A stretch of 52,809 nucleotides of DNA from Patescibacteria group bacterium. GTDB lineage: Bacteria > Patescibacteriota > Minisyncoccia > GCA-002772825. Below the pieces are notes generated by a model. That model saw only the letters and a list, made by a program, of their open reading frames with translations, was not told where the DNA came from and searched no databases. Shown piece by piece: positions 1 through 52,809 of the stretch. A program made the position numbers and the translations under genes. Position 1 is the stretch's first letter; each line of letters opens with the position of its first letter. The stretch covers positions 1-52,809 of the forward strand of contig JANLHB010000024.1 in NCBI GenBank assembly GCA_024654625.1. Direction: 5' to 3'.

Positions 1-16
1 CCGCATCTAACAGCTA

Positions 17-27
17 GCACGAGGTAC
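17..27 (+). repeat. Cassette-boundary-like motif, copy 1 (GCACGAGGTAC)
   Basis: First of three copies of the motif GCACGARGWAC (others at 621 and 1132). Each copy lies in the non-coding DNA before or after a small plus-strand gene. Here the flanks TAGCACGAG and CTCTTGCTA form an imperfect inverted repeat. The window begins just upstream, so the left side of this copy is cut off. The recurrence is seen directly; a role as a recombination site is inference. Confidence 0.5.
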
Positions 28-67
28 TATGTAGGTAACTCTTGCTATACAAATTTATTGGTAGCGT

Positions 68-73
68 TAATAT
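68..73 (+). promoter_or_regulatory. -10 box, leaderless-type
   Basis: TAATAT ends 6 nt before the ATG at 80. That spacing puts the transcription start at or next to the start codon, so the mRNA of the 174-residue gene probably has no leader. No Shine-Dalgarno sequence is visible. Confidence 0.45.
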
Positions 74-79
74 TAATAT

Positions 80-604
80 ATGGAAAAGGATAAATTAAAT
101 ATTGAAAACAAAAAACCGATTACTATTTTGATAATTATCGTTGTAATTATCGGCGGATACTTTTTATTTCAAGGAAATAATCCTGTCACTAATACTGTAA
201 AAGTTACATTTCCCTACACTCTTAACGTTGTCAGCAATACGTCTTTTGCATGCGAATCATTGGTTTCTGCAGACATAATTGGTAGTCCTGAGGAATATTT
301 GACTAATGGTATTGAGGGTTCGGTTCAAAAAGGAACAGATAAGATTGCGATGAACATTAAAGATGAGAAAACACTCAATTTTCTAACAGGAGGAGATATG
401 CAAGCGGGAGCATCAGAGGGGGAAAATTTCACAATTGTGCAGAATAATAATCAAAAACTTATGGCTATTTGGTTTAATGAAAACGTGATTAGCACGGTAG
501 TTCTTAATAAAACAAATGGGCTTGGCGTGTGGCTTAAAGGGAATCCTGACTTTATTACTTATGGTGCACCCTTTGGAAATATTATTTACATGATTTGTAG
601 ATAA
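80..604 (+). CDS. Hypothetical protein with N-terminal membrane anchor
   Basis: A 174-residue protein that I do not recognise. Residues 1-12 are polar and lysine-rich, residues 14-30 form one strong hydrophobic helix (ITILIIIVVIIGGYFLF), and the rest is a polar, beta-like extracytoplasmic domain with no recognisable catalytic motif. It is therefore probably anchored to the membrane by an uncleaved signal. The start is supported by a TAATAT box 6 nt upstream. It is the first of two small same-strand genes separated by copies of an 11-bp motif, in a region that looks accessory. Function is unknown. Confidence 0.7.
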   Translation: MEKDKLNIENKKPITILIIIVVIIGGYFLFQGNNPVTNTVKVTFPYTLNVVSNTSFACESLVSADIIGSPEEYLTNGIEGSVQKGTDKIAMNIKDEKTLNFLTGGDMQAGASEGENFTIVQNNNQKLMAIWFNENVISTVVLNKTNGLGVWLKGNPDFITYGAPFGNIIYMICR

Positions 605-620
605 CGTTAAATGTAAAAGT

Positions 621-631
621 GCACGAAGAAC
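621..631 (+). repeat. Cassette-boundary-like motif, copy 2 (GCACGAAGAAC)
   Basis: Second copy of GCACGARGWAC, 604 bp after copy 1 and 17 nt after the stop codon of the first gene. It is enclosed by a short inverted repeat (ATGTAA at 611 and TTACAT farther right). The following TATATAGAC resembles TATGTAGGTA after copy 1, so similarity extends past the core. Confidence 0.5.
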
Positions 632-658
632 TATATAGACAATTTATTACATAAATTT

Positions 659-1120
659 ATGGCACTCCACGAAGACAAAAACTCAATGATTAAGGAAGCT
701 ATTCAAGAATATATTGAAGTAGCTAAATATTGTATTGATTTTGATAAAAGCAAAGATCCTCGCTGGAATGAATCAGCAGGCTGTTATGGTTATCCGGCTG
801 CATTGATACTTTTATCCATTACTGACGCGATTGGAACAATAGTAATGAAAGGAGGAGATGATGTTGGAGAACATTTTAAAGTTCTTAATAACCAAGACTA
901 TTATAATCTGAATTTATCTGGCAATGAATTAAAGATAATAGAGAAAGGTTATCGTAACAAACTATCTCACAATGCTCACATTAAAGAAGATATTGTTTTA
1001 GATATTGGGAATGGTGTAAATTCTGTTTTTGAAAAAATAAATGGAATTTATAAATTAAATTTGTTGCCATTTTATCACAAGACTAAATTAGCTGTAGATA
1101 AATTTATAAGCTCTTATTAA
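659..1120 (+). CDS. HEPN-like hypothetical protein
   Basis: A 153-residue, mainly helical soluble protein. Near residues 98-103 it has YRNKLSH, which fits the R-x4-H signature of HEPN domains, many of which are RNases or nucleotide-binding toxin/antitoxin partners. The N-terminal part has CIDFDKSKDP and GCYGYPAA, reminding me of a widespread family of uncharacterised proteins in gene-poor accessory spots. No separate toxin or antitoxin partner is next to it. It lies between motif copies 2 and 3. The HEPN call rests on one short motif plus predicted helices, so RNase activity is only a possibility. Confidence 0.6.
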   Translation: MALHEDKNSMIKEAIQEYIEVAKYCIDFDKSKDPRWNESAGCYGYPAALILLSITDAIGTIVMKGGDDVGEHFKVLNNQDYYNLNLSGNELKIIEKGYRNKLSHNAHIKEDIVLDIGNGVNSVFEKINGIYKLNLLPFYHKTKLAVDKFISSY

Positions 1121-1131
1121 AAATCAAAGGC

Positions 1132-1142
1132 GCACGAGGAAC
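1132..1142 (+). repeat. Cassette-boundary-like motif, copy 3 (GCACGAGGAAC)
   Basis: Third copy, 12 nt after the stop of the HEPN-like gene. Here the inverted repeat is clear: AAATCAAAGG on the left and CCTTCGATTT on the right, with the motif in the loop. Copies 1, 2 and 3 are 604 and 511 bp apart, so the array looks like two gene units each ending in the same signal. Confidence 0.5.
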
Positions 1143-1228
1143 CTTCGATTTATAACCCCAAAAGGGTTAAAATAGCTTTACCAGACTTGACAGACCACGG
1201 TTCCAGCCCGAGGTAGCCCGCCAAAGAT

Positions 1229-1266
1229 AAAAATACTTAATCTTTCATGGAAGATTAGGTATTTTT
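1229..1266 (+). terminator. Intrinsic terminator, possibly bidirectional
   Basis: A stem of about 14 bp (AAATACTTAATCTT paired with AAGATTAGGTATTT, one G-T mismatch) around the loop TCATGG, followed by a T run on the plus strand and preceded by an A run that serves the minus strand. It closes the two-gene array on the left. I see no further gene between here and 1376. Confidence 0.6.
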
Positions 1267-1376
1267 AATTATTTAATTAAAATATTCTTTGTTGCATTAA
1301 AATCAGTTCTAAAATTTTTATTAATTTTTTGCTTTTAACCACCATAAATTTTGATTTTAATCTATTGATTCTCTAC

Positions 1377-1934
1377 CTACTCGCACTCGTTTGGAAGCAC
1401 AAATACCGCGGCCGCAAGCACTGTCGTCCAGAGACCATCTTTATGCCCCATAGCGGATTGAGTAATATTCGTAGTGGTGATAAACTTCCCGCTCGCTTTA
1501 TACTGTTTTTCTCTCTCGTCCCATGCCTTGTCGGGGTCAAACTCAATTCCTAAAGTGGTGGCAAGCATAGTAGCCGCCAAATCTTCAGCATACTCCCCCG
1601 CCTTATCTTCCGTCTCACCAAAAGAATGATGCTCGCTTAGGTAGCCATATTGATTATTATCCTTCGGAATTCCCAAACCGACAGAAGCGGCAATTAGCCT
1701 ATTCGGCTCGTCTGTAGCATTCCTGCTCATAACGCAAAATCTTATTGATCCGGCCCTCATATACTTAAGCCCTTCATCTTTAGAAATTCTTTTGCACCCC
1801 GGAGGGAAAATACTTGAAACGGTAACCAGATTTTGCGTCTCTATGCCGGCGTCGCGAAGCGCCAATTCAAAAGATTGAAGATAATCCTTATGCCTGCCTA
1901 CACCCTTTGTGAAAAATACTTTCTTAGGTACCAT
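1377..1934 (-). CDS. pdaD: Pyruvoyl-dependent arginine decarboxylase
   Basis: A 185-residue proenzyme of the PvlArgDC family, which converts arginine to agmatine and CO2 as the first step towards putrescine and spermidine. The self-cleavage site is visible as VSSIFPPGC (about residues 39-47): cleavage between the two serines makes a beta chain and an alpha chain starting with a pyruvoyl group. The length is close to that of archaeal and chlamydial members. The central segment [12 protein letters not shown] and the glycine-rich region match the family fold. No agmatinase or other polyamine gene is nearby, so it stands alone in this window. The ATG start agrees with the family N-terminus. Confidence 0.88.
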
Positions 1935-2051
1935 AATTTTTAATTAATATTTTATAATAGATTATAATACATTATTTGCACAATATTGATAGATGGCAAA
2001 AGAACCAGCTGTGAACTATTTTTATCTTTTTATTTATCACCCTATATATGA

Positions 2052-2057
2052 TAAAAT
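2052..2057 (+). promoter_or_regulatory. -10 box, leaderless-type
   Basis: TAAAAT ends 6 nt before the ATG at 2064. No Shine-Dalgarno sequence precedes this gene, so a leaderless mRNA is likely. Confidence 0.45.
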
Positions 2058-2063
2058 ATACAG

Positions 2064-2531
2064 ATGAACGAAACACCAATAATAGAATGGCAAGCGCCGG
2101 AATTTATTTTCTATAAAAAATCAGCTGATTGGTTTTGGGTTGTAATTATCATAACAATAGCGCTTGTTGTTGGATCTGTTTTACTAAAAAACTTTCTTGC
2201 AAGTATCATTATCGGAATATCAGGATTTTCTATTCTTATGTATGGGGCAAAAAAACCGGATATTATTGATTTCTCAATCTCTCCTCAGGGGATACAAGCC
2301 AGAAATAAACTTTATCTTTTTGAAAATCTGGAATATTTTTGGATAAACTATAATCCTCCGCATACTAAACAGCTAATCCTTAAGTCTAATAAGTTACTTA
2401 TGACGCACCTATCAATCCCTCTAGGGAATGCTGACCCGGAAGTTATACAAGAAATACTTTTACAATTCATAAAAGAGAAAAAAATTGAAGAGTCATTTTC
2501 TGAAATTATTTCAAAATTTTTGAAGTTCTAA
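2064..2531 (+). CDS. Conserved CPR-type membrane protein
   Basis: A 155-residue protein with a short polar N-terminus (NETPIIEWQAPEF), two adjacent membrane helices (about residues 24-60, with IITIALVVGSVLL and IIIGISGFSILMYG) and a cytoplasmic C-terminal domain with alternating beta strands and a final amphipathic helix. The layout of two helices followed by a small PH-like domain is common among uncharacterised CPR proteins. I cannot assign a function. Start codon chosen by the TAAAAT box 6 nt upstream. It stands alone, followed by the tRNA region. Confidence 0.75.
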   Translation: MNETPIIEWQAPEFIFYKKSADWFWVVIIITIALVVGSVLLKNFLASIIIGISGFSILMYGAKKPDIIDFSISPQGIQARNKLYLFENLEYFWINYNPPHTKQLILKSNKLLMTHLSIPLGNADPEVIQEILLQFIKEKKIEESFSEIISKFLKF

Positions 2532-2576
2532 ACTTGATAAAATTGATAAAACAGGTTATTCTATTTCTATTATTTT

Positions 2577-2613
2577 GCGCCCGTAGCCCTGCCTACCAGC
2601 AGGCAGGTCAGTT
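2577..2613 (+). pseudogene. tRNA-Lys 5' fragment split by a palindrome
   Basis: The first 17 nt of the tRNA-Lys gene at 2688 are repeated here, but cut in two: GCGCCCGTAGC (2577-2587), then the near-palindrome CCTGCCTACCAGCAGGCAGG (2588-2607), then TCAGTT (2608-2613). The insertion point is inside the D-stem. A second GC-rich inverted repeat (CCGCC/GGCGG, about 2615-2631) follows directly. No anticodon or T arm follows, so this is a partial duplicate and not a functional tRNA. Confidence 0.7.
2588..2607. repeat. Palindromic element family A, inside tRNA-Lys fragment
   Basis: CCTGCCTACCAGCAGGCAGG is almost self-complementary. Close relatives are at 15844-15863 and 19717-19736, and a degenerate one lies inside ruvC near 24838-24880. 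Confidence 0.7.
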
Positions 2614-2687
2614 CCCGCCAGAGAGGGGCGGACAGGGTCCGAGCAAGGTATTAAGTTCAGTTCAATAACATTAACAATATAAATCTT

Positions 2688-2760
2688 GCGCCCGTAGCTC
2701 AGTTGGTAGAGCAACGGCCTTTTAAGCCGATGGTCGAAGGTTCAAGTCCTTCCGGGCGCA
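2688..2760 (+). tRNA. tRNA-Lys (anticodon TTT)
   Basis: A complete cloverleaf of 73 nt: acceptor GCGCCCG pairs with CGGGCGC, the D arm is GCTC/GAGC, the anticodon loop is CTTTTAA, and the T arm contains GTTCAAGTC. The anticodon TTT reads AAA and AAG. The discriminator base is A and no CCA is encoded. The gene is 18 nt upstream of tRNA-Arg and may share its transcript. Confidence 0.95.
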
Positions 2761-2778
2761 TTTTTAAATTCATTTACT

Positions 2779-2850
2779 GCTCTCATAGTTCAAAGGATAG
2801 AACGCGAGCTTGCGGAGCTCGTAATAGAGGTTCGATTCCTCTTGAGAGCA
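2779..2850 (+). tRNA. tRNA-Arg (anticodon GCG)
   Basis: A cloverleaf of 72 nt: acceptor GCTCTCA pairs with TGAGAGC, the D stem is GTTC/GAAC, the anticodon stem is CGAGC/GCTCG with loop TTGCGGA, and the T arm is AGAGG/CCTCT with loop TTCGATT. The anticodon GCG reads CGC and CGU; most bacteria use ACG (inosine) for this box, so this is a less common choice. CCA is not encoded. The 3' half is duplicated just downstream. Confidence 0.92.
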
Positions 2851-2874
2851 AAGGCAATGGCGGTCTGGAAATTA

Positions 2875-2966
2875 GCGAGCTTGCGGAGCTCGTAATAGAG
2901 GTTCGTCGTGTACTACTGAAGAGTACACGACGCCCAGCACCCTTTAGTGGTGCTTGGGCGATTCCT
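2875..2966 (+). pseudogene. tRNA-Arg 3'-half duplicate with T-loop insert
   Basis: Positions 2875-2905 are identical over 31 nt to 2804-2834 of tRNA-Arg, from the base before the anticodon stem into the T loop (TTCG). The copy is then interrupted by about 53 bp of hairpins and resumes as CGATTCCTC, the rest of the T loop and T stem. CG occurs on both sides of the insert, which would fit a 2-bp target duplication. There is no D arm or acceptor stem, so it cannot be a working tRNA. Confidence 0.75.
2904..2958. repeat. Two-hairpin palindromic element (family E), copy 1
   Basis: Hairpin 1 is a perfect 11-bp stem (CGTCGTGTACT at 2904-2914 with AGTACACGACG at 2922-2932) around the loop ACTGAAG. 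Hairpin 2 is a 9-bp stem (CCCAGCACC with GGTGCTTGGG, one bulged T, 2933-2958). A copy differing at one base over about 60 bp is at 52744-52803, also in a tRNA T loop. Confidence 0.8.
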
Positions 2967-3003
2967 CGCGAGGACATATGAATGGAATTAAAGAGGTAAA
3001 TCT

Positions 3004-3075
3004 ATGGCAAAAAAAGAGTCGCTCAATGTTTCAGTCGCCGCAGGAGTGGCATTGTTTGAATTAATACGAGATTGA
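3004..3075 (+). pseudogene. Short ORF, probable 5' remnant of a gene
   Basis: An ATG at 3004 preceded by AGAGG at SD distance opens a 23-residue frame starting MAKKESLNVSVAAGVALFEL and ending at TGA 3073-3075. The hydrophobic end is cut off and runs into the 3' end of the opposite-strand gene at 3061. A good ribosome site with such a short frame suggests the start of a gene truncated by recombination next to the tRNA fragments. A real microprotein cannot be excluded. Confidence 0.35.
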
Positions 3076-3945
3076 TTTGATAAGACTACCTGACTTGTCT
3101 AAAAGTTCGATTGTTTCTCTTTTCTCTTTCCATAATTCATCATTTCGGCCTAAAAATATCCTCCATTCATTCTTATAAAAATCAGCGTCATCTCTGTGAG
3201 TATCTACGCATGACTTATAATTTATCTTCGTGCTTACATATTCCTGACACTGGCTTGATAAATAAGCCGGTATAGATTTGACGATTTCACATCTAGGAAG
3301 CTTATCAATATAATCAAGACATTTATCATCAAGTCCTCCCTGACCTGACGGTAGATCTTCATCACGCGGATAAAGGCAGTCCTTAGGCAAACTTGGGCTA
3401 AAATTCTGAAACTGCTCAAGATAACCGGTGCATTTATTTAATCTAAACGAATAGCCAATAGAAGACTGACCTGTTGTGATAATAGCTTTTCCTCCCGGCT
3501 CAAGAAAGATCGGTTCTTTATTATTAACAATACCGGGCCAATACAGATAAACTCCATCTCCAATAGGCAAATCCAAGTTATACGCGCCTCTAAGCCTCAA
3601 TCCTGAGAGAAGTGCTTTATCAACACTCTTTGAAGAAAGCTTTATCTCTATATATTCTTTTTCCGGATCAGTCTCTTTAGCTTTGTATATAGATCCGAAT
3701 GATATTAGATCTGCAAGCGACTGACCCGAAAGACCAGAAGTGTCATTTGAAGGCGTTGCTCCGCTACCAATAACTTCTTTTTCGTCGGCAGGACCTGAAC
3801 TGATACCGCCGATAGAGCCGGGCGGTATTACAAAAGGACTTTTTGCCGTCTCTCTATTTAGTCCGCCTGTATAATACCAGACGAAACCAAGTCCTATCAA
3901 AAACAAAATTAAAAATATTAAATCTTTTTTCGCATCATCTCCCAT
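3061..3945 (-). CDS. Conserved CPR-type secreted/anchored protein, lamin-tail-like
   Basis: A 294-residue protein with one membrane helix near the N-terminus (about residues 8-25, LIFLILFLIGLGFVWYY), a Gly/Ser/Pro-rich linker, and an extracytoplasmic domain. The strand pattern EYIEIKLSS ... LSGLRLRG and the ending LLDKSGSLIKSISY resemble lamin-tail (LTD) domains, which bind surfaces or nucleic acids; this is a weak similarity. Six or more cysteines in the C-terminal third (CTGYLEQF, CLYP, CLDY, CEIV, CQEY, CVDT) could form disulfides outside the cell. A TATAGT box lies 6 nt before the ATG, so the mRNA is probably leaderless. Function unknown. Confidence 0.75.
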   Translation of the reverse strand: MGDDAKKDLIFLILFLIGLGFVWYYTGGLNRETAKSPFVIPPGSIGGISSGPADEKEVIGSGATPSNDTSGLSGQSLADLISFGSIYKAKETDPEKEYIEIKLSSKSVDKALLSGLRLRGAYNLDLPIGDGVYLYWPGIVNNKEPIFLEPGGKAIITTGQSSIGYSFRLNKCTGYLEQFQNFSPSLPKDCLYPRDEDLPSGQGGLDDKCLDYIDKLPRCEIVKSIPAYLSSQCQEYVSTKINYKSCVDTHRDDADFYKNEWRIFLGRNDELWKEKRETIELLDKSGSLIKSISY

Positions 3946-4020
3946 ATAAATACTATACTTGGAAACATTGATGTGAGCAAATAAAAAGTGTAATGCCTAA
4001 ATACTTATGGCGCTTTTTAA

Positions 4021-4077
4021 ATGTATATATTTTGATGCGGTCGTTACAAAATATATACATGACCTAAACTGAGTTTT
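4021..4077. repeat. 57-bp direct repeat, copy 1, left of mosaic gene
   Basis: Identical to 5316-5372 except for one base. Each copy contains a 13-bp inverted repeat (TGTATATATTTTG and CAAAATATATACA) around the loop ATGCGGTCGTTA (AAGCGGTCGTTA in copy 2), followed by TGACCTAAACTGAGTTTT. Weaker similarity continues to about 4125, including a small hairpin AACCGA/TCGGTT (4100-4120) followed by TTAA. The spacer 3946-4265 otherwise holds only hairpins and no gene. Confidence 0.85.
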
Positions 4078-4136
4078 GAGTTTACAAAAAACCAAAAACA
4101 ACCGACTTCGGATATCGGTTTTAATCCAAATAAAAA

Positions 4137-4193
4137 GAGCCTCCGGCAAATAGTTCCAGCTGAATTAACAGAGGAAAATTTGCACAGAGGCTC
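4137..4193 (-). terminator. Structured 3' region of the mosaic gene
   Basis: Nested inverted repeats GAGCCTC/GAGGCTC (4137-4143, 4187-4193) and GCAAAT/ATTTGC (4146-4151, 4178-4183) lie downstream of the minus-strand gene ending at 4266. They could act as a terminator or RNA-stabilising structure. An A run at 4132-4136 would give the U tract on the minus-strand transcript. Confidence 0.45.
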
Positions 4194-4225
4194 AAGCCTG
4201 CCTGCTGCAGAAAGGGATCCAAGAG

Positions 4226-4245
4226 CTGAAAAACATGTTTTTCAG
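4226..4245. repeat. Perfect 20-bp palindrome
   Basis: CTGAAAAACATGTTTTTCAG lies 21 nt after the stop of the 258-residue gene and is framed by GAG and AGCTC. It may be part of the termination signal or a protein-binding site. Confidence 0.55.
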
Positions 4246-4265
4246 AGCTCTCAAGGAATCAAGAC

Positions 4266-5042
4266 TCAGGACTTCCGGGCCGAGGACACACCGATGTAAC
4301 CGTAGCGGCTGTAGTCCCAATAGTAGCTGACGCTCAGACCCCCGACATCGAAGCTACCGACATTGACGCGGTCACCGTCCGAGTCGAGGTCCGAACATCT
4401 GACATAGATGTTCTCGAACAGTCGCTCGCCAGTGGCGAGGTAGTGGCCGATGATAGTGTAGGCCATCACCTGAGCCTTCGGCGTTTCGTCGTTCTTGTCG
4501 AGCGTGGCCTGCTGTTCGTCCCACGTCTTCGAAGTCGAGTCCGGCACCGGGGTCTTGCAAACCAGGCGCCAGCCGACCTCGCCCTTGTCCTTCGCAAACG
4601 CCTGCTTATTGTACCAGGCGTCGTCGTGACTGAAGAAGAGCTTACGCTCGACCTTGCCACGAATGTTGAGGATCGACATCGGAAGCACAGCAACAAGGAC
4701 GTGCGTGTCCTTACAAGACTCCAACACTTCCTCAGTGAATGGCACCTCGGACAAGGCGGTGATCTGCGCTCTCGAGGGATTGACCCCGAAGTGCCTGATC
4801 GCTTCCTCGACGCCGAAGAAGTTCGCCCCCATGATCTCGCGAGCGCGAACCCACTGAGGATAAATATTTGAGAGTGTTTTGCCTCCAAGACTTTGATTTT
4901 TAGCGAAATCAGTCAGGAGAGTAAGATACGTCTCATCAAGATTAATGAGACGAGCAACATCACCAGCATCATCACCAAGCGCTCCCCAGAAACGCTGACT
5001 TGCAGCATTTAAAGTTCCCGCAGGAATTCTTTTCCAATCCAT
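4266..5042 (-). CDS. Hypothetical protein, GC-rich mosaic gene
   Basis: A 258-residue soluble protein I cannot assign. The N-terminal segment (about residues 1-60, MDWKRIPAGTLNAASQRFWG...) is AT-rich and helical; the remainder, from about residue 61 (position 4860 downwards), is encoded at roughly 60 percent GC and is beta-rich, ending in an aromatic stretch (SVSYYWDYSRYGYIGVS). No signal peptide or membrane helix is seen. A strong Shine-Dalgarno sequence AAGGAGG sits 5 nt before the ATG, unlike most core genes here. The gene lies between two 57-bp direct repeats, between mutM and the 294-residue gene, so it looks acquired. The composition break inside the frame suggests fusion of two sources. 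Confidence 0.75.
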   Translation of the reverse strand: MDWKRIPAGTLNAASQRFWGALGDDAGDVARLINLDETYLTLLTDFAKNQSLGGKTLSNIYPQWVRAREIMGANFFGVEEAIRHFGVNPSRAQITALSEVPFTEEVLESCKDTHVLVAVLPMSILNIRGKVERKLFFSHDDAWYNKQAFAKDKGEVGWRLVCKTPVPDSTSKTWDEQQATLDKNDETPKAQVMAYTIIGHYLATGERLFENIYVRCSDLDSDGDRVNVGSFDVGGLSVSYYWDYSRYGYIGVSSARKS

Positions 5043-5227
5043 GATAGCCTCCTTGCCGTTAGCCTATTTATCAAAATAAGCGACTGGCATTTAAGATTAC
5101 CCAAACCGCTCGGGCGGACGACTGCTTCACAATGAAGCAATTATTAAAGAGCTAATTACACATTGAATATGCCATATAGTCAAAACAAAATCAAGCGAAT
5201 TTCTATAACTCAACACTGTCCAACTAT

Positions 5228-5264
5228 CCAACACTGTCCAACACTCGGTGTTGGACAGTGTTGG
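5228..5264. repeat. Perfect 17-bp stem hairpin upstream of mosaic gene
   Basis: CCAACACTGTCCAACAC (5228-5244) pairs fully with GTGTTGGACAGTGTTGG (5248-5264) around the 3-nt loop TCG. An extra direct copy of CAACACTGTCCAACT lies at 5211-5225. The hairpin is about 190 nt upstream of the start of the 258-residue gene, so an operator, an attenuator or an element end are all possible. No gene is seen in the spacer 5043-5433. Confidence 0.7.
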
Positions 5265-5315
5265 CAAAAGTCAATAAATTGCGATAATGTCCACACACAC
5301 ATACATATTACACTA

Positions 5316-5372
5316 ATGTATATATTTTGAAGCGGTCGTTACAAAATATATACATGACCTAAACTGAGTTTT
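5316..5372. repeat. 57-bp direct repeat, copy 2, next to mutM
   Basis: Second copy of the repeat at 4021-4077 (one mismatch). Diverged similarity continues to about 5432 (GTTTACA, TATCGG, GGTTTTAATC), which is exactly at the stop codon of mutM at 5434. The distance between copies is 1295 bp and the unit contains just one gene. Confidence 0.85.
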
Positions 5373-5433
5373 ATGTTTACAGATGTTTACAAAAAATCAA
5401 GAATCGACGTCGGGTATCGGCTTCGGTTTTAAT

Positions 5434-6264
5434 CTATTTCTGGCAAACGGGGCAGAAACAAGCCGAGCGTCCGCCAATTTTTATCCTTTTTATTATTCCT
5501 CTACATCCCCTCTTCAGGCACGGCTCCCCTTCTCGATGATACACCTTATGGTGGTCTTGATAGTGGCCTTTCTCACCGTAAATATTCCTATAATCAGACA
5601 TTGAGTCACCGCCGAGCTTTATCGCTTTTTTCAATACCAAGCGCATATTTTTATAAATCTTTTTAAATTCATTCTCTTTAATACTGGAAATTTTTCTCAA
5701 GGGGTGAATACCGGAATACCACAAAATTTCATCCGAATAGATATTTCCTATGCCGGCAACGATATCCTGATCCATCAAAATTTGCTTTATCTTCCCGTTA
5801 GGTCTCTTTTTCAGAATATCTTTAAATTTCTTTAATGATAAATCTTTTTCCAGAGCGTCACGGCCTATCTTATTTATATCAGAAAGGTCGGCTAATCTGC
5901 TTGTCGGCCAAATCAAAACCTTGGCGAATTTACGAAGATCAGAAAGGGTCAATTGTTTTCCATTAGATAAATTTAATACAAGGTGGTTAAACTTAACCCC
6001 CAAACCATCACCGTAAAAAAGCGAGCCGGTCATCTTCATATGGATAAGGAGCGTTTTATCATCCGATAAATAAATCAAAATATTTTTCCCTCTTCTCTCT
6101 ACTTTTATAATCTTATGCCCGATTAATTCTTTCTTAAAACTACTAAAAGATTTTGGAAACTTAATCATTTTTTTCCAGTCAGACCAGACACCCCGAATCT
6201 TAAGGCCGGGTAAAAATTCATTAAGTCCGGAAACTGTTGTTTGAACCTCTGGTAATTCAGGCAT
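5434..6264 (-). CDS. mutM: Formamidopyrimidine-DNA glycosylase
   Basis: A 276-residue base-excision repair enzyme that removes oxidised purines such as 8-oxoguanine and cleaves the abasic strand. The mature N-terminus PELPEV supplies the catalytic proline and glutamate. A helix-two-turn-helix region (GIGNIYSDEILW) and a C-terminal zinc finger (CLKRGC ... CPVCQ) are both intact, and the length is typical. The start is fixed by the required Met-Pro-Glu. It diverges from the amidase gene with only 19 nt between the two start codons. A direct repeat of the adjacent accessory unit abuts its stop codon. Confidence 0.95.
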   Translation of the reverse strand: MPELPEVQTTVSGLNEFLPGLKIRGVWSDWKKMIKFPKSFSSFKKELIGHKIIKVERRGKNILIYLSDDKTLLIHMKMTGSLFYGDGLGVKFNHLVLNLSNGKQLTLSDLRKFAKVLIWPTSRLADLSDINKIGRDALEKDLSLKKFKDILKKRPNGKIKQILMDQDIVAGIGNIYSDEILWYSGIHPLRKISSIKENEFKKIYKNMRLVLKKAIKLGGDSMSDYRNIYGEKGHYQDHHKVYHREGEPCLKRGCRGIIKRIKIGGRSACFCPVCQK

Positions 6265-6283
6265 ATACTGTATAATAATACAT
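6265..6283. promoter_or_regulatory. 19-bp divergent promoter between mutM and amidase
   Basis: The whole gap between two divergent start codons is 19 bp. TATAAT at 6271-6276 is 7 nt before the plus-strand ATG, and TATTAT/TTATAC on the other strand lies 5-10 nt before the mutM ATG. There is no room for an untranslated leader on either side, so the -35 region of each promoter must lie inside the opposite gene. Confidence 0.6.
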
Positions 6284-7525
6284 ATGAATCTAATAAAAAA
6301 TACAATTTATCTGCTTTTGATTACCGGCGCTATCTTAAGCGGAGCTTTGATTTTATCCGGAAAGAGCGATGCTCTTTCCATCAGACCGGTAGAGAATTTC
6401 CTTGCGGGAGTATTCTTCATAGACAGTATTACCGAGACAGAAATGAAAGATACATATAAACTTGCCGAGAAAGAAAAAGATAAACTAAACATACTTATAG
6501 TCCCAGGGCACGATGATGATGTCTTTGGGGCACAATTCAAAGGGATAAAAGAAGCAGACTTAAATATAGAGCTGGCAGAATATCTAAAAAACTTTTTTGA
6601 AAAAGAAAAAGAGTTTGATGTATTTTTAGTAAGAAATAAATATGGTTACAATTCTATTTTCTCGAATTATTTTAATAAAAATAAAGATTCTATAATCCAA
6701 TTCATAAGCCAGTATAAAAACATGATGAACACGGTCGTCCAGATTGGGTTAGTGGAGATAAATAATACCGTTGAACACAATAGCGCTTCAGAAAAGACTA
6801 TAATAAAATTATATGGCATAAACAAATGGGCCAATGAAAATGACATAGATATAGTCATCAATATTCATTTCAATGACTACCCTGGCAGGCGATACGACAA
6901 AAGCGGGGAATATTCCGGCTTTGCCATATACATACCGGAAAAACAATTCTCCAATTCCAAAGCAAGTATGGCATTAGCAAAACCGGTCTTTGATCAACTT
7001 AAAAAATATCTGCCTGTCAGCGATATGCCGAAAGAACAAAACAGCATAATAGAAGACCAAGAGCTTATCGCCATAGGGGCAAATAATTCTTTGGATTCTG
7101 CTGTTCTTTTCATAGAATACGGGTATATCTATGAATCGCAATTTATAAATGAAAATATAAGAAAGGTCGCCTTGGAAGAAGCCGCTTATCAAACATACTT
7201 AGGGATAAAAAATTTCTTTGAAGGCGAAAATAATCCACTGACTCTGCAATACGATACTCTAAACAATTCTTATTCTTGGAATGACAACTTAAACAAAGGG
7301 CTAAAAGGCAATAAAGATGTTTTTGCGCTTCAACTTGCTTTGGCGCAAAGCGAAATTTATCCGCCAAAAATGCTCAGCAAAAATGAATGTCCAATCAACG
7401 GAAATTTCGGGAAATGCACAGACGAAGCCGTGAAAGAATTTCAAAGAAAATATAATATAGAACCGCCACTTGGGCTTGTCGGGCCAATCACTCGTCAAAA
7501 ACTTAATGAGATTTTTACTAAATAG
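6284..7525 (+). CDS. N-acetylmuramoyl-L-alanine amidase with peptidoglycan-binding domain
   Basis: A 413-residue secreted cell-wall hydrolase. An N-terminal hydrophobic segment (residues 8-30) is the signal or anchor. The Amidase_3 domain spans about residues 65-310 with the zinc and catalytic residues in PGHDDD, the glutamate of IKEADLN, the histidine of INIHFND and the glutamate of FIEYGY. The last 70 residues form a PG_binding_1-type domain (DAVKEFQRKYNIEPPLGLVG). It should cut the bond between MurNAc and the stem peptide, serving cell separation or wall turnover. The domain is longer than usual because of helical insertions. It ends 2 nt from the converging Mur ligase gene. Confidence 0.88.
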   Translation: MNLIKNTIYLLLITGAILSGALILSGKSDALSIRPVENFLAGVFFIDSITETEMKDTYKLAEKEKDKLNILIVPGHDDDVFGAQFKGIKEADLNIELAEYLKNFFEKEKEFDVFLVRNKYGYNSIFSNYFNKNKDSIIQFISQYKNMMNTVVQIGLVEINNTVEHNSASEKTIIKLYGINKWANENDIDIVINIHFNDYPGRRYDKSGEYSGFAIYIPEKQFSNSKASMALAKPVFDQLKKYLPVSDMPKEQNSIIEDQELIAIGANNSLDSAVLFIEYGYIYESQFINENIRKVALEEAAYQTYLGIKNFFEGENNPLTLQYDTLNNSYSWNDNLNKGLKGNKDVFALQLALAQSEIYPPKMLSKNECPINGNFGKCTDEAVKEFQRKYNIEPPLGLVGPITRQKLNEIFTK

Positions 7526-7527
7526 AT

Positions 7528-8802
7528 TTATTTATTCAGTAAAACCTTAAGCTCCTCTCTTGTAATTTTTGAGTCGCTCCACTCGAGCTTCGTCCCGTCT
7601 AGTCCCATTATATAAGGGTCTGTGCCTTTTCCTGTAATTATAACCGTGTCACCAGTCTTGGCTAAACTTAAAGCCTTTCTTATCGCCTCTCTTCTGTCCA
7701 TTATTATTTCATAAACTGGCCTCTTGATGCCAACTGCAACATCTTCCACAATTTTCTTAGGATCTTCATCGTACGGATCTTCATTTGTAAGGATTATATG
7801 CTGGCAATAATTATCCGCGATTCTGCCGAGCTCGGGTCTCTTCCATTTATCCCTGCCACCGCCAGTTGAGCCAAGGACGCAAATCTTGGAAGAATTTTGA
7901 AACACTTCATAAACCTTTTCTAAAGAATCCGCAGTATGGGCATAATCCACCACGACAGTAAAATCTTGTCCTTCATCCACTTCTTCCATTCTACCGGGTG
8001 TCCCTTTGAATTCTTCAATAGCCTTCTTAATAGTTTCTACACCGACACTCTGGCTAAACGCGAAGGAAGATGCCGATAAAATGTTGTATAAGTTAAAACC
8101 ACCAGATAAATATGTGGAGATTTTTTCTCCTTTAAACGTAAAATCAATGCCGTTCTTTTTTAGAGTAAAAGGCTCTCCGTCTTTAATACTGTAACTAATC
8201 TTCTCAGGCACTTTAATATTTAAGAAACGACTGGCATTTTCGTCGTCACTATTTGCTATGATAATCCTTCTCTTCTTCTTAGAACGCTCGAGTGCTTTCG
8301 CTATCTTAAGTTTAGCGTCTCTATACGCCTCAAAAGAACCATGCGACTCTATGTGCTCCTTAGTGAGATTAGTAAAAATCAACGCATCAAGCGATATGAA
8401 TTTATGTCTAAATTGTTTCGCCCCTTCAGAAGTAATCTCGAGTAAGGCGTATTGGCATTTCTCTTTTACAGCCTTACGCAAAAACTTCTGCGTAAAAAAA
8501 CGGCCGGGCATCGTCATCTTCATAAGATTATTCTCTGACTCACCTCTCACTTTAAATCTTAGGGTGGAAGAAAGCGCTGTCTTATAACCGGCTTTTTCTA
8601 AGATAGCATTTGCAATTTCAAGCGTGCTTGTCTTGCCTTTTGTCCCTGTAATACCTAAAACAAAAATCTTTCTTGATGGAAACCTATAAACAAGAGCTGC
8701 AAAAAATGCCAGAAGAAAGTGATAAGCCGGCTGAGTAGCTTTAAAAATTCTTATCGGGATAATTTTCCGAATAATCCTTAAATATTTATCAATATCAAAC
8801 AT
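7528..8802 (-). CDS. Mur ligase family protein, MurE-like with short N-terminus
   Basis: A 424-residue ATP-dependent amino-acid ligase of peptidoglycan precursor synthesis. The ATP-binding loop GTKGKTS is at about residues 53-59, followed by the central-domain motifs LLEITSEG, TNLTKEHIESHG and the C-terminal DYAHTADSLE, GGGRDKWKR and GKGTDPYI. These fit MurE (UDP-MurNAc-tripeptide synthetase) best. In the place of DNPR of the diaminopimelate-adding enzymes it has EDPYDEDP, so the amino acid added cannot be read off. The usual UDP-sugar-binding domain is missing: only about 45 residues with a hydrophobic stretch (YHFLLAFFAALVYRF) precede the P-loop. Confidence 0.85.
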   Translation of the reverse strand: MFDIDKYLRIIRKIIPIRIFKATQPAYHFLLAFFAALVYRFPSRKIFVLGITGTKGKTSTLEIANAILEKAGYKTALSSTLRFKVRGESENNLMKMTMPGRFFTQKFLRKAVKEKCQYALLEITSEGAKQFRHKFISLDALIFTNLTKEHIESHGSFEAYRDAKLKIAKALERSKKKRRIIIANSDDENASRFLNIKVPEKISYSIKDGEPFTLKKNGIDFTFKGEKISTYLSGGFNLYNILSASSFAFSQSVGVETIKKAIEEFKGTPGRMEEVDEGQDFTVVVDYAHTADSLEKVYEVFQNSSKICVLGSTGGGRDKWKRPELGRIADNYCQHIILTNEDPYDEDPKKIVEDVAVGIKRPVYEIIMDRREAIRKALSLAKTGDTVIITGKGTDPYIMGLDGTKLEWSDSKITREELKVLLNK

Positions 8803-8825
8803 ATAAAATTTATTTTTTGAAATTT

Positions 8826-9416
8826 CTAACGGGGTTTATTTGAACCTAAGTTTTTTAAAACTTCTTTTATCCTATTATTAGTACCGGCAACATCGTCCGG
8901 AATTTGTTTTAACGCTTCACGAGATTCATTTAACGAGTAGCCTAAAGATTGAAGGGCATCTATCACGTCTTGATCGTCTTTAAGCATACCGCCGATTGGT
9001 GTATAAATAGACCCGCCGAGTTTATCTTTAAGCTCTAAAACTATCTTATCGGCAATCTTTTTTCCTATACCTGACACCTTGGTAAGATAAGTGGTATCAC
9101 CTGAAGCAATAGCCTGACGCAAAGTATCAATCGGCGCCACAGAAAGCACACCCATCGCCCCTTTCGGACCAATACCAGATATCCCTATAAGCATCTCAAA
9201 AAACTTAAGCTCAGGATAAGCGGCAAACCCGTAAAGCTCCATAATGTTCTCTCTTACATATAAATGTGTCCAGAAAGACACATTTTCGTTACTATCCTTA
9301 GGAAGCCTTCTTAAAGTATCAAGTGTGGTATATACATGGTAACCAACACCGCTTACATCTAAAACTGCAAATTTTTCACCTTTTAAGATAATTTTTCCGG
9401 TTATGTGGGAAATCAT
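8826..9416 (-). CDS. ruvA: Holliday junction branch migration protein RuvA
   Basis: About 196 residues. RuvA tetramers hold the Holliday junction while RuvB drives branch migration. The N-terminal OB fold (MISHITGKIILKG), the two helix-hairpin-helix motifs (GISGIGPKGAM, VSGIGKKIAD) and the small C-terminal UBA-like domain (DVIDALQSLGYSLNESREAL) are all present. An ATG three codons upstream (9425) is possible, but TAAAAT lies 7 nt before the ATG at 9416 and RuvA proteins normally begin Met-Ile, so I prefer 9416. ruvB and ruvC are elsewhere in this window, not in one operon. Confidence 0.93.
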   Translation of the reverse strand: MISHITGKIILKGEKFAVLDVSGVGYHVYTTLDTLRRLPKDSNENVSFWTHLYVRENIMELYGFAAYPELKFFEMLIGISGIGPKGAMGVLSVAPIDTLRQAIASGDTTYLTKVSGIGKKIADKIVLELKDKLGGSIYTPIGGMLKDDQDVIDALQSLGYSLNESREALKQIPDDVAGTNNRIKEVLKNLGSNKPR

Positions 9417-9530
9417 TGTCTTCATTTTAATTTATTTTCGGAAAAATTGCACTTTTTATCACTTTTTAAAATATATAGATGTCCGGCATCCATATATTTA
9501 TTGAGATGTTGCATTTTAAAGCGAGTATGC

Positions 9531-9536
9531 TATATT
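9531..9536 (+). promoter_or_regulatory. -10 box, leaderless-type, rpsT
   Basis: TATATT ends 7 nt before the ATG of rpsT at 9544, with no Shine-Dalgarno sequence between. Confidence 0.45.
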
Positions 9537-9543
9537 TAATTTT

Positions 9544-9807
9544 ATGCCAATCACAAGAGGAGCGAAAAAAGCAATCCGCGTCTCAGAAAAAAAGAGACTA
9601 TTCAACATCAAAAGAATGGGTGAAATGAAGGATGCCATCAAAAATTTTAAAAAGCTTGTATCAGAAAAGAAAAAAGATGAGGCTTCTAAACTTGTGTCTA
9701 TGGCCTATAAAGCAATTGATAAAGCCGCAAAAAGAGGAATCATAAAGAAGAATACCGCTTCTAGAAAAAAGTCCGGTATCATCAAGTTACTTAAATCAAT
9801 CGCTTAA
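9544..9807 (+). CDS. rpsT: 30S ribosomal protein S20
   Basis: An 87-residue, lysine-rich helical protein that binds 16S rRNA early in small-subunit assembly. It shows the family pattern ITRGAKKAIRVSEKKRLFN at the N-terminus and the conserved C-terminal KRGIIKKNTASRKKSGI. Length is normal. Its 3' end overlaps the converging glycosyltransferase gene by 17 bp, with no visible terminator between the two. Confidence 0.95.
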   Translation: MPITRGAKKAIRVSEKKRLFNIKRMGEMKDAIKNFKKLVSEKKKDEASKLVSMAYKAIDKAAKRGIIKKNTASRKKSGIIKLLKSIA

Positions 9808-10963
9808 AGATAGTTTTCATTTCTCCTGAGACTGTACCCCAACCATAATTTTCAAAAACAAGAGATTGCCCGTTCTGGGCAATTTTTTGTTTTAAACTCG
9901 CATCACTTAAAAGTTTATATATAGCGTCTGCAATATTCTCCGGATCTCTAGGTTTGCAGAAAAGACCAGTAACGCCGTCTTCAAGAAAATCCGGTATCCC
10001 GCCGACAGGTGTCCCTATAACCGGAAGACCGGCTGCCATCGCCTCTAGAAACGAATTACCCAACCCCTCTGTTAAAGACGGCCTGATAAAAATATCTGAA
10101 GCATAGAGATAATCATAAATTTTATCTTGTGGGATAAAACCTAAGAGAAATACGTATTTCTCTAGTTTGTATTTTTTTATCAAAGATTCGATTTTCGCCC
10201 TTTCTTCTCCTTCGCCAAGAATTAGGAGTTTAACTGGTATATTATATTTATCAATAAAAAGGTGAATTGACTCCACCAAATCTACTATTCCATTTTTAGG
10301 AACCAGGCGCGAAGTAGTGACAATAACATTATCGTCTAACTTAAGATTAAAACTTTTTCGCACTTCTCTTTTATTAAATAAATCAATTTTAAATTTATCT
10401 AGGTCGACCCCGTTTGGCACAACTGCTACATTGTCAGGAGATTTTCTTATACTTATACCCCATTCTGCCAAAAACGAACTTATCGCCTGGATAAAATCCG
10501 CTTTCTTAAAAATCATTTTAAAGAAAGGGGAGATAAAAATCCAAAAGATACCGGCCCGCTTCTTTGGGTAATTAAGCTCATCGCCTTCTTGCAAAGTAAG
10601 TAAAAATTTTACAGGTGGATCTTCGGGCTTCTTTGGAGTGGAGAAAAGTTTAAAAAATAGCGCCGCAAAACCGGCTCGATTTGCCATGATTGACCAGACG
10701 ATATTATAGTCTCTTTCTTTATTCAGCTTTCTCGCTTTTAAAAACGCCATGATAGGAAAAAGCAATTTCCCCCCACCGATACGATACATATTTATAGCAC
10801 TTATCTTCTCTTTCTTCTGGAGCCCTTTTTCTAAGGCGAGAGTGATCATATCAAACTCAAAATCACTAGACAGTCTTTCTGTTATCTCTTTGACGGCAAT
10901 CTCCGCCCCTCCCCAAAAAGGCGAGTAAGCGATAGAAAAAATTAAGATTTTAGGTTTTTGCAT
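9791..10963 (-). CDS. GT4-family glycosyltransferase
   Basis: A 390-residue cytoplasmic enzyme of the two-Rossmann-domain GT-B fold. The N-terminal acceptor domain begins FSIAYSPFWGGAEIAVKEI; the C-terminal donor domain carries VPNGVDLDKF, LLILGEGEER, the RPSLTEGLGNSFLEAMA motif with the E-x7-E catalytic pair, and GLPVIGTPVGG. It probably transfers a sugar from a nucleotide donor to a cell-surface glycan or glycolipid. Substrate cannot be told from sequence, and no other polysaccharide genes flank it. It lies downstream of holA and polA on the same strand with 12 nt to holA, so it may be co-transcribed with them. Confidence 0.9.
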   Translation of the reverse strand: MQKPKILIFSIAYSPFWGGAEIAVKEITERLSSDFEFDMITLALEKGLQKKEKISAINMYRIGGGKLLFPIMAFLKARKLNKERDYNIVWSIMANRAGFAALFFKLFSTPKKPEDPPVKFLLTLQEGDELNYPKKRAGIFWIFISPFFKMIFKKADFIQAISSFLAEWGISIRKSPDNVAVVPNGVDLDKFKIDLFNKREVRKSFNLKLDDNVIVTTSRLVPKNGIVDLVESIHLFIDKYNIPVKLLILGEGEERAKIESLIKKYKLEKYVFLLGFIPQDKIYDYLYASDIFIRPSLTEGLGNSFLEAMAAGLPVIGTPVGGIPDFLEDGVTGLFCKPRDPENIADAIYKLLSDASLKQKIAQNGQSLVFENYGWGTVSGEMKTIFKRLI

Positions 10964-10975
10964 TATATTTAAAGC

Positions 10976-11899
10976 CTAATACGAAAGCAGAAACTTTTCA
11001 ACACTTATGTCAAACTCCGTCTTTCCCTTCCTTACACTATTATAAATATCAACAAGCTCTAAATACAAATCATTTAATTTATCTGTCTCGAAATTTTTTG
11101 CAAAGCTCAGGCAGTTTTTTACAACAAAAGGATTGATTTTACTTTCTTTTATAATTTCTTCTGCGCTTTTTTTTAATTCTTCAGACATTCTCTTCACTAG
11201 TAAAATATTTTTCACCTGCCAAGAGAGTTTCCAAAATACTTCTTCAGCCGGAAGTCCGGAGAGAAGCGCTTTCTGGTAGAGAACCCATGCGCGTCTTTTA
11301 TCTTTACTACCAAAGGCGTCTGTCAGGTGAAAGATATTTATCTCACCCCACCCGGACACTGACCCTTTAAACTTATCTTGGGTATCGCTTTGGTTTAACA
11401 AAGCAAGCTTTTCAATTTCACTCTTTATGCCCCACAAATCAGAACCGTATTTTTCAAGAATTTCAAATTCCACTGATATATCAATTTTCATATTTATTTT
11501 CTTCAATTCTCCTTTTAAGAAATCTTTTAATTTCTGCTTTTCAAGCAATTTGAATTCCTGCGCCTTGCCGATAAAATCAGAAATTTTATCTAAAATACTT
11601 TTACTAATCTCTTCTTCCCAAAAAAGAAAAATATTAGGCGATGCCGATATCTCTTTTATTTTTTCCATAATAAAATCACGAGCTATCGCCTCTTCCAAAA
11701 TACGGTTAAGAACAACCACATTTTTCTTTTCAAACAGCGATTGCGACCTTAAAAGCTCCTCCATCAAAAGAGCGGAAAAATCACCTTCCTCAATACTGAA
11801 AAAAGCAAAATTAGATCCCTTACTCTTAAAACTGGAAATAATTTCACCAAGTTTGCGCCTGCTTCTATAAGTATCTTTACCGTGAATTAAATAGATCAT
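10976..11899 (-). CDS. holA: DNA polymerase III delta subunit
   Basis: A 307-residue clamp-loader subunit that opens the DnaN sliding clamp. It has the HolA start MIYLIHGKDTYRSRRKL, a divergent AAA+ core without a Walker A motif, as is normal for delta, and the C-terminal collar domain (WVLYQKALLSGLPAEEVFWKL). The gene starts 3 nt after the polA stop and so is very probably translated from the same mRNA. Confidence 0.88.
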   Translation of the reverse strand: MIYLIHGKDTYRSRRKLGEIISSFKSKGSNFAFFSIEEGDFSALLMEELLRSQSLFEKKNVVVLNRILEEAIARDFIMEKIKEISASPNIFLFWEEEISKSILDKISDFIGKAQEFKLLEKQKLKDFLKGELKKINMKIDISVEFEILEKYGSDLWGIKSEIEKLALLNQSDTQDKFKGSVSGWGEINIFHLTDAFGSKDKRRAWVLYQKALLSGLPAEEVFWKLSWQVKNILLVKRMSEELKKSAEEIIKESKINPFVVKNCLSFAKNFETDKLNDLYLELVDIYNSVRKGKTEFDISVEKFLLSY

Positions 11900-11902
11900 A
11901 TA

Positions 11903-14212
11903 TTATTCTTTTTCCATCTCGTCCCAATTATTCCCGATTTTAATATCTGTCAAAATCGGAACGCCTTTTGATTTTTCTCCTATCGCCCCCTCCATTTCTT
12001 CTTTGATTATTTTTATTGCTTGATTAACAGCGCTCTCGTCTACTTCAAAAACAAGTTCATCATGAATCTGGAGAATTAAACGCGCCCTCTTTGATAAACC
12101 CTTTTTTAAAAGCGCCTCTCTTACCTTAACCATTGCTATTTTTATAATATCAGCCGCCGTCCCTTGGATAGGATGATTAGTAGCCTGACGCTCCGCTTCT
12201 TTCTGAATGAAAGGAATACGCGAGCTTATTTCCGGGAAATACCTCTTCCTGCCAAATAATGTTTCCGTAAATCCGAGCTTATAAGCTTTATCTTTCTGCT
12301 CTTTCAAATACTCGGCTACTCGCGGAAAACTTTCAAAATATTTATCATAAAATTCCTGCGCTTCTTTTCTTGGACAATCAAGATTGGCGCGCAAAGCGTT
12401 AATTCCCATACCATAGATAATGCCGAAATTTATGACTTTAGCCTTTCTCCTCATCTCGCGATCCACATCTTTCGGCTCAACCTTAAAAACATGCGCCGCA
12501 ACAGAAGCATGGATATCTCCGCCATTTTTAAAAACACTCATCAGCTCTCTGTCTTCGCTCAAGATGGCAAGCACTCTAAGCTCTATCTGAGAATAATCAA
12601 AAGCGACAAACTTAGCGCCTTTAGGCGCGATAAAAGCCTTTCTTATGTTTCTACCAAGCTCGCTCTTAACAGGAATATTCTGCAAATTCGGCTCACTTGA
12701 AGCAAAGCGCCCTGTCGCAGTGCCAAGCTGGTCAAACCTGGCATGAAGACGACCGTCACTCTCCACCAACTTCGGCAAACTATCAACATAAGTCGTAAGA
12801 AGCTTTCTTATTTCACGATAAGAAAGAATATCATCTATGATAGGAAATTCACCCCTAAGTTTCTCAAGCTCAGAAGCCTTAGTGGAAAGCACCCCCCCGG
12901 GTGTCTTTTTAATTTTTTTACTACTAATACCGAGTGTAACAAACAAAATATCTGAAAGCTGTTTGGGTGAATCTATATTGAATTCCTTTCCCGCCAGTTT
13001 CCATATCTTCTCTTCCATTTTTTCCTCCTTTTTATGATATTCGACAGAGAGCTTCTTTAAAAAATCGATATCAAGGAGTACTCCATTTTTCTCCATTTCC
13101 AAGACTACCGGCATCAGACGGCTCTCTATCTCATAAACCTCTTTTGAAAAAACTCCCCCTTTATACATCTCTTCAGTCTTCTTTAAAATACTCTCCTTGA
13201 GAGATACTGCTTTTTCTTCATTTTTCTTAACGTTATCAGGGTTATTCAAAGCAATTTCATTATTGTTATCTACCACTCCATTGAGTCGGGTCATTAGACT
13301 ATTAAACCCAAGGTTGGCAAAAATATCTTTCACCTCTTTTTTCCTTTCTTCATCTTGAGAAATATCCTTAAACTCAGCCTCTTTTAAAGAAAACTCTATT
13401 GGCGCATCTTTTCTTATCGTCGCAAGCTCTTTAGAAAAAAGAGCATCTTCTTCATGTTCCTTTAACAAGTTTATAATCCTTGGTTTAAATCCTTTCTCTA
13501 TGAATTCTTCCTCTCCTTTTTTTGTTTTTAATTTTTTATAAATATTTTCAATCTTGCCAAAATTTTCTATAAGAGCTGACGCTGTCTTAGCTCCAATACC
13601 AGGCACGCCTATTATATTATCAGACGGGTCTCCGGAGAGCCCTTTAAAATCTGGCAAGAATATTGGCAGAAAACCAAAGCGTTCTTTAACCGCCTTCTGA
13701 TCGTAAATCATCGTATCGTTTATCCCCTTCTTGAGAGTGTAGACGACCACATCGCCATTTTTGACCAACTGCATCGTATCCATATCGCCCGAAGCAATAA
13801 ATATTTTTATATCATCCTTATCTTTAAGTTTCTCAACAATCGTCCCCAAAATATCATCCGCTTCAAATCCCGGTTTCTCATAAATAGGGATATCGAAAGC
13901 TTTCATCAAGTCACGAGACCTATCTATCTGCCCGGCAAGCTCGCTGTCCATCTTCGGTCTTTTTCCCTTATATTCATCATAAGCGATATGACGGAAAGTC
14001 GGCTCCGGTAGATCGTAACAGGCAGCAATGTAGTCGGGTTTAAGCTCTCGGATAACTTTTATGACAAAAGCCGCTACTCCATACAAGGCGCCCGTCGGCT
14101 CGCCCGTCACCTGAGACTTAAAGTCAGGCAAGGCGTGGTATGCCCTGTGAAGGATGGCGTGGGCGTCCAATAGTACCAGAGTTTTCTTATCTTTTTTGTC
14201 TGAATTTTTCAT
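11903..14212 (-). CDS. polA: DNA polymerase I without proofreading domain
   Basis: A 769-residue repair and Okazaki-fragment polymerase, about 100-160 residues shorter than typical PolA. The 5'-nuclease domain is complete (LLDAHAILHRAYH, CYDLPEPTFRH, EADDILG, GLSGDPSDNIIGVPGIG). It is followed by only about 60 low-complexity residues, then directly by the polymerase domain (SRLMPVVLEMEKNGV onward). Polymerase motif A is FDYSQIELRVLA, motif B RRKAKVINFGIIYG and motif C QIHDELVFE. The 3'-5' exonuclease domain is therefore missing rather than merely inactive. First gene of a probable operon with holA and the glycosyltransferase. Confidence 0.95.
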   Translation of the reverse strand: MKNSDKKDKKTLVLLDAHAILHRAYHALPDFKSQVTGEPTGALYGVAAFVIKVIRELKPDYIAACYDLPEPTFRHIAYDEYKGKRPKMDSELAGQIDRSRDLMKAFDIPIYEKPGFEADDILGTIVEKLKDKDDIKIFIASGDMDTMQLVKNGDVVVYTLKKGINDTMIYDQKAVKERFGFLPIFLPDFKGLSGDPSDNIIGVPGIGAKTASALIENFGKIENIYKKLKTKKGEEEFIEKGFKPRIINLLKEHEEDALFSKELATIRKDAPIEFSLKEAEFKDISQDEERKKEVKDIFANLGFNSLMTRLNGVVDNNNEIALNNPDNVKKNEEKAVSLKESILKKTEEMYKGGVFSKEVYEIESRLMPVVLEMEKNGVLLDIDFLKKLSVEYHKKEEKMEEKIWKLAGKEFNIDSPKQLSDILFVTLGISSKKIKKTPGGVLSTKASELEKLRGEFPIIDDILSYREIRKLLTTYVDSLPKLVESDGRLHARFDQLGTATGRFASSEPNLQNIPVKSELGRNIRKAFIAPKGAKFVAFDYSQIELRVLAILSEDRELMSVFKNGGDIHASVAAHVFKVEPKDVDREMRRKAKVINFGIIYGMGINALRANLDCPRKEAQEFYDKYFESFPRVAEYLKEQKDKAYKLGFTETLFGRKRYFPEISSRIPFIQKEAERQATNHPIQGTAADIIKIAMVKVREALLKKGLSKRARLILQIHDELVFEVDESAVNQAIKIIKEEMEGAIGEKSKGVPILTDIKIGNNWDEMEKE

Positions 14213-14358
14213 AATTAGCTTTTAACTATTATATATTATATTATATAATCAGCATATTATCCGAAAAATGGATTCAACTTGAAAATTGTCGATTCTCTTT
14301 ATTTTTGATATACTTTATACATATGGAACAAGAAAAAATACTAAACTTTTGAAAATGG

Positions 14359-14364
14359 TAAAAT
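14359..14364 (+). promoter_or_regulatory. -10 box, leaderless-type
   Basis: TAAAAT ends 6 nt before the ATG at 14371. Confidence 0.45.
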
Positions 14365-14370
14365 AAAAAC

Positions 14371-14619
14371 ATGGAAGAACAGGCAACAACAAGAGACGAC
14401 TTGGCAGAAGAAAGGACTCATCTTGCAAACGAAAGAACACTCTTAGCATACTGGAGAACATCACTTGCATTTTTAGTTTCAGGAGCGTTTCTAATCAAAT
14501 TCGTTCCTTCAATATATTTTATAATATTGGCCGTGGCTTCAGTATTATTTGGAATAGTATTATTTATTTATGGCAGCGCAAGGCATATTAAATATAAAAA
14601 GAAAATAAACAACAGTTAA
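14371..14619 (+). CDS. DUF202 family membrane protein
   Basis: An 82-residue protein with the DUF202/YidH hallmark ERTHLANERTLLAYWRTSLA followed by two membrane helices (about residues 28-45 and 49-68) and a basic cytoplasmic tail. The family is widespread and of unknown function. Start fixed by the TAAAAT box 6 nt upstream. No partner gene is evident; the neighbour tsaE converges on it. Confidence 0.85.
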   Translation: MEEQATTRDDLAEERTHLANERTLLAYWRTSLAFLVSGAFLIKFVPSIYFIILAVASVLFGIVLFIYGSARHIKYKKKINNS

Positions 14620-14630
14620 TCATGCATCCA

Positions 14631-14651
14631 TGTCAACGTGGCAGGTTGACA
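14631..14651. repeat. Palindromic element family D, copy 1
   Basis: TGTCAAC and GTTGACA enclose the loop GTGGCAG. An identical 21-bp copy is at 48869-48889. Here it lies in the spacer between the converging DUF202 and tsaE genes and may help termination. Confidence 0.7.
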
Positions 14652-14667
14652 TTGGTAAATATTTTTA

Positions 14668-15126
14668 TTACATTTTAATTTCCCTGGTATTCTCATCAAT
14701 AAATTTAAAAAATATTTTTTGAGTATCTTTCGGCAATATCTCCTCCACCTTATCCGCCCATTCCACTAGGATTATATTTTTCGGATTATCTATTATCTCT
14801 TTCCAACCCAAATGAATAATCTCTCGGTTATCCTCAATTCTATAAGCGTCAATGTGGATAAGATGTTCAAATTGTTTTCTACGGACGTCGCACTTCCGTA
14901 GTTTGGGAATTTTATAAATCTTCTCTATTACAAAAGTGGGGCTGGAAACTTTCTCCTTCACCCCAAGAGTCTCGGCAAAAGCCTGAGTAAAGGTTGTCTT
15001 ACCGGCACCCAAGTCACCTATAAGTCCAATCACTTTTGCCTTATCGCCGGACTCTTTCATAATCTCTTTTGCCAAGTCACTAGCAAGCGATTGCGTCTCC
15101 TTAAGATTAGTTGTTATTTTTTTCAT
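14668..15126 (-). CDS. tsaE: tRNA threonylcarbamoyladenosine ATPase TsaE
   Basis: A 152-residue P-loop ATPase that works with TsaB and TsaD to make t6A at position 37 of ANN-decoding tRNAs. Walker A is GDLGAGKTTF (about residues 36-45), with SPTFVIEKIY, HLIHIDAYRIE and ILVEWADK matching the family. An extra basic stretch at about residues 76-84 (LRKCDVRRK) is encoded by a palindromic repeat (14879-14901) whose relative is intergenic at 20905-20929. TAAAAT lies 7 nt before the ATG, though AGAGGAA could also serve as a ribosome site. tsaB and tsaD are not in this window. Confidence 0.92.
   Translation of the reverse strand: MKKITTNLKETQSLASDLAKEIMKESGDKAKVIGLIGDLGAGKTTFTQAFAETLGVKEKVSSPTFVIEKIYKIPKLRKCDVRRKQFEHLIHIDAYRIEDNREIIHLGWKEIIDNPKNIILVEWADKVEEILPKDTQKIFFKFIDENTREIKM
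14879..14901. repeat. Palindromic element family C, inside tsaE
   Basis: CTACGGA and TCCGTAG flank CGTCGCACT. Related to ACTACGGAC/GTCCGTAGT with loop GTCGCAT at 20905-20929. It is in frame and adds about 9 residues between two conserved blocks of TsaE. Confidence 0.7.
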
Positions 15127-15230
15127 TTCCTCTATTTTAACATTTTAGACGAGAAAAATCTCTCTGACTAACACTCACTCTCTCCACTGTCAACCTTGTT
15201 TAGCTACCGATAAAATGATACGAATAAAGA

Positions 15231-15800
15231 ATGAAAAAGAAAGATGAAAATAAACTGACCATCAAAATTCCGAAAAAAATGCATGAAATCTCAGAACTTT
15301 CTTATGATGAAAATGACGATAATTTTTCTATAACCATAGTCTCTAAAAAAAATAAAATTAATCCGAGCGATCTAATCTTTAACGCGCCAATTGCCCTTCT
15401 GACCCAAAATAAAGAAAGAAGCAATCAGTTTGCCCAAGTCTTAGGCCGAGCGCTTGCAAGAACAAGAGAAAATAAATTATTTTTAAGCTCTTGGTCTTTT
15501 GTGTCGCTTGAAGATATTAGAAAATCTAAAGCAGAATCAAAATCAGCCAATTTTTTCAATCATATATTGGAAGAAATCATAAGAAATATCCCTCCTCAAC
15601 CTATTGCTATAATATTCTGGCAAGATAAAAATGGCATATGGTGCATCATAAAACCAAACAGCCGAGATGATATATTTGAAAAAATGAAAGAAAAATCAAA
15701 TTTTTCTTCTAAAGACAATTATTTAATCGCCGGACCTTATACAAATTTCTCTGAAGCGGAGCTGGAGATAAGAAAGGCTATAAAAGAAGTAATCCAATAA
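15231..15800 (+). CDS. Hypothetical protein
   Basis: A 189-residue soluble, lysine-rich protein without signal peptide or membrane helix; I do not recognise the family. Two regions stand out: residues about 60-85, helical with RSNQFAQVLGRALARTRENK, and residues about 120-145, where PIAIIFWQDKNGIWCIIKP looks like paired beta strands. It ends just before a strong terminator, with pilB-like gene next on the same strand but separated by that terminator. Confidence 0.7.
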   Translation: MKKKDENKLTIKIPKKMHEISELSYDENDDNFSITIVSKKNKINPSDLIFNAPIALLTQNKERSNQFAQVLGRALARTRENKLFLSSWSFVSLEDIRKSKAESKSANFFNHILEEIIRNIPPQPIAIIFWQDKNGIWCIIKPNSRDDIFEKMKEKSNFSSKDNYLIAGPYTNFSEAELEIRKAIKEVIQ

Positions 15801-15806
15801 TCCCTT

Positions 15807-15840
15807 AAACGGCTCACTCCTCAAGAGGAGTGAGCCGTTT
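15807..15840. terminator. Strong intrinsic terminator
   Basis: A perfect inverted repeat AAACGGCTCACTCCTC / GAGGAGTGAGCCGTTT (16 bp each side, two bases between) begins 7 nt after the stop codon at 15800. It is followed at once by a family A palindrome. Confidence 0.75.
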
Positions 15841-15843
15841 AGC

Positions 15844-15863
15844 CCTGCCTGCCGGCAGGCAGG
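15844..15863. repeat. Palindromic element family A
   Basis: CCTGCCTGCCGGCAGGCAGG, a perfect 20-bp palindrome in the spacer between the 15231 gene and the pilB-like gene. Relatives are at 2588 and 19717. Confidence 0.8.
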
Positions 15864-15902
15864 CGTTGAAGCAAATCTGTAATTAAGCTATCATATATAA
15901 CA

Positions 15903-17576
15903 ATGACTTTACCCAGTGACGACAACGAAGAAAAACTTAATAAATGGAGGGATAAAGAAGAAGAAGATTTAACCAAACTTTTAGCGGGGAAATATAATCT
16001 CCCTTATCTTGACCTTTCAACCGTAACTATAGACCTTGATTCACTTAAGATTATCCCTGAAAAAGAGTCTCGCGAAGCTAATATGGCCGTATTTCAAAGC
16101 GTAGGTAAAAAGCTCCAAGCGGCCATTCAAAGCCCGAATCCTGACAAAACAAAAGAAATATTAAAAAGCCTTGAAGATAAAGGTTATATCTTGACTGTAT
16201 TTATGGTCTCTAAAAACAGTCTTGAGAAGGCTTGGGGTCGTTATAAAGAAGTGCCGAAATTTACAGAAGTAACAATCGGAGCTATTGATATCTCAGGCAA
16301 TAAGCTTGAAGAATTAATGGAAAAAACCGATAACATAACTTCATTTAAAAAAACTATCATTGAAATAATAGAAACAAAAAAAGCCCATCAAGTTTCTGAA
16401 ATTCTAGAAGTTATATTAGCCGGAGGGATAAAGATAGGAGCCTCTGACGTACACATTGAACCGGAAGAAGAAAATATAAGGTTAAGATTTCGTCTTGATG
16501 GAGTACTCCATGATATCGTGTTCTTTGAACATAAAATATACCAGCTTATTCTCTCAAGAATAAAACTTGTCTCCGGGCTAAAACTCAATATAAAAGACAG
16601 GGCTCAAGACGGCCGATTTTCTATCCATATAAAAGATACTGATATTGAAATAAGAACTTCAACAGTGCCCGGCGCTTATGGCGAATCCGTTGTAATGAGA
16701 ATATTAAATCCTGATTCTATCAGCGTAACTTTTGAAGAGCTTGGCATAGAAAAAAGGCTCTTTGAAATACTTTCCAAAGAAATTAAAAAGCCAAACGGCA
16801 TGATATTAACGACCGGACCGACAGGGTCAGGAAAAACGACCACGCTCTATGCTGTTTTAAAAAAGATTAAAACCCCCGAGATAAAAATAATCACACTTGA
16901 AGACCCTATTGAATACCACCTCCCGGGTATAACCCAAACTCAAACTGACGCAAAAAAAGGGTACGACTTCGCAAACGGACTAAGAGCAATCTTAAGACAA
17001 GACCCTGATGTGATAATGGTCGGTGAAATAAGAGACTTGGAGACGGCAAAAATCGCGATAAATGCGGCGCTTACTGGACACCTCGTCCTTTCAACCCTCC
17101 ACACTAATAACGCCGCCGGCACAATACCGCGACTTATAGATCTTGGCGTAAATCCGAACACTATCGCTCCTGCCTTGAACGCTTCTCTTGCGCAAAGACT
17201 AGTCAGGAAACTTTGTGATTCTTGCAAAATGAAAACCGTTCCTACTAAAGAAGAAATGTCCTTAATATTGAAAATTATTGAATCTTTACCGGAAAGCACG
17301 GAAGAACCAAACATGGAAAATATAGAAATTTATAAAGCGGGAAACTGCGATAAATGCAGTAATACCGGATATAAAGGGAGAATCGGCATCTTTGAGGCTA
17401 TACTGGTAGACGATGATGTAGAGAGGCTTATTTTAAAAAATCCAACCGAATCGGACATAAGAGAAGAAACTAAAAAACAAAAAATAATGACGATGTCTCA
17501 AGATGGAATACTTAAAGTCCTAAACGGAGAGACATCGCTTGATGAACTTGGCAGAGTTATTGAGCTTGAATATTAA
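15903..17576 (+). CDS. pilB: Type IV pilus / type II secretion assembly ATPase
   Basis: A 557-residue GspE/PilB-type hexameric ATPase that powers extension of a pilus or pseudopilus at the cytoplasmic membrane. The N-terminal domain (about residues 1-130) is followed by the ATPase core: VLAGGIKIGASDVHIEP, Walker A GPTGSGKTTTLY, the Asp box DPIEYHLPG, Walker B DVIMVGEIRD, the His box GHLVLSTLHTNNA, and a zinc site (CDSC ... CDKCSNTG). Length is normal. A prepilin gene follows 360 bp downstream. PilC, PilT and the prepilin peptidase are not in this window. The start has TATCAT 8 nt upstream and no SD. Confidence 0.92.
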   Translation: MTLPSDDNEEKLNKWRDKEEEDLTKLLAGKYNLPYLDLSTVTIDLDSLKIIPEKESREANMAVFQSVGKKLQAAIQSPNPDKTKEILKSLEDKGYILTVFMVSKNSLEKAWGRYKEVPKFTEVTIGAIDISGNKLEELMEKTDNITSFKKTIIEIIETKKAHQVSEILEVILAGGIKIGASDVHIEPEEENIRLRFRLDGVLHDIVFFEHKIYQLILSRIKLVSGLKLNIKDRAQDGRFSIHIKDTDIEIRTSTVPGAYGESVVMRILNPDSISVTFEELGIEKRLFEILSKEIKKPNGMILTTGPTGSGKTTTLYAVLKKIKTPEIKIITLEDPIEYHLPGITQTQTDAKKGYDFANGLRAILRQDPDVIMVGEIRDLETAKIAINAALTGHLVLSTLHTNNAAGTIPRLIDLGVNPNTIAPALNASLAQRLVRKLCDSCKMKTVPTKEEMSLILKIIESLPESTEEPNMENIEIYKAGNCDKCSNTGYKGRIGIFEAILVDDDVERLILKNPTESDIREETKKQKIMTMSQDGILKVLNGETSLDELGRVIELEY

Positions 17577-17624
17577 TGCGGAGTTACCCCGCCAAGAAAC
17601 GGTAAACCCCGCCTTGGCGAGGTA

Positions 17625-17798
17625 AATAAGAAACCACTTAAATTTTCAGGCTGGAACTTCCAACATTCGTCAAAAGTTTAGGTTTTATTTTTAGTAATCC
17701 CCCAGCTTGCCCCGCCAAGGCGGGGAGCCAAAGTACCCTTTAAACAAAACCCGATAAAGCGCAAAGCTTTTGCCTGAAAATTTAAGTGGTTTCTTATT
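17625..17798. repeat. 174-bp element with 27-bp inverted ends
   Basis: TAAGAAACCACTTAAATTTT... at 17625-17651 is the exact reverse complement of 17772-17798. The interior contains more hairpins: TGGAA/TTCCA, CCCCGCC/GGCGGGG near 17716-17731, and AAAGC/GCTTT near 17757-17770. No ORF is present. It could be a MITE-like insertion or a structured RNA of about 170 nt. The whole spacer 17577-17939 has no gene; CCCCGCC repeats also lie just outside the left end (17586-17622). Confidence 0.7.
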
Positions 17799-17939
17799 CA
17801 GTTCTCAATATTAAAGCTTAATCGCCAATAAAGGAAATTAAACATTGAATTATATTATATATCAGCAAAATATGGTAAAATACAATTAACCCCGATAAAA
17901 TTCATGAACCTATATATAACCTAGCACATAACTATTATT

Positions 17940-18500
17940 ATGTCAAGTAAGCAAAATGTACACCAAACTAATAAAAATACTGCCGAAAGAGGCTTTACTC
18001 TTATAGAATTATTGGCAGTAATTGCCATTATAGGAATATTAAGCTCTGCTATCTTTGCTTTCACTCTTAGCGCCAGAAGAAGCGCCAGCGATGCTAATGA
18101 AATAAGGGTTATACAAGAAGTTACGAAAGCGTTAGAACTATACTATCAAGACTATAGCACATACGACACGCTTCCCGTTGCGCCTAATTGCAATTCTGAA
18201 AGATGCGTTGATTGCTCCGAAAGCGATCCTTCAAATTTTTTCAATGAACTGCAAAACAAAGGATACTTTACTCAACAGCAGATTATGTATATATTTGGAG
18301 AATCGCCGTCAAACCCTAATAAAAAAGCGTGCTATATTTATAGCCCGGATGGGCAAAAATATAAAATCATGTCAATATTGTATGATTCTGGAAAAATGCA
18401 AAAAGACGGCGGGCTATCCAACAATAGATATGAAACAGGCAATGATTTAAGTTTTACAAACTGGGGGTTAACTTCCAGTTATGATGATTTATTTGAATAA
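17940..18500 (+). CDS. Type IV prepilin-like protein
   Basis: A 186-residue pilin subunit precursor. The leader of about 18 residues ends in ERG, and the processed N-terminus would be FTLIELLAVIAIIGILSSAI, the standard methylated hydrophobic helix with the glutamate at +5. The C-terminal globular domain carries five cysteines, three of them in NCNSERCVDC, and may be disulfide-bonded. It is probably assembled by the upstream ATPase. No prepilin peptidase gene is in the window. Confidence 0.88.
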   Translation: MSSKQNVHQTNKNTAERGFTLIELLAVIAIIGILSSAIFAFTLSARRSASDANEIRVIQEVTKALELYYQDYSTYDTLPVAPNCNSERCVDCSESDPSNFFNELQNKGYFTQQQIMYIFGESPSNPNKKACYIYSPDGQKYKIMSILYDSGKMQKDGGLSNNRYETGNDLSFTNWGLTSSYDDLFE

Positions 18501-18548
18501 TTGATATAATAACTTTTTATACCAAACTATTAATGCAACAACTCACGT

Positions 18549-19562
18549 ATGTCAAATCAAGAAGAAAGACAAATAAATAACGATAAATTTCTTGACGCAA
18601 CATTAAGGCCTCAGAAGTGGCATGATTATATAGGACAAGAAAGAATAAAAAATAATCTTAAAATACTTATCACGGCCGCCAAAGAAAGGAATCATCCGCC
18701 GGAACATTTGCTTTTCTATGGTCCTGCCGGGCTAGGCAAAACAACTATCGCTAATTTAGTAGCCAAAGAGCTGGAAGCGCAAATCAAGATAACTTCCGGA
18801 CCTGCCATTGAGAGGGTTGGTGATCTGGCATCAATACTCACAAACCTTTCCCCCGGGGATGTTCTCTTCATAGACGAGGTACATCGCTTGAATAAACTTA
18901 TTGAAGAAGTGCTCTACTCTGCGATGGAAAACGGCTCGCTTGATATAATAATAGGCAAAGGGCCATCGGCTCGCACAATCCAACTGGAGCTCCCTCCTTT
19001 CACCCTTATTGCCGCTACCACAAGGATAGCGCTCCTCTCTTCTCCTCTTCGCTCAAGATTCTCCGGTGGAACATTCCGTCTTGATTTTTATTCTACTGAT
19101 GAAATTAAAAAAATTATCCAACGCTCAGCCAAGATCCTTGATGTAGAGATAGAAGATGAAGCGGCTATTGAGATAGCAAAAAGAAGCAGATCTACCCCCA
19201 GGGCAGCTAATCATTTCCTAAAACGATGCCGGGACTTCGCTCAAGTAAATAGAAAATCTCTAAATATGGAATGTGTAAAAGAAGCATTATCACTTCTTGA
19301 AATAGATGATGTCGGGTTATCACAAGCAGACAGGGAGCTCCTTGAGACAATCATCACCAAATTCGCCGGAGGGCCCGTGGGGCTTAACACAATTGCGAGC
19401 GCCATATCAGAAGAAGAAGCGACAATTGAAGATGTATATGAGCCATATCTTATACAGCTCGGCTTCTTAGAGCGAACATCAAGAGGAAGAGTAGCGACGC
19501 CTCATGCATATCTGCATTTAGGGATAAAACTACCGGAAGATGAACAACAGAAATTATTGTGA
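18549..19562 (+). CDS. ruvB: Holliday junction helicase RuvB
   Basis: A 337-residue AAA+ motor that drives branch migration with RuvA. Walker A is [10 protein letters not shown], Walker B FIDEVHRL, the sensor-1 region [18 protein letters not shown], and the C-terminal winged helix ends in [14 protein letters not shown]. The length matches the family. It stands alone after the prepilin, ending with a TGA stop, which shows TGA is not reassigned here. Confidence 0.96.
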
Positions 19563-19698
19563 TAATTGGCAATTTAATGCAAAATGTAAATATCAAATTG
19601 CAAAATGACAAAGTAAAGTTTAAAATAGTTTACCAGGGGTAAATTATTAAATTTTGCGTTTTGATTTTTAAATTTTAATTTTAGCGAATAATAGAGCC

Positions 19699-19736
19699 GT
19701 CCGCCTAAGGCGGATACCTGCCTACCGGCAGGCAGG
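19699..19736. repeat. Tandem palindromes (family B-like plus family A)
   Basis: GTCCGCCTAAGGCGGAT (19699-19715) is followed directly by CCTGCCTACCGGCAGGCAGG (19717-19736), both near-perfect palindromes, in the spacer between ruvB and yebC. The rest of 19563-19760 is AT-rich with no gene. Confidence 0.75.
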
Positions 19737-19760
19737 CTCAATTTTGTAAATAAAATTGGT

Positions 19761-20291
19761 ATGTCAGGACATAATAAATGGTCAAAAATAAAAAATAAAA
19801 AAGCGGTTACAGACGCGCAAAAAAGCAAAGTCTTTTCGAAGTTTTCCCAATTAATAACTATTGAGTCCAAGAAAGCGAAAGGCGATGAAAATTCTCCATC
19901 GCTCCGCGCCGTAGTAGAAAGAGCGAAGAAAGAAAATATGCCAATAACAAATATAGAAAAAGCTATCAAAAAGGGAGCTGGTGCTGATGCCGGCAACCTT
20001 GAGGAAGTGCTGTATGAAGCTTACGGTCCAGGAGGAGTAGCCCTTATCATAGAGGGGATCACTGACAATAAGAACCGCTCGGCGGCAGAGATAAAACATA
20101 TTCTATCCAAGAACGGACTTTCACTTGCCGGACAAGGGAGTGCCACTTGGGCCTTTGAGAAGACTCACGAAGGCTGGGAACCAAAGCAAATAACGCCTAT
20201 AGGAGAAGAAGACGGGGCCAAACTTGAAAAACTAATTGAAGAACTGGAAGACAATGACTCAGTGCAAAACGTCTATACCAACGCCGAGTAA
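19761..20291 (+). CDS. yebC: YebC/TACO1-family protein, shortened
   Basis: A 176-residue member of the YebC family, whose members act as translation factors at proline stretches or as transcription regulators. The start SGHNKWSKIKNKK and the segment YEAYGPGGVALIIEGITDNKNRS are typical. The usual length is about 240: here WAFEK is followed within 30 residues by LIEELEDNDSVQNVYTNAE, so roughly 60 residues of the third domain are missing while its last helix is kept. The frame is clean, so this is a stable short form and not a frameshift. Confidence 0.9.
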   Translation: MSGHNKWSKIKNKKAVTDAQKSKVFSKFSQLITIESKKAKGDENSPSLRAVVERAKKENMPITNIEKAIKKGAGADAGNLEEVLYEAYGPGGVALIIEGITDNKNRSAAEIKHILSKNGLSLAGQGSATWAFEKTHEGWEPKQITPIGEEDGAKLEKLIEELEDNDSVQNVYTNAE

Positions 20292-20324
20292 AAAGGATAG
20301 GGTAGTAAAAACGGAATACAAAAA

Positions 20325-20357
20325 AACGGGTGTGGTAGAATTTCTACCACACCCGTT
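20325..20357. terminator. Bidirectional terminator
   Basis: AACGGGTGTGGTAGAA pairs with TTTCTACCACACCCGTT. It lies between the converging yebC (ends 20291) and the 78-residue gene (ends 20379) and has A and T runs suited to both directions. Confidence 0.75.
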
Positions 20358-20378
20358 GTTGTTTACAACCTTTCTTTT

Positions 20379-20615
20379 TCAGAATCCCATCTTAAGATCA
20401 ATCCAGATTATTAATCTAACGACAATAAACATAGACACGAAAACTTCAGCCGAGACGAAGAGTGCGCTCTCCAGCGCCACCTTACTGTCATTGGAGAGCA
20501 AAAGAACCAGGTAGTAGAAGATGAAGAAAATACCGCTTACCCAAGCTCCGCACATCGTAGCTCTAGCCCAGTCGCAACGCTCATAAGCTCTCTCTTTCAT
20601 AACATCTTCTTCCAT
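20379..20615 (-). CDS. Small two-helix membrane protein
   Basis: A 78-residue protein with a charged N-terminus and two membrane helices (about residues 22-41, GAWVSGIFFIFYYLVLLL, and 50-70, ALFVSAEVFVSMFIVVRLII). I do not recognise it. A strong Shine-Dalgarno AAAGGAGG lies before the ATG, and the base composition is more GC-rich than the neighbours. These traits are shared with the genes at 4266, 48918 and 49198 and mark it as accessory. Confidence 0.7.
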   Translation of the reverse strand: MEEDVMKERAYERCDWARATMCGAWVSGIFFIFYYLVLLLSNDSKVALESALFVSAEVFVSMFIVVRLIIWIDLKMGF

Positions 20616-20728
20616 AGCCCGCCTCCTTTATTTAAATTTTCTATTTTTAATTTAAAACTTATTACCAGTTTTAAAGACGATATTAATCTAATTTAGAGTC
20701 TAATATTTTTCTTACCAAAAATCAACGG

Positions 20729-20854
20729 TTATCTACTTTTGACAAAACGACACTCGCACTTCGGACATTGCGTCGTGAAATCATTGGGGTCATTATTGAA
20801 CCCCGCGATGATCTCCGCCGGCGTCATTTTCTTATCGCACTGCGTTATTTTTCA
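20729..20854 (-). pseudogene. Zinc-ribbon gene remnant or 32-residue protein
   Basis: A minus-strand frame open from the TGA at 20852-20854 to the stop at 20729 reads KITQCDKK then, from the only ATG (20827), 32 residues beginning MTPAEIIAGFNNDPNDFTTQ and ending with CPKCECRFVKSR. The cysteine upstream of the ATG and the CPKC pair would together make a treble-clef or zinc ribbon, so the frame looks like a small zinc protein whose start codon has been lost, or one that starts at a non-ATG codon. No SD is seen. The remaining spacer 20616-20930 has no other gene. Confidence 0.4.
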
Positions 20855-20904
20855 TATTTTTATAATATCAAATTAGCTTAAATTTTATAATCCTCAGTCA
20901 TGAG

Positions 20905-20929
20905 ACTACGGACGTCGCATGTCCGTAGT
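20905..20929. repeat. Palindromic element family C
   Basis: ACTACGGAC and GTCCGTAGT around the loop GTCGCAT, just before the stop codon side of the MYG1-family gene (20931), so it is placed to act as its terminator. Its relative lies inside tsaE. Confidence 0.7.
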
Positions 20930-20930
20930 T

Positions 20931-21830
20931 TTACTTCATGGCAAGTTTTGCAAATTTGATGGCCCCTTCTTTTGAGCCAGATACGCACATGAAGCCGCCT
21001 CGGTGGCAGAAGATAGCGTCGGGCACACCTGTCGCCTCTGCCAACTCTTCACCCCGCAAACCTCTCCACTTATCGGGAATGGGTTTCCTTGTCTCAAATG
21101 TCTTCTTGTCTTTGTTTATGGCCACCACTTGCCAATTTGAAACATCACTTCTGTAGAGCACAGCGTATAGAGGTTCCGGGTATTCAAGCAGGACGCGGAC
21201 GACATTCTCTCTGCCGTAATCTCCGTCCTCGTTAAACACGACGAGCTGTTTGTCCTCGGACATATTATAAGCCTCTTTTATTTTAATTTCTGATTCTACT
21301 TGATCTTGAGTTATCTTTATCTCTCTTTCTATTATCTGGCGCGCCAGAGAGACCGCCTCAAGAAACTTCTCATCGAAACTTATATCCTTCTCCTTCAATG
21401 TCGGCCTAAACATATTTACCACGCCGGTAATTGTATAGCCATACACATCAGGGAAAACATATTCTTTCACCAAATCCACGCCGTTATCCTCCGCGTCCAC
21501 TACTTGTGCCAAATTCTCATCTATATGACTAGCCACTTCGGGTGAACCGCATAAACCAGCTCCAAACTTCTTCCAGACTAAGCCGAAAGAAGCGTAAGGG
21601 ATGCCGTTCTCTCTCTCGCCGGCTCCGCCGATCTGATGATGGTCAAATTTATTGTTCCCCTCATCATATTCCCCGCCGATATCAAGTACATAATCCCCGC
21701 TCTTAATAATCTCAAGATCCCTCGTCCTTAACACTTCAAAAGGCTCGTCACCAAGAACAAGCCCAAGAGTCGCCACGGCAAATACATCGTCTGAATGAAA
21801 CTTCCCATTATGAGTAATAATCTTTATCAT
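20931..21830 (-). CDS. MYG1-family (UPF0160) predicted phosphoesterase
   Basis: About 299 residues. The start MIKIITHNGKFHSDDVFAVA and the FDHHQIGGAGER motif match the MYG1 family, related to DHH metal-dependent phosphoesterases and exonucleases; eukaryotic MYG1 is a 3'-5' RNA exonuclease. The C-terminal WRGLRGEEL and CHRGGFMC blocks are also conserved. An upstream ATG (21854) would add eight asparagine-rich residues, and I prefer the internal start that matches the family. It precedes an RNA-repair gene pair on the same strand, which would fit a role in RNA metabolism. Confidence 0.88.
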   Translation of the reverse strand: MIKIITHNGKFHSDDVFAVATLGLVLGDEPFEVLRTRDLEIIKSGDYVLDIGGEYDEGNNKFDHHQIGGAGERENGIPYASFGLVWKKFGAGLCGSPEVASHIDENLAQVVDAEDNGVDLVKEYVFPDVYGYTITGVVNMFRPTLKEKDISFDEKFLEAVSLARQIIEREIKITQDQVESEIKIKEAYNMSEDKQLVVFNEDGDYGRENVVRVLLEYPEPLYAVLYRSDVSNWQVVAINKDKKTFETRKPIPDKWRGLRGEELAEATGVPDAIFCHRGGFMCVSGSKEGAIKFAKLAMK

Positions 21831-21919
21831 AAAATTATTTTTATTATTCATCATTTTCGCTAATTTTTCCAGTTAATTAAAAATCAGTTTATATCTAAAA
21901 AAATAATTTTAAGTTTTTA

Positions 21920-23308
21920 TTATCCCTTCATTACCGCTACAGGGCGAAGTCGAGCAACCTTGCGCGCGATACCGGTGTGATCTACAACGTCCACTACGTC
22001 TTCAATATCTTTGTATGCTTCCGGCGCTTCTTCTGAAAGACCGGAAATAGAACCGGCGCGCACGGCAATACCTTTTGCTTCCAACTTTTCTCTCAGTGCC
22101 GCGCCACGTATCTCATGCTTCGCCTGCGTACGAGACATCATGCGCCCAGCGCCGTGCGCCGTGGTACCGAAACTTTGCTCAAGCGATTCTTTCTGTCCAA
22201 CCATCACAAATGAATGCGTCCCCATGGACCCTGGGATAATCACTGGCTGGCCGGGAAATGCCCGTGTCGCTCCTTTTCGATGCACCAGTAACTTTTTTCC
22301 ATCATACTCTTCCACTTTTGCGATATTATGCGCCACATCATACAACAACTCCAATGCATCCCCTCTTCCTATCGCATAATCCCACGCCTTTCGCACTTCC
22401 CAAGTAATGCGCTGGCGATTCGCCCACGCAAAATTTGCCCCTGCTGCCATCGCCTTGTAATAATCCTGCCCTTCGGGCGACATAAACGGGCACGCGGCAA
22501 GCTGTCTGTCTGGCAATGAAATACCATACTTCGGCATCGCACGAAGCATCACCCGAATATAATCTGTCGCAATCTGATGCCCCAATCCGCGGCTCCCGCA
22601 ATGAATGAGTATGACTATCTGATCTTTAAATAGGCCGAATTCTTTTGCCGTTTTCTCATCATATATTTCATCAACACGATCCACTTCCACGAAATGATTC
22701 CCTGCGCCAATGGTGCCAAGCTGGTCGCGCCCGCGCGCTTTTGCGGTCTTTGACACTTTTGATGCATCAGCCTCTCCCAAGCGTCCGCCCGATTCGCAAT
22801 GCAAAAGATCATCTTTCGCGCCATAACCATCCGCCACCATCTTTTCCGAGCCATAAAGAAGCACCTCATCCAGCTCTTTTTCTGAAAGTATCATCTGCCC
22901 ACCCTTCCCTACGCCCGAAGGCACTTCTTTGTACAAGGCATTTAAAAGCACGGGAATTTTATCTTGTATGTCACCATAGTGAACATCCGTTTTCAAAAGC
23001 CTTACGCCGCAATTAATATCAAACCCGATTCCTCCTGGCGAGATTACGCCATGCTCCGCATCCACTGCCGCCACCCCGCCCACCGCAAACCCATATCCCC
23101 AATGAATATCAGGCATCGCGAGTGAATATTTCTGTATACCGGGAAGAGTTGCCACATTTACCACCTGCTCAAGCGCCTTTTCCTCAAGCAGTTTCCCCAT
23201 CATTTTCTCCGAAATAAATACGCGCGCCGGCACCCGCATATCGTGCCGATAGCTTTTGGGTATCTCCCAAATATAATCGCTAATCTTTACCAAATCTTCT
23301 TTTTTCAT
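21920..23308 (-). CDS. rtcB: RNA-splicing ligase RtcB
   Basis: A 462-residue GTP-dependent ligase that joins 2',3'-cyclic-phosphate (or 3'-phosphate) and 5'-hydroxyl RNA ends. Metal and GMP-binding features are visible: GGIGFDINCGVRLL, GTIGAGNHFVEV, ILIHCGSRGLGHQI and the guanylylated histidine in LLVHRKGATRAFPG, then GTMGTHSFVM. The gene starts inside the last codons of the ThpR-archease gene (4-nt overlap), so the two are translationally coupled. The region is visibly more GC-rich than the core genes around it, which suggests transfer. Confidence 0.96.
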   Translation of the reverse strand: MKKEDLVKISDYIWEIPKSYRHDMRVPARVFISEKMMGKLLEEKALEQVVNVATLPGIQKYSLAMPDIHWGYGFAVGGVAAVDAEHGVISPGGIGFDINCGVRLLKTDVHYGDIQDKIPVLLNALYKEVPSGVGKGGQMILSEKELDEVLLYGSEKMVADGYGAKDDLLHCESGGRLGEADASKVSKTAKARGRDQLGTIGAGNHFVEVDRVDEIYDEKTAKEFGLFKDQIVILIHCGSRGLGHQIATDYIRVMLRAMPKYGISLPDRQLAACPFMSPEGQDYYKAMAAGANFAWANRQRITWEVRKAWDYAIGRGDALELLYDVAHNIAKVEEYDGKKLLVHRKGATRAFPGQPVIIPGSMGTHSFVMVGQKESLEQSFGTTAHGAGRMMSRTQAKHEIRGAALREKLEAKGIAVRAGSISGLSEEAPEAYKDIEDVVDVVDHTGIARKVARLRPVAVMKG

Positions 23309-24276
23309 ATATCAAAAAGAATAGTTACTTCATAATTGCCTGCGTCATTTTGTATGATCTCTGCACCGTGATAGGTGACGGCTTTGATGTCTTCGCCAAA
23401 CCCTTCCACGCGTTCGCCCGTAACCTCAGCTTTAAGCTCTGTGCCAGAAAGTTTTTTAACTATAACTTCATCAAAGACTGTTTTCTCAATTTGGCTTTGC
23501 GCAAGCACCTCGGAAAGAAAATCGATTAGTAATGCAGTTTGATCAGGCGATGTTATGTGTATTTCTTTCTTTACTTTTTCGTTTTCATCCGCCGGCTGAC
23601 GAGTTCTTTTTGCATTTTGTATTTCCGCCATTCCGCGAAGCGCGGCGCAAAACAACTCCTCAATCGTTGAGCCTTCCGCTTTCAACCGCACATCTGCGGT
23701 ATGAGAAAGTATCTGATACATCTTTATTTTTTTTGATAATGGAAAAGTTTCAAGTGTTTCGTATCTCACACCGGCAGAATCAAAGCGCGATTCCACTAGA
23801 TCAACGAAACGAACATCAAATGAAGTGAGTTCGGGCAACGATTTTGAGAGATCAATTTCTTTTACTAAAGCAGGGTTTTTAAAACGCGCTAATGTTGCGT
23901 GCGGAATTATTTCCTCATGAGGCTCTACGCTTAAAAAACTCCTCAGCTCTTTTTGCATTTCTTCTACAAACTGCCGATATGCATCACTCTGAGAAAACTC
24001 CGCCCATACCATACGCGGAGACATATTCGGTGGAGCAAAATCTACTTTTTCAAATAAAAGAGAAAATGGTTCAGTGTGCGCGCACAAACTTTTAAGTTTC
24101 TCTTTTATATCACCAATATGCTTTTCTTCCACCTCCCCCAAAAAACACGCGGTAATGTGAATATTTTCTTTAGGCGTCCACCCCATATCGTGCGCTTGGA
24201 ATTGCTTGCAATAATCTGCGAATGCATCTTGCCATTCTAGAGGAAGTGAAATTGATACAAAAAGACGCTTCTTCAT
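23305..24276 (-). CDS. Fused 2'-5' RNA ligase-like phosphodiesterase (ThpR) and archease
   Basis: A 323-residue two-domain protein. Residues 1-180 are a 2H phosphoesterase of the LigT/ThpR type with the two catalytic HxT motifs, HIT at 40-42 and HAT at 126-128; this family opens cyclic phosphates of RNA. Residues 186-323 are an archease (MYQILSHTADVRLKAEGSTIEELF, ending VTILFDI), the activator that speeds RtcB guanylylation and turnover. The frame runs through without a stop, with Met186 as a possible internal start for a free archease. The 4-nt overlap with rtcB ties both activities to RNA-end healing. Confidence 0.9.
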   Translation of the reverse strand: MKKRLFVSISLPLEWQDAFADYCKQFQAHDMGWTPKENIHITACFLGEVEEKHIGDIKEKLKSLCAHTEPFSLLFEKVDFAPPNMSPRMVWAEFSQSDAYRQFVEEMQKELRSFLSVEPHEEIIPHATLARFKNPALVKEIDLSKSLPELTSFDVRFVDLVESRFDSAGVRYETLETFPLSKKIKMYQILSHTADVRLKAEGSTIEELFCAALRGMAEIQNAKRTRQPADENEKVKKEIHITSPDQTALLIDFLSEVLAQSQIEKTVFDEVIVKKLSGTELKAEVTGERVEGFGEDIKAVTYHGAEIIQNDAGNYEVTILFDI

Positions 24277-24369
24277 ATATAATTAAGTATACCATTAAAT
24301 TCCTGGCTCTACCCTACCTAATATGATACTCTCAAGCATAATTTTAATTAGTTGAATGATTAAATATGT

Positions 24370-24375
24370 TAATAT
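24370..24375 (+). promoter_or_regulatory. -10 box, leaderless-type, ruvC
   Basis: TAATAT ends 6 nt before the ATG of ruvC at 24382. The gap 24277-24381 holds nothing else that I can see. Confidence 0.45.
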
Positions 24376-24381
24376 AAAATC

Positions 24382-24915
24382 ATGATCATCTTAGGTATTG
24401 ACCCGGGATACGAAAGGCTGGGAATAGCAATCCTTGAAAAGAAAAAAGGCAGAGAAGAACTGCTTTTCTCCGATTGTATTAAGACTTCCGCTAAAATTCC
24501 TTTCAACGAAAGGCTATTCATAATCGGCAAAGAGCTGGAAAAAATAATCAAGAAATGGAAGCCGGATATTACAGCCATAGAAAAGCTTTTTTTTACCACT
24601 AATCAAAAAACCGCTATGCGCGTCTCTGAGGTACGAGGATTAATAATCTACCTGGTTATGCTTTATAAATCTGAATTACGCGAATTTACCCCGCTTGAAA
24701 TAAAGACGGCTGTTGTCGGCTATGGCAAAGCGGAAAAAAGGCAAGTAGAGCATATGGTAAAAACAATCCTTAAACTTAAAGATAAAGAAATGGCAGACGA
24801 TGAAACAGACGCCATCGCCTGCGCTTTAACTTGCTCAGCCTGCCTGCCTGCAGACCTGTCTACCAGCAGACAACCCATCTATCCACTCCTCCATTCAAAA
24901 AGTAAATTAAAATAA
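24382..24915 (+). CDS. ruvC: Holliday junction resolvase RuvC with repeat-derived tail
   Basis: A 177-residue endonuclease that cuts Holliday junctions. Acidic active-site residues are in GIDPGYERLG, AIEKLFFTTNQKTA and DDETDAIACAL. The conserved protein ends near residue 150; the last about 26 residues (CLPADLSTSRQPIYPLLHSK) are encoded by a degraded copy of the family A palindrome and downstream sequence, so the natural stop seems to have been displaced. Confidence 0.93.
   Translation: MIILGIDPGYERLGIAILEKKKGREELLFSDCIKTSAKIPFNERLFIIGKELEKIIKKWKPDITAIEKLFFTTNQKTAMRVSEVRGLIIYLVMLYKSELREFTPLEIKTAVVGYGKAEKRQVEHMVKTILKLKDKEMADDETDAIACALTCSACLPADLSTSRQPIYPLLHSKSKLK
24838..24880. repeat. Degenerate family A palindrome inside ruvC
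   Basis: CCTGCCTGCCTGCAGACC followed by TGTCTACCAGCAGACA resembles family A with point changes. It encodes the start of the extra C-terminal tail of RuvC. Confidence 0.55.
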
Positions 24916-24948
24916 GACTTTTTAGCATTAAATTTTCTACTGAATATT

Positions 24949-24968
24949 TTATCCACAGGTTATTCACA
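24949..24968 (+). promoter_or_regulatory. Pair of DnaA-box-like sites
   Basis: TTATCCACA (24949-24957, exact E. coli consensus) and TTATTCACA (24960-24968) lie in direct orientation with two bases between. They are in the spacer between ruvC and the acidic ORF, about 5.7 kb from the dnaA-dnaN spacer. They may bind DnaA for regulation or titration. The spacer 24916-25087 is otherwise AT-rich and empty. Confidence 0.5.
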
Positions 24969-25087
24969 TTTCATTTTAAAACACTTGCAAAAATTTTTAA
25001 CTTCTGATAAAACTGGTATGTTCAGCCTTATATCTAAGCCTGACTAGGTCGTTTAAAGCGATTTAATTAAAAGTTTTAAATAAAAAT

Positions 25088-25210
25088 ATGTTCAACGATA
25101 CAACAATGAACGATGATTTCTCCGACGATGAACTAGAAGAAGAGGAAGAGGATATGCCAATGGGAGATAATGATGACGATGAAAATGAAGAGGTGGAAGA
25201 CGAAGAGTAA
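25088..25210 (+). CDS. Small highly acidic protein (40 residues)
   Basis: ATG at 25088 to TAA at 25208-25210 encodes MFNDTTMNDDFSDDEL followed by a run of Glu/Asp; about 24 of 40 residues are acidic and no basic residue occurs. The frame is followed by a palindromic terminator at the right distance and preceded by a spacer, as expected for a real gene. Such acidic microproteins can mimic DNA or bind basic proteins, but nothing here shows which. Existence is moderately supported, function is unknown. Confidence 0.55.
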   Translation: MFNDTTMNDDFSDDELEEEEEDMPMGDNDDDENEEVEDEE

Positions 25211-25217
25211 TCATAAA

Positions 25218-25251
25218 AATAATCCGTCCGCCAGCTGGCGGACGGATTATT
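25218..25251. terminator. Bidirectional terminator made of family B palindrome
   Basis: A perfect 34-bp palindrome centred on CCGCCAG/CTGGCGG (25234/25235), with AATAAT at the left end and ATTATT followed by more T at the right. It sits between the acidic ORF and the converging tyrS and serves both. Confidence 0.75.
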
Positions 25252-25262
25252 TTTTATAAAAA

Positions 25263-26456
25263 TTACTTAATTTTTATTTTAAGAAAACGGTATTTCCCGA
25301 CTCTCACCAAACAATCTTTTTTAATTTTATATTGAGCATCTGTTATTTTTTCATCATTTATCTCTATAGCATTTCCTTCAATCAATCTTCTAAAATCAGC
25401 TTTAGATGACACAAGCCCCTCGCCAAGCAAAACATCATTCAAATTAGCGCCTATCTCAGCTTCCGCCTCTTTAACATCCTCCGGTATACCGCCCTTCTGA
25501 AAAGTTTCTATAAAATTATTTTTCGCGCTCTCCGCCTCGACATTTCCGTAATATATCTCTACTACTCTTTTTGCCAATTCCATTTTTGCGTCGCGGGGAT
25601 TAAGCTCTCCTTTTTCCATTTTTCCGCCAATATCAATTATTTCGCCTTCCGGCATATCTGTGGCAAGAAGAAGATATTTTGCGATCAATTCATCGCTTAT
25701 AGACATCAATTTGCCGAATATTTCATTTGGCTCGTCAATAATATTAATAACATTACCCCAACTAGTAGACATCTTTCTTCCGTCTGTGCCTTCTATCATT
25801 TTTGTGATTAGAATATCTTGCTCGGGTTTGCCATAATGTCTTTGCACTATACGTCCGGCCTTTAAATTAAAAAGTTGGTCAAATCCGCCAATCTCCAAGT
25901 CGGTATTTACAACAAGAGAGTCGTACCCTTGCATAAGCGGATACAAGAACTCGCGGACGCTTATCTCTTCGCCTTTTTCAAACCTGTCTTTAAAGTTCCT
26001 TCGAGCAAGCATCTGACCCACAGAGAAACTCTCTGCCAACTCTGCAATTTCTTCAAGGTTAAGCTTTGAAAGAAATTCGCTATTATAATGAACTTCAACT
26101 TTTCCCATATCAAGGATTTTGCCAAGCTGAACAATATAATCCTTCATATTCTTTTCTATATCTTCCTTGGTGAGCATAGGCCTCTTCTCTAGCTTATCAG
26201 AAGGGTCTCCTATCCTGGCGGTAAAGTCACCGACAATCAAGACAATCTGATGCCCTAAATCCTGAAAAGCTCGTAATTTACGAAGTGGCACCGCTCGTCC
26301 TAAATGAATTTTGGGACCCGTGGGGTCAATTCCAAATTTAACCCGGAGCATTTCTCCTTTTTCCATTCTTTCCTTAAGATGATTAAAATCAATCACCTCT
26401 TCAACACCGCGAGTTAAAACTTCATTAATTTTTTGTTTATCTGTATTTATCAGCAT
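25263..26456 (-). CDS. tyrS: Tyrosyl-tRNA synthetase
   Basis: About 397 residues. It charges tRNA-Tyr. The HIGH-like motif is PTGPKIHLGRAVPL, the KMSKS-like motif is KMSTSWGNVI, and a C-terminal S4 RNA-binding domain (GLVSSKADFRRLIEGNAI) is present. An upstream ATG (26516) would add 20 residues overlapping the promoter region of the next gene; MLINTDKQ at 26456 fits the family N-terminus and the otherwise leaderless pattern. Length is normal for the short TyrZ/TyrS2-like class. Confidence 0.93.
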   Translation of the reverse strand: MLINTDKQKINEVLTRGVEEVIDFNHLKERMEKGEMLRVKFGIDPTGPKIHLGRAVPLRKLRAFQDLGHQIVLIVGDFTARIGDPSDKLEKRPMLTKEDIEKNMKDYIVQLGKILDMGKVEVHYNSEFLSKLNLEEIAELAESFSVGQMLARRNFKDRFEKGEEISVREFLYPLMQGYDSLVVNTDLEIGGFDQLFNLKAGRIVQRHYGKPEQDILITKMIEGTDGRKMSTSWGNVINIIDEPNEIFGKLMSISDELIAKYLLLATDMPEGEIIDIGGKMEKGELNPRDAKMELAKRVVEIYYGNVEAESAKNNFIETFQKGGIPEDVKEAEAEIGANLNDVLLGEGLVSSKADFRRLIEGNAIEINDEKITDAQYKIKKDCLVRVGKYRFLKIKIK

Positions 26457-26532
26457 TATTATTAAACAATAGCATATTATCGCATTTTTCGTATAGTATT
26501 TTTGTTCTATAGACAAACATTCTTTTTATATC

Positions 26533-26538
26533 TACAAT
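26533..26538 (+). promoter_or_regulatory. -10 box of the penicillin-binding protein gene
   Basis: TACAAT ends 8 nt before the ATG at 26547 and supports that start over an in-frame ATG-like start at 26502. Confidence 0.4.
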
Positions 26539-26546
26539 ACTTAACA

Positions 26547-29069
26547 ATGTTACATAAAAAAATAATGAAGGATAAGGGCTTTATTTCTATTAAGGGGTTA
26601 ATTGCAGCCTCTTTTATAATTTTATTTACAGGCGGAGGAATTTTTCTCTTATGGGCAAACACGCTTCAAATGCCCGATTTCGGTTCATTTGAACAGAGAA
26701 AAATAATTCAATCAACTAAAATATATGACAAAACAGGAAAGGTATTACTCTACGATGTTCATCAAAATATTCAACGAACAGTCGTCTCACTTGAAAAAAT
26801 CTCGCGCCATATAAAAAATGCCACTGTGGCTATTGAAGATGCTGAATTCTACCAACATTCCGGTATTCGTCCAACCGCAATATTTCGAGCAGTTTTTATA
26901 CAACCATTAAAAGGAAAAGGTGTCCAAGGTGGTTCAACTATCACTCAACAGGTAATTAAAAATACTCTTCTATCAAGAGAGAAAAAAATATCAAGAAAAC
27001 TAAAGGAGGCAGTATTATCTCTTAGGCTTGAGAAATTAATGTCAAAAGATGAAATCCTTAATATTTACTTGAATGAAGCGCCTTATGGCGGAAGTATTTA
27101 TGGGACAGAAGAAGCGGCTATGACTTTCTTTGGCAAAAATGCCCAAGATGTCACATTGGCGGAAGCAGCCTACTTAGCCGCCATACCGAAAGCGCCGACA
27201 TTTTACTCGCCATATGGGAATAATCGCGACAAACTGGATGAAAGAAAAAATATTGTCTTAAACAGAATGCTTGAACTTGGATTTGTCAGTGAAAAAGACG
27301 CTGAAGAGGCAAAAAATGAAGAAGTGTATTTCGTACCGCGATCTGATCAGGGAATACTTGCTCCTCATTTTGTAATATTTATAAAAAGTTATTTAGAAGA
27401 AAAATATGGCAAAGATTTAATAGAAGAAGGAGGACTTAAAGTAACAACCACTCTTGACTACAAGCTTCAAGAAAAAGCTGAGAAGATAGTTGCTGAATAT
27501 GGGCAAGAAAACGAGGAAAAATTTAATGCTTCAAATGCAGGAATGGTGGGGATAGACCCGAAAACAGGCCAGATACTTGTAATGGTTGGCTCCCGAGATT
27601 ATTTTAACGCCGAAAAAGAAGGTAATTTTAATGTTACCTTAGCCAAACGCCAGCCAGGCTCCGCCTTTAAGCCTTTTGTATATGCTACAGCATTCAAGAA
27701 GGGTTTTACTCCAGACACTGTCGTCTTTGACCTTCAAACTGAATTTCAATCAAATTGCAAACCTGACGGCACTCCAAAATATACAGAAGTTAATCCTGAT
27801 GACTGTTATCATCCTGGAAATTATGACGGCATTTTCCATGGCCCCATATCATTTCGCGATGCATTAGCTCAATCCATAAACATTCCAGCCGTAAAAGCGC
27901 TTTATCTTGCAGGGTTACAAGACTCGCTTCAAACTGCCAAAGATATGGGAATAAGCACCCTTTCAAATGTAAACCAATATGGACTGACACTTGTATTAGG
28001 AGGCGGCGAGGTAACTCCGCTTGATATAACAGGGGCTTACGGCGCATTTGCTACCGGTGGGATAAAAAATCCAACAACTGGAATCTTAAAAATAGAAGAT
28101 AATAATGGAAAAATTATTGAGGAATTCTCTCCGGAACCAAAGCGTGTTCTTGATGAAAATATAGCTTTAATGATATCTGACATCTTATCAGACAATAATG
28201 CCAGAACACCGGCATTTGGAAGCAACTCTTATCTTTATTTCCCGGAAAAAGACGTGGCGGCTAAAACAGGAACTACAAATGACTACAAAGACGCATGGAT
28301 AGTCGGGTATACGCCGAACTTTGCGCTCGGAGCGTGGGCAGGGAACAACAATAACTCAGAAATGGAGAAAAAGGTGGCTGGTTTTATTGTGGCTCCTATG
28401 TGGAACACATTTTTTAAAGAAGTTTTAATTGATCTGCCTGAAGAAAAATTCAAGGAACCTAATATACCAATACCGGAAAAACCGATTCTTCACGGTATTT
28501 GGCAAGGAGGAGAGAGTTATTTTATAGATAAAATTTCAAAGAAACTTGCGACTGAATTTACCCCTTTAGAATTAAGAGAAGAGAGGGTGGTTACAGATGT
28601 TCACTCAATACTTTATTGGGTAGATAAGAATAACCCGCTTGGGCCGAAACCTGAAGAACCTGAAAATGACCTTCAATTTGAATTATGGGAAGATCCGGTT
28701 TTAAAGTGGGTAGAAAATCAAAAAATAAAGACCGAGACCGCGAATGATACGCCTAAAGAATTTGACGATGTTCATAAACCTGAATTTATGCCGAAAATAA
28801 ACATAATAGAACCTAAGTCTGAAAATATTTATAATAAAAATGATAAAATAACACTCCAGATTCAAAATTACAGCAAATTTCCAATATCAAGAGTGGATAT
28901 ATTCTTAAATAACATATATCTTGGCTCTACAGTAAATGCTCCTTTTAACTTCTCATTTAACCCAAACAACACCGAGGGACTTGGTGATAAAAACGAACTT
29001 AAGGTAATAGTTTACGATAGCGTAAAAAACAAAGGAGAAACGACTATGGAGCTTAATATAGGTCTATAA
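26547..29069 (+). CDS. Class A penicillin-binding protein (PBP1A-type)
   Basis: About 840 residues. A bifunctional peptidoglycan synthase with an N-terminal membrane anchor (LIAASFIILFTGGGIFLLW), a GT51 transglycosylase domain (catalytic Glu in IEDAEFYQHSG, then QGGSTITQQVIKN), and a transpeptidase domain with SAFK (the serine nucleophile), SIN and KTGT. After the transpeptidase come about 90 residues forming an Ig-like/Big domain (RVDIFLNNIYLGSTV), probably wall-facing. The likely start is MLHKK at 26547, with 26565 also possible. It stands alone, diverging from tyrS. Confidence 0.94.
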   Translation: MLHKKIMKDKGFISIKGLIAASFIILFTGGGIFLLWANTLQMPDFGSFEQRKIIQSTKIYDKTGKVLLYDVHQNIQRTVVSLEKISRHIKNATVAIEDAEFYQHSGIRPTAIFRAVFIQPLKGKGVQGGSTITQQVIKNTLLSREKKISRKLKEAVLSLRLEKLMSKDEILNIYLNEAPYGGSIYGTEEAAMTFFGKNAQDVTLAEAAYLAAIPKAPTFYSPYGNNRDKLDERKNIVLNRMLELGFVSEKDAEEAKNEEVYFVPRSDQGILAPHFVIFIKSYLEEKYGKDLIEEGGLKVTTTLDYKLQEKAEKIVAEYGQENEEKFNASNAGMVGIDPKTGQILVMVGSRDYFNAEKEGNFNVTLAKRQPGSAFKPFVYATAFKKGFTPDTVVFDLQTEFQSNCKPDGTPKYTEVNPDDCYHPGNYDGIFHGPISFRDALAQSINIPAVKALYLAGLQDSLQTAKDMGISTLSNVNQYGLTLVLGGGEVTPLDITGAYGAFATGGIKNPTTGILKIEDNNGKIIEEFSPEPKRVLDENIALMISDILSDNNARTPAFGSNSYLYFPEKDVAAKTGTTNDYKDAWIVGYTPNFALGAWAGNNNNSEMEKKVAGFIVAPMWNTFFKEVLIDLPEEKFKEPNIPIPEKPILHGIWQGGESYFIDKISKKLATEFTPLELREERVVTDVHSILYWVDKNNPLGPKPEEPENDLQFELWEDPVLKWVENQKIKTETANDTPKEFDDVHKPEFMPKINIIEPKSENIYNKNDKITLQIQNYSKFPISRVDIFLNNIYLGSTVNAPFNFSFNPNNTEGLGDKNELKVIVYDSVKNKGETTMELNIGL

Positions 29070-29071
29070 AT

Positions 29072-29332
29072 CTACCTTATATCTATTATTGTTTTAGAAT
29101 AGAATTGTTTTTCCAACTCTTCTAAAATCTGCTGTTTTTTAAAGAAAATTTCATTCTTAATCATTGGATTTGCTTTAATAAATACAGTCGGTTTATTAAC
29201 TACAATATTCTCTTTTTCTAATTTAATACCTGTTTTATTTAAAATAATCTCCATAATATCATCTACAATGGCTTCTTTGGGGATTTTTAGACTTTTAAAT
29301 TTTTCCAAAAAAGGAGAAAGAGTTTTCCACAT
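29072..29332 (-). CDS. DUF721/DciA-like protein
   Basis: An 86-residue protein with a helical start and the pattern VVNKPTVFIKANPMIKNEIFFKKQQILEEL, which matches the core of the DUF721 family (strand, then helix ending before an LN-like position). DUF721 includes DciA, the loader or regulator of the DnaB replicative helicase in bacteria without DnaC. It lies next to dnaN and dnaA on the same strand, which supports a replication role. The family similarity is modest, so DciA function is inference. Confidence 0.6.
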   Translation of the reverse strand: MWKTLSPFLEKFKSLKIPKEAIVDDIMEIILNKTGIKLEKENIVVNKPTVFIKANPMIKNEIFFKKQQILEELEKQFYSKTIIDIR

Positions 29333-29345
29333 AATATTTTAAATT

Positions 29346-29466
29346 CGAAGCACGAAATAACGAAATTCGAAATAATATCTAAGTTATAAATTCTAATTTT
29401 TTAATTTTTTTAAATTTTGTATTTTGGTCATTTGAATTTGTTTCGTGCTTCTGATTTCGTGCTTCG
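29346..29466. repeat. Inverted repeat in dnaN-dciA spacer
   Basis: CGAAGCACGAAAT (29346-29358) is the reverse complement of ATTTCGTGCTTCG (29454-29466); TTTCGTGCTTC also occurs in direct repeat at 29441-29451. The AT-rich interior has no ORF. It could form a stem between the two genes or be the ends of a small insertion. Confidence 0.6.
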
Positions 29467-29487
29467 TATTTATATATTTATATATTT

Positions 29488-30597
29488 TTATGCATTCATT
29501 GGCATAACTAAATATTGAAAATCGCTTGTATTTTTATTGGTTATAACAAGCGGTTTATTTGGCCCGTTAAAATTCATCACTATAGTATCAGTATTTATAT
29601 AATTCAAACAGTCTACAATATATCTATAATTAAACGATATTTTAATATCTTCACCGATAATATCTGAATTAATAGTTGTGTTATATTCTCCTGTTTCTTG
29701 GCTTGATGTCTTAATTTCTATCATATTATCACTTTTATGTATAATTAAATTAACTTCATTTAATCTTCCGGAGAAAATACTTGCTGTTTTCAATATATTC
29801 ATCAAATCTTCCTTATTAACAACAGCCGTAGTTGTAAACTTTTGCGGAATAATCTGCTTATAATCAGGAAAAATGCCGTCAATTAATCTTGATATAAACT
29901 TAATATTATCAACTATTAATATAATTTGATTTTTATCAAAAATAATATCAATATCTCCTTCTTTATTTTCAAAAATACGTATTATTTCAACTATACTCCT
30001 ATAAGGAATAATTAAAGGTGAAAATCCTTTAAATTTGTATGGTATTTTTTTCTCCGCTAAACGAAAAGAATCAGTTGCTACAAAAACTAAAGGTGTTTTA
30101 TCTGAAGAATTGATATAAACACTTGATATCTCCGGTTTAATACCTGACAATGAAGCTCCGTAATAAACTGACTTTAAACCGGAGATAAATTCTTTTACCG
30201 GCAAGGAAAATACATTTTCTTCTTTTATTGTTGGAAGTGAAGGAAAATCGTCAATCGGATAGCTTTTTATAAGCGTTGATGTATTTGGCGCTGAAATAAC
30301 AAGATTATTATTCACTAATTCAAGATTTATATTATCAGCTTTATTAAAATTAGATAAAAAACCATTAATAATACCTGCTGGCACCGCAACTTCACCTTCC
30401 TCTTCTATTTTTGCCGGTATATTAATTTCAATACCAATCTCCAGGTTAGTTGCTGTTAATTTTATTTTTCCCGGTTTGTTATTTTTAGCTGATATTAAAA
30501 CAGAGCCGAGTATCGGTAAGTGTAAATTTTTATTTGTTATTTTTTCAGCTAAAGATATAGAATCTTTTAAATGTTTTTTTAAACAAGTAATCTTCAT
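29488..30597 (-). CDS. dnaN: DNA polymerase III beta subunit (sliding clamp)
   Basis: A 369-residue clamp subunit with three repeated domains. It begins MKITCLKKHLKDSISLAEKI and ends with the family-typical VMPMNA, close to the usual VMPMR(L). Length is normal. The dnaA-dnaN order on the minus strand with an AT-rich, DnaA-box-containing spacer is the standard origin arrangement. Confidence 0.95.
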   Translation of the reverse strand: MKITCLKKHLKDSISLAEKITNKNLHLPILGSVLISAKNNKPGKIKLTATNLEIGIEINIPAKIEEEGEVAVPAGIINGFLSNFNKADNINLELVNNNLVISAPNTSTLIKSYPIDDFPSLPTIKEENVFSLPVKEFISGLKSVYYGASLSGIKPEISSVYINSSDKTPLVFVATDSFRLAEKKIPYKFKGFSPLIIPYRSIVEIIRIFENKEGDIDIIFDKNQIILIVDNIKFISRLIDGIFPDYKQIIPQKFTTTAVVNKEDLMNILKTASIFSGRLNEVNLIIHKSDNMIEIKTSSQETGEYNTTINSDIIGEDIKISFNYRYIVDCLNYINTDTIVMNFNGPNKPLVITNKNTSDFQYLVMPMNA

Positions 30598-30832
30598 AGT
30601 AATTAATATTTATTATTTATATAAAATTTTTTATTATTATTAGTGTTGTGTATAAGTGGAAAACTGATTATTAACTTGTTATTATATATCTTTTTTAAAA
30701 AATAAAATGTTAATAAAATGATAATTTAAAATCTAATAAGATGTGTGTATTTATTAAGAAAAATTTATACGAATAATAATCTACTTCTTATCCCTAATAT
30801 GTTATAAAATTTTCCACACACTTATTAACAGT
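30598..30832. other. oriC: Putative replication origin (dnaA-dnaN spacer)
   Basis: A 235-bp, very AT-rich spacer between dnaA and dnaN. It contains TGTGTATAA (30647-30655, reverse of the DnaA box TTATACACA), TTTTCCACA (30810-30818, one mismatch) and TGTGTGTAT near 30742. Long A/T-only stretches could be the unwinding element. Position next to dnaA and the divergent rpmH-rnpA-yidC cluster supports it. Strand-composition skew would be the deciding test. Confidence 0.55.
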
Positions 30833-32185
30833 TTAATCTTTATAAAGTATTTCTCTTATTTGTGTTATTTCTTGATTTAACCTTTCATTCTTATTAATTT
30901 CATTTAAAATTTTTTCATATGAATAAATAACAGTGGTATGGTCTCTGCCGCCGAATTTTTTCCCTATATAAGGGAAAGAACTGTTAAAATCTTCCCGTAA
31001 TAAATACATCGCTATTTGTCTTGGCGTAACATATTCTTTTTTTCTTGTTTTTCCGAAAATAAACTTTTCTTCAATATTATAAAAATCAGCAATTGTCTTA
31101 ATAATAGCGTTTATCGTTACGGTTTTATAAGGTTTTATATTCTTTTTCAAAATATCTTTGATTTCTTGAATTGAAATTTCTCTGTTTTTAACTTTTATCT
31201 CCCCTATTATAATGTTTAAAGCACCCTCAAGTTCTCTAATACTGTCTTTTATAACAGATGCTATATATTCAATAGTTTCATTTGGTAATGTAAAATTTTT
31301 ACTTTCCAATTTAGACTTTAAAATCGCCAACCTTGATTCAAAGTCGGGTTTTGATACATCTACCATCATTCCGCCTTCAAAACGCGACCTAAGGCGTTCC
31401 TCAAGCCCTTCTATATGCTTTGGAGGCTTATCGCACGAGAAGACAATTTGCCTGTTTGACTCATAAAGAGAATTAAAGATATGAAAAAATTCTTCCTGGG
31501 TCTTTTGTTTGCCTGAGAAAAATTGGATATCGTCAATTATTAACAGATTACATTGCCTGTATTTCTCTTTAAAATTGTAAATATTGTTGCTTCTTATTGA
31601 TTCTATGAGGTCGCTGGTGAATTTCTCAGACGTTATGTATCTTATTTTGGCGCTGTTGTTTGTCTCTTTCAGTTTATTACCGATTGCTTGTAAAAGATGA
31701 GTTTTTCCAAGACCTGTTCCTCCGTATATAAAAAGAGGGTTATATTGAGAGCCTAAATTTTTTGAAATTGTTTCTGCTGCGGTGTAGGCAAGCTCGTTAA
31801 AAGAGCCAACTATAAAAGAGTCAAAAGTGTATCTGGGGTTTAAATTGTCTTCACTGTTGATATAAAGCTCATTGAACTCAAGTTGATTCTCGCTTTCTTT
31901 ATGGCTTGATTGCTGATTTTTTTGAAGATTGTTTGAGTTTTGGGGGAGAATTATATATTCTACGCTTCTTACATTTGGATCAAGACATCGCAACGCCTTT
32001 GTTATTAATTTATGATATTTATTAAAAAGCCACTCTTTTGCGAATGTATTTGGAACATTGATAAAAATAGTACCGTCTTCTTTGTTCGCTATATTTGTGT
32101 TTTGAAACCATGTTGTGAAGTTTGCAGGTGAAATATTTAATTCTATTTCAGCCAACACCCCTTCCCAAAGTTTTTCTTTTTCCAT
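30833..32185 (-). CDS. dnaA: Chromosomal replication initiator DnaA
   Basis: A 450-residue AAA+ initiator. Domain I is at residues 1-80 (WEGVLAEIELNISPANFTTWF), a polar linker follows, then the ATPase domain with Walker A YGGTGLGKTHLLQ and Walker B LLIIDDIQFF, and the C-terminal helix-turn-helix with the DnaA signature KFGGRDHTTVIYS. Length and domain order are normal. A TATAAT box lies 11 nt before the ATG. Confidence 0.97.
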   Translation of the reverse strand: MEKEKLWEGVLAEIELNISPANFTTWFQNTNIANKEDGTIFINVPNTFAKEWLFNKYHKLITKALRCLDPNVRSVEYIILPQNSNNLQKNQQSSHKESENQLEFNELYINSEDNLNPRYTFDSFIVGSFNELAYTAAETISKNLGSQYNPLFIYGGTGLGKTHLLQAIGNKLKETNNSAKIRYITSEKFTSDLIESIRSNNIYNFKEKYRQCNLLIIDDIQFFSGKQKTQEEFFHIFNSLYESNRQIVFSCDKPPKHIEGLEERLRSRFEGGMMVDVSKPDFESRLAILKSKLESKNFTLPNETIEYIASVIKDSIRELEGALNIIIGEIKVKNREISIQEIKDILKKNIKPYKTVTINAIIKTIADFYNIEEKFIFGKTRKKEYVTPRQIAMYLLREDFNSSFPYIGKKFGGRDHTTVIYSYEKILNEINKNERLNQEITQIREILYKD

Positions 32186-32372
32186 AATCGTTTATTATTA
32201 TACCTTTTAAATATAGAAAAATAAAAATCAGCTAAACCTTATTGTTATGTTAATAATAAGTGGAGCAGTTGTGAAGATTGACCTTGATTAAAATTTTCAT
32301 CTTAATGTTGTTTTTAAATAAAACTTGGCCGACCTTAGTTTTTAATATGATTGACTAAGCTTGAAATTATAC

Positions 32373-32378
32373 TATACT
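32373..32378 (+). promoter_or_regulatory. -10 box, leaderless-type, rpmH
   Basis: TATACT ends 7 nt before the ATG of rpmH. The dnaA-rpmH spacer (32186-32385) has no DnaA box that I can see and no gene. Confidence 0.5.
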
Positions 32379-32385
32379 GGTAATT

Positions 32386-32520
32386 ATGTCAGTTACATAT
32401 CAGCCTAAAAATAGAAAAAGGAAAAAAACACATGGTTTCCTTGTCAGACAGAAAACTGCCGGCGGAAAGAAGGTTCTTGCTTCTCGCAGGCAAAAAGGAA
32501 GAAAAAAACTAGCTGTCTAG
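32386..32520 (+). CDS. rpmH: 50S ribosomal protein L34
   Basis: A 44-residue basic protein: [20 protein letters not shown], then [13 protein letters not shown]. The TYQPK...RKRKKTHGF pattern is diagnostic. It lies directly before rnpA, the order conserved in nearly all bacteria. Confidence 0.95.
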
Positions 32521-32602
32521 TTTTTTTCTTTATTTTAAGGTGTTTTACCTGATGAGTCTTGTTTTATTGAATAAAATTAAGAATCCTTCATTTTATAACT
32601 AT

Positions 32603-32947
32603 ATGTTGCCTAAAAAAAGAAGGGTGGATAAAAATTCCTTCAAAAAACTTTTTAAGGAAGGAAAAACAATAAAATCAGAGTTCTTTACATTAAAAATTCG
32701 ATATACAGATAGTAATTTAAGTAAATTTTCAGTTATTGTCCCTGTTTCTGTTGAAAAAAAGGCCACAGAGAGAAATAAACTTAAAAGACGGGGTAGGAGT
32801 GTTTTATTAAAAAATATAGACAGTATAAAAAGAGGATTAGAAATGCTTGTTTTTTTAAAAAAAGAGTCCAAAGAGCTTAAATTTGCTGATTTTGAGAAGA
32901 ATCTCGTTTTTCTATTGGTAAAATCGGGATTATTAGGTAAAAAATAA
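32603..32947 (+). CDS. rnpA: Ribonuclease P protein component
   Basis: About 114 residues. The protein cofactor of RNase P, which trims the 5' leader of pre-tRNAs. It shows the family signature as ATERNKLKRRGRS and a start MLPKKRRVDKNSFKKLF that fits the family; an upstream GTG (32540) would add 21 residues and is less likely. Lies 82 nt after rpmH and 13 nt before yidC. Confidence 0.92.
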   Translation: MLPKKRRVDKNSFKKLFKEGKTIKSEFFTLKIRYTDSNLSKFSVIVPVSVEKKATERNKLKRRGRSVLLKNIDSIKRGLEMLVFLKKESKELKFADFEKNLVFLLVKSGLLGKK

Positions 32948-32960
32948 AATTAATTTATAT

Positions 32961-33770
32961 ATGACTTTTTTAAAATTACTTTATATTTCAGTATTTTATG
33001 AACCTCTTTATAACGGTTTGGCTTTTTTGGCTAACCTTGCGCCTTTTGGCGATATTGGTATTGCAATTATTGCTCTGACTCTGGTTGTAAAATTTATATT
33101 ATTCCCTTTTTCTCATAAAACAATTGTTACTCAATTAAAAATGCGCAAGCTTGAGCCTGAAATATCGGCGCTTAAAGAGAAGCATAAAGAAGACAAACAA
33201 GAGCAGGCAAAAAAGGTTATGAGTTTATATCGCGAGCATGGGATTAATCCTATGTCGGGGTTTTTAATGCTTTTAATACAGCTACCTATAATATTTGCGC
33301 TGTATAAGGTTTTTTTAAATGGCCTTAGTTTTAACCCGGATGATCTTTATTATTTTATCTCTGTCCCTGACAATATAAGGACTTCATTCTTGGGTATATT
33401 TGATTTGACTCAGAAAAGCTATATCCTTGCCGGCTTTGCGGCAATTACTCAATTTTTCCAAATGAGGCTTGCCACACCGCCTTTGGCTAAAAAAGATAAT
33501 AGTAAAAAGAGCTCTTTTCAGGATGATTTTGCCCGCAGTATGAATATACAGATGAGATATATAATGCCTCTTTTTGTATTTTTTATAGCATTTAAGTTTT
33601 CATCGGCTATCGCCCTTTATTGGACAACTATGAATATTTTTGCTATAGTTCATGAAATACTAGTCAGATTTAAAGCTAAAAAAATGTTTCTAAATGGAGA
33701 CTCAAAAGGATATAATAAAAAAAATAATAGAGGAACTTCTTTCGAAAATGACAATCGCGGGCGAGATTGA
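32961..33770 (+). CDS. yidC: Membrane protein insertase YidC
   Basis: A 269-residue Oxa1/YidC insertase of the short form without the large periplasmic domain. Membrane segments include IGIAIIALTLVVKFILF, MSGFLMLLIQLPIIFALY and the C-terminal pair around MPLFVFFIAFKFSSAIALYW, with a lysine-rich coiled loop between the first two. It inserts small membrane proteins and works with the SecYEG route. The last 77 nt overlap the jag gene in another frame. Confidence 0.93.
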   Translation: MTFLKLLYISVFYEPLYNGLAFLANLAPFGDIGIAIIALTLVVKFILFPFSHKTIVTQLKMRKLEPEISALKEKHKEDKQEQAKKVMSLYREHGINPMSGFLMLLIQLPIIFALYKVFLNGLSFNPDDLYYFISVPDNIRTSFLGIFDLTQKSYILAGFAAITQFFQMRLATPPLAKKDNSKKSSFQDDFARSMNIQMRYIMPLFVFFIAFKFSSAIALYWTTMNIFAIVHEILVRFKAKKMFLNGDSKGYNKKNNRGTSFENDNRGRD

Positions 33771-34158
33771 TATTGTTGACGAAATTGACGGCGCTCGTTT
33801 TACGGTAAGGACCAGGAGTATAAATACTCTAATAGGAAATAACGGGCAAAATCTTAGCTCTTTTTCTCATATTGTAAAAAAAATTTCTGAAGTAAAATTA
33901 AGAAAAGCCGGATTTGATAATTCGCTTCAGTTTTCGGTTGACGTTAATGATTATCAGCTTAAAAAGACTGAAGAATTAAAGAGTCTGGCTAAGATGAATG
34001 CTCAAAGAGTCAGATATTTCAAGAAAGAGATTATTTTACCTCATATGAACTCTTATGAGAGGAGAATTATCCATACTGCTTTGGCTGAATACCCTGATAT
34101 TAAGACAGAGAGTATCGGAGAAGGAGAAGAAAGGAGGATTGTTATTAAGCCTTTATAA
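33694..34158 (+). CDS. jag: Jag/KhpB-family RNA-binding protein
   Basis: A 154-residue protein with a KH domain (FTVRTRSINTLIGNNGQNLSS: the GxxG loop is IGNNGQ) and a C-terminal R3H domain (NAQRVRYFKKEIILPHMNSY ... ERRIIHTAL). The Jag N-terminal domain is lacking, as in many short members. KhpB proteins bind RNA and affect cell-division gene expression. It starts 77 nt inside yidC, so it is translationally coupled. Confidence 0.9.
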   Translation: METQKDIIKKIIEELLSKMTIAGEIDIVDEIDGARFTVRTRSINTLIGNNGQNLSSFSHIVKKISEVKLRKAGFDNSLQFSVDVNDYQLKKTEELKSLAKMNAQRVRYFKKEIILPHMNSYERRIIHTALAEYPDIKTESIGEGEERRIVIKPL

Positions 34159-34167
34159 TTAATTTTA

Positions 34168-34977
34168 TTAAAGTCCGGTGCAGTCCGGATTTTTTAATAA
34201 ACAAAGCCAATTATCCACGGATAATCTCTCTGCCCTGGCATCTATCGGTATTCCGCATTTTAACAAGCACGCGGTGTTTATTAAGTTTAGATTATTTTTT
34301 AATAGTTTTCTTTTACTTGAGAAACCTTTTTTTACGATTTCAAAAAATTTTTTCTCATCTATTGTTTCTTGAGGCGAGGTAAAATTCTTTTTTGAAATAT
34401 CACTTATTAGAATAATAGCCGAATCAACTTTAGGCTTTGGATTGAAAAACATTGCCGGAACTTTTTTTATAAATTTCGGCGTTCCATAGACTTTTACGCT
34501 AATGGACAAAATACTTTCTTTCCGTTGTCCTTTATGTTCTTTGGTTGTTATTCTATCGGACACTTCTTTTTGGACTAAAAGGACAATTTTTTCAGGTTGA
34601 ACTCTTGTTTCTAAGAAGGTTTTTAATAATCGCGATGTTATATAGTATGGGATATTAGCTACAATTTTATAAGATTTATCCTTTAATATATAAGGTTTTG
34701 GGTCAAAATCTAATGCATCGCCATATATTAACTCAAGTTTTTTATTTATTATTTCTTTTTTAAATTTGTCCTTTAGAAAGTTTATTAATTCCTTGTCCTT
34801 TTCAATAGCAATAACCCTGCCGGCATATTTAAGTAGCTCTTCCGTTAAGACCCCTTTTCCTGGTCCAACCTCAAGGACAGTGTCCTTTTGATTTACTTCG
34901 GCGGATTTTACAATCAATGAGACGATGCTTTTTGAAGTAAGGAAATTTTGACCCAGTCTTTTTTTTGCTTTTATCAT
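34168..34977 (-). CDS. rsmA: 16S rRNA dimethyladenosine transferase
   Basis: A 269-residue methyltransferase (KsgA) that dimethylates two adjacent adenosines in the 3' end helix of 16S rRNA. The SAM site is VLEVGPGKGVLTEEL, the catalytic motif IV is NIPYYI, and the start KAKKRLGQNFL is typical. Convergent with jag. Its stop-distal end is 5 nt from the helicase gene on the same strand. Confidence 0.95.
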   Translation of the reverse strand: MIKAKKRLGQNFLTSKSIVSLIVKSAEVNQKDTVLEVGPGKGVLTEELLKYAGRVIAIEKDKELINFLKDKFKKEIINKKLELIYGDALDFDPKPYILKDKSYKIVANIPYYITSRLLKTFLETRVQPEKIVLLVQKEVSDRITTKEHKGQRKESILSISVKVYGTPKFIKKVPAMFFNPKPKVDSAIILISDISKKNFTSPQETIDEKKFFEIVKKGFSSKRKLLKNNLNLINTACLLKCGIPIDARAERLSVDNWLCLLKNPDCTGL

Positions 34978-34982
34978 ATTTA

Positions 34983-36911
34983 TTAAAATTCAATTGTTGG
35001 CAAGTCTTCACCGGCATCATCATTGTTATGGAAAATAATGAGGTGATCCGGAAGCTCGCTTAAAAATGATGAAGGGTAATTAACTTGCTTTGACCCGAAG
35101 ATAGTCCGCATATCGGCAAAAGATAAATAGAGTTTTTCTTTTGCGCGGGTTAATGCTACATAAAAAAGCCTCCTCTCTTCTTCCTCGTGTTCCTCCCCCT
35201 TACCGCCTAAATCTTGATGAGGGAAAAGACCTTCTTCGAGTCCGGTGATAAATACATATTTAAATTCAAGTCCTTTGGCTGAGTGCACTGTCATAAGCCT
35301 TACCGCTTTATTTTTCTCTTGTATTGAATCTTGGTCTGATACAAGAGACGCTTCCGTTAAGAGCTTCTCAATACCTAGGGGCGCTTCAAAGTCATCGTAT
35401 TTTAATCCTAATGTTACCAATTCTCTTATATTTTCCAATCTTTCTTGATCATCTTCACTTCCGCTTTTTAAAAACTCCTCCATTCCGGTTGCTTTTATAA
35501 CATTTTTTATCACCAGTGACGGCTTTTCTGTGAGAATGGATTTTTTTATTGATGTTAATAATTTATTGAAATCATTAACTTTCTCCTCTGTTTTTTGCGG
35601 AAGTTCATTCTGTTTGCCGGAGAATATCTTAAGAAGAGTCGTTTTTCCTATTCCCCTTGGCGGGATATTTATAATTCTTTTTAGCCCTTCTTGGTCGTCC
35701 GGATTTAAAGCCACTTTTATAAAAGTCAGTATATCCTTAATCTCTTTTCTTTCAAAAAAACGGACCCCTAGAATTTGATAAGGAATGCCTTTTTTAAGCA
35801 ACGCTTCCTCTAAAGAGCGTGATTGGAAATTAGCTCTATAAAGTATGGCAATACCTGAAGCCTCGCTTTTGTTTTTAGAAATAATTTTTTCTATCTCTTC
35901 TGCTATAAAAAGAGCTTCTTTTTCTTCATTTTCCGCCTCAAAGAGCGTTATTTTTTCGCCTTCTTTGTTTTTGGTAAACATATTTTTGTCTATGCGCAGT
36001 TTATTTTTCTTTATTACCTTATCTGCGGCAAAGAGAATATTTTTAGTAGAGCGATAATTTTCTTCAAGAAGCACAAGTTTAACATCAGGGTAATCTTTTT
36101 CAAAATTAAGGATATTTTTAAAGTCCGCCCCTCTCCAGCCATAAATTGATTGATCGCTGTCGCCTACCCCGCAAATGTTTTTATGCTCTTTTGAAAGAAG
36201 TTTTGTAAGCGTATACTGGCTTTTATTTGTATCTTGGTACTCGTCTATGTGGATATATTTCCACAAGGATTGATAATATTTTAATATTTCAGGATTTTCT
36301 TGAAGAAGAATGACTGTTTTTAGGATGAGGTCGTCAAAATCAAGCGCGTTTTGTTTTTTTAAAATATTCTCATAGTTGCCCCATATTATGGCGAGCATTT
36401 TAGGGAAGTATTCATCGCCTGCTTCTTCAAGATAAGTTTCGTAGTCCGTCAATTCACCTTTTTGTCTTGAAATTGTATTTTGAATTCGTCTTGGGTCAAA
36501 TTGTTTTATATCAAGATTAGCCTCTTTTATCGCCGACTTAACGGCTTTTAAAGAATCTTCTTTGTCTAAGATAGAGAAATATCGCGTTATGCCAATGGCT
36601 TTTGAATTTTCTTTTATAATATGGACACCAAGCGAATGAAAAGTGCTTACAAAAGGTATGCTATCTTGCAGCAGGTGCGGGGCGTCTTTCTTTATTAGGT
36701 CAATAATCCGCTCTTTCATTTCCTTGGCTGCTTTATTGGTGAAAGTTATAGCAAGAATATTTTTTGGCTCCACTCCTTCTTTTACAAGGTTAAAAATCCT
36801 ATGAGCTATAGTTTTAGTTTTGCCGGCTCCGGCTCCGGCTATTATTAAAAGAGGGCCTTCCTTATGCAGGGCGGCTGCCTCTTGAGATTTATTTAATTCA
36901 GACGAACTCAT
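34983..36911 (-). CDS. pcrA: UvrD/PcrA-type DNA helicase
   Basis: A 642-residue superfamily 1A 3'-5' helicase. Motifs in order: Q/I LNKSQEAAAL and GAGAGKTKT, II HIDEYQDTN, III GVGDSDQSIYGWRGAD, IV LEENYRSTKN, V VHSAKGLEFKYVF, VI RRLFYVALTRAKEKL. It stops soon after motif VI, about 90 residues shorter than Bacillus PcrA, so the C-terminal RNA-polymerase-interacting tail is absent. TATTAT lies 6 nt before the ATG. Confidence 0.94.
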   Translation of the reverse strand: MSSSELNKSQEAAALHKEGPLLIIAGAGAGKTKTIAHRIFNLVKEGVEPKNILAITFTNKAAKEMKERIIDLIKKDAPHLLQDSIPFVSTFHSLGVHIIKENSKAIGITRYFSILDKEDSLKAVKSAIKEANLDIKQFDPRRIQNTISRQKGELTDYETYLEEAGDEYFPKMLAIIWGNYENILKKQNALDFDDLILKTVILLQENPEILKYYQSLWKYIHIDEYQDTNKSQYTLTKLLSKEHKNICGVGDSDQSIYGWRGADFKNILNFEKDYPDVKLVLLEENYRSTKNILFAADKVIKKNKLRIDKNMFTKNKEGEKITLFEAENEEKEALFIAEEIEKIISKNKSEASGIAILYRANFQSRSLEEALLKKGIPYQILGVRFFERKEIKDILTFIKVALNPDDQEGLKRIINIPPRGIGKTTLLKIFSGKQNELPQKTEEKVNDFNKLLTSIKKSILTEKPSLVIKNVIKATGMEEFLKSGSEDDQERLENIRELVTLGLKYDDFEAPLGIEKLLTEASLVSDQDSIQEKNKAVRLMTVHSAKGLEFKYVFITGLEEGLFPHQDLGGKGEEHEEEERRLFYVALTRAKEKLYLSFADMRTIFGSKQVNYPSSFLSELPDHLIIFHNNDDAGEDLPTIEF

Positions 36912-36925
36912 TAAAGTATAATACC

Positions 36926-37234
36926 TTATTTGAGCCCGGTGACAATATTTCTAAATTCTGCTATCCCTTCTTTTATTTCATTTTGAATTAATTCTTCAAT
37001 CCCGGGAATTTTAGCTTGCAAAAAGTTATGCATTTTATCGTTGTTGCCTTCTTTGCTTAATGTATTAAATTCTCCACGCGCTTCTTCCGGAAGATTTCCC
37101 AGTGTTACAGCCGTTATCCTCTTTAGCAGACTTTCTCCGAATTTAGAAATTACAAGATCTTTATTTCCTTCTGATAAAGACGAAAGCCCAAGCTCTTCTA
37201 TAAGTGTGTTTTTTATTTCTTCTTGTTGTATCAT
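36926..37234 (-). CDS. Small helical CPR protein (DUF5663-like)
   Basis: A 102-residue all-helical, acidic protein (EEIKNTLIEELGLSSLSEG ... IPGIEELIQNEIKEG). It resembles a family of short helical proteins common in Parcubacteria, which I would place near DUF5663, but this is from memory of the pattern only. It sits 5 nt downstream of the 926-residue gene on the same strand, so the two are probably co-expressed. Confidence 0.65.
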   Translation of the reverse strand: MIQQEEIKNTLIEELGLSSLSEGNKDLVISKFGESLLKRITAVTLGNLPEEARGEFNTLSKEGNNDKMHNFLQAKIPGIEELIQNEIKEGIAEFRNIVTGLK

Positions 37235-37239
37235 AATAT

Positions 37240-40020
37240 TTATTTATTATTATCCCCTCCTACCCATATAAAACCTTCATCTTTTGGTGGTAATGGCGCT
37301 TTCGGATATCCGAATACTGTCGGTCTTGATGTTTCTTGAATATTTGGTTCTATGGCCTGTGTATGCGGAACTTCTGTCGGGGTGAATATTTCAGGCGTTG
37401 GTTTTGGTATTATTTCTGTTAAGATTGGTTTACTTATTGGGGTTTTTACCAATTCATCATCTTTCATAAAATGAGCAATCGCTCTTTTTATATAACTTTC
37501 TGTTGTTTCATTTGACTGAAGGGCTGACCCTGTGTGCCCTTGAAGATTCTCTAAATATTTCTTTAATACTCCTCCTGCTTTGGTGGCTGGCAGGTCTTTT
37601 GCCTTTAGCCATTCAGCTGACTCCAGACCGTTTTTAGCGCCGAATCCGAGGAATCCTTTTGAGCCAAAGAGTTTATTTATGTCATCATTCATTATTTTAT
37701 TTACATTGTAGTTTGCTAGATTCTCTAAGGCTTCTTTTGCAGGTACTTTGGCGGGAGCAACATTTTCTAATACACTTTCTCCGTTAGCGGTGATAGGGGC
37801 ATTTTTTGCGCTTTCCCACGCGCCAGAAGGCGTGTTTTTATCTGCTCCTGTAATAGTGTAAGTCTCCCCTTTTAAAGGTTCTGGGTTTAATAGCTCATTT
37901 CTTAGCGTGTCTAAGCGTTCGGCTATTTTTCTTTGAGCTTCATCTGCCGCTTTTACCATTTCACTATTGTCAAAATCTGTTATTTGGCTAGGGATGATGT
38001 CGTCATGACCGGTAATTCCGGTCTCAATATCTCCTATTTTATCTAACGAGTCAGCGTGAAGCGTTTCTACCCATGTTTCGGGCTTGATGTCGTTAAGATA
38101 AGCCACAGCGCCTGTTTTAAGGACGCCTTGGTCCCAGAGCGCGTTAGAGCGCGATTCTAGGTTCTCAACTATTTTATTGAAGGCGTTATGATCTTTTATC
38201 GTTAAGAAATTTTTTGTCTTGTCCCAAACAGCGGCATTGTTAAACTCAGAGGCGCTTATGCCGGCGACATTATCTACATCGGCAAGATTATTTCCTTCGG
38301 CAAGTTTCACTAAATTAGCGGCGATGTTTAGGCTTTTTGCGCCTTCCGCTTCTCCGAAGATCACGGTGCCTTTCAAGTCCATATGGTTTGCCGCCATCAT
38401 ATGAAAGACTCGCTCCAAGCTCCCCGGGACGCCATTTTTGCCAAGCTCGATTGAAAAATCAGAAGTAAGACCTCTTTCAGCGACTTCTTTAGTTACTCCT
38501 TCTGCGACATTTGCGAGATTTGAATCTAGGGACACTGCGTCAGCATTGGCGTTAATTTCAGGAGCTATGTCCGGTGTTGTTGGTATATTAGCATCAATAG
38601 AAGGCACTGTCGGCGGTGTTGTAGATGTTTCTATGAAAGGTGTTTTTATGGCGTTGGTAATCTTTGCCATATCTTCTGGTGGAAGCCAGTAATTATAAGC
38701 ATCAGTGATTAGTGTGGTAAGGCCAGTTGCATCGGATATTGTTTTTATCCCTTCAGCTGCATAACCGCTTCCTACAAGCATTCCTAATGCGGCAGCTTCT
38801 ATTGTTTGCCTTGTCGCTTCCGCTTTGGTTCGCTCCATACCTCCTTTTTCAGCTGATCTTTTAAGCCATGCTTCAGTTGCTACAAAAGTGGCAAGACCAC
38901 CTAATGCTCTTTGCATCAGGGTGCCGGTAAAAGCGGCTGTGGCTATTGTTCCTGCCACAGGTCCGCCAATAAGCGCTGATGCACTCGCAGTGGCAATAAG
39001 CGCACCAGATAATAGAATTTTACGTTTAAAGGGTTGCTTCTTATACCATTCGCCGGTTGACCGCGCTCTCTCCATTACCCAATTCCCTTTTGCCTCAATT
39101 TTCTTTTCAGTAGTATCTTCAAACCGGGAGATAGCCTGATTAAATTTATGCATTTCTAGTTCCTCAGCTTTCCCATACCAGCCTTCACTTATTGATTTTA
39201 CTGGAGTTCCTGGGGCTTCTTTTGTTTCGTGCCTTCCAAAATCTATTTTTTCAGCAACATTTTTAGCTGATTTCATACTCTCTTCTATTCCGGCTAAATC
39301 TTTAAGAGTTGGTTTATTGAAGGCGTCAAATTTTGGAGTATTGTCTACCTCACGTATGGGTTTCTCGTTTGAGTCTATAAGATTAAGTCGTTCCCCGATT
39401 TCTTGTTTTATAGGTTGCTCATTTGGGTTTTTTTGAGTAATCTCATCTTGAGTTTTAGCTTCTACAAATTGGTTTTTTTCAACTCCGCTTTTTTTAGAGA
39501 CTGACTTTTGGATAGAATTTAAATATCGAGTCTTTGCTTCTTCAGCTTTTTTAATCTCTTCTTCGTAGAAATTAATCTGTTTTTTATAATGCTCTATTCC
39601 TAACTTAGGTCCATGCTCTTTTTCCATTCTTTCAAGTCTTTCTTTAGAATCTCTTAGTCCTTCTTTCATCCTACCTAACTCTGAATGAATCGGGTAAGGG
39701 ATTCTTTTTTTGTTACTCTCTGCCGCCGCCGCTCCCAAGTTTTGTGGGGCCTGCTCCATTTTTGGCTCCTCTCTTTTTTCCGCCTTTGGAAACAAATCTT
39801 TTATCTTACCAAGATCTTTAAAGTCCTTGTAAACTAGCTTCTCCGGCTTGGCCGCTGCCGCCCCTAAATCTTGTGGTGCATTCTCCGACACTGGTTGCCC
39901 CCCGTCTCTTTTAAAAACATCATCACCTAGAGCTGCCTCCACTAGCTTATTAGAATATTTATCTTCCTCGGGTGTGACACCGAGTAATTGTTGGTCAAAA
40001 GAATCCATCATTTTTTCCAT
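37240..40020 (-). CDS. Large CPR-specific membrane/coiled protein
   Basis: A 926-residue protein I cannot assign. The N-terminal 300 residues are charged and include a predicted coiled coil (about 115-170) and a duplicated motif APQDLGAAAA / APQNLGAAAA near residues 48 and 90. Residues about 330-410 hold two or three glycine/alanine-rich hydrophobic segments (ILLSGALIATASASALIGGP, GTIATAAFTG). The remainder is polar with Thr/Pro-rich stretches and ends in a Pro-rich tail (KPTPEIFTPTEVPHTQ). There is no clear signal peptide. The shape suggests a membrane-spanning structural or export-linked protein; nothing shows enzymatic activity. Confidence 0.75.
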   Translation of the reverse strand: MEKMMDSFDQQLLGVTPEEDKYSNKLVEAALGDDVFKRDGGQPVSENAPQDLGAAAAKPEKLVYKDFKDLGKIKDLFPKAEKREEPKMEQAPQNLGAAAAESNKKRIPYPIHSELGRMKEGLRDSKERLERMEKEHGPKLGIEHYKKQINFYEEEIKKAEEAKTRYLNSIQKSVSKKSGVEKNQFVEAKTQDEITQKNPNEQPIKQEIGERLNLIDSNEKPIREVDNTPKFDAFNKPTLKDLAGIEESMKSAKNVAEKIDFGRHETKEAPGTPVKSISEGWYGKAEELEMHKFNQAISRFEDTTEKKIEAKGNWVMERARSTGEWYKKQPFKRKILLSGALIATASASALIGGPVAGTIATAAFTGTLMQRALGGLATFVATEAWLKRSAEKGGMERTKAEATRQTIEAAALGMLVGSGYAAEGIKTISDATGLTTLITDAYNYWLPPEDMAKITNAIKTPFIETSTTPPTVPSIDANIPTTPDIAPEINANADAVSLDSNLANVAEGVTKEVAERGLTSDFSIELGKNGVPGSLERVFHMMAANHMDLKGTVIFGEAEGAKSLNIAANLVKLAEGNNLADVDNVAGISASEFNNAAVWDKTKNFLTIKDHNAFNKIVENLESRSNALWDQGVLKTGAVAYLNDIKPETWVETLHADSLDKIGDIETGITGHDDIIPSQITDFDNSEMVKAADEAQRKIAERLDTLRNELLNPEPLKGETYTITGADKNTPSGAWESAKNAPITANGESVLENVAPAKVPAKEALENLANYNVNKIMNDDINKLFGSKGFLGFGAKNGLESAEWLKAKDLPATKAGGVLKKYLENLQGHTGSALQSNETTESYIKRAIAHFMKDDELVKTPISKPILTEIIPKPTPEIFTPTEVPHTQAIEPNIQETSRPTVFGYPKAPLPPKDEGFIWVGGDNNK

Positions 40021-40114
40021 AACTTTATTCTATTCTTTTTGTTAAATTGAGGCAAATTTAATTGTGATTTTCTGTGCATCTAACGGTCTAAATTGATGAA
40101 ATTTGTTACCCTTA

Positions 40115-40147
40115 GTCACTCCCGAGTGACGGGGTTTGTTATCCACA
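40115..40147. promoter_or_regulatory. Hairpin plus DnaA-box-like site upstream of M23 gene
   Basis: GTCACTC/GAGTGAC (40115-40130) is followed by TTATCCACA (40139-40147, exact DnaA-box consensus). A second small hairpin GCTAGT/ACTAGC lies near 40193-40207. The spacer 40021-40234 holds no gene. Whether these sites are functional cannot be told. Confidence 0.35.
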
Positions 40148-40234
40148 TATTGATTGACTAATAGGGTGGTCGCTATATAATTATAGTTAAGGCTAGTTGC
40201 ACTAGCTTTTCCCCGTAAATAACGATATTTAAGG

Positions 40235-41413
40235 GTGAAATATCTGAAAAAGCATTTTTTAAAGAAGTGTCAGGTATGGTCGCAATGTTTAAATTTTGAT
40301 TTTTGGCTTATTTTAATTAACTCAACAAATTCTGGTGACCCCAGCAGTAGAAATAGGGCTCACAAGAATAAAATATCCTTATTTTTAAAGCTTTTATCCA
40401 TAAAGGCATCTTTAATGTTATTTGGGTTAGTATTATTGTTCTCGTCCCCAATACCAGTTTCGGCTGGTTTTTTATCGTTTTTAGGGGGTATTTTGGGCTT
40501 TTCTGCTGGGATGGCGAAAGAGACACCTGGTGAAAATCTTCAAAATATGCCACTTCTCCAGGCGGCTTTAAATTCTGATCCTTCTCCGGCTAAAGGTGGC
40601 GGTGATATTACTATAATAAACGGAAGCGCGCTGTTCTCTGATACCGGTCCTTATGGAAGTATGGCTGATATAGAAGACGCTAAGCCGGAAAGCGGAGAGA
40701 TCAGCCTTTATGTTGTAAGGGATGGTGATAGCTTGTCTCAGATTGCTAAAATGTTCAATGTAAGTATCAGTACTATTATATGGGCAAATGATATAAAAAA
40801 AGGCGACCTCATCAAACCAGGTCAAACACTTCTTATTTTGCCTATTTCAGGGGTTAAATATATTGTAAAAGAAGGAGATACTGTTAAAGGGATTGCTACT
40901 AAGTTTAAAGGAGATGCGGATGAAATAATTCAGTTTAACGGTTTAGCCGATAGTGAGAAGCTTGTAGTTGGAAGTGAAGTTATAATTCCAAATGGAGAAG
41001 ATTCATCTTATGTGCCGGCTTCTTCAGTAAAGACTGTCGTAGTAAGAGGTTCCGGAGGCCCTTCTTATTCAGGCTATTATCTTCGTCCTGTTGAAAATGC
41101 GGTAAGGTCCCAAGGCCTTCATGGTTATAATGGTGTTGACTTGGCTGCGCCAACAGGAACGCCAATTTTGGCATCGGCGGCAGGAGATGTGATTGTGAGC
41201 CGTTCAGCCGGTTGGAATGGAGGTTATGGCAAGTATATAGTTATAAAGCACTCTAATGGCACTCAGACTTTATATTCTCACTTAAGCGAAGTTATAGTAT
41301 CTACCGGTTGGCATGTGGTGCAAGGTCAGATAATAGGTTATGTTGGCTCTACCGGTAAATCCACAGGCCCGCATCTTCACTTTGAGATTCGAGGCGCCAA
41401 AAATCCTTTTTAA
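40235..41413 (+). CDS. LysM-M23 peptidoglycan endopeptidase
   Basis: A 392-residue exported protein. A long N-terminus is followed by a hydrophobic segment (about residues 57-78), then two LysM repeats (SLYVVRDGDSLSQIAKMF and KYIVKEGDTVKGIATKF) that bind peptidoglycan glycan chains, and an M23/lysostaphin domain (from about residue 275) that cuts peptide cross-links. The downstream ligands are clear in TLYSHLSE and HLHFEI. The first ligand region reads GLHGYNGVDLAAP, so the histidine is two residues earlier than in the usual HxGxD. The start codon is GTG; the next ATGs are far inside. Confidence 0.88.
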   Translation: MKYLKKHFLKKCQVWSQCLNFDFWLILINSTNSGDPSSRNRAHKNKISLFLKLLSIKASLMLFGLVLLFSSPIPVSAGFLSFLGGILGFSAGMAKETPGENLQNMPLLQAALNSDPSPAKGGGDITIINGSALFSDTGPYGSMADIEDAKPESGEISLYVVRDGDSLSQIAKMFNVSISTIIWANDIKKGDLIKPGQTLLILPISGVKYIVKEGDTVKGIATKFKGDADEIIQFNGLADSEKLVVGSEVIIPNGEDSSYVPASSVKTVVVRGSGGPSYSGYYLRPVENAVRSQGLHGYNGVDLAAPTGTPILASAAGDVIVSRSAGWNGGYGKYIVIKHSNGTQTLYSHLSEVIVSTGWHVVQGQIIGYVGSTGKSTGPHLHFEIRGAKNPF

Positions 41414-41442
41414 ATAATTAAATAATATAAACATTAAACATT

Positions 41443-41480
41443 AAAAGGTCTCACCTTTGTATAAAAAGGTGAGACCTTTT
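41443..41480. terminator. Bidirectional terminator
   Basis: AAAAGGTCTCACCTTT and AAAGGTGAGACCTTTT form a perfect 16-bp stem with loop GTATAA between the converging M23 and comM genes. Confidence 0.85.
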
Positions 41481-41498
41481 TGGCTTTTGATATTTGTG

Positions 41499-43076
41499 TT
41501 AATTGTCTTGTTTCGGCCTGTATTGGAGAGCTTCGAAAATATGATTCTCGGCTATGTCAGAGGCTCCGTCTAAGTCGGCAATAGTCCTCGCGAGCTTTAT
41601 CACTTTATGATAAGCCCGGCCGGAGAGGTCTAGTTTTGTCGCCGCTTGGTTTAAAGTGTTTTTCAGCGCTTCTGAAAGAGGGGCGAAGGCCTTAAGATCT
41701 TTGGTGGTCATGTCGCTGTTTGTCATTGTTTGAGTATCTTTATTTCTTTGAGAAAATCTTTTTCTTTGTATGGCGCGAGCTTTTTCCACGCGGTTTTTTA
41801 TAATGGCTGAAGTCTCAAGGCTCGCAGAGTCGTCAGAGAGTTTTTCGTGTTCTATCCTTGGCACATCAATACATATGTCTATCCTATCTACGATTGGTCC
41901 GGATATCTTTCTGCGGTAACGCATCAAGGCGCCCATACTGCAGATACATTCTTTTGATGTACCGGCATTTCCGCAAGGGCAAGGGTTGGCTGCAGAGATA
42001 AGTATGAAATTGGCTGGGAATCTTACAGACCCTCTAGCGCGAGAAACATTTATAACCTTGTCTTCAAGAGGCTGTCTTAAAGCCTCTATAACTCTTCGTT
42101 CAAACTCAGGAAATTCGTCTAAGAAAAGGACTCCCCTATGAGCGAGAGTTATCTCTCCGGGTTTTGGGAAATTTCCTCCGCCAACTAGAGAGACATAAGA
42201 AGAAGTATGGTGAGGCGATCGGAAAGGTCTTTCAAGCGCGATATCGCCTTCTAATATGCCTGCCACAGAGTGGATGCCTGTGACTTCAAGAGTTTCTTCA
42301 AATGAGATGTTGGGCAATATTCCTGCAAAAGCTTTTGCGAGCATTGTCTTACCTGTGCCAGGAGGACCTATCATAAGGATATTATGCCCGCCTGCGGCGG
42401 CTATCTCTAAACCCCTTTTTGCTGTTTCTTGACCTTTCACCTCAGAGAAACAAATTCTCTGAGATGTAGTTTTATTTAATTTATTAAAATTAATCGGAGA
42501 TTCTTCTTTTATAGCAAAAGAAATATTTTCTTCTTTTGTTTTTTCCGGCGGTATTATTTTAGGAGGAGAAAGATGAAGACTGATCTCTTTAAGATTAGTA
42601 CAGCCGAATATTTTTATGCCATTTATTAGAGCGGCTTCGCGAGTATTTTCTTTCGGTAGAAAAATCTCTTCAAAACCGGCATTTTTTGCCGCCATTGTCA
42701 GAAAAAGTGCTCCTTTTATAGGGCGCAATGTTCCGTCAAGCGCCACTTCGCCAAGAAATATTTTTTTAGTCGGGTCAAATTTTATTTGTTTTGACGCCAA
42801 TAGATAAGCGATAGCTATAGAAAGGTCAAAGATAGGCCCCTCTTTTCTTATATCGGCCGGCGCCAGAGAGACTATAACCTTTTGATTCTTTTTTAATGGC
42901 GAGACAAAACCGCTATTTTTGATAGCGGCGCCTATTCTTTCTTTAGATTCTTCTACGGCTTTATCAGGCAGCCCAACGAGAGAGAAAGAGTGAAGTCCTT
43001 TATAAATATCCAGCTCAACATCAATAATACGAGCGTCAAGTCCTATTGTTTGAGCAGAATGAACCTTGACTGACAT
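41499..43076 (-). CDS. comM: YifB/ComM-family AAA ATPase
   Basis: A 525-residue Mg-chelatase-like protein. ComM is a hexameric helicase that aids branch migration during natural transformation. The N-terminal lon-like domain (LVGLPDKAVEESKERIGAA), the AAA domain with Walker A IGPPGTGKTMLAK and Walker B GVLFLDEFPEF, a four-cysteine zinc-binding stretch (NPCPCGNAGTSKECIC) and the C-terminal domain (LSGRAYHKVIKLARTIADLD) are all present. With the pilus genes in this window it would fit a DNA-uptake capability, but that is inference. Confidence 0.93.
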   Translation of the reverse strand: MSVKVHSAQTIGLDARIIDVELDIYKGLHSFSLVGLPDKAVEESKERIGAAIKNSGFVSPLKKNQKVIVSLAPADIRKEGPIFDLSIAIAYLLASKQIKFDPTKKIFLGEVALDGTLRPIKGALFLTMAAKNAGFEEIFLPKENTREAALINGIKIFGCTNLKEISLHLSPPKIIPPEKTKEENISFAIKEESPINFNKLNKTTSQRICFSEVKGQETAKRGLEIAAAGGHNILMIGPPGTGKTMLAKAFAGILPNISFEETLEVTGIHSVAGILEGDIALERPFRSPHHTSSYVSLVGGGNFPKPGEITLAHRGVLFLDEFPEFERRVIEALRQPLEDKVINVSRARGSVRFPANFILISAANPCPCGNAGTSKECICSMGALMRYRRKISGPIVDRIDICIDVPRIEHEKLSDDSASLETSAIIKNRVEKARAIQRKRFSQRNKDTQTMTNSDMTTKDLKAFAPLSEALKNTLNQAATKLDLSGRAYHKVIKLARTIADLDGASDIAENHIFEALQYRPKQDN

Positions 43077-43080
43077 AATA

Positions 43081-43437
43081 TTATGCGTGCTCTATGCAAG
43101 TCCTGGCGGCAGGGTTTGCCTCAAGACGGGCATTATCTATATCCTTCCCGTCTACCTCGCATTTGCCATAGGTCCCGTCTTCTATTTTTGATAATGCCAA
43201 GTTTATATCCTTAAGTCGATCTTCAAGCTCTATCTCCACAGCGGCCCTGTTTTCAAATTCTTCAAAATTGTCTGACATTTCGTTCTTATCTGCCTTAAGC
43301 AGATTCAAGTCAGGGGCGGTCGCTTCCCAATCTTTCGGGTTATTCGGGTTAATTTTTCCAACTTGAGAGAGCTCTTCTTCAAGCACTTTTTTTTCTTCTT
43401 CCAGCTTTTCTTTGAAATGTTTAGTATCTATTTTCAT
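43081..43437 (-). CDS. DksA/TraR-like protein with incomplete zinc finger
   Basis: A 118-residue protein: a coiled-coil hairpin (residues 5-90) and a C-terminal finger. DksA proteins enter the RNA polymerase secondary channel and change promoter selectivity. The finger reads YGKCEVDGKDI ... RTCIEHA, so of the usual four cysteines two are replaced (Cys-x2-Asp and Cys-x2-His). Metal binding may be altered or lost. TATTAT lies 6 nt before the ATG. It is 4 nt upstream of comM on the same strand. Confidence 0.8.
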   Translation of the reverse strand: MKIDTKHFKEKLEEEKKVLEEELSQVGKINPNNPKDWEATAPDLNLLKADKNEMSDNFEEFENRAAVEIELEDRLKDINLALSKIEDGTYGKCEVDGKDIDNARLEANPAARTCIEHA

Positions 43438-43497
43438 ATTTTTATAATATCAAGAATAATATTAAAAATCAATCTTATTTAAGCATATTAATCTATG

Positions 43498-44418
43498 CTA
43501 AAGTTTGGGCGAAGATAGTCTTCCTAATATCTCTTCAAAAGTTTCTACGCTTGATGTTATTATTATTGTCTCTTTATCTAAGAAAGAGTAAAGAATATCT
43601 ATCTGGCCATTTTGACTGTAGATTATCCGCGTATCGTGATTTTTTATTATTCTGTCTTGGAAGATTTGGTCAATAGAACTGCTGTCGCCAGTATATGGCA
43701 ATAGCGAACTTAAATCATTTTTCATCGTCTTCTCCCATTTTAGCATTAATGCAAAAATATTTTCATAAGACCTTGCTTTGAAGATTATAAATGGTTCATT
43801 TTTTTCTATAGAATAAACTCCAAACATAAATTTATCGCTTAGAAAACTTGAAAATCCAAGAGGCGTATTGATTCCAATGCTTTTCAAAAATTGTTCTGAC
43901 GTTAGAATAAGATTAGATTCATCTATGAAAATAAAATCGGTCAGACTGCCAAGCTTGGTGTCTGTAAGTATTAAATTGTTTATTATATTTTTATTTTCTT
44001 CTTGTTTATTTTTAAGAAGTGTAATGATCTTCTGTTCATTTGGCAGAATAAGCGGTGTCGGTAAATTTTGTTTGGAAGCCTCTTTTTTCCCTTGAGAGTT
44101 TTTCTTTTGTATTACGGTATAACTGAAAACTCCGGCACTTATTATGACGAGCATTATAACCGCTATTGTTATAAGTTTATTTGGCCAGTTGGTGTAAGAT
44201 TTAGATATTTTTAACCCTTGCTTTTGAGCTTGTTTGCCGGCAATATCAATGATCGACATTTTTTGCCGGTTGATATATTCCTGCATATCACTTTTCATTG
44301 TGCGTAAGATCGGTTTTTTCAGGGAGTTTGTTTCTGTATTTTTTTCTTGCTGATTATCTGGGGAAGGAATTTGATTAATACCTTCTGTTGTTATTATTTT
44401 TTCCGTTTCCTCGTTCAT
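43498..44418 (-). CDS. Conserved CPR-type anchored protein
   Basis: A 306-residue protein with a polar, probably cytoplasmic N-terminal region (residues 1-80), one membrane helix (about residues 83-103, LITIAVIMLVIISAGVFSY), and an extracytoplasmic domain of about 200 residues with alternating strands and helices (TPLGFSSFLSDKFMFGVYSI; ILYSFLDKETIIITSS). No catalytic motif is apparent. The start overlaps the end of pnp by 44 nt, so expression is probably coupled to it. Confidence 0.75.
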   Translation of the reverse strand: MNEETEKIITTEGINQIPSPDNQQEKNTETNSLKKPILRTMKSDMQEYINRQKMSIIDIAGKQAQKQGLKISKSYTNWPNKLITIAVIMLVIISAGVFSYTVIQKKNSQGKKEASKQNLPTPLILPNEQKIITLLKNKQEENKNIINNLILTDTKLGSLTDFIFIDESNLILTSEQFLKSIGINTPLGFSSFLSDKFMFGVYSIEKNEPFIIFKARSYENIFALMLKWEKTMKNDLSSLLPYTGDSSSIDQIFQDRIIKNHDTRIIYSQNGQIDILYSFLDKETIIITSSVETFEEILGRLSSPKL

Positions 44419-46627
44419 TGTTTCTATTATACCCTACTTGTTCACTCGAGCCAGGTCTTGCGCCTCCTTGTGATGGTTTAGCGCCTTTTTTTTCAGCGTA
44501 AAGAGGGTCAGCTGATTTGATAGACAGATTTACTCTCCCTTTTTCATCAATCTCTTTTACTATGACAGGGACAGTATCGCCTATATTTACAACATCAGTT
44601 ACTTTGTCTATTCTAAACGGGGCAATTTCTGATACGTGGACTAATCCTTCTGTATTGTGCCCTATCTTTACCATAGCGCCAAAGTCAAATAGTCTTGTCA
44701 CTACACCGTCAAATTTTTCCCCGGCATGATATTCTCTGGTAATATCTTCAACTATTTTCTTGGCTTTTTCTACGGCGTCTTTTTTGCCGGTTATGAAGAC
44801 ACTGCCGTCTTGCTCAATATCAATTTCGCTCCCGGTCTCTTCAATTATTGATTTGATGACTTTTCCGCCCGGGCCGATTACCTCGCCTATTTTCTCCGGG
44901 TTTATCATTATTTTTATAATTTTTGGAGCGGCTTCTTTCGTTTCTGGCCTTGGGGCAGAGATTGCTTCTGTGATTTTGTCTAATATTTTGAGTCTGGCTT
45001 TTTTGGCTCCTTCAAGAGCTTCAATAAGGATTTTAGAAGGGATACCTTCAACTTTTACATCCATCTGTATGGCTGTAACTCCTTCTTTTGTTCCGGCTAC
45101 TTTAAAGTCCATATCCCCATGATGGTCTTCCGGTCCTTGAATGTCGGTTAGCACCTTGTATTCTTGTTCACTTCCGCCAGCTGGCGGGGCGGATTTCGCT
45201 TCGCTTCCGCCACGGGCGGATTTCGCTTCGCTCAACATCAAGCCCATGGCAATACCGGCAACCGGATTCTTAATAGGTACGCCGGCATCCATTAAGGCAA
45301 GAGTTGAGGCGCAAACTGAACCCATAGAAGTAGAGCCGTTTGAAGCCATTGATTCAGAAACGATACGAATAGTGTATGGAAATTCGTCTTTGCTTGGGAG
45401 TACTGCTTCAAGCGCTTTTTCCGCCAAGGCTCCATGTCCGACAGCCCTGCGATTTATTCCGCCCATTCTTCCTACATCTCCGACTGAAAAAGGAGGAAAA
45501 TTGTAGTGATGCATAAAACGCTTTTCTGTCTGGACCTCCATTCCTTCTACAAGTTGGACTTCTTTCGGTCCGCCTAGTGTCAGTACTGAGAGCACATGAG
45601 TTCCTCCGCGGAAAAATATCCCGGACCCATGGAGAAGATCTGATAATGCTCCGGCTTTGGCAAAAAGAGGGCGCACTTCGTCCATCGCTCTGCCGTCCGG
45701 TCTTCTATTTGAGAAAATAGCTTCTTTGTGCACGAATTTATCTATCTCTGACTCAAAGTAATCGCCTGCAATAGGCATCTCTTCAGGTAGAGCTTCTTTT
45801 ATAACTCCAAGCCAGAAATCTTTAAGAGGGTTTATTTCACTTGTTGTATTGCTGAATATAACTTCTTCCAGTTTTACGGCAATATGTTCCATAAACAATT
45901 TTTTCAATTCTTCTGATGGTTTTTTCTCTTCAATCGCAACTTTTTCTTTGCCAATATCGTTTATTATTTGTTTTTGGAAGTCTTCAATTTTCTTTAATTC
46001 TTTTTCAGCGAGAAGGAAAGCTTCTTTGATTTTGCCTTCACTTACTTCTTTTGCGCCGGCTTCTATCATATTTATCTTGCCTTCTTTACCGCAGATTAAG
46101 ATATCAATCGGGGAATCAATTCTTTGTGGGTAAGCAGGATTAACAATAAATTTTCCTTCTTGTTCACCGATTCGTACAGCAGAGACAGGCCCGTTCCATG
46201 GAGTCTCAGATGTGGCGATAGCCAAAGAGGCGGCAATGATTGAAGGCACATCAGGGTCGTTGTTTTCATCTATGGCAAGGACTGTTATTACTACCTGAAT
46301 CTCGTTTCTCATTGATTGGTTGAAGAGCGGTCTGATTGTCCTATCAATAGCTCTTCCGGCAAGGATTGCTTCGTCAGTCGGCCTTCCCTCTCTCCTTATA
46401 AAGCGGCTACCGAGTATTTGACCGGCAGCATAAAAACGCTCTTCGTAGTCAACTACCAGAGGGAAATAGCCTATATCTTTTTCTTTTTTAGTCATTACGA
46501 CTGTTGCAAGAACAGTCGTTTCTCCATATTTTACAATAACGGATCCGCTTGTTTGGTCTGCTAAATTTGTGAATTCGGCGATAAGCGTCTTTCCGCCTAT
46601 CTCCATAGAGTACTCTTTTGTATGCAT
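44375..46627 (-). CDS. pnp: Polyribonucleotide nucleotidyltransferase with repeat insert
   Basis: A 750-residue 3'-5' phosphorolytic exoribonuclease. Two RNase PH domains (first: VLATVVMTKKEKDIGYFPL, RFIRREGRPTDEAILAGR; second: RPDGRAMDEVRPL, SMASNGSTSMGSVC), a KH domain (IGEVIGPGGKVIKSI) and an S1 domain (GVVTRLFDFGAMVKI) are present. Between GLMLSEA and EYKVLTDIQGPEDHHGD are about 20 extra residues (SARGGSEAKSAPPAGG) encoded by palindromic repeat DNA. The conserved residues around DxxGxEDHxGDMDFK are intact, so activity is probably kept. Confidence 0.96.
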   Translation of the reverse strand: MHTKEYSMEIGGKTLIAEFTNLADQTSGSVIVKYGETTVLATVVMTKKEKDIGYFPLVVDYEERFYAAGQILGSRFIRREGRPTDEAILAGRAIDRTIRPLFNQSMRNEIQVVITVLAIDENNDPDVPSIIAASLAIATSETPWNGPVSAVRIGEQEGKFIVNPAYPQRIDSPIDILICGKEGKINMIEAGAKEVSEGKIKEAFLLAEKELKKIEDFQKQIINDIGKEKVAIEEKKPSEELKKLFMEHIAVKLEEVIFSNTTSEINPLKDFWLGVIKEALPEEMPIAGDYFESEIDKFVHKEAIFSNRRPDGRAMDEVRPLFAKAGALSDLLHGSGIFFRGGTHVLSVLTLGGPKEVQLVEGMEVQTEKRFMHHYNFPPFSVGDVGRMGGINRRAVGHGALAEKALEAVLPSKDEFPYTIRIVSESMASNGSTSMGSVCASTLALMDAGVPIKNPVAGIAMGLMLSEAKSARGGSEAKSAPPAGGSEQEYKVLTDIQGPEDHHGDMDFKVAGTKEGVTAIQMDVKVEGIPSKILIEALEGAKKARLKILDKITEAISAPRPETKEAAPKIIKIMINPEKIGEVIGPGGKVIKSIIEETGSEIDIEQDGSVFITGKKDAVEKAKKIVEDITREYHAGEKFDGVVTRLFDFGAMVKIGHNTEGLVHVSEIAPFRIDKVTDVVNIGDTVPVIVKEIDEKGRVNLSIKSADPLYAEKKGAKPSQGGARPGSSEQVGYNRNNERGNGKNNNNRRY
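45170..45235. repeat. In-frame palindromic/direct repeat insert in pnp
   Basis: CCGCCAGCTGGCGG (45174-45187, perfect palindrome, family B) is followed by two direct copies of GGCGGATTTCGCTTCGCT (45188-45205 and 45215-45232), 27 bp apart. The period of 27 is a multiple of three, so the frame of pnp is kept. Confidence 0.8.
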
Positions 46628-46765
46628 AAATTTGACGCTTAGAGATATTTGATTATCAGATTTTAGAACACGAAACAGCTTATTCCTGTTCTACCTATCT
46701 GACAACCTAAATCTTAAACGAGTATTAATGGTAATTTACTTGTAATGACTTGATTATACAATTTT

Positions 46766-47275
46766 TTACCTCTTTATCAAGTATTTGTCTTTATCTTCAC
46801 TTAGGTCAACGAAGTCGTCGGCGGCTTCCCGTATCTGCCCTGAAGCTGATTTACCGAAAGCGATAACTTCAACCTGCGTGCTAAAAGTGCTTTTGAGATA
46901 ATTTATAAGAGGAGCGAAGTCTCCGTCTCCTGAGATAATGACCACTGCGTCAAGGCGAGGAGCAAGACGAATGGCGTCAACGGCTATTCCCACATCCCAG
47001 TCGGCTTTTTTTGCTCCGCCAAAGAATATCTGAAGGTCTTTAGTCTTCGTCTCTATCCCAAGGTTAGTAAGCGCCTCAAAGAAGCTCTTCTCTTCCCCGG
47101 ATTCGGTGGTGATGACATAGGCAAGGGCTCTTATAAGCTGCCTGCCGGCAACAGCCGTCTTCATAACTTCAGCGAAGTTTACTCTAGCTTTGTATAAATT
47201 TTTAGCGCTATGATACAAGTTCTGAGTATCTATGAATACTCCTACTCGTTGATTTTTATGTTTTACTACTGACAT
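46766..47275 (-). CDS. NYN-domain (LabA/DUF88) putative ribonuclease
   Basis: A 169-residue PIN-like fold protein. The acidic active-site pattern is visible: VGVFIDTQNLYHSA (first Asp), WDVGIAVDAI, and VIISGDGDFAPLINYL (SGDGDF). NYN proteins are metal-dependent RNases. Its place between pnp and rpsO on the same strand, in a cluster of RNA and ribosome genes, fits a role in RNA decay or processing. Function beyond the fold is not established here. Confidence 0.88.
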   Translation of the reverse strand: MSVVKHKNQRVGVFIDTQNLYHSAKNLYKARVNFAEVMKTAVAGRQLIRALAYVITTESGEEKSFFEALTNLGIETKTKDLQIFFGGAKKADWDVGIAVDAIRLAPRLDAVVIISGDGDFAPLINYLKSTFSTQVEVIAFGKSASGQIREAADDFVDLSEDKDKYLIKR

Positions 47276-47281
47276 GTTGTC

Positions 47282-47309
47282 TAGCCAATCCGCCGCGGCG
47301 GATTGGCTA
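47282..47309. terminator. Palindromic terminator after rpsO
   Basis: TAGCCAATCCGCCG/CGGCGGATTGGCTA is a perfect 28-bp palindrome, 5 nt after the rpsO stop on the minus strand and just before the NYN gene start. Confidence 0.65.
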
Positions 47310-47314
47310 ATAGA

Positions 47315-47581
47315 TTATTTTTTAAGATTTAATTTTTTGATTAGAGATTTGTATCTTTTTTCGTCTTTTTTGGAAAGGTAGTTAAGAATAGTTCTTCTGT
47401 CGGCAACCATCTGCAATAGGCCCTTTCGTGAATGATTGTCATTTTTATGTTTTTTTAGATGATTTGTCAGCTCTTTTATCTTTTCTGATAATACGGCAAC
47501 CTGAATTTCAGGTGAACCGGTATCGGTTTTATGCACCTGGTGCTTTTTTATAATAAGTTGTTTCTTCTTGGTTAATAACAT
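47315..47581 (-). CDS. rpsO: 30S ribosomal protein S15
   Basis: An 88-residue protein binding the central domain of 16S rRNA. The pattern HKTDTGSPEIQVAVLSEKI ... NDNHSRKGLLQMVADRRTIL is diagnostic. In many bacteria rpsO and pnp are adjacent and co-regulated; here an NYN gene and a palindrome lie between them. Confidence 0.95.
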   Translation of the reverse strand: MLLTKKKQLIIKKHQVHKTDTGSPEIQVAVLSEKIKELTNHLKKHKNDNHSRKGLLQMVADRRTILNYLSKKDEKRYKSLIKKLNLKK

Positions 47582-47630
47582 GATTTTATTAATTTAACAT
47601 AAAATCCTTTAAGATGCAAGGCATGTCAGA

Positions 47631-47664
47631 AAAATACCATCCGCCAGCTGGCGGATGGTATTTT
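47631..47664. terminator. Family B palindromic terminator after rplT
   Basis: A perfect 34-bp palindrome centred on CCGCCAG/CTGGCGG, with AAAATACC and GGTATTTT ends. It lies 2 nt beyond the rplT stop and closes the infC-rpmI-rplT operon. Confidence 0.75.
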
Positions 47665-47666
47665 CA

Positions 47667-48011
47667 TTATTTAACGTTTTCAACAATCTTTTCAAACACT
47701 GCCGGTCGTTTTTCTGCTATTTCGGCCAGTATTTTCCTGTCTATTTCAATATTTTTCTTTTTTAAAATATCTATAAATTTGCTATATGAGAAGCCAAGCG
47801 GCCTAAGAGCGGCATTTATCTTTACCTGCCAAAGAGCTCTAAACTCTCGTTTTTTCTTTCTTCTGTGCGCGAATGCGTGAGTGCCGGCCTTTTGGATGGC
47901 TTGTTTGGCTGATCTTTCCTTTGTACTGCGCCCAAAACGATATCCTTTTGTCTGCTTAAGGACATTACGTCTTCTTTTTGTTGCAATTGTTCCTCTTTTA
48001 ACTCGTGTCAT
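47667..48011 (-). CDS. rplT: 50S ribosomal protein L20
   Basis: A 114-residue, very basic protein of early large-subunit assembly: MTRVKRGTIATKRRRNVLKQ and later RRKKKREFRALWQVKINAAL. Last gene of the infC-rpmI-rplT operon. In many bacteria L20 represses this operon; no leader structure can be identified here. Confidence 0.95.
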   Translation of the reverse strand: MTRVKRGTIATKRRRNVLKQTKGYRFGRSTKERSAKQAIQKAGTHAFAHRRKKKREFRALWQVKINAALRPLGFSYSKFIDILKKKNIEIDRKILAEIAEKRPAVFEKIVENVK

Positions 48012-48021
48012 ATGTTAGTTA

Positions 48022-48219
48022 TTAGTTGTTGTATGGAAGAAAACGGCTTAAATTTTTAGCGCTGATATTGAAAGATGTAAGACCTTTTTTACTCATTGTT
48101 TTACTACCGCTTTCTTTAGCATTAAAATGTCCTTGTCCGGGCTTTCTAGCCAAGACTTTGCCTTTCTTGGTTATTTTAAAACGTTTTTGAAATGATTTGT
48201 TTGTTTTTGAACCTTTCAT
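48022..48219 (-). CDS. rpmI: 50S ribosomal protein L35
   Basis: A 65-residue basic protein: KGSKTNKSFQKRFKITKKGK, with the typical KARKPGQGHF and a final RFLPY. It lies 10 nt before rplT and 1 nt after infC. Confidence 0.92.
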   Translation of the reverse strand: MKGSKTNKSFQKRFKITKKGKVLARKPGQGHFNAKESGSKTMSKKGLTSFNISAKNLSRFLPYNN

Positions 48220-48220
48220 T

Positions 48221-48793
48221 TTATTTATTTTTATTTATTTCTATTATTACGCTTATTCCCTTTGGGCCTTTTCTTGGTCCGTCGGCAATTTTATGATTTT
48301 CACTCACGAAATTAAGCACGCGCTTCAATCTTTCTTCTATAAAGTTTTTATCAAGGTATTTTGCTCTTCCTTTTAAGACAAGGTCTATTTTTACCCTGTC
48401 GCCTCTTTTTAAGAATTCAGATACTTTCTTAGCTTTTAGCTCAAGGTCGTGTTCTGATGTTCCTATCCCTATCTTTATGTTCTTGATCTCAACCGTCTTG
48501 GCTTTCTTTCCGGCTTCTTTTTCTTTCTTCTGCTCCTGATATTGGAATTTACCATAATCCATTATTTTTGCAACAGGAGGCTTGGCTGTCGGAGATATCT
48601 CTATCAGGTCAAGCTCTTTCTCTTTAGCTTTTTTGAGTGCTTCTTCTGTTGAGATTACGCCAAGGTTTTCACCATCATCAGATATAACTCTTAATTCAGG
48701 CGCGGTTATTTGATTGTTTAGTCTTAATTTCTTCAGATTATTTAAATTATGGATAGTTAAGATAACGAGCCGATTTTTATAAAGCTCGTGCAT
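48221..48793 (-). CDS. infC: Translation initiation factor IF-3
   Basis: A 190-residue factor that keeps the 30S subunit free and checks the start codon and initiator tRNA. The N-domain starts RLNNQITAPELRVI, with AKEKELDLIEISPTAKPPV and the C-domain EIKNIKIGIGTSEHDL. About 20 residues precede the usual N-terminus (MHELYKNRLVILTIHNLNN); infC often starts at a rare codon, so the true start could be internal. IF-3 matters for how leaderless mRNAs are handled, which is relevant to this genome. Confidence 0.93.
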   Translation of the reverse strand: MHELYKNRLVILTIHNLNNLKKLRLNNQITAPELRVISDDGENLGVISTEEALKKAKEKELDLIEISPTAKPPVAKIMDYGKFQYQEQKKEKEAGKKAKTVEIKNIKIGIGTSEHDLELKAKKVSEFLKRGDRVKIDLVLKGRAKYLDKNFIEERLKRVLNFVSENHKIADGPRKGPKGISVIIEINKNK

Positions 48794-48868
48794 AAAGAAT
48801 CCAGTGCTTTACATATTAGCAAAAAGCTTTTAAAAATACAAGGGTTTAGCAAGCTTCTCCGTAAATAG

Positions 48869-48889
48869 TGTCAACGTGGCAGGTTGACA
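48869..48889. repeat. Palindromic element family D, copy 2
   Basis: Identical over 21 bp to 14631-14651 (TGTCAAC, loop GTGGCAG, GTTGACA). Lies in the 124-bp spacer upstream of infC. Confidence 0.7.
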
Positions 48890-48902
48890 TATTGGTCATT
48901 AA

Positions 48903-48932
48903 AAAGGCGCTTCATTTTCATGAAGCGCCTTT
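48903..48932 (-). terminator. Terminator overlapping the end of the 77-residue gene
   Basis: AAAGGCGCTTCA and TGAAGCGCCTTT form a 12-bp stem; the A run on the left gives the U tract on the minus-strand transcript. It overlaps the last codons and stop of the gene at 48918. Confidence 0.7.
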
Positions 48933-49151
48933 AGGAGGAGATTTTTTCTTATCTTTCCCATACCGCGCTTCCTTATAAGCGGGATGGGCTTTCTTGGGTT
49001 GTAATTCGGAAAATCTTTCTTGGAGTCTTTTGATGCAGGCCTTGATCATTTGTTTTCCTCTTTGCGCATTATATGTTAAATGCGTCGCTTCCAGTATTGC
49101 ATCGGCCTGCAATATCCCGAATTTTTCTGCTCGAGTCTTCTTTTTTGGCAT
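48918..49151 (-). CDS. Small basic hypothetical protein
   Basis: A 77-residue protein rich in Lys/Arg at both ends, with a helical middle (EKFGILQADAILEATHLTYN and KQMIKACIKRLQERF) and a Lys/Pro-rich tail. No recognised family. A purine-rich Shine-Dalgarno (GGGAGGTGG) precedes the ATG, as in the other small accessory genes here. A role in nucleic-acid binding is possible from charge alone. Confidence 0.65.
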   Translation of the reverse strand: MPKKKTRAEKFGILQADAILEATHLTYNAQRGKQMIKACIKRLQERFSELQPKKAHPAYKEARYGKDKKKSPPKGAS

Positions 49152-49197
49152 GGACCACCTCCCTCGTTGGCTTTTAAAAAATATTCGTCTTGTTTAG

Positions 49198-49404
49198 TTA
49201 GCCTAAATGAACTAGACTTAAATAAAGAACAACAATACAAATTCCTGCTATCGGAACAGAAAAAAGAAATGATGGGGTATTATCTTCTTCTTTTACTCTC
49301 ATCCTGTGCCAAATATCCACAGCAGTATCAATAAGAATGCTGCTACTCACTATAATGATAGCCATTTTAAAGAGCATACTCATAAATATTTCTTTGGGTG
49401 TCAT
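49198..49404 (-). CDS. Small two-helix membrane protein
   Basis: A 68-residue protein with two hydrophobic segments (about residues 12-30, LFKMAIIIVSSSILIDTAV, and 47-66, LFSVPIAGICIVVLYLSLV) joined by a charged loop. Strong Shine-Dalgarno AAAGGAGG before the ATG. It resembles the 78-residue gene at 20379 in size, topology and start signal, though not clearly in sequence. Function unknown. Confidence 0.65.
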   Translation of the reverse strand: MTPKEIFMSMLFKMAIIIVSSSILIDTAVDIWHRMRVKEEDNTPSFLFSVPIAGICIVVLYLSLVHLG

Positions 49405-49499
49405 ATTATCTTTCCTCCTTTATTTTTTTATTTAGTTTTGTAGGTGCTGTATCTATGAGGAAATCTATATTAAGAAAGGTAAAAATGCAAGTAAAGCTA

Positions 49500-49730
49500 A
49501 ACGGCTCAGCCGGTTGAATTGTTGAGTTGTGGAAATCGGTCGCTACGTAGCCATGTGATTTTTAAAACGGGAATCGGTCAGGAGTATTTTTTCTGACGAA
49601 AAAATCTCACGACCCTGCCTCGCGGTGTTCGCCTTTCGTCCGCCATATAGCGGACTCAAACTCACACAACGCTCCGGCTTTCGATTCCCGACGCGAGGCA
49701 AGCAGTTGCCTCGCTCCACTTACACAGCGC
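49500..49730. repeat. Hairpin-rich spacer with inverted T-arm-like fragment
   Basis: The spacer 49405-49769 holds no gene but many inverted repeats: GTCCGC/GCGGAC (49638-49655), CGAGGCAA/TTGCCTCG (49693-49712) and GTCAG/CTGAC (49575-49596). TTTCGATTCCCGACG (49679-49693) shares CGGGAATCGAA, in opposite orientation, with the T arm of the adjacent tmRNA, so it looks like another tRNA-like fragment next to a palindrome. Confidence 0.5.
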
Positions 49731-49764
49731 AAAACGAAAACCACCCTTTCGGGTGGCTCGTTTT
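49731..49764 (-). terminator. Terminator of ssrA
   Basis: AAAACGA...ACCACCC, loop TTTC, GGGTGG..TCGTTTT: a long stem 6 nt beyond the tmRNA 3' end, with an A run at the left giving the U tract on the minus strand. Confidence 0.7.
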
Positions 49765-49769
49765 GGCTG

Positions 49770-50170
49770 TGGAAGTGGCGGGAATCGAACCCGCGTCCAG
49801 TGGTCTCCTGTGAAAACACGTCTACAAACTTATCTTTTTTATCGCCCGTAAAGTGCGTGGGCAATTTAAGAGTATAGGATCTAAAAAAGCAAAAGTCGTT
49901 ATACTCCGATCCTCTTTGTTTCGAAAATTCGTCGAGGAAAGCGAATTCTCTATTTCGGTGATTTGACGCCCGCTTTACTTACCGAAAATAGATAAAGCTA
50001 GACGGCTTACGCAATAGCGTATGCTGGAGCAATGTCGTTAACTCCAAAATATGGAGAAACGGTTGCTTTTACAGTTTTAGCACTTATTTGTTTGCGATGT
50101 TTAACGAGCGTTCGCAAGCTCGGTTTGCAGTATTTTTAAGGTATGATCACTGTCGAAGCCAATCACTCCC
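49770..50170 (-). ncRNA. ssrA: Transfer-messenger RNA
   Basis: About 401 nt. tmRNA rescues ribosomes stalled on broken mRNA and tags the product for proteolysis. The 5' end GGGAGTGATTGGCTTCGACA pairs with the 3' acceptor ACTTCC; the 3' end carries a clear T arm (GCGGGTTCGATTCCCGC). CCA is not encoded. The tag frame (50066 to 50007) reads ATVSPYFGVNDIAPAYAIA then TAA, ending Ala-Tyr-Ala-Ile-Ala instead of the common ALAA. smpB is directly upstream. Confidence 0.92.
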
Positions 50171-50201
50171 CTAAAACATCCCTCTGGGATGTTCGTAAAA
50201 T

Positions 50202-50645
50202 CTACCTCTTCATCTCTCTTTCTATATTCCTTTCGGTCTCTCTTTTCTTGATCGTCTCTCGTTTGTCAAATTTCTTCTTTCCTTTCACTAACCCTATCTC
50301 CATCTTTATCAATCTGCCCTTAGTATACACCGAAATAGGCACTATTGTCAAGCCTCTCTGTTGGGACTTCCCCGCCAAGTAAGAGAGCTCTTTTCTGTTT
50401 AAGAGGAGTCTTCTGGTGCGGTCAGGTTCATAAGTGGACGGAGCGTTGTGAGACTGGAAGGCCGGTATATCCATATTTACAACAAATGCCTCGTTCCCTC
50501 TCACGAGGACACGAGCGCCTGTAATAGAGCCGTGATTTGCTTTTAGCGACTTTACTTCAAAGCCAAAAAGCTCAATTCCCGCTTCAAATTTCTCAAGGAC
50601 TTCATAGTCAAAATATACTTTTTTGTTTTGAATCAATGCCGGCAT
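50202..50645 (-). CDS. smpB: SsrA-binding protein SmpB
   Basis: A 147-residue tmRNA partner that brings tmRNA into the stalled ribosome. The OB-fold core is visible in NKKVYFDYEVLEKFEAGIEL, FGFEVKSLKANHGSITGARV, and the C-terminal helix is KGKKKFDKRETIKKRE. Length normal. TATTAT lies 6 nt before the ATG. It ends 31 nt before the tmRNA 5' end, so both may share a transcript. Confidence 0.95.
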   Translation of the reverse strand: MPALIQNKKVYFDYEVLEKFEAGIELFGFEVKSLKANHGSITGARVLVRGNEAFVVNMDIPAFQSHNAPSTYEPDRTRRLLLNRKELSYLAGKSQQRGLTIVPISVYTKGRLIKMEIGLVKGKKKFDKRETIKKRETERNIEREMKR

Positions 50646-50712
50646 TGATTAATAATAACACAAATACTTTTTGTTTACTTTGCCGGCTTTTTCTATATAA
50701 TAAACTTATATT

Positions 50713-52629
50713 ATGGTAAAGATTCCTAAAATTCCTACAAAGATACCTGGGAAAAAAGGCGGTAAAAATATCGGAATAGGCCAATTTAGCAGGCACCTTA
50801 TAACTGCTTTTCTTATTCTTATGCTTATTACCGGTGTCTACTCTATTATTTCCGAGCGTCAGAAAGATATTCCGGAGATAGCTTTGTCTGAACTTGTTTC
50901 TGATATCAATTCTGGCGCAGTTTCAAAAGTGACTATTGAGGGAGAGAAAATTAAGATTGAATTTAAAGATGGTACTTTAAAAAATTCTAAAAAGGAGGTT
51001 GAATCTTCACTTTCAGAGACCCTTTCAAATTATGGCGTTTCCACTGAAGAGCTTGGTAAAGTTAGTCTTGAAGTAAAAAATCCTTCAGATATTGCCTTTT
51101 ATCTTCTGGCTTCTCTTCCTTTTCTTATCCCTGTTATCTTGATTGTCCTTTTCTTATATTTTGCATCACGTCAAGTTAAAGGTTCAAGTATGCAGATGTT
51201 CTCTTTTGGTCAGTCTAAGGCAAGGGTCATCTATCCTGATGATAAGGCGCAGAAAGTGACTTTCAATGATGTCGCCGGAGTGAAAGAAGCTAAAGAAGAA
51301 TTAAAGGAGATTGTTGATTTCTTGAAAAATCCTAAGAAGTTTCTTGATATCGGCGCAAGGATCCCGAAGGGCGTCCTCTTGATGGGCGCGCCTGGCACCG
51401 GTAAGACCCTTCTGGCTCGGGCGGTGGCCGGTGAAGCGGGTGTGCCATTCTTCCATATCTCCGGTTCAGAGTTTGTAGAGATGTTTGTCGGTGTCGGCGC
51501 TTCCAGGGTGCGTGACCTTTTCCTTATGGCAAAGAAGGCCGCTCCATCAATAATTTTCATAGATGAGATAGATGCTGTTGGCCGTCATAGGGGCGGAGGC
51601 ACTGGCGGCGGGCATGATGAACGCGAACAGACTCTCAATCAAATACTTGTTGAGATGGACGGCTTTGAACCGCATGAGAAAGTGATAGTGATGGCGGCGA
51701 CAAACAGGCCAGACGTCTTAGATACTGCTCTTCTAAGGCCAGGGCGTTTTGATAGACGAGTGATGCTTGACCTGCCGGACATTAAAGACCGAGAAGAAAT
51801 CTTAACTATCCATTCACATAAGAAGCCGTTTGCTGAGGATGTTAATTTGAAAGTTATTGCAGAGAGAACTCCCGGTTTCTCTGGGGCGGATCTTTATAGT
51901 CTTATGAATGAGGCGGCTATTCTTGCGGCTCGTGAAGACAGGAAGCATGTTTCGCAGTTTGATCTTATCAGGTCTATTGAGAAAGTGATGTTGGGACCTG
52001 AGAGGAAAAGTCGTCTTCTCTCTGAGGATGAGAAAAAGATTGCCGCTTATCATGAGGCCGGGCATGCTTTGGTGGCGTCAGTCTTGACGCATGCTGACCC
52101 TGTGCATAAAGTATCTGTAGTCTCTAGGGGTAGGGCGGCCGGCTACACACTGAAACTCCCGACAGAAGAAAGGCACTTGCACTCTAAGGCTCATTTTGTA
52201 GATGATATCGCTGTTTCTTTGGGAGGTTATATGGCAGAGAAGATGACCTTCGGAGATATTACGACTGGAGCGTCAAACGACCTTCAGGTGGCGACGAGCT
52301 TAGCGAGAGATTTGGTGACAAAATATGGCATGTCAGAGAAGGTTGGCCCTGTGGCTTGGGGTGATTATGAAGGCGCGCCGATATTAGGCGGAGCGTATTC
52401 TTCCGGTAAGAGTTACTCGGAATCAATAGCATCTTTGATAGACGGTGAAGTGTCTTCTTTCATGAATGAAGGGAGAGATAGGGCTGAGAATGTGTTGAAA
52501 GAACATCATGACGCTTTGAAAATGATTGCCGATGAATTGATAGAAAAAGAGACGATAGAGCGCGAAGAGTTTGAAAAAATTCTGATTTTGAATAAGATAA
52601 AGCCAAAGAGGAAGAAAGATACGGTTTAG
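50713..52629 (+). CDS. ftsH: ATP-dependent zinc metalloprotease FtsH
   Basis: A 638-residue membrane-bound AAA+ protease. Two membrane helices (about residues 31-50 and 127-148) flank a small extracytoplasmic domain. The ATPase has Walker [14 protein letters not shown], Walker [14 protein letters not shown] and the SRH region [19 protein letters not shown]; the protease has the zinc motif HEAGH. It degrades misfolded membrane proteins, tmRNA-tagged products among them. Length is normal. Divergent from smpB. Confidence 0.97.
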
Positions 52630-52639
52630 CCTGTTAAAT

Positions 52640-52712
52640 GCACTCGTAGCTCAGTTGGTAGAGCATCGAGCTTATACCTCGACGGTCCCAGGTTCGAGTC
52701 CTGGCGAGTGCA
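52640..52712 (+). tRNA. tRNA-Ile (anticodon TAT)
   Basis: A 73-nt cloverleaf: acceptor GCACTCG/CGAGTGC, D stem GCTC/GAGC, anticodon stem TCGAG/CTCGA with loop CTTATAC, and T arm CCAGG/CCTGG with loop TTCGAGT. The loop gives anticodon TAT, which reads AUA (Ile). Most bacteria use CAT with lysidine for this codon. CCA is not encoded. It follows the ftsH stop by 10 nt. Confidence 0.9.
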
Positions 52713-52809
52713 CTAAGATTTATGAGACCTCCGTGGTTCCAGATTCGTCGTGTACTACTGAAGAGTACACGACGCCCAGCACCCTTTAGTGGTGCTTAGG
52801 CGAGTCCTG
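52713..52809 (+). pseudogene. Degraded tRNA-Ile 3'-half copy with family E insert
   Basis: After the intact tRNA-Ile, the sequence TTATGAGACCTCCGTGGTTC...CCAGATTCG aligns loosely with the tRNA from anticodon loop to T loop. The T loop is interrupted by the two-hairpin element (52746-52800), and CGAGTCCTG then resumes the T stem exactly as in tRNA-Ile. The window ends here. The element is the same as at 2904-2958 with one base changed over about 60. Confidence 0.7.

Follow-up and report, generated by a model that had tools for sequence, protein, structure and literature searches.

Hairpin elements and small GIY-YIG nuclease genes at partial tRNA copies in Patescibacteria

The window analysed here, a contig of 52,809 nucleotides from a Patescibacteria group bacterium (JANLHB010000024.1), contains intact genes of tRNA-Lys(ttt), tRNA-Arg(gcg) and tRNA-Ile(tat), and beside each of them lies a partial copy of the same tRNA interrupted by palindromic DNA. 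Features of the three loci are listed below (+, forward strand).

2577-2587, +, tRNA-Lys 5' copy, nt 1-11, GCGCCCGTAGC, identical to the 5' end of the intact tRNA-Lys
2588-2607, family A palindrome CCTGCCTACCAGCAGGCAGG (repeat family D1), interrupting the Lys copy in its D-stem
2608-2613, +, Lys copy resumed, TCAGTT, by sequence
2614-2640, palindrome of the CCCGCC..GGGCGG type, second insert of the Lys copy, located in its D-loop
2641-2646, +, Lys copy resumed, GAGCAA, by sequence
2687-2761, +, intact tRNA-Lys(ttt) (ARAGORN, Rfam RF00005)
2778-2851, +, intact tRNA-Arg(gcg) (ARAGORN, Rfam)
2875-2905, +, nt 27-57 of the tRNA-Arg copy, which has its break in the T-loop, 31/31 identical (repeat family D10)
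2905-2959, element E of the Arg copy, whole, 55 nt
2905-2931, hairpin 1 of element E, 10-bp stem, loop ACTGAAG
2932-2959, hairpin 2 of element E, loop CTTTAGT
2961-2967, +, Arg copy, T-loop to 3' strand of the T-stem, ATTCCTC, by sequence
52640-52713, +, intact tRNA-Ile(tat) (ARAGORN)
52733-52747, +, decayed tRNA-Ile T-arm copy, left side, GTGGTTCCAGATTCG vs ACGGTCCCAGGTTCG
52747-52801, second copy of element E, two hairpins, 96% identity over 68 nt including flanks (D2)
52802-52809, +, decayed tRNA-Ile T-arm copy, right side, AGTCCTG, to the contig end

An earlier note on this DNA had described partial tRNA copies with palindromic inserts beside intact tRNAs, and with small corrections this description holds. 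The tRNA-Lys copy is interrupted in the D-stem, as the note said, but it has two inserts, not one, and its tRNA sequence amounts to about 23 nt, not 17 nt; a palindrome of the same type as its second insert is present in the tRNA-Cys 5' copy of contig C5. The tRNA-Arg copy was described correctly as a 31-nt stretch downstream of the intact gene, split in the T-loop by a two-hairpin element (E=3e-14, 31 nt, 100% identity). At tRNA-Ile, where the same arrangement had been proposed, element E does lie beside the intact tRNA, but only a decayed T-arm surrounds it; contig C44 overlaps this copy and runs on past the end of the window's contig. An artefact of assembly is excluded, since interior E copies have unique flanks and the same anatomy is found in other genomes. 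Of the two palindrome families that had been linked with tRNAs, E is tRNA-specific but family A is not, being found also at 15844, 19717 and 24839 without tRNA sequence around it; it is a palindrome of general occurrence rather than an element of tRNA genes. Two further repeats of the window may be mentioned. Direct repeats of 67 nt at 4020-4086 and 5315-5381, 96% identical and each with an inner inverted repeat, flank a 258-aa ORF (4266-5042) that has no Pfam match. A perfect 27-nt inverted repeat at 17625-17798, with a 120-nt loop containing the GCCCCGCC palindrome, looks like a palindrome with an insert at its apex.

Genes for tRNAs are classic integration sites, and insertion into an essential single-copy tRNA should kill. 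Hairpin elements of about 55 nt and a very small nuclease cassette nevertheless appear to enter tRNA genes repeatedly, with a working tRNA left, which supports the earlier suggestion of small non-coding elements in tRNA loops beside a functional gene. Six distinct copies of E occur in this genome (G000, 831 kb), at tRNA-Arg, tRNA-Ile and four further tRNA copies; wherever the contig permits a check, they adjoin tRNAs and are set in T-loop-like sequence. The copy at tRNA-Thr is degenerate, with three hairpins, and in the Val(gac) copy the loop of hairpin 1 is flipped. The genome was searched as a whole, and the stretches surrounding its tRNAs, GIY-YIG genes and Y1 genes were analysed in detail. 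Loops of hairpins 1 and 2 are near reverse complements of each other, as in two inverted hairpins. The DNA fold of E has z = -4.3 and is thus not due to chance. In an alignment of 12 sequences 98% of cells are paired, 12 of the 20 stem pairs are seen as at least two standard pair types, most pairs thus showing compensatory changes, and G-T pairs are absent from all 220 cells, so that changes in E resemble the upkeep of a DNA palindrome and not the wobble drift of an RNA. The Rfam scan of elements from tRNA loci of this genome returned no known RNA family. A covariance model detected E or E-like elements in 11 of 384 genomes of the class, with a few weak matches of ambiguous nature, and their sites are mostly T-loops of tRNA pieces, with the anticodon loop used in G037 and G104 and the 3' end of tRNA-Ser in G060 and G101.

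The composition of E, two inverted copies of one hairpin, is that of a REPIN, and one may assume that E and the other palindromes are REPIN-like sequences that a REP-associated Y1 (HUH) transposase mobilises and that by circumstance persist in dead tRNA copies alone. Five Y1 transposase matches were indeed registered in this genome, each beside its own palindromes. These palindromes differ, however, from both E and family A, neither of which flanks the Y1 genes; G037 and G101 have E or E-like elements yet no Y1 match, and E keeps to tRNA loops and is associated with a GIY-YIG nuclease. We therefore regard the Y1-based explanation as quite unlikely. The RAYT-like Y1 genes themselves (C25:15893, C16:49559, C34:10881, C39:9769 and C17:20343), with distinct palindromes at each, show the classical REP arrangement.

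Empty and filled sites in close strains, by which the earlier note proposed to judge insertion, were found at four tRNAs by comparison with the genus sibling G001. At tRNA-Trp element E is present in the sibling and absent in G000; at tRNA-Val(gac) the situation is opposite, and the downstream gene is homologous in both genomes. At tRNA-Val(tac) G000 has a GIY-YIG cassette and G001 none. At tRNA-Cys G000 has another element, designated B, while the tRNA of G001 runs directly into the spacer found in G000 behind the 3' copy, which means that the 3' copy holds the original flank. Occupied and empty alleles of one site, a mark of SegB-type elements, are thus seen in pairs between the two genomes.

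Partial copies accompany 59 of the 182 distinct tRNAs in the loci analysed, and their polarity is strict: all 35 copies of tRNA 3' parts lie downstream of the intact tRNA and all 22 copies of 5' parts upstream of it (57/57). After de-duplication the breakpoints fall into the T-loop in 22 of 32 cases (p=1e-14) and into the D-loop in 12 of 20 (p=4e-7), those less than 12 nt from the tRNA end being invisible to BLAST, which needs about 12 nt; the clustering in loops is still significant outside the own genus. Breakpoints in the T-loop are mostly at C56/G57, and the 3' duplications cover about 18 nt from the T-loop to the tRNA end. One could consider such copies as debris of tandem duplication and decay, in which palindromes gather since dead DNA tolerates them. 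The presence of family A and CCCGCC-type palindromes away from tRNAs, as well as the decay of many copies, agrees with this idea. Clustered breakpoints and uniform polarity speak against it, as do the nearly constant position of E in the tRNA loop, the isotype-specific nuclease gene inside such units and the presence or absence of inserts at the same site in sister genomes, making debris an improbable explanation.

Two movers suggested by the earlier note found no confirmation in this material. The 3' duplications resemble classical att sites, as would be expected if a tyrosine recombinase integrated the elements at tRNA 3' ends in the manner of genomic islands. No tyrosine-recombinase family match was obtained in G000 or G001, the inserts comprise only about 84-500 nt, and neither sites in D- and anticodon loops nor 5' duplications fit this scheme, which we consider highly improbable and, for G000, largely refuted. 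Reverse transcription, i.e. RNA-mediated copying from tRNA ends, would be in line with duplications that end at tRNA termini and with the tRNA-like appearance of element B. It has hardly any probability in our estimation: the two genomes gave no reverse-transcriptase match, breakpoints are in loops and stem arms evolve as DNA palindromes. Besides, copying from one tRNA end fails to explain the whole set because both 5' and 3' parts are duplicated.

Inserts unrelated to E are present in the same places. One of them, element B, is found downstream of tRNAs of at least 12 isotypes and is conserved across families. At its ends it has one inverted and one direct copy of the adjoining tRNA's own 3' end; inside it a hairpin separates the acceptor part from the T-stem part and the T-loop holds two more, so that it looks like a reduced tRNA composed of acceptor stem and T-arm. 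Outside G000, 20 of 25 B loci have an intact tRNA on the same strand 27-158 nt upstream. This conserved placement, together with arms that match the 3' end of that tRNA and the likeness to acceptor stem plus T-arm, allows one to imagine the elements as structured RNAs, kept by the host as tRNA-like decoys that tune processing of the upstream tRNA. Their presence or absence at the same tRNA in sister genomes argues against a needed function, the stems of E change without G-U intermediates, unlike typical RNA, and no Rfam family was matched. We take this explanation to be unlikely overall; it is stronger for B, for which a host RNA function is possible, than for E. Element B, found at the same site, has a GIY-YIG gene near it in only 2 of 29 cases. 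An array combining these elements was observed at tRNA-Val(tac) of G000 (C32:1220-2240), where a 5' copy with a GIY-YIG ORF is followed by the intact tRNA and then by alternating 3' copies that bear palindromes, E and two B elements.

The elements are accompanied by a GIY-YIG nuclease, encoded by a tRNA-associated ORF of about 80 aa. None was found in this window, whose E copies are without ORF and so lack a GIY-YIG domain of their own. Three tRNA-linked proteins match PF01541 with E of 5e-16 to 3e-18, and the residues Y, Y-x-G, R, H and E of the catalytic domain are invariant in 12 aligned proteins. All four small GIY-YIG ORFs listed in G000 lie within about 130 nt of a tRNA. Among 100 GIY-YIG ORFs, which are the better-scoring ones of 55 genomes, 44 have a tRNA within 300 nt, in 43 of these 44 cases on the same strand, and tRNA density around the ORFs is 1.49/kb at 0-150 nt vs 0.055/kb at 1.2-3 kb, a 27-fold difference. 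Many of the ORFs extend into the 5' end of the tRNA, and at two loci (C32 and L092) the stop codon is inside it. In one subfamily, represented by 80 loci from many Patescibacteria lineages, the nearest tRNAs are almost all tRNA-Gln (0.84 tRNA/kb within 400 nt vs 0.02-0.05/kb beyond); these loci stand for the tRNA-Gln lineage only, and statements on GIY-YIG genes in general are based on the count of 100 ORFs. Adjacency to a target gene and specificity for it, as expected of a SegB-type element, are both seen, in the 27-fold enrichment and in the tRNA-Gln-specific subfamily. On the protein tree, built from few columns and with many open forks, the side of the ORF (before or after the tRNA) changes 6 times vs 24.0 in shuffles and tRNA isotype 24 times vs 35.4. 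No group I or II intron was matched in tRNA loci of this genome or in 14 GIY-YIG loci at Rfam thresholds, which may miss degenerate introns.

Element E and the nuclease are directly linked in five genomes (G001, G037, G060, G101 and G104), where E or an E-like element immediately precedes the GIY-YIG start codon. The cleanest unit, that of G104, consists of nt 1-36 of tRNA-Leu, split in the anticodon loop, an E-like double hairpin, an 84-aa ORF and intact tRNA-Leu. The unit of G001 is composed of tRNA-Arg 1-56, E, the ORF and tRNA-Arg, and that of G037 occupies the anticodon loop of tRNA-Arg. The hairpin variant tracks the nuclease subfamily: CTTTAGT loops go with the proteins of G001 and G037, which are 60% identical, and loops of the CTACGTG type with those of G060, G101 and G104, the G060 protein being 65% and 54% identical to the other two. 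In G000 every E copy stands alone, and none of the four small GIY-YIG genes of this genome was found to be closely related to the E-linked nucleases.

Based on this arrangement we consider it moderately probable that E is a solo, ORF-less relative of GIY-YIG homing cassettes, which enter hairpin loops while the tRNA stays whole. In its full form the cassette would include the tRNA 5' part, the double hairpin, the endonuclease ORF of about 80 aa and the intact tRNA. Three steps may be envisaged. The nuclease would cut a tRNA gene in a hairpin loop, i.e. in the T-, anticodon or D-loop. Repair from the filled allele would then copy in the cassette plus that portion of the tRNA which makes the gene complete again, so that a whole tRNA results along with a truncated copy still joined to the original flank. 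Finally, ORF-less hairpins such as E may persist or spread in the loop of the dead copy, as remnants or, like MITEs, by movement in trans; E would be the leading structure of the cassette and, when alone, its satellite. Movement of E in trans stays putative because its copies in G000 are solo and none of the four GIY-YIG genes there is close to the E-type nuclease. The sequences themselves document the anatomy, polarity, breakpoints, empty and filled sites, the linkage and pairing of nuclease with tRNA and the linkage of E with the nuclease, whereas cleavage, homing by repair and trans movement of solo E are inferred. Several points speak against homing. The intact tRNA beside the cassette usually equals the presumed target sequence, so that self-cutting would have to be avoided in some way; B is rarely accompanied by GIY-YIG genes (2/29), E occurs in only 11/384 genomes of the class, and a single-domain GIY-YIG protein of 80 aa could be structure-specific instead of sequence-specific.

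At several loci an intact tRNA is enclosed by the two parts of another tRNA of its isotype, which is split in the D-, anticodon or T-loop. At L172 (Gln) and L259 (Arg) the inner intact tRNA clearly diverges from the split resident, and short palindromic sequence is present at the bounds. Judged by sequence, these two look as if a replacement allele had been inserted, which suggests rescue by the carried tRNA, though the history of nested tRNAs cannot be read with certainty from one genome.

It is tempting, if rather doubtful, to suppose that small GIY-YIG cassettes and their ORF-less hairpin satellites form one class of mobile element and recognise DNA hairpin loops as such, be it in tRNAs, at the ends of tmRNA or at the tips of palindromes between genes. 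At tRNA genes they would then be natural cleave-and-rescue elements, by which the resident gene receives in its loop a replacement tRNA that is sometimes a divergent allele. Repeated entry of nuclease cassettes and hairpins into tRNA genes with preservation of a working copy would explain why small GIY-YIG genes are common in Patescibacteria, would provide a natural parallel to cleave-and-rescue gene drives and would open a route for replacement of tRNA genes by foreign alleles; loop-directed cutting by GIY-YIG enzymes would be directly testable with the 80-aa proteins. On the whole, the pattern suggests that these tiny uncultured bacteria harbour selfish genetic elements of a kind that has received little notice.

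The closest known system is SegB, a phage GIY-YIG enzyme that cuts inside tRNA genes at sites enriched in RAWTSGAAC (PMC13096335). On the other strand this motif reads GTTCSAWTY and would correspond to the T-loop, apparently matching the C56/G57 breakpoints. As in SegB-type free-standing homing endonucleases of T-even phages, the nuclease is encoded beside tRNA genes, and probably no intron is needed; in contrast to them, the present units are cellular, encode proteins of about 80 aa and start with double hairpins, partial tRNA copies lie on a fixed side, ORF-less solo forms exist, and cassettes reside also in ordinary palindromes. Some Tremella mitochondrial introns likewise carry a part of the host gene, which stays whole, and the insertion site sets the length of duplication (PMC7315562); these are protein genes of mitochondria, whereas tRNA genes are affected here, no intron was detected and hairpins mark the insertion point. 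In the same bacteria, GIY-YIG-encoding insertions unlike group I/II introns were described in another type of structural-RNA gene, that of CPR rRNA, with no mention of tRNA genes (PMC11270868). REPINs and MITEs of RAYT and IS200/IS605 systems share with E short inverted hairpin pairs without ORF, but E has another partner enzyme, is confined to tRNA loops and is not linked to the Y1 genes present. Islands inserted by tyrosine recombinases also duplicate about 18 nt between the T-loop and the end of the tRNA, but no such recombinase was found in this genome, the inserts measure only about 84-500 nt and all three tRNA loops are used. Free-standing GIY-YIG homing at phage tRNA genes (PMC13096335) and non-intron GIY-YIG insertions in CPR rRNA (PMC11270868) are already known; no report of GIY-YIG cassettes combined with hairpin satellites in cellular tRNA genes was found in the literature searched, the coverage of which is incomplete, and novelty is unproven.

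GIY-YIG genes are found at other structured sites as well. Among 53 ORFs without a near tRNA, 26 are located between inverted-repeat arms (counted at alignment score >=12) vs 0.8% of random positions in the same loci; the arms may be either a target hairpin or ends that belong to the element itself. At L094, L096, L100, L105 and L109 the ORFs are placed between arms of intergenic palindromes, for instance CCCGTTAGAGA..TCTCTAACGGG, and at L105 an ORF-less copy of one palindrome adjoins its GIY-YIG cassette. At L098, L114 and L115 they adjoin tmRNA, the 3' end of which is duplicated at L098, with one copy on each side of the GIY-YIG ORF.

Follow-up and report, generated by a model that had tools for sequence, protein, structure and literature searches.

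Few genes of a cell are as constrained as those for transfer RNA, and the question raised by this locus is why a near-identical pair of hairpins should stand twice on one contig at the same point of tRNA-derived sequence. The window, the whole stretch of 52,809 nucleotides analysed here, corresponds to contig C24 in the 831-kb genome of a Patescibacteria group bacterium (G000); the sampled genomes include a single relative of the same genus, the sister species G001. The original prediction described two copies, at 2902–2961 and 52744–52803, lying between TTCG and CGA in Arg and Ile sequence. This was confirmed. Aligned over 60 bp, the copies differ by a single mismatch (98% identity), and each occupies an identical T-loop position, one in Arg-like and the other in Ile-like sequence. 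A degenerate pattern of the double hairpin matched the window twice, and had no match in 100 shuffled sequences.

The hosts of the hairpins are broken tRNA copies

The prediction that the hairpins were inserted in tRNA T loops held for the T-loop sequence, but not for working tRNAs. The hairpin-bearing tRNAs are partial, broken 3′ copies, and the adjoining working tRNA genes were found intact by ARAGORN. The features of both loci lie on the forward strand. At the first locus, an intact tRNA-Arg (2778–2851) is followed by a broken second copy (2870–2984) that spans the anticodon stem to the 3′ end, its T loop interrupted by the double hairpin. Bases 27–57 of tRNA-Arg match positions 2875–2905 of this copy at 31 of 31 positions (100%, BLAST). 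After the double hairpin, the copy continues into a 3′ end (CGCGAGGACA) with an acceptor stem unlike that of the intact gene. Upstream lies an intact tRNA-Lys (TTT, 2687–2761, ARAGORN) and, 111 bp before it, a broken tRNA-Lys 5′ fragment (GCGCCCGTAG...TCAGTT, 2577–2646, found by reading). The palindrome CCTGCCTACCAGCAGGCAGG (2588–2607) interrupts this fragment, and another GC palindrome comes after it. GC palindromes like these are seen repeatedly, both within tRNA fragments and in intergenic sequence.

At the second locus, an intact tRNA-Ile (TAT, 52640–52713, ARAGORN) is followed by a broken 3′ tRNA-Ile fragment (52728–52809) containing the second double hairpin (hairpin 1, 52748–52772; hairpin 2, 52775–52800). 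The contig end cuts this copy; contig C44, with an exact overlap of 99 bp, continues it and ends ...CGAGTCCTGGCAGGCACACATTTTTT. The native tRNA-Ile (TAT) of the sister species also ends CGAGTCCTGGCAGGCACACATTTTTT, the sequence that follows the hairpins in G000, while the intact tRNA-Ile of the window has acceptor and anticodon stems unlike that native gene. The contrast between intact gene and fragment was seen for Arg and Ile in the window, Ile-GAT in G001 and Arg in a further genome, G037. Because the two members differ at these loci, the intact tRNA genes may be newcomers, as judged by sequence comparison.

Architecture of the double hairpin

In the first copy, hairpin 1 (2906–2930) has a 9-bp stem and a 7-nt loop, ACTGAAG, and is bounded by CG at 2904–2905 and 2931–2932. 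Hairpin 2 (2933–2958) has a 9-bp stem with one bulge and a 7-nt loop, CTTTAGT, and is followed by CG at 2959–2960. Nine copies were read, giving a 53-bp unit of the form CG-h1-CG-h2-CG, with two 9-7-9 hairpins and a CG bounding each. The middle CG is changed to CA in one aligned copy; all other hairpin boundaries are CG. The two loops are reverse-complementary (ACTRAAG and CTTTAGT). One copy (C21) carries three hairpins, and in another (C39) the loop of hairpin 1 is inverted, which is a DNA-level event.

A normal T loop results when h1-CG-h2 and one CG are taken out, and the TTC/G junction is identical in every T-loop copy. Stem pairing is maintained by covariation, with 11 pairs altered on both sides, a level reached in none of 500 shuffles. 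The signal was abolished when the pairing partner was shifted by 1–3 bases. Fold and covariation agree that the two adjacent hairpins form one repeated unit. That this unit is inserted at a single loop point of broken tRNAs is well documented. The double hairpin would appear to be a small mobile unit inserted at a CG of a tRNA loop, usually at T-loop bases 56–57 and once in an anticodon loop.

Distribution of the double hairpin

Six distinct double-hairpin sites were found in G000 and eight in G001. Every one of these sites lies in a tRNA fragment; of those in G001, six have both hairpins or a cut pair and two have a single hairpin. When 237 genomes of the class were scanned with the hairpin core RYMCYACTRAAGRGKRY, G000 and G001 gave 25 matches, every one at a tRNA fragment that had already been identified as a site, and six matches were found elsewhere. 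Five of these six are double hairpins in or adjoining tRNA fragments: in the T loop of Arg-TCT (G195), in the T loop of Arg-CCG on two contigs (G205), in a degenerate form at Pro (G084), and at an anticodon-loop CG of a broken tRNA-Arg (G037). No tRNA was seen at the sixth (G225). Relatives of the double hairpin occur in two families besides that of G000 and G001, and near-identical cores are found at Arg, Ile, Val, Phe, Trp, Leu and Pro loci across the three families.

Comparison of the sister species showed that the Trp, Phe, Val-GAC and Ile-TAT loci differ in presence or absence of the element, the orthologues being empty or native. These empty orthologues, and the common junction at tRNA-derived sites, support the claim that a defined element was inserted site-specifically, and a search of the two genomes for copies at random non-tRNA sites found none. 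The T loop as the target, also claimed, applies to most copies, though not to the G037 pair in its anticodon loop.

Viral contigs, scanned by pattern, contained no double hairpin. A scan of the genomes of 84,980 species, with loop spacing fixed, returned the sister species and one match in WOR-1, and nothing else. The WOR-1 match lies in a ribosomal-protein leader and was rejected as a chance hairpin pair.

Related two-hairpin elements behind tRNA and tmRNA genes

The tRNA genes of G000 and G001 are often trailed by a second copy of their own 3′ end. These are exact repeats of 17–19 bp, beginning in the T loop, and are found behind many tRNAs. The interval between the tRNA and the repeated 3′ end is occupied by two-hairpin inserts that belong to at least two other kinds, types B and C; in their fold, the tRNA 3′ end supplies the closing stem. 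Covariance models identified type C, an insert of tRNA and tmRNA T loops, in 82 of the 237 class genomes, while seven genomes had type B; in other classes of the phylum, type C was present in 36 of 286 genomes. An intact tRNA or tmRNA gene stood upstream on the same strand at 25 of 30 type C loci, 16 of 20 type B loci and 20 of 27 loci from the phylum sample, and at many type B and C loci the right arm duplicates the 3′ end of that upstream gene. A retroviral-style primer-binding site was considered for the inverted tRNA 3′ ends and rejected, because the pairing region is split by a hairpin and is missing from the double hairpin.

In the window, a type C element (49568–49722, reverse strand; model match 49568–49690, 89.8 bits) lies behind the tmRNA gene (49769–50170, reverse strand, ARAGORN), and its left arm contains the hairpin GCGAGGCAACTGCTTGCCTCGC. 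Type C is followed here by a type B-like remnant (AAAAATCACATGGCTACGTAGC) and then a second tmRNA 3′ end (TTCCAC), a series that apparently represents nested insertions. Type C elements also have near-invariant unpaired positions, GCCGNAG...CGAGGC and GTCGCGA...TTTGTGAC.

Exact 3′-end repeats that start in the T loop are what would be expected of integrase att sites. The inserts might accordingly be read as remnants of tyrosine-recombinase integration, with the second 3′ end as attR and the hairpins as core-type binding sites. The T loop serves as attB for phage Ms6 (PMC1762012), whose integration resembles the present case in its T-loop target and duplicated tRNA 3′ end, and the 9-7-9 hairpins look like recombinase arms in inverted orientation on either side of a 7-bp spacer. 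However, the inserts are mostly about 60–250 bp and have no integrase gene, those read at the tRNA loci being too short for one, and the same hairpin pair occurs at a CG in an anticodon loop. Broken 5′ fragments upstream, carrying palindromes of their own, would not be expected either, and the stem sequences vary while their pairing is maintained. Tyrosine-recombinase integration is considered an unlikely source.

Mobilization of REP- or IS200-like hairpins by a Y1 (RAYT) transposase would account for short hairpin repeats with precise ends, as known for REP and IS200/IS605 elements, and Y1 proteins are encoded in 159 of the 237 class genomes, G000 included. Their distribution does not track the elements, however. 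The original prediction had proposed looking for a RAYT-like gene that follows the element. For the related type C, several element-rich genomes (G013, G018, G023 and the single-contig G103, with eight copies) lack Y1 (PF01797), and on this distribution Y1 transposase was rejected as the general mover. The target and boundaries also differ, the CG repeats being unlike the known REP arrangement. This origin appears very improbable.

Pairing of type C elements and the RNA reading

Type C pairing is strongly conserved. In an alignment of 70 sequences (A4, including window positions 49568–49690), 368 changes on both sides of a pair were counted, against 92 expected from shuffles. Such covariation, the complementary loops of the double hairpin and the position of the elements on the same strand as the tRNA would suit functional structured RNAs in tRNA transcripts, acting as cis regulators or as a ribozyme-like element. 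To set against this, G-T and A-C mismatches occur in a ratio of 46:27 in type C stems and 127:19 in tRNA stems, the reference being 217 tRNAs from the loci read, counted over their acceptor and T stems (Fisher's exact test, P = 8 × 10−5). As the ratio is lower than in tRNAs, type C pairing is less RNA-like than that of real RNAs, though its mismatches are still not fully symmetric (P = 0.03). In addition, a terminator-like hairpin separates the window tmRNA from its type C element, the loop is inverted in one double-hairpin copy, and presence differs between sister species. Rfam returned tRNAs only, plus sub-threshold matches at type B and C loci; type C itself had no match. The mismatch ratio and the terminator-like hairpin favour a DNA-level role, and we regard a functional RNA as improbable.

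A DNA-level origin might need no dedicated enzyme. Tandem tRNA duplications would decay, and template switching would build and perfect hairpins in the useless copy. The weak G-T bias, the near-perfect stems and the single loop inversion fit such a process, but the recurrence of near-identical cores at loci of seven tRNA kinds in three families does not. Local template switching cannot yield shared cores of this sort, which speak against it for the double hairpin, and as a general account it seems a poor candidate.

GIY-YIG genes beside tRNA genes

The prediction that the element, having no open reading frame, must depend on a host or mobile-element enzyme needs qualifying: most copies lack an adjacent GIY-YIG gene, but at two of them one lies directly beside the double hairpin. 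At G001:C41, which adjoins an N-gap at the contig end, the order is the 5′ part of a tRNA-Arg, the double hairpin in the T loop, the GIY-YIG gene and tRNA-Arg again. At G037:C16, it is the 5′ part of a tRNA-Arg, CG-h1-CG-h2-CG in the anticodon loop, the GIY-YIG gene and a second broken tRNA-Arg, which encloses an intact tRNA-Arg between the inverted repeats CCCCGCA and TGCGGGG. Although they come from different families, the two GIY-YIG proteins are 60% identical and mutual best matches, the next in 237 genomes being about 47% identical.

An arrangement of this kind, an intact tRNA between the halves of a split palindrome, was noted both at this G037 locus (L322) and at G022:C3 (L136; TGCCCCGCCAAATTCAT/ATGAATTTGGCGGGGC). 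Each split palindrome sits in the D loop of a broken tRNA that matches the intact one in kind, and the whole resembles a transposon carrying a tRNA. At G025:C8 (L154), tRNA-Gly fragments flank an intact tRNA-Gly and a GIY-YIG gene, and the hairpin CCCCGCCACGGCGGGG replaces their anticodon arm.

The association extends across the class. Among 86 small GIY-YIG loci, taken from class genomes outside the genus of G000 and G001, 33 had a tRNA or tmRNA gene no more than 500 bp away, compared with none of 20 uvrC loci (Fisher's exact test, P = 3 × 10−4). In 32 of these 33, the tRNA or tmRNA gene is on the same strand, usually 24–53 bp downstream. Most of 25 such loci have a 5′ fragment of the cognate tRNA upstream of the reading frame, outscoring every non-cognate tRNA, and many of the fragments are interrupted by a GC palindrome. 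The usual order is a hairpin-broken 5′ tRNA fragment, a small GIY-YIG gene and an intact copy of the same tRNA. GIY-YIG genes were also seen within 200 bp downstream of tmRNA genes (L141 and L142). In viral contigs, one distant GIY-YIG relative was found (43% identity over 44 residues).

A proposed origin by GIY-YIG cassettes

We infer from this gene neighbourhood that a GIY-YIG protein is the responsible enzyme. The double hairpins would be scars of GIY-YIG cassettes that invade and restore tRNA genes, most copies being shortened remnants, an explanation to which we give about an even chance. The enzyme would open a tRNA gene at a loop CG, and insertion would bring in tRNA sequence, whether from the 5′ or the 3′ part of the gene or as a whole spare gene, leaving one working tRNA next to the broken halves. 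Repair of the cut loop would install the hairpins, which would then block re-cutting, and the double hairpin would remain as a scar or cap in the broken member of the tRNA pair. Full-length cassettes would encode the small GIY-YIG protein; both window copies would be shortened remnants. GIY-YIG homing enzymes such as I-TevI leave 2-nt overhangs, and the 2-base CG repeats would fit these.

Several observations run against the GIY-YIG explanation. An adjacent GIY-YIG gene was found at only two double-hairpin loci, and G000 has no close match to the hairpin-linked subfamily. The 100% complete genome G014 has type C elements, yet its only GIY-YIG gene is uvrC-like. The intact tRNA retains the T-loop sequence, and only the site in the broken copy is interrupted. 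The assemblies are also drafts that break at several of the double-hairpin copies, and the G001:C41 locus lies next to the gap noted above.

Relation to known systems

Short, GC-rich tandem hairpin pairs without an open reading frame, thought to be mobile, are found in fungal mitochondria (Allomyces, Schizosaccharomyces), in several copies per genome, near-identical across species, and mostly in intergenic sequence or rRNA genes (PMC10085805, PMC2800124). They share with the present element the two-hairpin unit, presence or absence in relatives and the lack of an open reading frame. They differ in that the element described here is in a bacterium, at one exact loop point in broken tRNAs, with boundary CGs and a GIY-YIG gene beside some copies. 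As in GIY-YIG homing cassettes, a small GIY-YIG gene lies in an essential gene whose function is preserved by adjoining sequence; here, however, there is no intron or intein, the target is a tRNA or tmRNA gene, hairpins stand in the broken halves, and cutting is presumed. By analogy, the element may work like a mitochondrial double-hairpin element combined with a homing endonuclease, a likeness drawn from its workings. In the literature searched, which included few subscription journals, no paper was found on GIY-YIG genes, hairpins or palindromes at the tRNAs of Parcubacteria or Patescibacteria.

More broadly, Patescibacteria may harbour a distinct class of selfish DNA living on tRNA and tmRNA genes. 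In this wider proposal, which we consider plausible but somewhat short of an even chance, a GIY-YIG enzyme would open the loop-coding site, one intact and sometimes foreign tRNA would be left, and hairpins would be written into the broken halves. This single process would yield the repeated tRNA fragments, the spare tRNAs between inverted repeats and the two-hairpin elements found phylum-wide, and would swap tRNA genes between lineages. If true, it would account for the hard-to-assemble tRNA loci of Patescibacteria genomes, and offer a source of small site-directed nucleases that naturally target conserved loops. In a phylum of minimal genomes where broken copies, inserted hairpins and adjacent GIY-YIG genes accompany many tRNA genes, it would also constitute a route for the horizontal replacement of tRNA genes.

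Follow-up and report, generated by a model that had tools for sequence, protein, structure and literature searches.

A gene related to DGR targets lies between palindromes resembling the sites of putative one-gene Cas2-like elements in Patescibacteria

The window, that is, the whole stretch of 52,809 nucleotides analysed here (contig JANLHB010000024.1 of a Patescibacteria group bacterium), carries a 258-aa gene (4266..5042, minus strand, placed from the list of open reading frames and from its relatives). It is flanked on the left by a 294-aa gene (3061..3945, minus strand) and on the right by mutM (5434..6264, minus strand), both delimited from the ORF list and the comparison with a sister genome. 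The 258-aa gene had been described as a single-gene unit bracketed by 57-bp direct repeats. Two near-identical direct repeats were indeed found, each of 67 nt (4020-4086 and 5315-5381, 96% identical, with a spacing of 1295). Repeat and pattern searches, together with alignment, placed within them a 36-bp palindrome with the centre CGGTCG (4023..4058), the putative element site, and a second palindrome at 5318..5353 that is identical to the left copy at 35 of 36 positions. The inverted repeat foreseen in the core is present, its arms being of 14 bp and not of 13 bp as claimed, with 12 nt between them in the left copy. In agreement with the original prediction, the ORF list shows nothing resembling a transposase between the two repeats.

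The right repeat had also been said to abut the mutM stop. Its strong part ends at 5381, and what continues from the right palindrome up to the mutM stop (5434) is a diverged tail (5354..5433). This tail aligns with a homologous left tail (4059..4133), and the match weakens with distance from the palindrome: of the first 28 nt, 26 are identical, and then 29 of 54 alignment columns. Two other structures were found where they had been predicted. The 17-bp perfect hairpin lies upstream of the 258-aa gene (5228..5264, by repeat analysis), with a further half copy, CAACACTGTCCAAC, at 5211, and the 20-bp palindrome, CTGAAAAACATGTTTTTCAG, is read directly 3' of the gene (4226..4245). The latter appears to fall within a DGR-like 3' region, a placement that had not been foreseen. 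A terminator-like stem (GAGCCTC/GAGGCTC) with a T-run was read at 4133..4193 on the minus strand, and a similar GAGCCTC stem occurs downstream of the relatives of the 258-aa gene at two other loci (L053 and L055). Further left in the window (2783-2975), part of a tRNA-Arg gene is repeated just downstream of it, and that sequence recurs at several places in the sister genome.

In that sister genome (G001), the only other genome of the genus that was compared, mutM abuts the 294-aa gene, and neither the 258-aa gene nor the repeats lie between them. Relative to G001, the window contains an insertion of about 1.47 kb (approximately 3963..5433). The alignment places its left edge at a relic of the mutM 3' end, CTATACTTGG (3953..3962), which is identical to G001. 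Since these are the last bases of the G001 mutM, found here in the left flank, the window represents the derived state. The unit is thus flanked by an imperfect 10-bp duplication of the mutM end, the right-hand version being CTATTTCTGG at 5434-5443. The proposal of a cassette or integrative unit held in that the unit is inserted and absent from G001, and failed in that the expected intermediate, with mutM and the 294-aa gene separated by a single repeat alone, was not observed; at that position, G001 lacks any copy. A promoter or terminator conserved before many genes, the explanation that would have undone this proposal, was rejected, since G001 does not share the copies where the two genomes can be compared.

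The 258-aa gene stands out in its composition, with a G+C content of 43% in the first 66 codons and 58.5% thereafter, against 38% in the window. Its product had no significant family in Pfam, NCBIfam, PHROGs, PDB or PADLOC, and a single-sequence structure model, made as a test for a C-type lectin fold, had a mean pLDDT of 37. Relatives were present in 10 other genomes (11 of 93 searched, own included), and a tblastn of genome contigs returned no confirmed relative. Five of the relatives adjoin a second copy of their own 3' end, from which they differ mainly at that copy's adenines (13/18, 18/20, 21/22, 19/20 and 20/21 mismatches). At two of these five loci (L052 and L057), an RVT_1 reverse transcriptase and bAvd are also adjacent. 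This adenine-specific pattern between variable and template repeats indicates that the relatives of the 258-aa gene are DGR targets, as DGRs are characterized in their description (PMC8144416). Three relatives lie close together in one genome (G060, L056 5142-11334), with a mutual DNA identity of 73-76%. In two others, relatives are also bracketed by dispersed palindromic repeats (L051 5231-7572 in G087; L054 6923-9487 in G038), which are unrelated in sequence, GGGGTCAGTCACC-like and AAAAAGGTGTCAGGTACC-like, respectively, and are perhaps REPs.

Compared with the template repeats of the relatives, the window gene has changes at 13-18 of their 30-32 adenines and at 24-40 of the 88-90 remaining bases, and the aligned segment (4266..4392, minus strand) is its presumed variable repeat. 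Unlike the DGRs of that description, the window genome (G000, 100% complete, 47 contigs) gave no RVT_1 match at E<=1 and no template repeat or second copy of the gene's 3' end, and the gene lies alone between the palindromes of what seems to be another system. Therefore, the 258-aa gene reads as an orphan relative of DGR target proteins.

The original prediction had suggested a search for the repeat elsewhere. The 36-bp core pattern had nine matches in the 831-kb window genome and none when reversed as a control, which ruled out a chance repeat. Two of the nine sites bracket the DGR-type gene of the window, two (C5:87333 and C5:87962) stand on either side of a 191-aa gene whose product is PaaX/Cas2-like, with a winged helix and a Cas2-like domain, and five are located elsewhere, among them copies on contigs C35 and C16. 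The window sites are identical to the upstream site of this Cas2-like gene at 30/36 and 29/36 positions, against a median of 15/36 (95th percentile, 22) between sites taken from different elements. In G001 there are two copies of the core, and both bracket the orthologous Cas2-like gene. Thus, by sequence, the window repeat appears to be the cognate palindrome of a Cas2-like gene located elsewhere in the genome, a relationship that had not been foreseen.

Of the remaining sites, two more could be compared with G001, which lacks both. One of them (C5:63927; L010 9928-9963) is inside about 1 kb absent from G001 (L010 9216-10225). For the other (C5:60134), no counterpart was seen in the 65 bp of G001 contig that remain beside the homologous end. 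The approximately 1-kb segment contains a 118-aa ORF (49% G+C) without a Pfam family, and includes at 9273 a second CGGTCG-centred palindrome with closer arms; no Rfam match was obtained for L010. Two more Cas2-like genes exist in the window genome, one (L099, C5:35413) with its own palindrome pair (33/36) and the other (L100, C21:17931) with only a weak pair (23/36).

These copies bear on a simple account of the window, in which a terminator-plus-palindrome segment was duplicated by plain homologous recombination or tandem duplication as the DGR gene arrived from another strain, the palindromes being passive. The homology that runs past the palindrome as a decaying tail would fit this account, as would the mutM end at the right junction, which differs from the relic at the left. 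Nevertheless, the Cas2-like gene is bracketed by the same palindrome, copies of the palindrome occur that have no tail, and the palindrome is much better conserved than the tail, so we regard this account as improbable.

The gene was found in 30 of 55 genomes searched (own included), with up to 13 copies in each. Species genomes scanned with a profile gave 469 stretches, of which 412 were confirmed as relatives of the Cas2-like protein, and 80 loci were kept; the records that name a group point to Patescibacteria lineages, and several say just "bacterium". Bracketing by near-identical repeats within 300 bp was assessed in 77 of the 80 loci, L215, L230 and L232 being too near contig ends. At E<=1e-4, brackets were found for 70 of the 77 Cas2-like genes and for 1 of the 212 remaining ORFs in these loci; at E<=1e-5, these numbers were 65/77 and 0/212. 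The single bracketed control ORF borders the L206 element and shares its palindrome. In an earlier and partly overlapping set (33 of 37 loci tested, nine of them being the same DNA as in the larger set), 23 of the 33 genes were bracketed versus 2 of 91 control ORFs, both of which share a third copy of a neighbouring palindrome. In that set L061 was counted as a miss because the ORF call ran over its site, its palindromes being identical at 35/35 positions.

The brackets are pairs of 36-38 bp palindromes in 72 of 77 loci. They have an invariant C at position -3 and G at +3, and in most cases the centre is CGRYCG or CTATAG. The arms are conserved at 11-18 from the centre and identity drops to background beyond 19, giving a sharp edge at about +-19; in this comparison the own pairs had been preselected for high identity, which favours them, a bias from which the 77-locus bracketing control is free. 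The sequence of the palindrome is specific to each element, and paralogues in the same genome mostly differ (STC_102 and G012). The upstream site lies at a median distance of 51 bp from the gene, and in 21 of 71 cases the downstream palindrome precedes a convergent gene. Asymmetric centres were direct in 21 elements, inverted in 11 and otherwise arranged in 2. Extra sites near the element were not commoner than in other loci (4 versus a mean of 4.3). Viral contigs yielded one relative (L267), at which no palindrome pair was found.

The Cas2-like protein has about 190 aa and combines a winged helix, which matches PadR/MarR folds, with a Cas2-like domain. In a structure search, the match to PaaX (E 1.4e-5) extended through most of the chain, and those to Cas2 entries covered part of it. 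Among 46 sequences compared, all match PaaX_M and 43 match the cas2 model (E<=0.001). D113, the aspartate of an FD(I/V) motif, is invariant in the 46 sequences, and an aspartate of this type, after the first strand of the domain, is what we take to be the catalytic residue of Cas2. The protein shares with PaaX (TIGR02277, PF20803; structure 8a39) the winged helix and the Cas2-like domain. It differs from it in its length (the PaaX model has 279 positions) and in scoring far below the NCBIfam cut-off: the L189 protein reached 54.5 bits against a curated value of 264.55, the 46 proteins all matching at E<=0.001. Two other differences are the FD(I/V) aspartate, kept here and missing from PaaX in the alignment, and the bracketing of the gene by palindromes. 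With Cas2 (TIGR01573), the protein has in common the fold of the C-terminal domain and the aspartate motif; in contrast to Cas2, the domain is here fused to a winged helix.

We have also compared the variation of the proteins with that of their sites. Site similarity follows protein similarity (Mantel r 0.25; reached in 0 of 999 permutations). When identity over the remainder of the protein was controlled for, the 18-residue window at residues 46-63 best predicted site similarity (partial r 0.49), and none of 300 permutations reached this value at any window; the permutation was done at the level of elements, as element pairs are not independent. In the AlphaFold model (mean pLDDT 82, with lower values up to residue 50), the winged-helix part has a helix at residues 49-62. 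Changes in this predicted recognition helix track changes in the palindrome. Such covariation makes it well supported that the protein would bind its own palindromes. The proteins of L190 and L191 are 80% identical and have unlike sites.

From these data we consider it reasonably probable that the repeats are self-specific palindromic sites of a one-gene Cas2-like element, two of them enclosing the window unit as a passenger. Like the members of the family, the window unit is enclosed by two near-identical symmetric palindromes (35/36); it would be a passenger and not a full element because the bracket holds the 258-aa gene and no winged-helix/Cas2-like gene. We propose that the protein would bind the palindromes at both ends, and that its Cas2-like domain would nick or cut near the symmetric centre. 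The cut centres would leave ends fitting any other copy of the site, so that the segment in between, here the DGR target gene, could be excised, inserted or exchanged. The site would be regenerated on both sides, with no need for further target duplication. Because every end has the same symmetric site, any segment between two sites might be movable. Mobilisation by the Cas2-like protein is what we infer from this arrangement. The tails beyond the window palindromes speak against the element reading, as simple site exchange does not explain them; with more than the palindrome shared, the last step in the window may have been homologous recombination. Other points that weigh against it are the mixed orientation of the asymmetric centres, the lack of a target duplication, the long-standing insertions at some loci and the extra sites, which do not exceed the control. 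The survey drew on 80 of the 412 relatives.

PaaX relatives are repressors, and the same observations could in part be accounted for by the main rival of the element reading, an autoregulator: a PaaX-like protein that acts through palindromic operators as repressor of its own gene and of a small regulon. The copies in the window would then be operators of neighbours, duplicated and moved by homologous recombination. The repressor PaaX as nearest solved structure, the PadR/MarR-like winged helix, the upstream site at a median of 51 bp, which suits an operator, the mixed orientation of the centres and the missing target duplication are all consistent with it. However, the second near-identical palindrome stands 3' of the stop, even before a convergent gene (21/71), where an operator for the neighbour makes little sense. 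The window genome has nine sites and its congener G001 two, with none at the comparable places, unlike a conserved regulon, and relatives show empty insertion points. We therefore consider regulation as the sole function doubtful. Even a protein that does no more than repress would leave, in the bracketing rule and the helix-to-site code, a large natural collection of regulator-operator pairs.

The empty insertion points come from comparisons between related loci. In L250, the element lies between pcrA-like and rsmA-like genes; the same genes are 33 bp apart in the window (34198-36896) and 127 bp apart in L262, which lacks the element that L250 carries there. Similarly, the element of L188 is located between genes that are 45 bp apart in G001, and L212 and L248 have it on opposite sides of a NUDIX gene. 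In a tree of 44 of the 80 loci plus two copies from the window genome, paralogues of one genome cluster (L196/L198/L199; L202/L207), and two clades that stand well apart (L194/L195 and L208/L212/L248/L254) both occupy the glyS-peptidase gap. Some of the insertions are old and stable, since besides L195 a further five loci have the element in this gap. Duplication of the target outside the palindromes was not seen, with 4-bp matches in 5 of 72 elements against a shuffled mean of 4.8. The elements differ in this from a classical insertion sequence, the window unit having the imperfect 10-bp duplication described above.

A second association with DGRs was found in L196. There, a target gene (variable repeat at 1036-1185) and bAvd are followed by a palindrome (1840), the template repeat (2071-2220) and a palindrome (2397), and then by the Cas2-like gene, a palindrome (3079) and the reverse transcriptase. 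Of the 15 mismatches, 14 are at adenines of the template repeat. The palindromes of these elements thus enclose a template repeat of a DGR at L196, and in the window genome they enclose a target gene of DGR type. These are two cases, not enough for a rule. A broader proposal, which we offer tentatively and lean slightly against, is that these elements are a new class of mobile DNA, in which a winged-helix Cas2-like nuclease without Cas1 would move itself, and any segment between its own palindromes, by cutting and rejoining at their centres. New specificities would appear as the helix and both palindromes change together, yielding paralogues without cross-talk within one genome, and Patescibacteria would use the system to shuffle DGR pieces (target genes, template repeats).

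Among known systems, the nearest analogue of the Cas2-like element is RAYT/TnpA-REP (REPtrons), which, as presented in PMC2817692 and PMC8266576, likewise joins a gene to short palindromes with further copies scattered through the genome. It is alike in layout and unlike in protein and site. The protein here is a winged-helix Cas2-like one and not a Y1 HuH transposase, and the palindromes, symmetric and 36-38 bp long, are specific to each element and have, in most, one of the two centres. According to PMC2817692, REPs usually exceed 100 per genome, and the window palindrome has nine copies. That the palindrome is itself a REP of a RAYT-type Y1 transposase could draw on its dispersal and on six weak-to-clear Y1_Tnp matches in the genome, none of which has a palindrome of the window family inside 1.5 kb on each side. 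The Cas2-like gene, by contrast, is bracketed by it, and the REP explanation seems very improbable. Less probable still is an integron-like cassette with attC-type sites: it would be suggested by a lone gene flanked on both sides by direct repeats of about 60-110 bp, and is opposed by the symmetry of the site, a palindrome that goes with a Cas2-like gene.

The family of one-gene Cas2-like elements is apparently undescribed. In the open-licence PMC literature, PaaX was not found together with Cas2, Parcubacteria or Patescibacteria, and titles and abstract openings gave no description of a palindrome-bracketed Cas2-like element; a prior description elsewhere is possible. If the element reading is true, hundreds of Patescibacteria genes matching PaaX and Cas2 models (the 412 relatives) would be one-gene elements with their own palindromic addresses. 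They would provide a natural setting for a Cas2-like protein acting on DNA outside CRISPR adaptation and, for reduced genomes, a route to move DGR parts. The DNA role and the origin of Cas2 would become testable with one small protein, one 36-bp site and many natural specificity variants.

Two additional sequence features were observed in the vicinity of the dispersed palindromes. A dispersed repeat of about 150 bp (L010 6179-6330, L009 9125-9286) adjoins two palindrome copies and has many matches in G001; several of these are at contig ends, so the repeat probably breaks assemblies. On contig C5, a 118-aa 23S_rRNA_IVP/four-helix gene lies in about 470 bp absent from G001 (L010 8167-8638) and is flanked by iterated TCAATTTTC-like sequence, a one-gene insertion of a different type.
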